A DNA stretch of 12,599 nt, taken from contig JAEERB010000067.1 in NCBI GenBank assembly GCA_016285615.1, positions 1-12,599 on the forward strand, in the 5' to 3' direction. The position numbers and the translations under genes were made by a program. Of the stretch, positions 1 to 12,599 are shown piece by piece. The notes under the pieces were generated by a model, which was not told the DNA's origin, made no database searches, and saw only the letters and a program-made list of their open reading frames with translations. The DNA comes from Bacteroidales bacterium (lineage in GTDB: Bacteria > Bacteroidota > Bacteroidia > Bacteroidales > WCHB1-69). The first letter of the stretch is position 1; the number at the start of each line of letters is the position of its first letter.

Positions 1-1
1 G

Positions 2-292
2 ACAATTATAAGTTGTGAAAAGGATTTGTCGGAACTCTTTCCGTCGAACGCTTCTATGATGTATTGCTTGGGTCGCGCCTTTCAAAAGGAGGGGAATCCG
101 ACCAAGGCATTGGAATATCTGAAAGCGGCTTCTACCTATTCTTATGACAGTCGTCAGTTGGCGCAGATATACAACACGATGGGTGATGCCTATCAGGCGT
201 TGGATAATCAGGAAGATGCGATGAAGTATTGGCGGATGGCCAAGCAGAAAGGGATGAATACGCAAGAATTGAAGAACAAATTGGGAGAATAA
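2..292 (+). CDS. TPR-repeat protein, C-terminal fragment
   Basis: The reading frame is open from the left edge, so the start lies outside the window; the first in-window start-like codon (TTG at 26) is probably internal. The 96 visible residues hold two helix-turn-helix units typical of tetratricopeptide repeats. One has the pattern LGRAF..GN..KALEYLKAA and the other MGDAYQALDN.EDAMKYWRMA, with the usual G, A and aromatic positions. The protein ends in a short charged tail, LKNKLGE. TPR units form protein-binding surfaces. No catalytic domain is visible and the partner cannot be inferred. The gene precedes the ferritin on the same strand by 57 bases, but nothing shows a functional link. TPR assignment is good; specific identity is unknown. 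Confidence 0.8.
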   Translation, partial: TIISCEKDLSELFPSNASMMYCLGRAFQKEGNPTKALEYLKAASTYSYDSRQLAQIYNTMGDAYQALDNQEDAMKYWRMAKQKGMNTQELKNKLGE

Positions 293-294
293 TA

Positions 295-314
295 TCATGC
301 CTAATGTTGCATGA
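295..314 (+). other. Small inverted repeat between the TPR gene and ferritin
   Basis: TCATGC at 295-300 is the reverse complement of GCATGA at 309-314, with an 8-base loop. It begins three bases after the TPR gene stop codon. There is no uninterrupted T-run after it, so it is not a convincing intrinsic terminator. It could be a short protein-binding palindrome upstream of the ferritin gene, or chance. I see no TAnnTTTG box in 293-349. Confidence 0.3.
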
Positions 315-349
315 AACAATATTTTATTGACCTTTAAATTTCTAAAATT

Positions 350-835
350 ATGATTAGCAAAAAGATGCAAGAGGCTATCAACGCCCAAATTAATGCGGAA
401 ATGTGGTCCGCATATCTCTACCTGGCCATGTCAGCAGATGCCGCTGACAAAGGTTTGAAAGGCATTTCACACTGGTTCCGCAAACAGTATAACGAAGAGA
501 TGGAACATGCTTTCAAATTTATGCACTATCTGGAAGAACAGACAGCTCGCGTTGAACTGAAAGCCATCGCCAAGTTCCCCACCAAGTGGGCCAACCCCTT
601 AAAAATGTTCGAAGAGACACTGAAACACGAGAAAACTGTTACTTCTCTGATTCACAATCTGTATGCTATGGCAGTTGCAGAAAAAGACTATGCCAGCACC
701 ATCTTCTTGCAGTGGTATGTTACCGAGCAGGTTGAAGAAGAAGCCAACGCTCAGGAAATCGTTGACGCTCTGAAATGTATCGGCGACGACAAAGCTGCTT
801 TCTACATGTTTGATAAAGAATTAGCAGGCAGATAA
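350..835 (+). CDS. ftnA: Non-haem bacterial ferritin
   Basis: This is a 161-residue iron-storage ferritin, the usual length for FtnA. Twenty-four subunits form a cytoplasmic shell in which Fe(II) is oxidised and stored as a ferric mineral. The four-helix fold is evident, and the ferroxidase ligands fall at the same numbers as in E. coli FtnA: E17, E50, H53, E94, Q127 and E130, with the conserved Y24 and W122. There is no sign of the haem-binding methionine arrangement of bacterioferritin, so FtnA fits better than Bfr. The ATG at 350 gives the expected N-terminus (MISKKMQEAIN). The upstream sequence is AT-rich with no Shine-Dalgarno, as is common in Bacteroidota. The gene appears monocistronic, closed by the hairpin at 882-914. 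No Fur or OxyR site was recognised. Confidence 0.96.
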   Translation: MISKKMQEAINAQINAEMWSAYLYLAMSADAADKGLKGISHWFRKQYNEEMEHAFKFMHYLEEQTARVELKAIAKFPTKWANPLKMFEETLKHEKTVTSLIHNLYAMAVAEKDYASTIFLQWYVTEQVEEEANAQEIVDALKCIGDDKAAFYMFDKELAGR

Positions 836-848
836 TAATTCTGTTATT

Positions 849-876
849 GTAGGGGCGTAGCGCGCTACACCCCTAC
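849..876. repeat. GC-rich near-perfect palindrome
   Basis: GTAGGGGCGTAG at 849-860 pairs with CTACACCCCTAC at 865-876 except for one C/A mismatch, leaving a CGCG tetraloop. No T-run follows it directly, and a separate terminator lies 6 bases further on. Its GTAGGGGCG start resembles short palindromic elements that recur between genes in many bacterial genomes. Whether it is repeated in this genome cannot be checked from a single copy. Confidence 0.6.
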
Positions 877-881
877 GGATA

Positions 882-914
882 AAAAAATAGCAACCCATCG
901 GGTTGCTATTTTTT
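882..914. terminator. Bidirectional intrinsic terminator between ferritin and the cmk-like gene
   Basis: An A-run leads into TAGCAACCC (888-896), a three-base loop ATC, GGGTTGCTA (900-908), and a T-run to 914. The core stem is 9 bp, and the A/T tracts can extend it to about 15 bp. Because an A-run precedes and a T-run follows, it can stop transcription from either side. It lies between the ferritin stop (835) and the stop of the leftward cmk-like gene (933), where a shared terminator is expected. Confidence 0.92.
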
Positions 915-932
915 ATGTTGACATAAGAAACA

Positions 933-1568
933 TTACCAGTGTGGGTATTTCATTCGCACGATGTGGGCTAAAAACTGAGCCATCTGTTCGGTCGTGTAGC
1001 CCGACACATTAAGCACCATGTCGTAATTGCGGGCATCGTAGCGCGATATACCAGCAAAGGTTTTAGTGTAGTTTTCGCGGTCTTTGTCGCTTTGTTCCAT
1101 GATTTTGCGGGCCTTGTTTTCATCAATGTCCAGTCTTTCCATGAAACGGTTTATGCGATATTCAGGACTGGCAATCAGGAAAATGCGAATGGCATTGGGG
1201 TTATCCTTGAAAATATGGAACCCTGTACGACCTACAATAATGCAAGATTCTTGTCCGGCAAGTTCCTGAAGGATTTTCCTCTCCTCATGGTACAATTGCA
1301 GCGAATTGACCTCGTAGTTTTCGTAAGTGTTGTCGGCAACACTGCCGAATTGTTTGTAGAAACGGCAAAATTCAGCCCACCAGTTCGGCTTTTCAGCCAT
1401 GATTTTTTCGATCTGCTCAGGTGTGAGTTTATATTTGTCCATAATGGAGGCGAGGATTTCCTTGCCATAAATCTTCACGCCGAGCAATTCGGCCAGTTTG
1501 ATGGCGATTTCTCTACCGCCAGAACCTGCTTCACGGTTGATGGTGATGATGAATTTGTCGTCAGCCAT
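933..1568 (-). CDS. Cytidylate kinase-like family protein
   Basis: This 211-residue protein is of the cytidylate-kinase-like P-loop family. Visible motifs are an N-terminal nucleotide-binding loop, INREAGSGGREIA (residues 10-22), in which GSGGRE replaces a classical GxxxxGKS loop; a central strand IIVGRTG (110-116); and a lid-type segment DKDRENYTKTF (161-171) before NYDMVLN (181-187). Members probably phosphorylate a nucleotide or similar acceptor with ATP, but substrates of this branch are generally not established, so I do not call it Cmk. The start is the ATG at 1568, only 5 bases after the gatD stop, which strongly suggests co-transcription with gatD and gatE. It is the last gene of the leftward block and ends at the bidirectional hairpin. 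Family is confident; substrate is unknown. Confidence 0.88.
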   Translation of the reverse strand: MADDKFIITINREAGSGGREIAIKLAELLGVKIYGKEILASIMDKYKLTPEQIEKIMAEKPNWWAEFCRFYKQFGSVADNTYENYEVNSLQLYHEERKILQELAGQESCIIVGRTGFHIFKDNPNAIRIFLIASPEYRINRFMERLDIDENKARKIMEQSDKDRENYTKTFAGISRYDARNYDMVLNVSGYTTEQMAQFLAHIVRMKYPHW

Positions 1569-1573
1569 ATCTT

Positions 1574-3052
1574 CTATTTCCTTACTTTCTTTACGAATTC
1601 CTCTACTTCGGGAACGCCGCCTTGGTAAACGAGGTATCCGTCGTAGGGTTCGCGCTTGGTAATCTCATCGTTGATGGGGGTGAGCATCAGCTTCTTCACA
1701 TCTTCGCGCTTTTGGCCGCTGTCTTTGGTCAGACCGAGAGCCCAGCCGAGTTTGATGTAAGAGCTTTCTGCCAGCATATTGTCTGCGGGGATAATACCGC
1801 GGGCCATCATGTCACGGCCAGTGTCGTAAACGAACATGTGGGTGTAACCCCAGATGGTCTGTACACTCATGTACTGATGTACACCAGCGTCGGTGGCGCG
1901 TTGGATGGCGTCGAACATGTGCTTGTTAACGTGGCCAAGGCCAGTGCCGTCCCATACAATACCTTTGTAGCCATTGTCGATGAGGGCATCCAGTACGTCG
2001 GGTTTCATGCCCGGGTAGTAGTAGAGGATAGCCACACGGTCATCGAATGTGGGCACGATGCGGGTGGTGTTGGGGTCGTTCTTGGCGATGCTGCGCTTAT
2101 AGTCTTCATAGTTGGTAATAACCTCTACTTGACGATGTTGCTCGCCTCTGCGGCGGTGGTTATAGACTTCCTTGATGGGCTGTACGCCATCTTTGCGGTT
2201 CACAGTGGCCAGAGGCGTGTCGCCAATGGTACGGAAGGTGGAACGGTAGGAGGAGTGCATCTTACGCACGCGCGTGCCGCGGTGCAGGAAGCCGTAGTCA
2301 TCGCTGGTGGGACCGAACATGCAGACCATCACTTCGGCGATGTCGCCGTGGCCGGCAGCCGTCATGGCGTGCATCAGGTTCAATGCAGCGTCGGAACTGG
2401 GTCGGTCGGAAGAACGTTGTGAGCCTACCAGCACAACGGGCATAGGCAGGTTTTGGCACATGTAAGTCAGCGCGGTGGCGGTGTGCGCCAGCGTATCAGT
2501 ACCGTGGCCAATCACAATACCTTCAATACCAGCCTTGATTTCGTCGCCAATCTTGTTGGCCAAGGCTTTGTATTCAACAGGTGACATGTTTTCTGAGAAA
2601 ACGGCGAAAACCTTTTCTGTCTCCAGGTTGCAGATGTCGGCCAGTTCGGGCACAGCACCATACAACTCACCAGGCGAGAAGGCGGGAATTACCGCACCCG
2701 TACGATAGTCCAGACGAGAGGCGATGGTACCGCCAGTACCCAACAGTTTTACGTGGGGAAGTCCGGGCGTGTAAGGGAATTCCTTTTCGGGAATCTTGAA
2801 CACGGGTTGCGGGTCGCGCTCACCCTTCATGTCGGTTACGGTCTCAATATCGATACCGATATTGTAGCCGGTGCTGACTTTCATCACGATGTGGATGTCA
2901 TCAGTGTTTTCGGCACGGGGCAGAATCTTGCCCGAGAAGTGTCCGCGAGTGGTCTCCACCTCGGCTTTGTCCCATACGTGCACGTCGTATTTTTTGAGCA
3001 TCTCTAATGCTCTTCCTTTATATCCTTGAAATGTTACTTTATCGTCGTTCAT
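1574..3052 (-). CDS. gatD: Archaeal-type Glu-tRNA(Gln) amidotransferase subunit D
   Basis: GatD is the ammonia-releasing subunit of the GatDE amidotransferase, which converts Glu-tRNA(Gln) to Gln-tRNA(Gln). The ATG at 3052 gives 492 residues; a TTG at 3061 would add only three and is less likely. Residues about 1-90 form the GatD-specific N-terminal domain, with a KILPRAE..DDIHIV and GYNIGI pattern absent from ordinary asparaginases. An asparaginase I-type domain follows: GTGGTIAS (catalytic Thr109), HGTDT (Thr185, Asp186), GSQRSSDRPSSD (210-221), and RVRKMHSS with Lys264. The full Thr-Thr-Asp-Lys set is present, so the subunit should be active. It lies 37 bases downstream of gatE, which supports GatD over a stand-alone L-asparaginase. 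No Shine-Dalgarno is seen; an AT-rich 14-base repeat lies just upstream of the start. Confidence 0.94.
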   Translation of the reverse strand: MNDDKVTFQGYKGRALEMLKKYDVHVWDKAEVETTRGHFSGKILPRAENTDDIHIVMKVSTGYNIGIDIETVTDMKGERDPQPVFKIPEKEFPYTPGLPHVKLLGTGGTIASRLDYRTGAVIPAFSPGELYGAVPELADICNLETEKVFAVFSENMSPVEYKALANKIGDEIKAGIEGIVIGHGTDTLAHTATALTYMCQNLPMPVVLVGSQRSSDRPSSDAALNLMHAMTAAGHGDIAEVMVCMFGPTSDDYGFLHRGTRVRKMHSSYRSTFRTIGDTPLATVNRKDGVQPIKEVYNHRRRGEQHRQVEVITNYEDYKRSIAKNDPNTTRIVPTFDDRVAILYYYPGMKPDVLDALIDNGYKGIVWDGTGLGHVNKHMFDAIQRATDAGVHQYMSVQTIWGYTHMFVYDTGRDMMARGIIPADNMLAESSYIKLGWALGLTKDSGQKREDVKKLMLTPINDEITKREPYDGYLVYQGGVPEVEEFVKKVRK

Positions 3053-3055
3053 AAC

Positions 3056-3092
3056 TATCAATTAATAATTTACAATTAACATTTTACAATTA
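3056..3092. repeat. AT-rich repeat with 14-base period in the gatE-gatD gap
   Basis: Read on the + strand, three units follow at a 14-base period: TATCAATTA (3056), TTACAATTA (3070) and TTACAATTA (3084), separated by ATAAT and ACATT. The last copy overlaps the gatE stop codon and the first ends three bases from the gatD start. The island therefore fills the whole gap and forms the translation-initiation region of gatD. A second island with the same period and core lies at 7529-7556. Confidence 0.75.
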
Positions 3093-5042
3093 GATCTCCT
3101 TGGATAATTCGGTAAAGGGGACGTTGCCAAGGGCGAGGGTGCGCACGCTGCCGAGCAGACTGTTCTTGCGGTCTTGGGCGTTGGTGCGTTTGCGCATCGG
3201 CTTGAAAGCACCCGTGTTGGCTTGCATGCATGCAACAATCTCTTGCTTCGACGCTTTGCGGAAGCCAGTGAGTTTGAGCAACTCTTCCATGGAAGCTTTC
3301 GGGTTGGCGAACATCTGCTTCAGCATGTCGGCGGCAATGGCCTTGTCCAAACCTTCCTTCTTCAGGAATTCGAACAGGTCGAAGATTCTGCACTTGCAGA
3401 AAGGAAGTTCGCCGTATTGGCCGTGCAGGTGTTTCAGACGTTGGCCGAAGAAGGTTCCCAAGTATTTGGGGCAGTAGCCCAACTCTTCGGCAATCTTCTT
3501 GATGAGCGGGAAGAAGTTGTGGGTGAAGATATATTTGAAGCAATCTTCGGGAACATTCCATTGAACCATTTGTGCGTAGCGATCGGCCACAGCATCGGGA
3601 ATGTTCTTCTTCAACTCTTCGATATAATCGGCACGCAAAGGAATGGGAGCCGAGTCGGTATCGGGATACATACGGTCGGCACCGGGCAGTACGCGCTCGA
3701 AAATGGTCGTGCCGTCGGGCAGTGCCTTACGAGTCTCGAACGGAACACCGTCGAAGGTCATCAGAGCACGTTCTTCGATGGTCTCCAAAGCGGTCTTAAC
3801 GTCGTCTTCGGGAGCCCAAAAGATGATTTGTGCGTCGTTCTCGCCAGCGTGCAGCACTTCGGCAGCTCTTTCGAATACGCTGTTGCTAACCACATCTTCG
3901 ATATCTTCGCTGGTGGCCATGTTGGGACGCTCAAGGCAAGCGATAACCTTCAGCCTGTCAGCGAATTCGCAGTAGAAGGGATGGCCGGGTTGTACAAAGT
4001 GCGACAGCAAGCCTGCAAATTCGGGCAAGTTGACAGCATATACCTTTTCACCACGTTTGATAGCGTCGGTGATGGGGTCGTAGTAGAAGTGGAACTCTTT
4101 GGGATCCAGTTCTGTAACGGCCATTTTCCAATTTTCTTTCTTGATGCGCTTGGTCAGCTTGTCGCGGATGGCGAGCAATGCCCACTGACGGAAACATTCG
4201 ATGTGGGTAACATCGGGAATCCATTTGGTGTGAGCCACGCCCTTCACCTCGATACGGGTGCCACCGGTGCAGCTTACGTTTACGTCCTCACGACCAGCGC
4301 CGATGCCAGTGCGTACACGGCCGGTGCTGCGGTTCAAGAAGCGGATGTAGTTGCAAGCCTCTTCAACCTCGTCAGGGTTAACCATTTCAGGATAGGTAAC
4401 AGTCTCAATCAGAGGCATACCCAGACGGTCGGTGCGATAGATACGGGTGTGACCGATATCGGAAACCTCACGGCAGGCGTCCTCTTCCACGCTTAACTGG
4501 ATGAGACGTACTTTCTTGTGTTTCAGTTGGATTTCGCCGTCAATACCGAGGATGGCGGTACGTTGGAAACCAGTGGGAATGGAGCCGTCGAGGTATTGTT
4601 TACGGGTGATGTGCACCTCGCCTACGATTTTCAGTTTCGAAGCAAGGGCTATCTCGAGAGCATATTGCAGCGCCTCAGGGTTGATGGGGAACGGCGGTGT
4701 GTCGTCCACCTCGTAAGTACAGGCGGTGCGATGTGCAATGCGGTAGATGATGTTCTTGCGGGTTTTGAACTCCATGAGCGCAGTGCCGTCATATTCGCCC
4801 ATCTCGGAGAGGGTGGGACGCATGTGACGCAGCAACTCGGCGTCAAACTCATCGGGTTTTTGGAAAATGCCGGCAGGACAGCGGCAGAAAAGTTTCTCTT
4901 TAGTAGCCAATTGCTGGTGAACCTCCAAACCTGACTTGAACCCGATACGGTCGTAGTCTTGTTGGCTGGCTTCTTTACGATTCACATAGCCGATGGCTTT
5001 GCGGGAATCGTTGTAATTCTGGCGAGGATTGATTTTTTTCAC
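3090..5042 (-). CDS. gatE: Archaeal-type Glu-tRNA(Gln) amidotransferase subunit E
   Basis: GatE is the tRNA-binding, Glu-activating subunit of GatDE. At 650 residues it is slightly longer than typical archaeal GatE (about 620). The GatB-like cradle domain begins with GLEVHQQL (38-45), then LFCRCP (51-56), LRHMRPTLSEMGEYDGTALMEF split over 71-92, and REDVNVS followed by GGTRIEVKGV (251-269). An AspRS-like GAD insertion is seen around 335-425 (LPEFAGLLS, 339-347; PGHPFYCEFADRLKV, 352-366). Its presence separates GatE from bacterial GatB, which lacks it. ETRKALPDGTT (436-446) and PGADRMYPDTD (453-463) are further GatE signatures. A helical region and a YqeY-like tail follow; the tail end (about 615-650) is divergent. 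A -7 box lies about 38 bases upstream of the ATG at 5042. gatD follows on the same strand. Confidence 0.94.
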   Translation of the reverse strand: MKKINPRQNYNDSRKAIGYVNRKEASQQDYDRIGFKSGLEVHQQLATKEKLFCRCPAGIFQKPDEFDAELLRHMRPTLSEMGEYDGTALMEFKTRKNIIYRIAHRTACTYEVDDTPPFPINPEALQYALEIALASKLKIVGEVHITRKQYLDGSIPTGFQRTAILGIDGEIQLKHKKVRLIQLSVEEDACREVSDIGHTRIYRTDRLGMPLIETVTYPEMVNPDEVEEACNYIRFLNRSTGRVRTGIGAGREDVNVSCTGGTRIEVKGVAHTKWIPDVTHIECFRQWALLAIRDKLTKRIKKENWKMAVTELDPKEFHFYYDPITDAIKRGEKVYAVNLPEFAGLLSHFVQPGHPFYCEFADRLKVIACLERPNMATSEDIEDVVSNSVFERAAEVLHAGENDAQIIFWAPEDDVKTALETIEERALMTFDGVPFETRKALPDGTTIFERVLPGADRMYPDTDSAPIPLRADYIEELKKNIPDAVADRYAQMVQWNVPEDCFKYIFTHNFFPLIKKIAEELGYCPKYLGTFFGQRLKHLHGQYGELPFCKCRIFDLFEFLKKEGLDKAIAADMLKQMFANPKASMEELLKLTGFRKASKQEIVACMQANTGAFKPMRKRTNAQDRKNSLLGSVRTLALGNVPFTELSKEI

Positions 5043-5080
5043 GGGTTATATATTTTTAGATGAATTCTTAAAATAAAGGG

Positions 5081-5088
5081 CAAAAATA
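5081..5088 (-). promoter_or_regulatory. Putative -7 promoter box of the gatE-gatD-cmk-like operon
   Basis: On the minus strand the sequence is TATTTTTG, matching the Bacteroidota -7 consensus TAnnTTTG, and it would leave a leader of roughly 35 bases before the gatE ATG at 5042. No clear -33 TTTG is found at the usual 19-21 base spacing, so the call rests on one box and position. Since pepD and tlyA lie upstream on the same strand, this may be an internal promoter of a longer transcript. Confidence 0.45.
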
Positions 5089-5107
5089 AGAAAAATCCCC
5101 AATGAAT

Positions 5108-5136
5108 AAACGGAAATTTGAAAGTAAAAACGGAAA
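5108..5136 (-). promoter_or_regulatory. Paired 9-base direct repeats upstream of gatE
   Basis: AAACGGAAA occurs at 5108-5116 and again at 5128-5136 on the + strand (TTTCCGTTT on the gatE strand). The copies start 20 bases apart, close to two helical turns, and lie 20 and 40 bases upstream of the putative -7 box. That is a plausible layout for a regulator acting on gatE. In AT-rich spacer DNA it could be chance. Confidence 0.3.
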
Positions 5137-5153
5137 AATGGGGAAGGCTGCTT

Positions 5154-5960
5154 TTAGCGCCCCGAAATTCTCTTTTTGAGCTCCTTCACTTCTTTGAATA
5201 AAGTGTTGTAATCAATGCGGAAGTGGTTGTCAATGAGGGAAAAAAAGGAGAGAAACTCCACGTTTTTTATTTTTTCGAAAAGAGTGGATATGGAGAGCCG
5301 GTTCAGGTAAAATTGCTGCTGGAGAGCTTCCTGTTCCACCCGATGGATGGCAATTTTGTATCCTTTTTCGTCGGTGACGATGCCATTTTTGTTCAAAAAA
5401 GAACTTCCTGCCTCAAATTGGGGCTTGATGAGCAGCACCATCTGCCCGTCAGGTTTGAGGAAAGTCTTGAAATAGGGGAAAAGACAAGTGAGTGAGATGA
5501 AGGAGACGTCAGTAACGATGAAGTCGAACTGCTGGATGGGTAGCTCCTGTGGTGTCAGCTCACGGAAGTCGGTGTTTTCGAGCGAGGTAACCTGCGGATG
5601 ATTTTGCAACGAAGGATGCAACTGGTTGCTGCCCACATCAACGGCAACTACATGTGTAGCACCCGCTTGCAGCGCACAGTCAGTGAATCCGCCTGTAGAA
5701 GAGCCGACATCCAGAACGGTCTTTCCGCTGAAGTCGAGGCCAAAGTCGTGGATGGCTTTCTCCAGCTTGAGGCCGCCGCGGCTGACATACTTGTTGAAGA
5801 TGTCGATGACTTCAATGTCGGCGCTTTCGTCCACCTCCTTGGAAGGTTTGGTCACCAGTTGGCCGCCAACCTTGACTGTTTGCTGTATAATAGCATCTTG
5901 AGCTTTCTCCCGCGAGGGGAAAAAGCCCAAGTGTACTAATAATTTGTCGAGTCTCATCAT
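5154..5960 (-). CDS. tlyA: TlyA-type rRNA 2'-O-methyltransferase (S4 + FtsJ-like domains)
   Basis: This 268-residue protein matches the TlyA family, which uses S-adenosylmethionine to 2'-O-methylate cytidines in ribosomal RNA. An S4 RNA-binding domain covers about residues 1-50 (RLDKLLVHLG, then SREKAQDAI and VKVGGQLV). The FtsJ-like Rossmann methyltransferase follows, with GGLKLEKA (62-69), SAM loop LDVGSSTGGF (83-92), VAVDVG (105-110), TDVSF (150-154; Asp151) and LIKPQFEAG (177-185; Lys179, Glu183). These are consistent with the family's K-D-K-E centre. Some members were once annotated as haemolysins. Start is MM at 5960/5957; either Met could be used. It follows pepD by 30 bases on the same strand. 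It appears more AT-rich than its neighbours, with homopolymer A/T runs. Family is confident; the exact rRNA target is not visible. Confidence 0.92.
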   Translation of the reverse strand: MMRLDKLLVHLGFFPSREKAQDAIIQQTVKVGGQLVTKPSKEVDESADIEVIDIFNKYVSRGGLKLEKAIHDFGLDFSGKTVLDVGSSTGGFTDCALQAGATHVVAVDVGSNQLHPSLQNHPQVTSLENTDFRELTPQELPIQQFDFIVTDVSFISLTCLFPYFKTFLKPDGQMVLLIKPQFEAGSSFLNKNGIVTDEKGYKIAIHRVEQEALQQQFYLNRLSISTLFEKIKNVEFLSFFSLIDNHFRIDYNTLFKEVKELKKRISGR

Positions 5961-5990
5961 GAGGTCACGATGATTTTTGCGTAGTCACAA

Positions 5991-7454
5991 TTATTTGGTG
6001 GGGATGTTTTTCAAGGTCTCAACGAGGAAATCCCAGAATTTGCCCACGCTTTCGATGTTGACTCTTTCGTCGGGTGAGTGCGGGTGGCAGATGGTGGGTC
6101 CGAAGGAGATCATATCCCAATGCGGGTAGCAAACGCCAAACAGACCGCATTCCAGACCGGCGTGGATTGCCTTGATGGTCGGCTCGGTGCCGAATTTCTC
6201 CTTGTAAACCTTCAACATCGTGTTGAGGATGGGGGAGTCCATGTTGGGTTTCCAGCCCGGATAAGCACCGCTCAGGGTGATGGTGGCGCCAGCCAGTTCG
6301 GCGATGGCGGTCATCTTCTCGCCAACAGCCTCTTTAGCTGAGTCAACCGAGCTTCTTAACAAGCTGGCAGTGCTCAATTTGCCTCCTTCGATGGTGACAA
6401 CAGCCAGGTTGACAGAAGTCTCAACGAGGTCGGCCATGGCGTCGCTCATGCGCATAACGCCGTTAGGAAGGGCGAATACCATGTTCACAACCTTGCTTTG
6501 GCACTTCTCGCACATCACTTTGGCGGGCACGGCGATGGTGTCCAGAGTGATGCTTAAAGTGGGTTCGGTTTTGGCAAATTCCTTGGCGATAGTGTCGGAA
6601 AAGTCTTTTACGAAAGTGGCAAAAGCAGCGGCTTTGTCAGCGGGAACGGCCAGGTCGGCAACGGCTTCGCGTGGGATGGCGTTGCGCAGGCTGCCACCTT
6701 TGACGCAAGCGATGCGTGCACCGAAGTTGACGATGCTCTTTCTCAGGAAGCGGAACATTACCTTGTTGGCGTTGGCGCGACCGAGGGCAATGTCCATACC
6801 AGAGTGACCGCCCTTCAAACCAGTGATGCAGAGACGATAGCCCGTCATGCCGGCAGGCGTATCTACTTCGCTGTAGTCCATGTTAATGAGGGCATCCAAA
6901 CCGCCGGCGCAACCAACGTAGAGTTCGCCTTCGGTTTCGGAGTCGAGGTTGATGAGGATGTCGCCTTTGGCGAAGTTTTTCTGCAAGCCGAAAGCACCAG
7001 TCATACCAGTCTCTTCGTCAACAGTTACCAATACTTCGATAGGACCGTGGGCGATATCTTTGGAGAGCAGAACAGCCATGGCAGCCGAGCAGCCCATACC
7101 ATTGTCAGCACCCAGCGTGGTTCCGTTGGCGCGAACCCATCCGTCATTGCCAATAATAGGCTCGATGGGGTCGGTGAGAAAGTCGTGCTTCTTGTCGCTA
7201 TTGGCTTGGGGCACCATGTCGATGTGACCCTGCAGAATGACGGTCTTGCGGTTTTCCATGCCCGGAGTGGCAGGTTTGCGGAAAAGCAGGTTGCCGGTCT
7301 CATCTTGATGATATTCAATGTGGTTCTCTTCGGCCCACTTCTTTAACCATGCCAGAATTTTGCCTTCGTGTTTCGAAGGATGGGGATTGTCGCAAATGTG
7401 GGCAAAACAATCCCATACTGCTGAGGGATAAAGTTTTGAAAGTTCTTGGTTCAT
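5991..7454 (-). CDS. pepD: Aminoacyl-histidine dipeptidase (peptidase family M20C)
   Basis: This 487-residue zinc dipeptidase has the length and motif order of PepD, a cytoplasmic enzyme that cleaves dipeptides such as Xaa-His. Zinc ligands and catalytic residues are recognisable: GHIDM (His77, Asp79), GADNGMG (Asp117), DEETGMTG (Glu147, Glu148), NLDSE (Asp171) and HPHSPDE (His459). KGGHSGMD (214-221) is the conserved segment at the lid/dimerisation domain. No signal peptide is seen. The ATG at 7454 gives MNQELSKLYP, a natural start. The gene is divergent from the ABC ATPase and heads the leftward block, with tlyA 30 bases downstream. No key residue is missing. Confidence 0.95.
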   Translation of the reverse strand: MNQELSKLYPSAVWDCFAHICDNPHPSKHEGKILAWLKKWAEENHIEYHQDETGNLLFRKPATPGMENRKTVILQGHIDMVPQANSDKKHDFLTDPIEPIIGNDGWVRANGTTLGADNGMGCSAAMAVLLSKDIAHGPIEVLVTVDEETGMTGAFGLQKNFAKGDILINLDSETEGELYVGCAGGLDALINMDYSEVDTPAGMTGYRLCITGLKGGHSGMDIALGRANANKVMFRFLRKSIVNFGARIACVKGGSLRNAIPREAVADLAVPADKAAAFATFVKDFSDTIAKEFAKTEPTLSITLDTIAVPAKVMCEKCQSKVVNMVFALPNGVMRMSDAMADLVETSVNLAVVTIEGGKLSTASLLRSSVDSAKEAVGEKMTAIAELAGATITLSGAYPGWKPNMDSPILNTMLKVYKEKFGTEPTIKAIHAGLECGLFGVCYPHWDMISFGPTICHPHSPDERVNIESVGKFWDFLVETLKNIPTK

Positions 7455-7515
7455 AGTGTTTATGTTTTAATGATGAATTAATTGTTTAGTATCGTTGTTT
7501 TGCATAAAGCGATTG

Positions 7516-7523
7516 CAAATATA
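7516..7523 (-). promoter_or_regulatory. Putative -7 promoter box of pepD
   Basis: On the minus strand the sequence is TATATTTG, which fits TAnnTTTG, about 60 bases upstream of the pepD ATG. The best -33 candidate is imperfect (ATTG on the minus strand near 7546-7549) and lies within the AT-rich repeat island. The call is based on consensus and position only. Confidence 0.4.
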
Positions 7524-7528
7524 AGAAT

Positions 7529-7556
7529 TATCAATGGTAAATTATCAATTATAAAT
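7529..7556. repeat. AT-rich 14-base tandem repeat in the pepD/lolD divergent region
   Basis: Two consecutive 14-base units, TATCAATGGTAAAT (7529-7542) and TATCAATTATAAAT (7543-7556), differ at only two positions. The island sits between the two putative divergent -7 boxes. It shares the TATCAATTA core and the 14-base period with the island at 3056-3092. Confidence 0.7.
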
Positions 7557-7566
7557 TGTTTTGTGT

Positions 7567-7574
7567 TATCTTTG
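7567..7574 (+). promoter_or_regulatory. Putative -7 promoter box of the LolD-type ATPase gene
   Basis: TATCTTTG fits the Bacteroidota TAnnTTTG consensus and is followed by GCG, then an AT-rich leader of fewer than 20 bases before the ATG at 7593. No good -33 TTTG is present at the usual spacing. The same octamer recurs just upstream of lepA (11687-11694), which supports it as a genuine signal in this genome. Confidence 0.5.
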
Positions 7575-7592
7575 CGTCATATTTTTTAGCAA

Positions 7593-8243
7593 ATGATTGA
7601 AGTTCGGAATATTGAAAAAAGTTACGGCTCTTTAAAGGTGTTAAAGGGCGTGAATCTGACGGTTGAAAAGTCGCAAGTGGTGACGATTGTAGGCGCTTCG
7701 GGTGCGGGCAAGTCCACGCTGCTGCACTTGATTGGTGCGCTCGACAAGCCCGACAGTGGCGAGATTCTCATCGAAGGCACCAACCTCGGTAAACTGTCCG
7801 ACCGTGAGCTGTCGGCTTTCCGTAACCAGCATATCGGTTTCGTGTTCCAATTTCATCACCTGCTGCCCGAGTTTACGGCGGCTGAAAATGTGGCGCTGCC
7901 CGCTCTCATTGCCGGCAAAAGTCGCAAGGATGCGCTGAAAGAGGCCGACCGCCTGCTCGATTTCCTCAAACTGAGTGATCGTGCCCATCACAAACCATCA
8001 GAACTCTCTGGCGGTGAGCAACAACGCGTGTCGGTGGCTCGCGCTCTCATCAATAATCCGATGCTGATTCTGGCAGACGAGCCGTCGGGCAATCTGGATT
8101 CTGAAAATGCTAAGAAATTACACCAATTATTCTTCGATCTGCGTGATAATTTTCACCAGACATTTATCGTAGTAACTCATAATGAGGAACTTTCGCAACT
8201 CTCCGACCGCCGTATCGTGATGAAGGACGGCGTGGTGCTGTAA
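7593..8243 (+). CDS. lolD: ABC transporter ATP-binding protein, LolD-type
   Basis: This 216-residue ABC ATPase has all nucleotide-binding motifs in order: Walker [10 protein letters not shown] (34-42), Q-loop VFQ (Gln86), signature LSGGEQQR (138-145), Walker [14 protein letters not shown] (158-170) and the switch His196 in VVTH. The [13 protein letters not shown] segment (91-103) and the compact size without extra domains place it in the LolD/MacB/FtsE group. These ATPases power FtsX-like permeases that extract lipoproteins from the inner membrane or drive related transport. No permease gene is adjacent, so the partner must be encoded elsewhere and the LolD assignment is by family resemblance. 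It is divergent from pepD and ends 2 bases from the stop of the opposing rpe gene. Confidence 0.9.
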
Positions 8244-8245
8244 TC

Positions 8246-8911
8246 CTATTTCTTTCTTGAGTCAGCCTTCTTGAGCGTCTCGATGCGCTCCAGCGGATTG
8301 TCGGCCTTGAAGACGTAGTTGCCGGCCACCAGCACATCGGCACCCGCCTTGACGAGCTTGGGAGCTGTGTCGGCATCTACACCGCCATCCACTTCTATCA
8401 ACGCCTGTGAACCGCTCTTGATAATCAGTTCGCGCAGTTTTTCGATCTTCTTCAAACTCTGCTCGATGAATTTTTGTCCGCCGAAACCCGGGTTAACAGA
8501 CATGACCAGTACCATGTCCAGGTCTTGGATGATGTCCTCGAGGAAACTTACAGGGGTATGAGGGTTAAGGGCCACACCGGCCAGCATGTCCTCTGCCTTG
8601 ATTTGATGTACGGTGCGGTGCAGGTGAGTGCATGCCTCCCAATGTACGGTGAGCAGGTCGGCACCGGCTTTCTTGAACTCGGCAATGTAGCGCTCCGGCT
8701 GTACAATCATAAGGTGCACATCCAGCGGCTTTTCAGCGGCACTGGCAATGGCCTTGATGACGGGCATGCCAAATGAGTAGTTGGGAACGAAAAGGCCGTC
8801 CATAATGTCCAAGTGGAACCAGTCGGCTTTCGACTCGTTAACCATCAGAATGTCGTCTTTTAAATGGCAAAAGTCGGCAGAAAGCATCGAAGGGGCAATG
8901 ATAGGTTTCAT
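8246..8911 (-). CDS. rpe: Ribulose-phosphate 3-epimerase
   Basis: This 221-residue TIM-barrel enzyme interconverts D-ribulose 5-phosphate and D-xylulose 5-phosphate in the pentose phosphate pathway. Diagnostic segments are IAPSMLSADF (5-14), HLDIMDGLFVPN (33-44) with metal/catalytic His33 and Asp35, DVHLM (64-68; His66), MSVNPGFGGQKF (137-148) and EVDGG (173-177; Asp175), then the phosphate-binding VAGNYVF (195-201). All expected metal ligands (H33, D35, H66, D175) are present and the length is normal. The ATG at 8911 gives MKPIIAPSML, the typical N-terminus. The DUF4270 gene lies upstream on the same strand by 87 bases. No TAnnTTTG box is seen in that gap, so it may be read through from upstream. 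Confidence 0.96.
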   Translation of the reverse strand: MKPIIAPSMLSADFCHLKDDILMVNESKADWFHLDIMDGLFVPNYSFGMPVIKAIASAAEKPLDVHLMIVQPERYIAEFKKAGADLLTVHWEACTHLHRTVHQIKAEDMLAGVALNPHTPVSFLEDIIQDLDMVLVMSVNPGFGGQKFIEQSLKKIEKLRELIIKSGSQALIEVDGGVDADTAPKLVKAGADVLVAGNYVFKADNPLERIETLKKADSRKK

Positions 8912-8927
8912 ATAGCGTAATTTTTTT

Positions 8928-8986
8928 GCCTGTTCAGGCGACGATACTATACGTAATGTTATGTTGTGATAGGTAAAAGACTATCA
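8928..8986 (-). other. Two short inverted repeats between the DUF4270 gene and rpe
   Basis: The 87-base gap holds GCCTG/CAGGC (8928-8939), a short hairpin flanked on one side by a run of seven T on the + strand, and TGATAG/CTATCA (8967-8972 and 8981-8986) around an 8-base loop. On the transcribed minus strand neither is followed by a U-run, so neither is a convincing terminator for the DUF4270 gene. They could be leader structures of rpe or chance. Confidence 0.3.
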
Positions 8987-8998
8987 GTCAGTATGATA

Positions 8999-10324
8999 TT
9001 AGTATGTTGTGTAAGAAATCTCAAGACGGAGACGTTTGTCGTAGTCGATTTCGTCGGGCTTGGGCCCGCAGAAAATCAGTCGGTTGGCTCTGACACTGGC
9101 GCCGCTAACAACCAGATTGATGCCGTTGTTAGGAAGGATGCCATTCATCACTTGTTGTACATATCGTGTTATACGGAATCTGTATTCCTTCTTTTTCTCA
9201 TTGTAGATGCCACCAAAATAGGCGCTGCTGGTCAAGGAGGCGTCGTCGGGCAACTTGAGCAGGGAGCCGTCATTGCCAATGGCTTGCAAACCGAGGTTAT
9301 AGGGGGTATTGAAATAGTCGGGGTCGTTGGAGATATTGGTGATGACCAGTTCGGCTTTGTTGATGACCACTTTCTTGTCGGCGATGTTCTTCAGTGATTG
9401 TTGCAGGTTGGGCATCTTAATCACCGTCTTGACGCCAGCGGTGGCTTGTGCGTATAATACCTTGTCACCCAATTCTCTGCGTTCGTTCAGCACTTGGTTC
9501 TTAAAGTCCATCGAGGCATTGTTGTAATCGTTGTGGTCGAAATGGGTGTAGTACATGCAGTTTTTGGCAATGGGGAAGGTGTACGATTTGTGGGCTCCAC
9601 CACTTTCGGTGTAGTGGATTTCCAATCCAGAAAGGGCTGCTGTCAGAGCCACATAAACCAGGTTCCCCGTGGAGGAAGAACTGCGGGCGGTAACATACAA
9701 TCCTCGCAAACAATCTCTTACATCTTCAACTTTGCTAAATGTCTGCTTGTTAAGGAAACGTTGTCCCAATTCATCGGCGAGACGAATGGAGAAGTAGGAG
9801 GGCACATAGCCCGTGTCAACTGGTATGTAGGTGGTCGGCTTCGGTCGCAGCGTGTAAGAACGCTGGTAGGTCAGATTGATGAAGTCGGTTGTGCTAGTGC
9901 TGTAATTGTAGTAGAGCGAGTCTTTCATATCGTCAGTCACCTCATACACTTCAAGTGTGATGGGTGACAGCGTGTCGCCGAAAAAGCCGTTGTAGCGCAA
10001 ACTCAAACGTACCGAGTCGATGGTGGCGCCAGAGGTGAAATCCACGGTGCCGCTTTTCAACTCAAACTGGGTGTAAAAACTGGCGATGGTCCTGCCGAAG
10101 ACAGGGTCGTTCACGCAGCCGACAATGCAGTTGGCCACTTTGCTGGTCACCAGGCTGTCGTTACGCATCGAGTAAGCAACGATGGTGGTGGTGTCGTTAA
10201 AGTTGTTGCCCAACAAGATGTTACCGTCTTGCAAGTTGAGACCAATCTGGTCGATTTCCCTGACGCAACCGGAAAGTGCCATCCAGGCGGCCAAGACGAG
10301 ATAAATGATAGAAAAGCGTTTCAT
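8999..10324 (-). CDS. DUF4270 family lipoprotein
   Basis: I choose the ATG at 10324 (441 residues) over a TTG at 10339, because it gives a clean lipoprotein signal: MKRF, a hydrophobic stretch, then the lipobox LSGC with the lipidated Cys at residue 20. The mature protein would be anchored in the cell envelope. The rest is rich in Thr, Ser, Tyr and Asn and in beta-strand-like segments, with no catalytic motif that I recognise. Overall make-up and the neighbouring glycogen-synthase-like gene match DUF4270, a family of unknown function characteristic of Bacteroidota. The residues after the Cys (VREID) do not clearly match a surface-export signal, so which membrane face it occupies is open. It lies 27 bases downstream of the glycogen-synthase-like gene, so the two are probably co-transcribed. 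Confidence 0.82.
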   Translation of the reverse strand: MKRFSIIYLVLAAWMALSGCVREIDQIGLNLQDGNILLGNNFNDTTTIVAYSMRNDSLVTSKVANCIVGCVNDPVFGRTIASFYTQFELKSGTVDFTSGATIDSVRLSLRYNGFFGDTLSPITLEVYEVTDDMKDSLYYNYSTSTTDFINLTYQRSYTLRPKPTTYIPVDTGYVPSYFSIRLADELGQRFLNKQTFSKVEDVRDCLRGLYVTARSSSSTGNLVYVALTAALSGLEIHYTESGGAHKSYTFPIAKNCMYYTHFDHNDYNNASMDFKNQVLNERRELGDKVLYAQATAGVKTVIKMPNLQQSLKNIADKKVVINKAELVITNISNDPDYFNTPYNLGLQAIGNDGSLLKLPDDASLTSSAYFGGIYNEKKKEYRFRITRYVQQVMNGILPNNGINLVVSGASVRANRLIFCGPKPDEIDYDKRLRLEISYTTY

Positions 10325-10351
10325 GATCAGGCGAGTCAAAAAACCAGACGA

Positions 10352-11161
10352 TTATAGTTGAAGCACAGTGTTGTAAAAGTCGTTGTAAGCATCTACATAA
10401 TCCTCGCTGTCGGGATGGATGAGGTGTGGCTTGTCAGAGGTTAACACAAAGTTTTGCAGATTCTTCTTCACTTCGGGATGCCCAATGACAACTGCATCGG
10501 AGAATTTAACCGCAGCTTTGGTAATGTTGTCAAAATCAGGGTTTTTATAAAGTGGGAGATACTCTTTGGGTATGCCCGTGATTTTCAGTTTCTTACCAAA
10601 GGAACTGGAGAATTTTTCCTTGAATTGGTCGGCATAAATGGAATAGATCAACTTGGTGTCTTGGAACAAAGGATCGTCTTTGTAGCAAGTCTTGATGAAA
10701 ATAGGAACCAGTGAGCTAATCCAGCCGTGGCAATGGATGATGTCGGGAATCCATCCCAGTTTGCGAACGGTCTCGATGACGCCTTTGGCGAAAAAGAGCA
10801 CCCGAGAGTCGTTATCGGCGAAAAATTCGCCTTTCTCATCGCGGAACAACTGTTTGCGCTTGAAGAAATCTTCACTGTCGATAAAGTAAACCTGCATCTT
10901 AACCGACTGCAACGAAGCAACTTTGATAATCAACGGATGGTCAGCATCTTCAATGATGATGTTCTGACCTGATAGACGGATGACTTCGTGCAACAGGTTC
11001 TTTCGTTCGTTAATACATCCGTATTTGGGCATGAAAGTTCGAATTTCGTTTTCTTTCTCCTGAATACTCTGCGGAAGAAAACGACAAATCTTTGAAATAT
11101 AACTTTCTTCGAGATACGGATAAATCTCGGAGGTGATGTAAAGGATCTTTTTTCGTGCCAT
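10352..11161 (-). CDS. Glycogen/starch synthase-like protein, N-terminal (GT5) domain only
   Basis: This 269-residue protein resembles only the N-terminal Rossmann half of GT5 glycogen synthase (GlgA, normally about 480 residues). It starts KKILYITSEIYPYLE (4-18), which aligns with the GlgA beginning. At the place of the KxGGLGD nucleotide-sugar motif it reads ESYISKICRFLP (19-30), so that motif is lost. The HAHDW-type segment survives as HCHGW (143-147) after a WIPDII strand. The C-terminal GT-B half, with the sugar-nucleotide site, is absent. The stop is followed at once by the DUF4270 gene, so there is no trace of a frameshifted second half. From memory, short proteins of this kind are found in Bacteroidota annotated as glycogen synthase. 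Glucosyltransfer by this protein alone is unlikely; a binding or regulatory role is inference. Confidence 0.82.
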   Translation of the reverse strand: MARKKILYITSEIYPYLEESYISKICRFLPQSIQEKENEIRTFMPKYGCINERKNLLHEVIRLSGQNIIIEDADHPLIIKVASLQSVKMQVYFIDSEDFFKRKQLFRDEKGEFFADNDSRVLFFAKGVIETVRKLGWIPDIIHCHGWISSLVPIFIKTCYKDDPLFQDTKLIYSIYADQFKEKFSSSFGKKLKITGIPKEYLPLYKNPDFDNITKAAVKFSDAVVIGHPEVKKNLQNFVLTSDKPHLIHPDSEDYVDAYNDFYNTVLQL

Positions 11162-11178
11162 ATTCTAATATCAATGTG

Positions 11179-11186
11179 CAAAAATA
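11179..11186 (-). promoter_or_regulatory. Putative -7 promoter box of the glycogen-synthase-like/DUF4270 operon
   Basis: On the minus strand the octamer is TATTTTTG, matching TAnnTTTG and identical to the box proposed for gatE. It lies 18 bases upstream of the ATG at 11161. No -33 TTTG is present at standard spacing. It sits in a very A-rich stretch, so chance matches are possible. Confidence 0.4.
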
Positions 11187-11331
11187 TAAAAAAAAAATGA
11201 CATAATTGTTACTCTTTTGAAAGATTTTTTTTGAGATTGTTTTGTTGGAGGTTCATTAATAGGATATTATGCCGCTTGAACGGCTCATTTTCTTCTTGTG
11301 TGGACACGGAAGCACTTTGCACTTAATTTGC

Positions 11332-11339
11332 TACTTTTG
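11332..11339 (+). promoter_or_regulatory. Putative -7 promoter box of the PQ-loop-like gene
   Basis: TACTTTTG fits TAnnTTTG and lies 36 bases upstream of the ATG at 11375. No -33 TTTG at the usual spacing is seen. The rest of the 213-base divergent gap (11162-11374) is AT-rich and contains only a weak 4-bp hairpin (GCCG...CGGC near 11271-11284) and no gene I can support. Confidence 0.4.
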
Positions 11340-11374
11340 CAGTCGTTTTTTTGACCAAAATAAATTTGATTTTT

Positions 11375-11671
11375 ATGAGTGGATTTAGCATTTGGGAAAT
11401 ATTGATGCTGCTGTGCTTCGCCTGCAGTTGGCCCGTTTCCATTGTGAAAGCGCTGCGCACGAAGATTGTTGTAGGCAAAAGCCCCTTTTTTATGATGATG
11501 ATTATCATTGGCTACGTGTTCGGCATTATCCATAAGATATTGTATAATCCTGATATTGTGACCTTCCTGTGGGCGTTCAATATGATTTTGGTGATGGTGG
11601 ACCTCTTCCTCTATTTCCTTTATATTGGCGACAATAAGAAACAGATGGCCGCCAAGTCGGAGAACAAATAG
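11375..11671 (+). CDS. Small three-helix membrane protein, PQ-loop/SemiSWEET-like
   Basis: This 98-residue protein has three predicted membrane helices (about residues 6-24, 37-55 and 63-84) and a charged C-terminal tail. After helix 1 comes [20 protein letters not shown] (17-36), followed by [11 protein letters not shown] (46-56). This resembles a PQ-loop repeat, with WPV in place of the usual PQ and the K-S turn before helix 2. Three helices and about 95 residues match a single SemiSWEET unit, a family in which two subunits form a small sugar carrier. Similarity is by pattern only and the substrate is unknown. The ATG at 11375 is preferred over a TTG at 11351, which would put nine extra polar residues ahead of helix 1. 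lepA follows after 29 bases on the same strand. Confidence 0.7.
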
Positions 11672-11686
11672 TTCCCAAAAAAATTG

Positions 11687-11694
11687 TATCTTTG
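11687..11694 (+). promoter_or_regulatory. Putative -7 promoter box just upstream of lepA
   Basis: TATCTTTG, identical to the box at 7567-7574, ends only 6 bases before the lepA ATG at 11701. If it is a true -7 element, transcription would begin within a few bases of the start codon and give a nearly leaderless lepA transcript, in addition to any read-through from the PQ-loop-like gene. No -33 TTTG is found at standard spacing. Confidence 0.45.
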
Positions 11695-11700
11695 CGCTCG

Positions 11701-12599
11701 ATGAAACATATACGCAATTTTTGTATTATAGCCCATATCGATCATGGTAAGAGCACTTTGGCCGACAGGTTGTTGCAAGTGACTGGCACTGTTGCCGATC
11801 GTGATTTTCAGGACCAGGTGCTGGACGACATGGATTTGGAACGCGAACGCGGCATCACCATCAAGAGCCACGCCATCCAGATGAATTACAAACACAATGG
11901 CGAGAATTATGTGCTGAACCTGATCGACACTCCCGGCCATGTCGATTTCTCGTACGAGGTGTCGCGTGCCATTGCCGCCTGTGAAGGTGCCCTGTTGCTG
12001 GTGGATGCTACGCAAGGTGTTCAGGCACAGACCATCTCCAATCTCTATTTGGCTATTGATAACAATCTGGAAATCATTCCAGTACTGAATAAAATGGATA
12101 TGCCCTCCGCCATGCCCGACGAGGTGAAAGACCAGATTGTGGATCTGTTGGGCTGCGACGAGTCGGAAATCTTGGAAGCCAGTGGCAAAACTGGCTATGG
12201 CGTGGATGCGATTCTGGAAGCTATCGTTGAGAAGATTCCCGCCCCCAAGGGCGATCCCGATGCTCCACTGCAAGCGCTCATCTTCGACTCTATCTTCAAT
12301 TCGTATCGCGGCATCATTTCCTACTTCCGTATCTTTAACGGCACCATCCATGCCAATGATTTTGTGAAGTTTATGGCGACTGAAAAGTCGTACAACGCCG
12401 ATGAAATTGGTGTGCTCCGTATGAAACAGGAACCCAAACAGGTGCTCTCGGCAGGTGATGTCGGCTATATCATTTCGGGTATCAAGACATCAACGGAAGT
12501 GCGTGTGGGTGATACAATTACGCATGTCAACAGACCTTGTCAAGAGGCAGTGGCCGGCTTTGAAGAGGTGAAGCCTATGCTCTTCGCCGGTGTCTACCC
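11701..12599 (+). CDS. lepA: Translation elongation factor 4 (LepA), N-terminal part
   Basis: The frame is open from the ATG at 11701 to the window end: 299 codons of a protein normally about 600 long, so the C-terminal half is outside. EF4 is a ribosome-associated GTPase that acts in translation. GTPase motifs are intact: G1 AHIDHGKST (11-19), switch [12 protein letters not shown] (47-57), G3 DTPGHVDF (76-83) and G4 NKMD (130-133). G5 reads SGKTG (161-165) in place of the usual SAKTG. Domain II follows from about residue 190 ([13 protein letters not shown], 192-204). Absence of an EF-G-type G' insertion and the [15 protein letters not shown] start favour LepA over EF-G or TypA. No frameshift or stop is seen. 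Confidence 0.97.

Follow-up and report, generated by a model that had tools for sequence, protein, structure and literature searches.

GatDE is described as serving the formation of Gln-tRNA(Gln) in archaea, and passages of two reviews (PMC8007984 and PMC9499178) place it in archaea only. One of them uses this archaea-only distribution to argue about the amidotransferases of the last common ancestor; GatDE has already been proposed for the last universal common ancestor. The archaeal enzyme is reported, in a passage of PMC9499178, to read the A1:U72 pair of tRNA-Gln. Among bacteria, Thermus, Deinococcus and Bdellovibrio retain an amidotransferase beside the direct synthetase; theirs is GatCAB, discussed in passages of PMC4206432 and PMC3927822 for Asn made on tRNA(Asn). 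Parts of PMC3927822 follow a simple rule by which a bacterium with GlnRS but no GatCAB lacks any indirect way of making Gln-tRNA, and the GluRS of such bacteria (12 of the 14 Bacteroidetes there) is inferred in that text to reject tRNA-Gln. The word GatDE is absent from PMC3927822, and we found no report of GatDE in bacteria in the open-licence literature.

The window analyzed here, contig JAEERB010000067.1 of a Bacteroidales bacterium (12,599 nt; GCA_016285615.1; lineage WCHB1-69), carries both gatE and gatD (Table 1). Like the three bacteria named above, its host appears to keep an amidotransferase beside a direct synthetase, but the enzyme is GatDE. Judging from sequence comparison and a predicted model, the pair probably encodes a working Glu-tRNA(Gln) amidotransferase which would work alongside GlnRS, providing an indirect second route or a repair step and not the sole source of Gln-tRNA; a choice between second route and repair would be a guess. 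GluRS would make Glu-tRNA(Gln) on the bacterial-type U1-A72 tRNA-Gln, and GatDE would act on that product: GatD would free ammonia from glutamine, and GatE would activate the glutamate of the misacylated tRNA and then amidate it to Gln-tRNA(Gln). For these bacteria we infer this amidation reaction.

Table 1. Positions in the window of gatE, gatD, their domains and the adjoining gene
Feature	Positions	Strand	Details
gatE, transamidase subunit of Glu-tRNA(Gln) amidotransferase	3090..5042	-	650 aa, GTG start; profiles, phmmer, fold
GAD (AspRS-like) insertion of GatE, residues 324-417	3792..4073	-	PF02938 16.0 bits, below cut-off 23.4
GatE C-terminal tail of the GatB/YqeY type, residues 532-605	3228..3449	-	PF02637 17.5 bits, below cut-off 27
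gatD, asparaginase-like glutaminase subunit	1574..3061	-	495 aa, TTG start (492 aa from ATG at residue 4)
GatD-specific N-terminal domain, residues 29-75	2837..2977	-	PF18195 (GatD_N) 1.1e-10, 41.2 bits, cut-off 25.7
GatD stretch from T109 through T188 and D189 to K267 (asparaginase-type catalytic set)	2261..2737	-	residue positions read
Cytidylate-kinase-like gene	933..1568	-	PF13189; starts 5 bases past gatD

GatE and GatD of the window

GatE scores 461.0 bits with NF003107 of NCBI and 406.3 bits with TIGR00134, above the respective equivalog cut-offs of 456 and 319.55, whereas the best GatB model gives 121.8 bits, far below its cut-off of 338. Searches with phmmer matched the solved GatDE of Pyrococcus abyssi (1zq1, 5.6e-88) and Methanothermobacter thermautotrophicus (2d6f, 1.2e-85), and the GatE chains of these two were also the top solved matches of the predicted model (pLDDT 87; TM 0.84 by target against 1zq1_C), with aspartyl-tRNA synthetases ranking after GatE and GatB chains at E-values of 0.014 and worse. 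The original prediction of an intact GatE with GatE-specific signatures, distinct from bacterial GatB, is upheld. The AspRS-like GAD insertion that it also claimed appears to be present, as the GatE-specific profile alignments and the alignment to Pyrococcus GatE span the region, although PF02938 alone falls short of its cut-off. The tail is helical in the predicted model. Residues E40/H42, E186/E187 and E213, which we take to be the catalytic positions, are invariant across 31 aligned rows, and the same positions align in GatB.

GatD is likewise above the cut-offs of TIGR02153 (460.9 bits, cut-off 324) and NF003217, with phmmer matches to 2d6f_A (5.2e-102) and 1zq1_A (7.8e-102); together with the PF18195 match this bears out the claim of an intact GatD with its specific N-terminal domain. 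When the first codon, TTG, is numbered 1, the presumably catalytic residues, as in the asparaginase family, are T109, T188, D189 and K267, all of them invariant in the alignment of type-1 GatD (19 rows; the types are described below). The four residues had been named correctly in kind, but two numberings had been mixed, in that T185, D186 and K264 count from the ATG at residue 4, which would make the first residue T106. When the window was compared with the 10 type-1 relatives for which dS could be computed, dN/dS was 0.066-0.134 in gatE and 0.019-0.032 in gatD, and such low values argue for function.

The bacterial system resembles archaeal GatDE in having both subunits, the same domain order, the active-site residues, the GatE fold and, by alignment, a rightly placed GAD insertion. 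It differs in that the GatE of the window is 30-34% identical to the archaeal protein, in the pairing of gatE and gatD in an operon-like unit, in the longer N-terminus of type-1 GatE (the alignment begins at residue 29), in a conserved C-terminal stretch by which GatD extends about 18 residues further than the solved chain from Pyrococcus, and in a host that has GlnRS and bacterial U1-A72 tRNA-Gln. With bacterial GatCAB it shares the GatB_N catalytic domain of GatE and, weakly, the YqeY-type tail of GatB; unlike GatCAB, it has the GAD insertion, and an asparaginase-type GatD takes the place of GatA.

Gene pairing, contig integrity and spread

In the window 28 bases separate gatE from gatD. At 85 of the 100 loci compared, both genes lay in the fetched DNA, and in 78 of these 85 they were on the same strand with a gap of less than 400 bases; GatD was absent from the fetched DNA at 15 loci, at 8 of which the DNA ended within 0.5 kb of GatE. 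We regard gatE-gatD as a small operon-like pair. The cytidylate-kinase-like gene was left out of the system because a match near gatED was seen only in the near-identical locus L001, beyond which the other window genes also adjoin the pair only sporadically.

Since the review passages describe GatDE as archaeal only, archaeal DNA in a bacterial bin, or a chimeric contig, might be suspected. A second assembly repeats the gene order from rpe to ferritin identically, with DNA 97-98% identical and extra DNA between some genes; since this assembly, about 98% identical, has the same bacterial neighbours, the window is no chimera. Moreover, 80 loci come from records titled as bacteria, with GatE 52-100% identical to that of the window (against the 30-34% of archaeal GatE), and GatDE occurs in three single-contig genomes (G282, G274 and G443). 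Contamination is thus refuted, its probability being practically negligible, and the earlier remark that GatDE stands among bacterial neighbours holds.

Of 149 genomes sampled from the order, 63 have GatDE, as do 21 more from beyond the class and a few bins of other phyla; its spread within the phylum is wide, and it is not a local oddity. The description of GatDE as textbook archaeal agrees with what the review passages say, but not with the many bacteria of this order and beyond that carry it. Such a wide, conserved bacterial group alters the data behind the last-common-ancestor argument and makes that argument testable. Databases already name these bacterial proteins GatE automatically.

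GlnRS, GatB and tRNA-Gln beside GatDE

The window's species was judged for GlnRS, GatB and tRNA-Gln from the nearest genome (G001, about 98% identical). Its GlnRS is intact, a GatB profile search of it gave no GatB over cut-off, and both of its tRNA-Gln genes are of the bacterial type with U1-A72. Possible redundancy with GlnRS, which the original prediction had raised, is thus the key question. GlnRS was found in 59 of 65 GatE-bearing genomes of the order, and 55 of the 65 have GlnRS and GatE with no GatB over cut-off. The two enzymes also occur together in three single-contig genomes, one of which (G443) is without GatB. A lineage-specific replacement, as had been suggested, is not supported for the window's species or for most carriers. 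Because of these 55 genomes the rule used in the cited part of PMC3927822 is broken, and bacteria having both GlnRS and GatDE are a natural test of what an amidotransferase does when tRNA-Gln can be charged another way.

An alternative reading would make GatDE the main supplier of Gln-tRNA and GlnRS a spare, or an enzyme that is being lost, with GatDE repeatedly replacing it. GlnRS was not found in 6 of the 65 carriers of the order (G010, G035, G076, G128, G131 and G142), in G447, G449 and G452 among 12 genomes reached through loci, or in G400 and G436 among the 21 carriers outside the class, and within one genus G035 has GatE without GlnRS while G149 has GlnRS without GatE. G035 is 96% complete; G452 and G449, which were searched for GlnRS, likewise have GatE, and such genomes are expected if GatDE can supply Gln-tRNA, a point also in favour of the reading that we prefer. 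On the other hand, GlnRS is retained in the large majority of carriers in the order (59 of 65), and G010, G128, G131, G400 and G436 have GatB as well. G142 is 83% complete, and the copies of G447 (no GluRS-like match) and G400 (a GluRS fragment only) may be incomplete. In G076, the most complete of these cases in the order (99%), contig C83 starts about 1 kb before the expected place of GlnRS, and C15 runs on for about 1.1 kb after GluRS before it stops, so that the absence is probably an assembly gap. Gene order around GlnRS differs between G149 and G035 and gives no demonstration of a loss in G035. We therefore consider a main-route role decidedly unlikely.

All 32 tRNA-Gln from 30 genomes of the order have U1-A72, and the A1:U72 pair reportedly read by archaeal GatDE was not seen among them. 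This is a property of the tRNA partner, and it bears on the working mode of GatDE, not on the identity of the enzyme. The 1-72 pair of tRNA-Gln(UUG) did not differ between 15 genomes with GatE and 15 without, and its discriminator showed no difference tracking GatE in these genomes, a biased set comprising the best 30 of 87 genomes matching the query; co-evolution of tRNA-Gln with GatE was accordingly dropped as a candidate. Another pertinent question is whether GatDE has shifted to another substrate, be it some other tRNA with the wrong amino acid or an amide transfer outside translation, with GlnRS alone making Gln-tRNA. Its stable co-existence with GlnRS would agree with this, as would the difference from the pair reported in PMC9499178 and the likeness of tRNA-Gln in carriers and non-carriers of the biased set, but GatE has lost neither its GAD-like region nor its tail, shows the complete fold of a GatE and scores above the equivalog cut-off; we think such a shift unlikely.

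An amidotransferase working on Glu-tRNA(Gln) beside GlnRS remains our preferred reading. Counting against it are U1-A72 in place of the reported A1:U72, the lack of a tRNA-Gln(UUG) difference tracking GatE, the contig break in G076, and the inferred rejection of tRNA-Gln by GluRS, which would leave GatDE with little substrate. The position equivalent to Arg358 of T. thermophilus GluRS was tried as a marker of such discrimination. It is Arg in 21 of the 22 GluRS read (G051 had no frame in the locus and was left out; the GluRS of G001 lies outside the set), but the marker is uninformative because the GatCAB-only control G153 (GatB, no GlnRS) has Arg too.

Phylogeny and possible origin

Bacterial GatE falls into two deep clades, here called type 1 and type 2, apart from the 9 archaeal rows of the first tree (Thermococcales, Methanothermobacter and half a Natrinema gene); from outside the class, GatE sequences had been fetched for 18 of 21 carriers (all but G205, G216 and G232). 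Both clades share the gatE-gatD pairing and the GatD C-terminal stretch. Rooting with GatB gave long branches, and AU tests (p 0.19 and 0.45) did not settle where the root lies relative to the archaeal, type-1 and type-2 sequences; the second tree dropped 14 of 58 rows (11 bacterial, 3 archaeal). A recent transfer from archaea to this species is excluded; the old acquisition from archaea suggested earlier is not demonstrated by these trees, which fix neither donor nor direction nor number of transfers.

A tentative and rather doubtful reading is that GatDE is an old second tRNA-dependent amidotransferase of Bacteroidota/Ignavibacteria and neighbouring phyla and not an archaeal loan, which would have adapted to U1-A72 and long been kept beside GlnRS for repair of Glu-tRNA(Gln), either as a vertical remnant from LUCA or through one very old inter-domain transfer. 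If so, it was perhaps overlooked because the well-studied Bacteroides lack GatDE.

No archaeal relatives of GatE were found in viral contigs. A plasmid search gave one frameshifted Natrinema GatE copy, the first half of which was used in the first tree only, and phage records gave four partial matches at 24-27% identity.

The gatE–gatD pair and its setting

The expected catalytic residues are present in both GatE and GatD of the window, and the two genes (see table) are spaced by 28 bases. GatE scored far below the cut-off of every GatB model listed in the profile search, and for both proteins the best sequence matches among solved structures were the two archaeal GatDE complexes, 1zq1 and 2d6f. 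The fold of GatE, predicted from a 31-row alignment that included archaeal GatE (mean pLDDT 87), matched 1zq1_C best (E 6e-42), followed by the remaining GatE chains and GatB chains and then, weakly (E 0.014 and worse), by aspartyl-tRNA synthetases. The original prediction had named absence of the GAD domain from a profile search as a refutation, and taken literally this was a near miss: in Pfam GAD scored 16.0 bits against its own threshold of 23.4, and GatB_Yqey likewise 17.5 bits against 27. The GAD region itself is nevertheless spanned by GatE-specific profiles and by the alignment with Pyrococcus GatE.

Coordinates and profile matches of the two amidotransferase genes
Gene	Position	Strand	Remarks
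gatE	3090-5042	minus	passes both NCBI GatE equivalog cut-offs
gatD	1574-3061	minus	passes both GatD cut-offs; GatD-specific N-terminal domain present

All remaining genes in the window are of bacterial types: ferritin, cytidylate-kinase-like, TlyA, M20 dipeptidase, LolD-like ATPase, ribulose-phosphate epimerase (rpe), DUF4270/BamH-like, glycogen-synthase-like and LepA, the last cut by the window end. That GatDE sits in a bacterial context is not an artefact, as the nearest genome, the goat-rumen Bacteroidales bin G001, keeps the window's arrangement of genes between rpe and ferritin. Its locus L001, which maps to G150, a genome with tRNA coordinates equal to those of G001, is 97-98% identical to the window in DNA over the aligned stretches and has extra DNA between some genes, and there too all genes from rpe to ferritin adjoin the pair. 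Outside L001, the window's other genes occur near the pair only in a scattered manner, with tlyA in one locus (L018), lepA in two (L015 and L140) and, in four loci, ATPases that match lolD weakly.

Both genes were present in 85 of the 100 loci compared; in 78 of these 85 they lie on the same strand at most 400 bases apart, and in the other seven within 2.1 kb. In four loci (L045, L047, L053 and L055) GatE is followed by 6 kb of DNA without GatD, which may be located elsewhere in those genomes, and in L033, L034 and L079 no GatD was detected in the 1.3-2.9 kb following GatE. For the ten type-1 relatives whose dS could be computed (0.8-1.75), dN/dS against the window was 0.066-0.134 for GatE and 0.019-0.032 for GatD; three more relatives, in which dS was saturated, and L001, almost identical to the window (0.015 and 0), are left out. 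Within the rumen clade GatD is much more conserved than GatE (95-99% versus 80-90% protein identity). The last 45 residues of GatE are encoded at 3093-3227 of the window. The archaeal GatE profile ends at position 570 of 622 in G001 and before 590 in 11 of the order's 65 carriers, G001 among them, in which the extreme C-terminus is divergent; it reaches 596-621 in the others.

Distribution and origin of bacterial GatDE

The genome scan yielded at least 80 loci with GatE, mostly titled Bacteroidales or Bacteroidetes, together with bins titled Neomarinimicrobiota/Fidelibacterota (L064, L072), Ignavibacteria (L074), Calditrichota (L076), Bdellovibrionales (L078) and Zixibacteria (L080). In the Bacteroidales sample TIGR00134 exceeded its cut-off in 63 of 149 genomes; with G048 and G096, which have a large piece under the cut-off, we count 65 carriers. 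Within the family to which the window belongs, GatE is carried by G001 and G121 and not by G002 in this search. The phylum sample of 296 genomes held 22 carriers, G001 and 21 outside the class, three of the latter being single contigs (G274, G282 and G443). Among the matches listed for GatE of G282, the named ones were Ignavibacterium, Ignavibacteriales, Ignavibacteriaceae and one called just 'bacterium'; some of these hosts, at least, are therefore Ignavibacteria. The control Bacteroides ihuae gave no match in the TIGR00134 genome search, perhaps one reason why the system escaped notice.

The enzyme family is already known. A protein search with GatE gave at least 8000 matches, and the NCBI-named ones among the best 120 read 'GatE [Bacteroidales bacterium]'; databases thus already name these proteins automatically. 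Two reviews give GatDE as restricted to archaea (PMC8007984, PMC9499178), and in the open-licence literature we found no report of a solid presence of GatDE in bacteria, mostly beside GlnRS and, in this order, mostly without GatCAB. Since the search covered open-licence papers and automated annotation already uses the name, a specialist may have noticed it.

In a free tree of 58 GatE, the nine archaeal rows, thinly sampled from Thermococcales, Methanothermobacter and half a Natrinema gene, were set apart by a long branch (100/100). One group (100/99) was type 1, made up of the window's clade, the Calditrichota, Zixibacteria, Bdellovibrionales and Fidelibacterota bins, G306 and a bin of Ignavibacteria; because it spans several phyla it either moved between bacteria or is old. 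Type 2 (99/99) held 17 of the 18 GatE fetched from outside the class. The tree program warned of long branches meeting there. Adding four GatB rows as outgroup united the bacterial GatE at 92/89, but topologies that place archaea with type 2 or with type 1 were not rejected (p 0.19 and 0.45). A GatD C-terminal stretch of the YLVYQGGVPEVEEF type was seen in the nine listed loci of both types; it extends past the end of the Pyrococcus GatD chain. Gene pairing and this shared stretch favour a single bacterial history. A recent transfer from archaea to this species is excluded, because the order holds a graded series of relatives. On a megaplasmid of Natrinema thermotolerans, gatE (L167, 3001-4850) is in two frames, with no annotated gatD beside it.

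Coexistence with GlnRS and possible role

Whether GlnRS is also present, making GatDE seemingly redundant, had been raised in the original prediction. It is: in G001, 96% complete with 4% contamination, GlnRS has an unbroken frame of 558 codons, and the profile search found no GatB over cut-off in that genome. GlnRS was over cut-off in 134 of the 149 genomes of the order, with pieces in four more (G059, G075, G129 and G138) and no convincing match by profile search in 11; GatB was over cut-off in ten, seven of which carry GatE. Among the 65 carriers, 59 have GlnRS and 55 have GlnRS with GatB absent. Outside the class, 19 of the 21 carriers have GlnRS and 16 have GatB; G266 has only a GatB fragment, and the single-contig G443 has GatDE and GlnRS without GatB, as do G310, G322 and G346.

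The 45 tRNA genes of G001 include tRNA-Gln(UUG) and tRNA-Gln(CUG), both with U1-A72 and A73. In 30 genomes of the order (15 with and 15 without GatE; best matches to the query, 32 sequences), U1-A72 occurred in all 32 sequences and A73 in 30. As the only exception is G067, a GatE carrier in which both sequences have G73, neither the 1-72 pair nor the discriminator tracks GatE. The tRNA-Gln loci are L126 and L130 (G001) and L168-L197. The prevalence of A73 differs from a review that gives G73 as the bacterial and A73 as the archaeal form (PMC9499178). That review reports that archaeal GatDE relies on the D-loop and A1:U72; a bacterial enzyme acting on these U1-A72 tRNAs would have to accept or favour the reversed pair. 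The residue equivalent to Arg358 of T. thermophilus GluRS was Arg in 21 of 22 sequences; since the GatCAB-only control G153 has Arg as well, the position is uninformative.

In archaeal GatDE, the GatD subunit produces ammonia from glutamine, while the Glu carried by tRNA-Gln is activated and then amidated by GatE. The bacterial subunits would act likewise; GlnRS should provide most Gln-tRNA in these cells, and GatDE should rescue Glu-tRNA(Gln) made by GluRS. We consider it fairly probable that the pair actively amidates Glu-tRNA(Gln) alongside GlnRS, as a second route or for repair. The pathway is summarised in PMC9499178.

Replacement of GlnRS by GatDE is possible but unproven. No GlnRS was found in six carriers of the order (G035, G076, G142, G010, G128 and G131), two outside the class (G400 and G436) and three further GatE genomes: G452 (Odoribacter OttesenSCG), G449 (Bdellovibrionales) and G447 (Ignavibacteria), the last also without a GluRS-like match. 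GatB is present too in G010, G128, G131, G400 and G436. The gene order around GlnRS is not preserved in G035, so nothing follows on its loss there. G076 was rejected as evidence of loss: GlnRS is present in the four other genomes of its family, the gene order of its relative G458 places GlnRS about 1 kb past a G076 contig end, beside a short dispersed repeat, and the gene is probably just unassembled. This contig end lies close to the repeat, which is about 85 bases long, stands upstream of GlnRS in L199 (about 5275-5360) and has many copies in G459 and G076.
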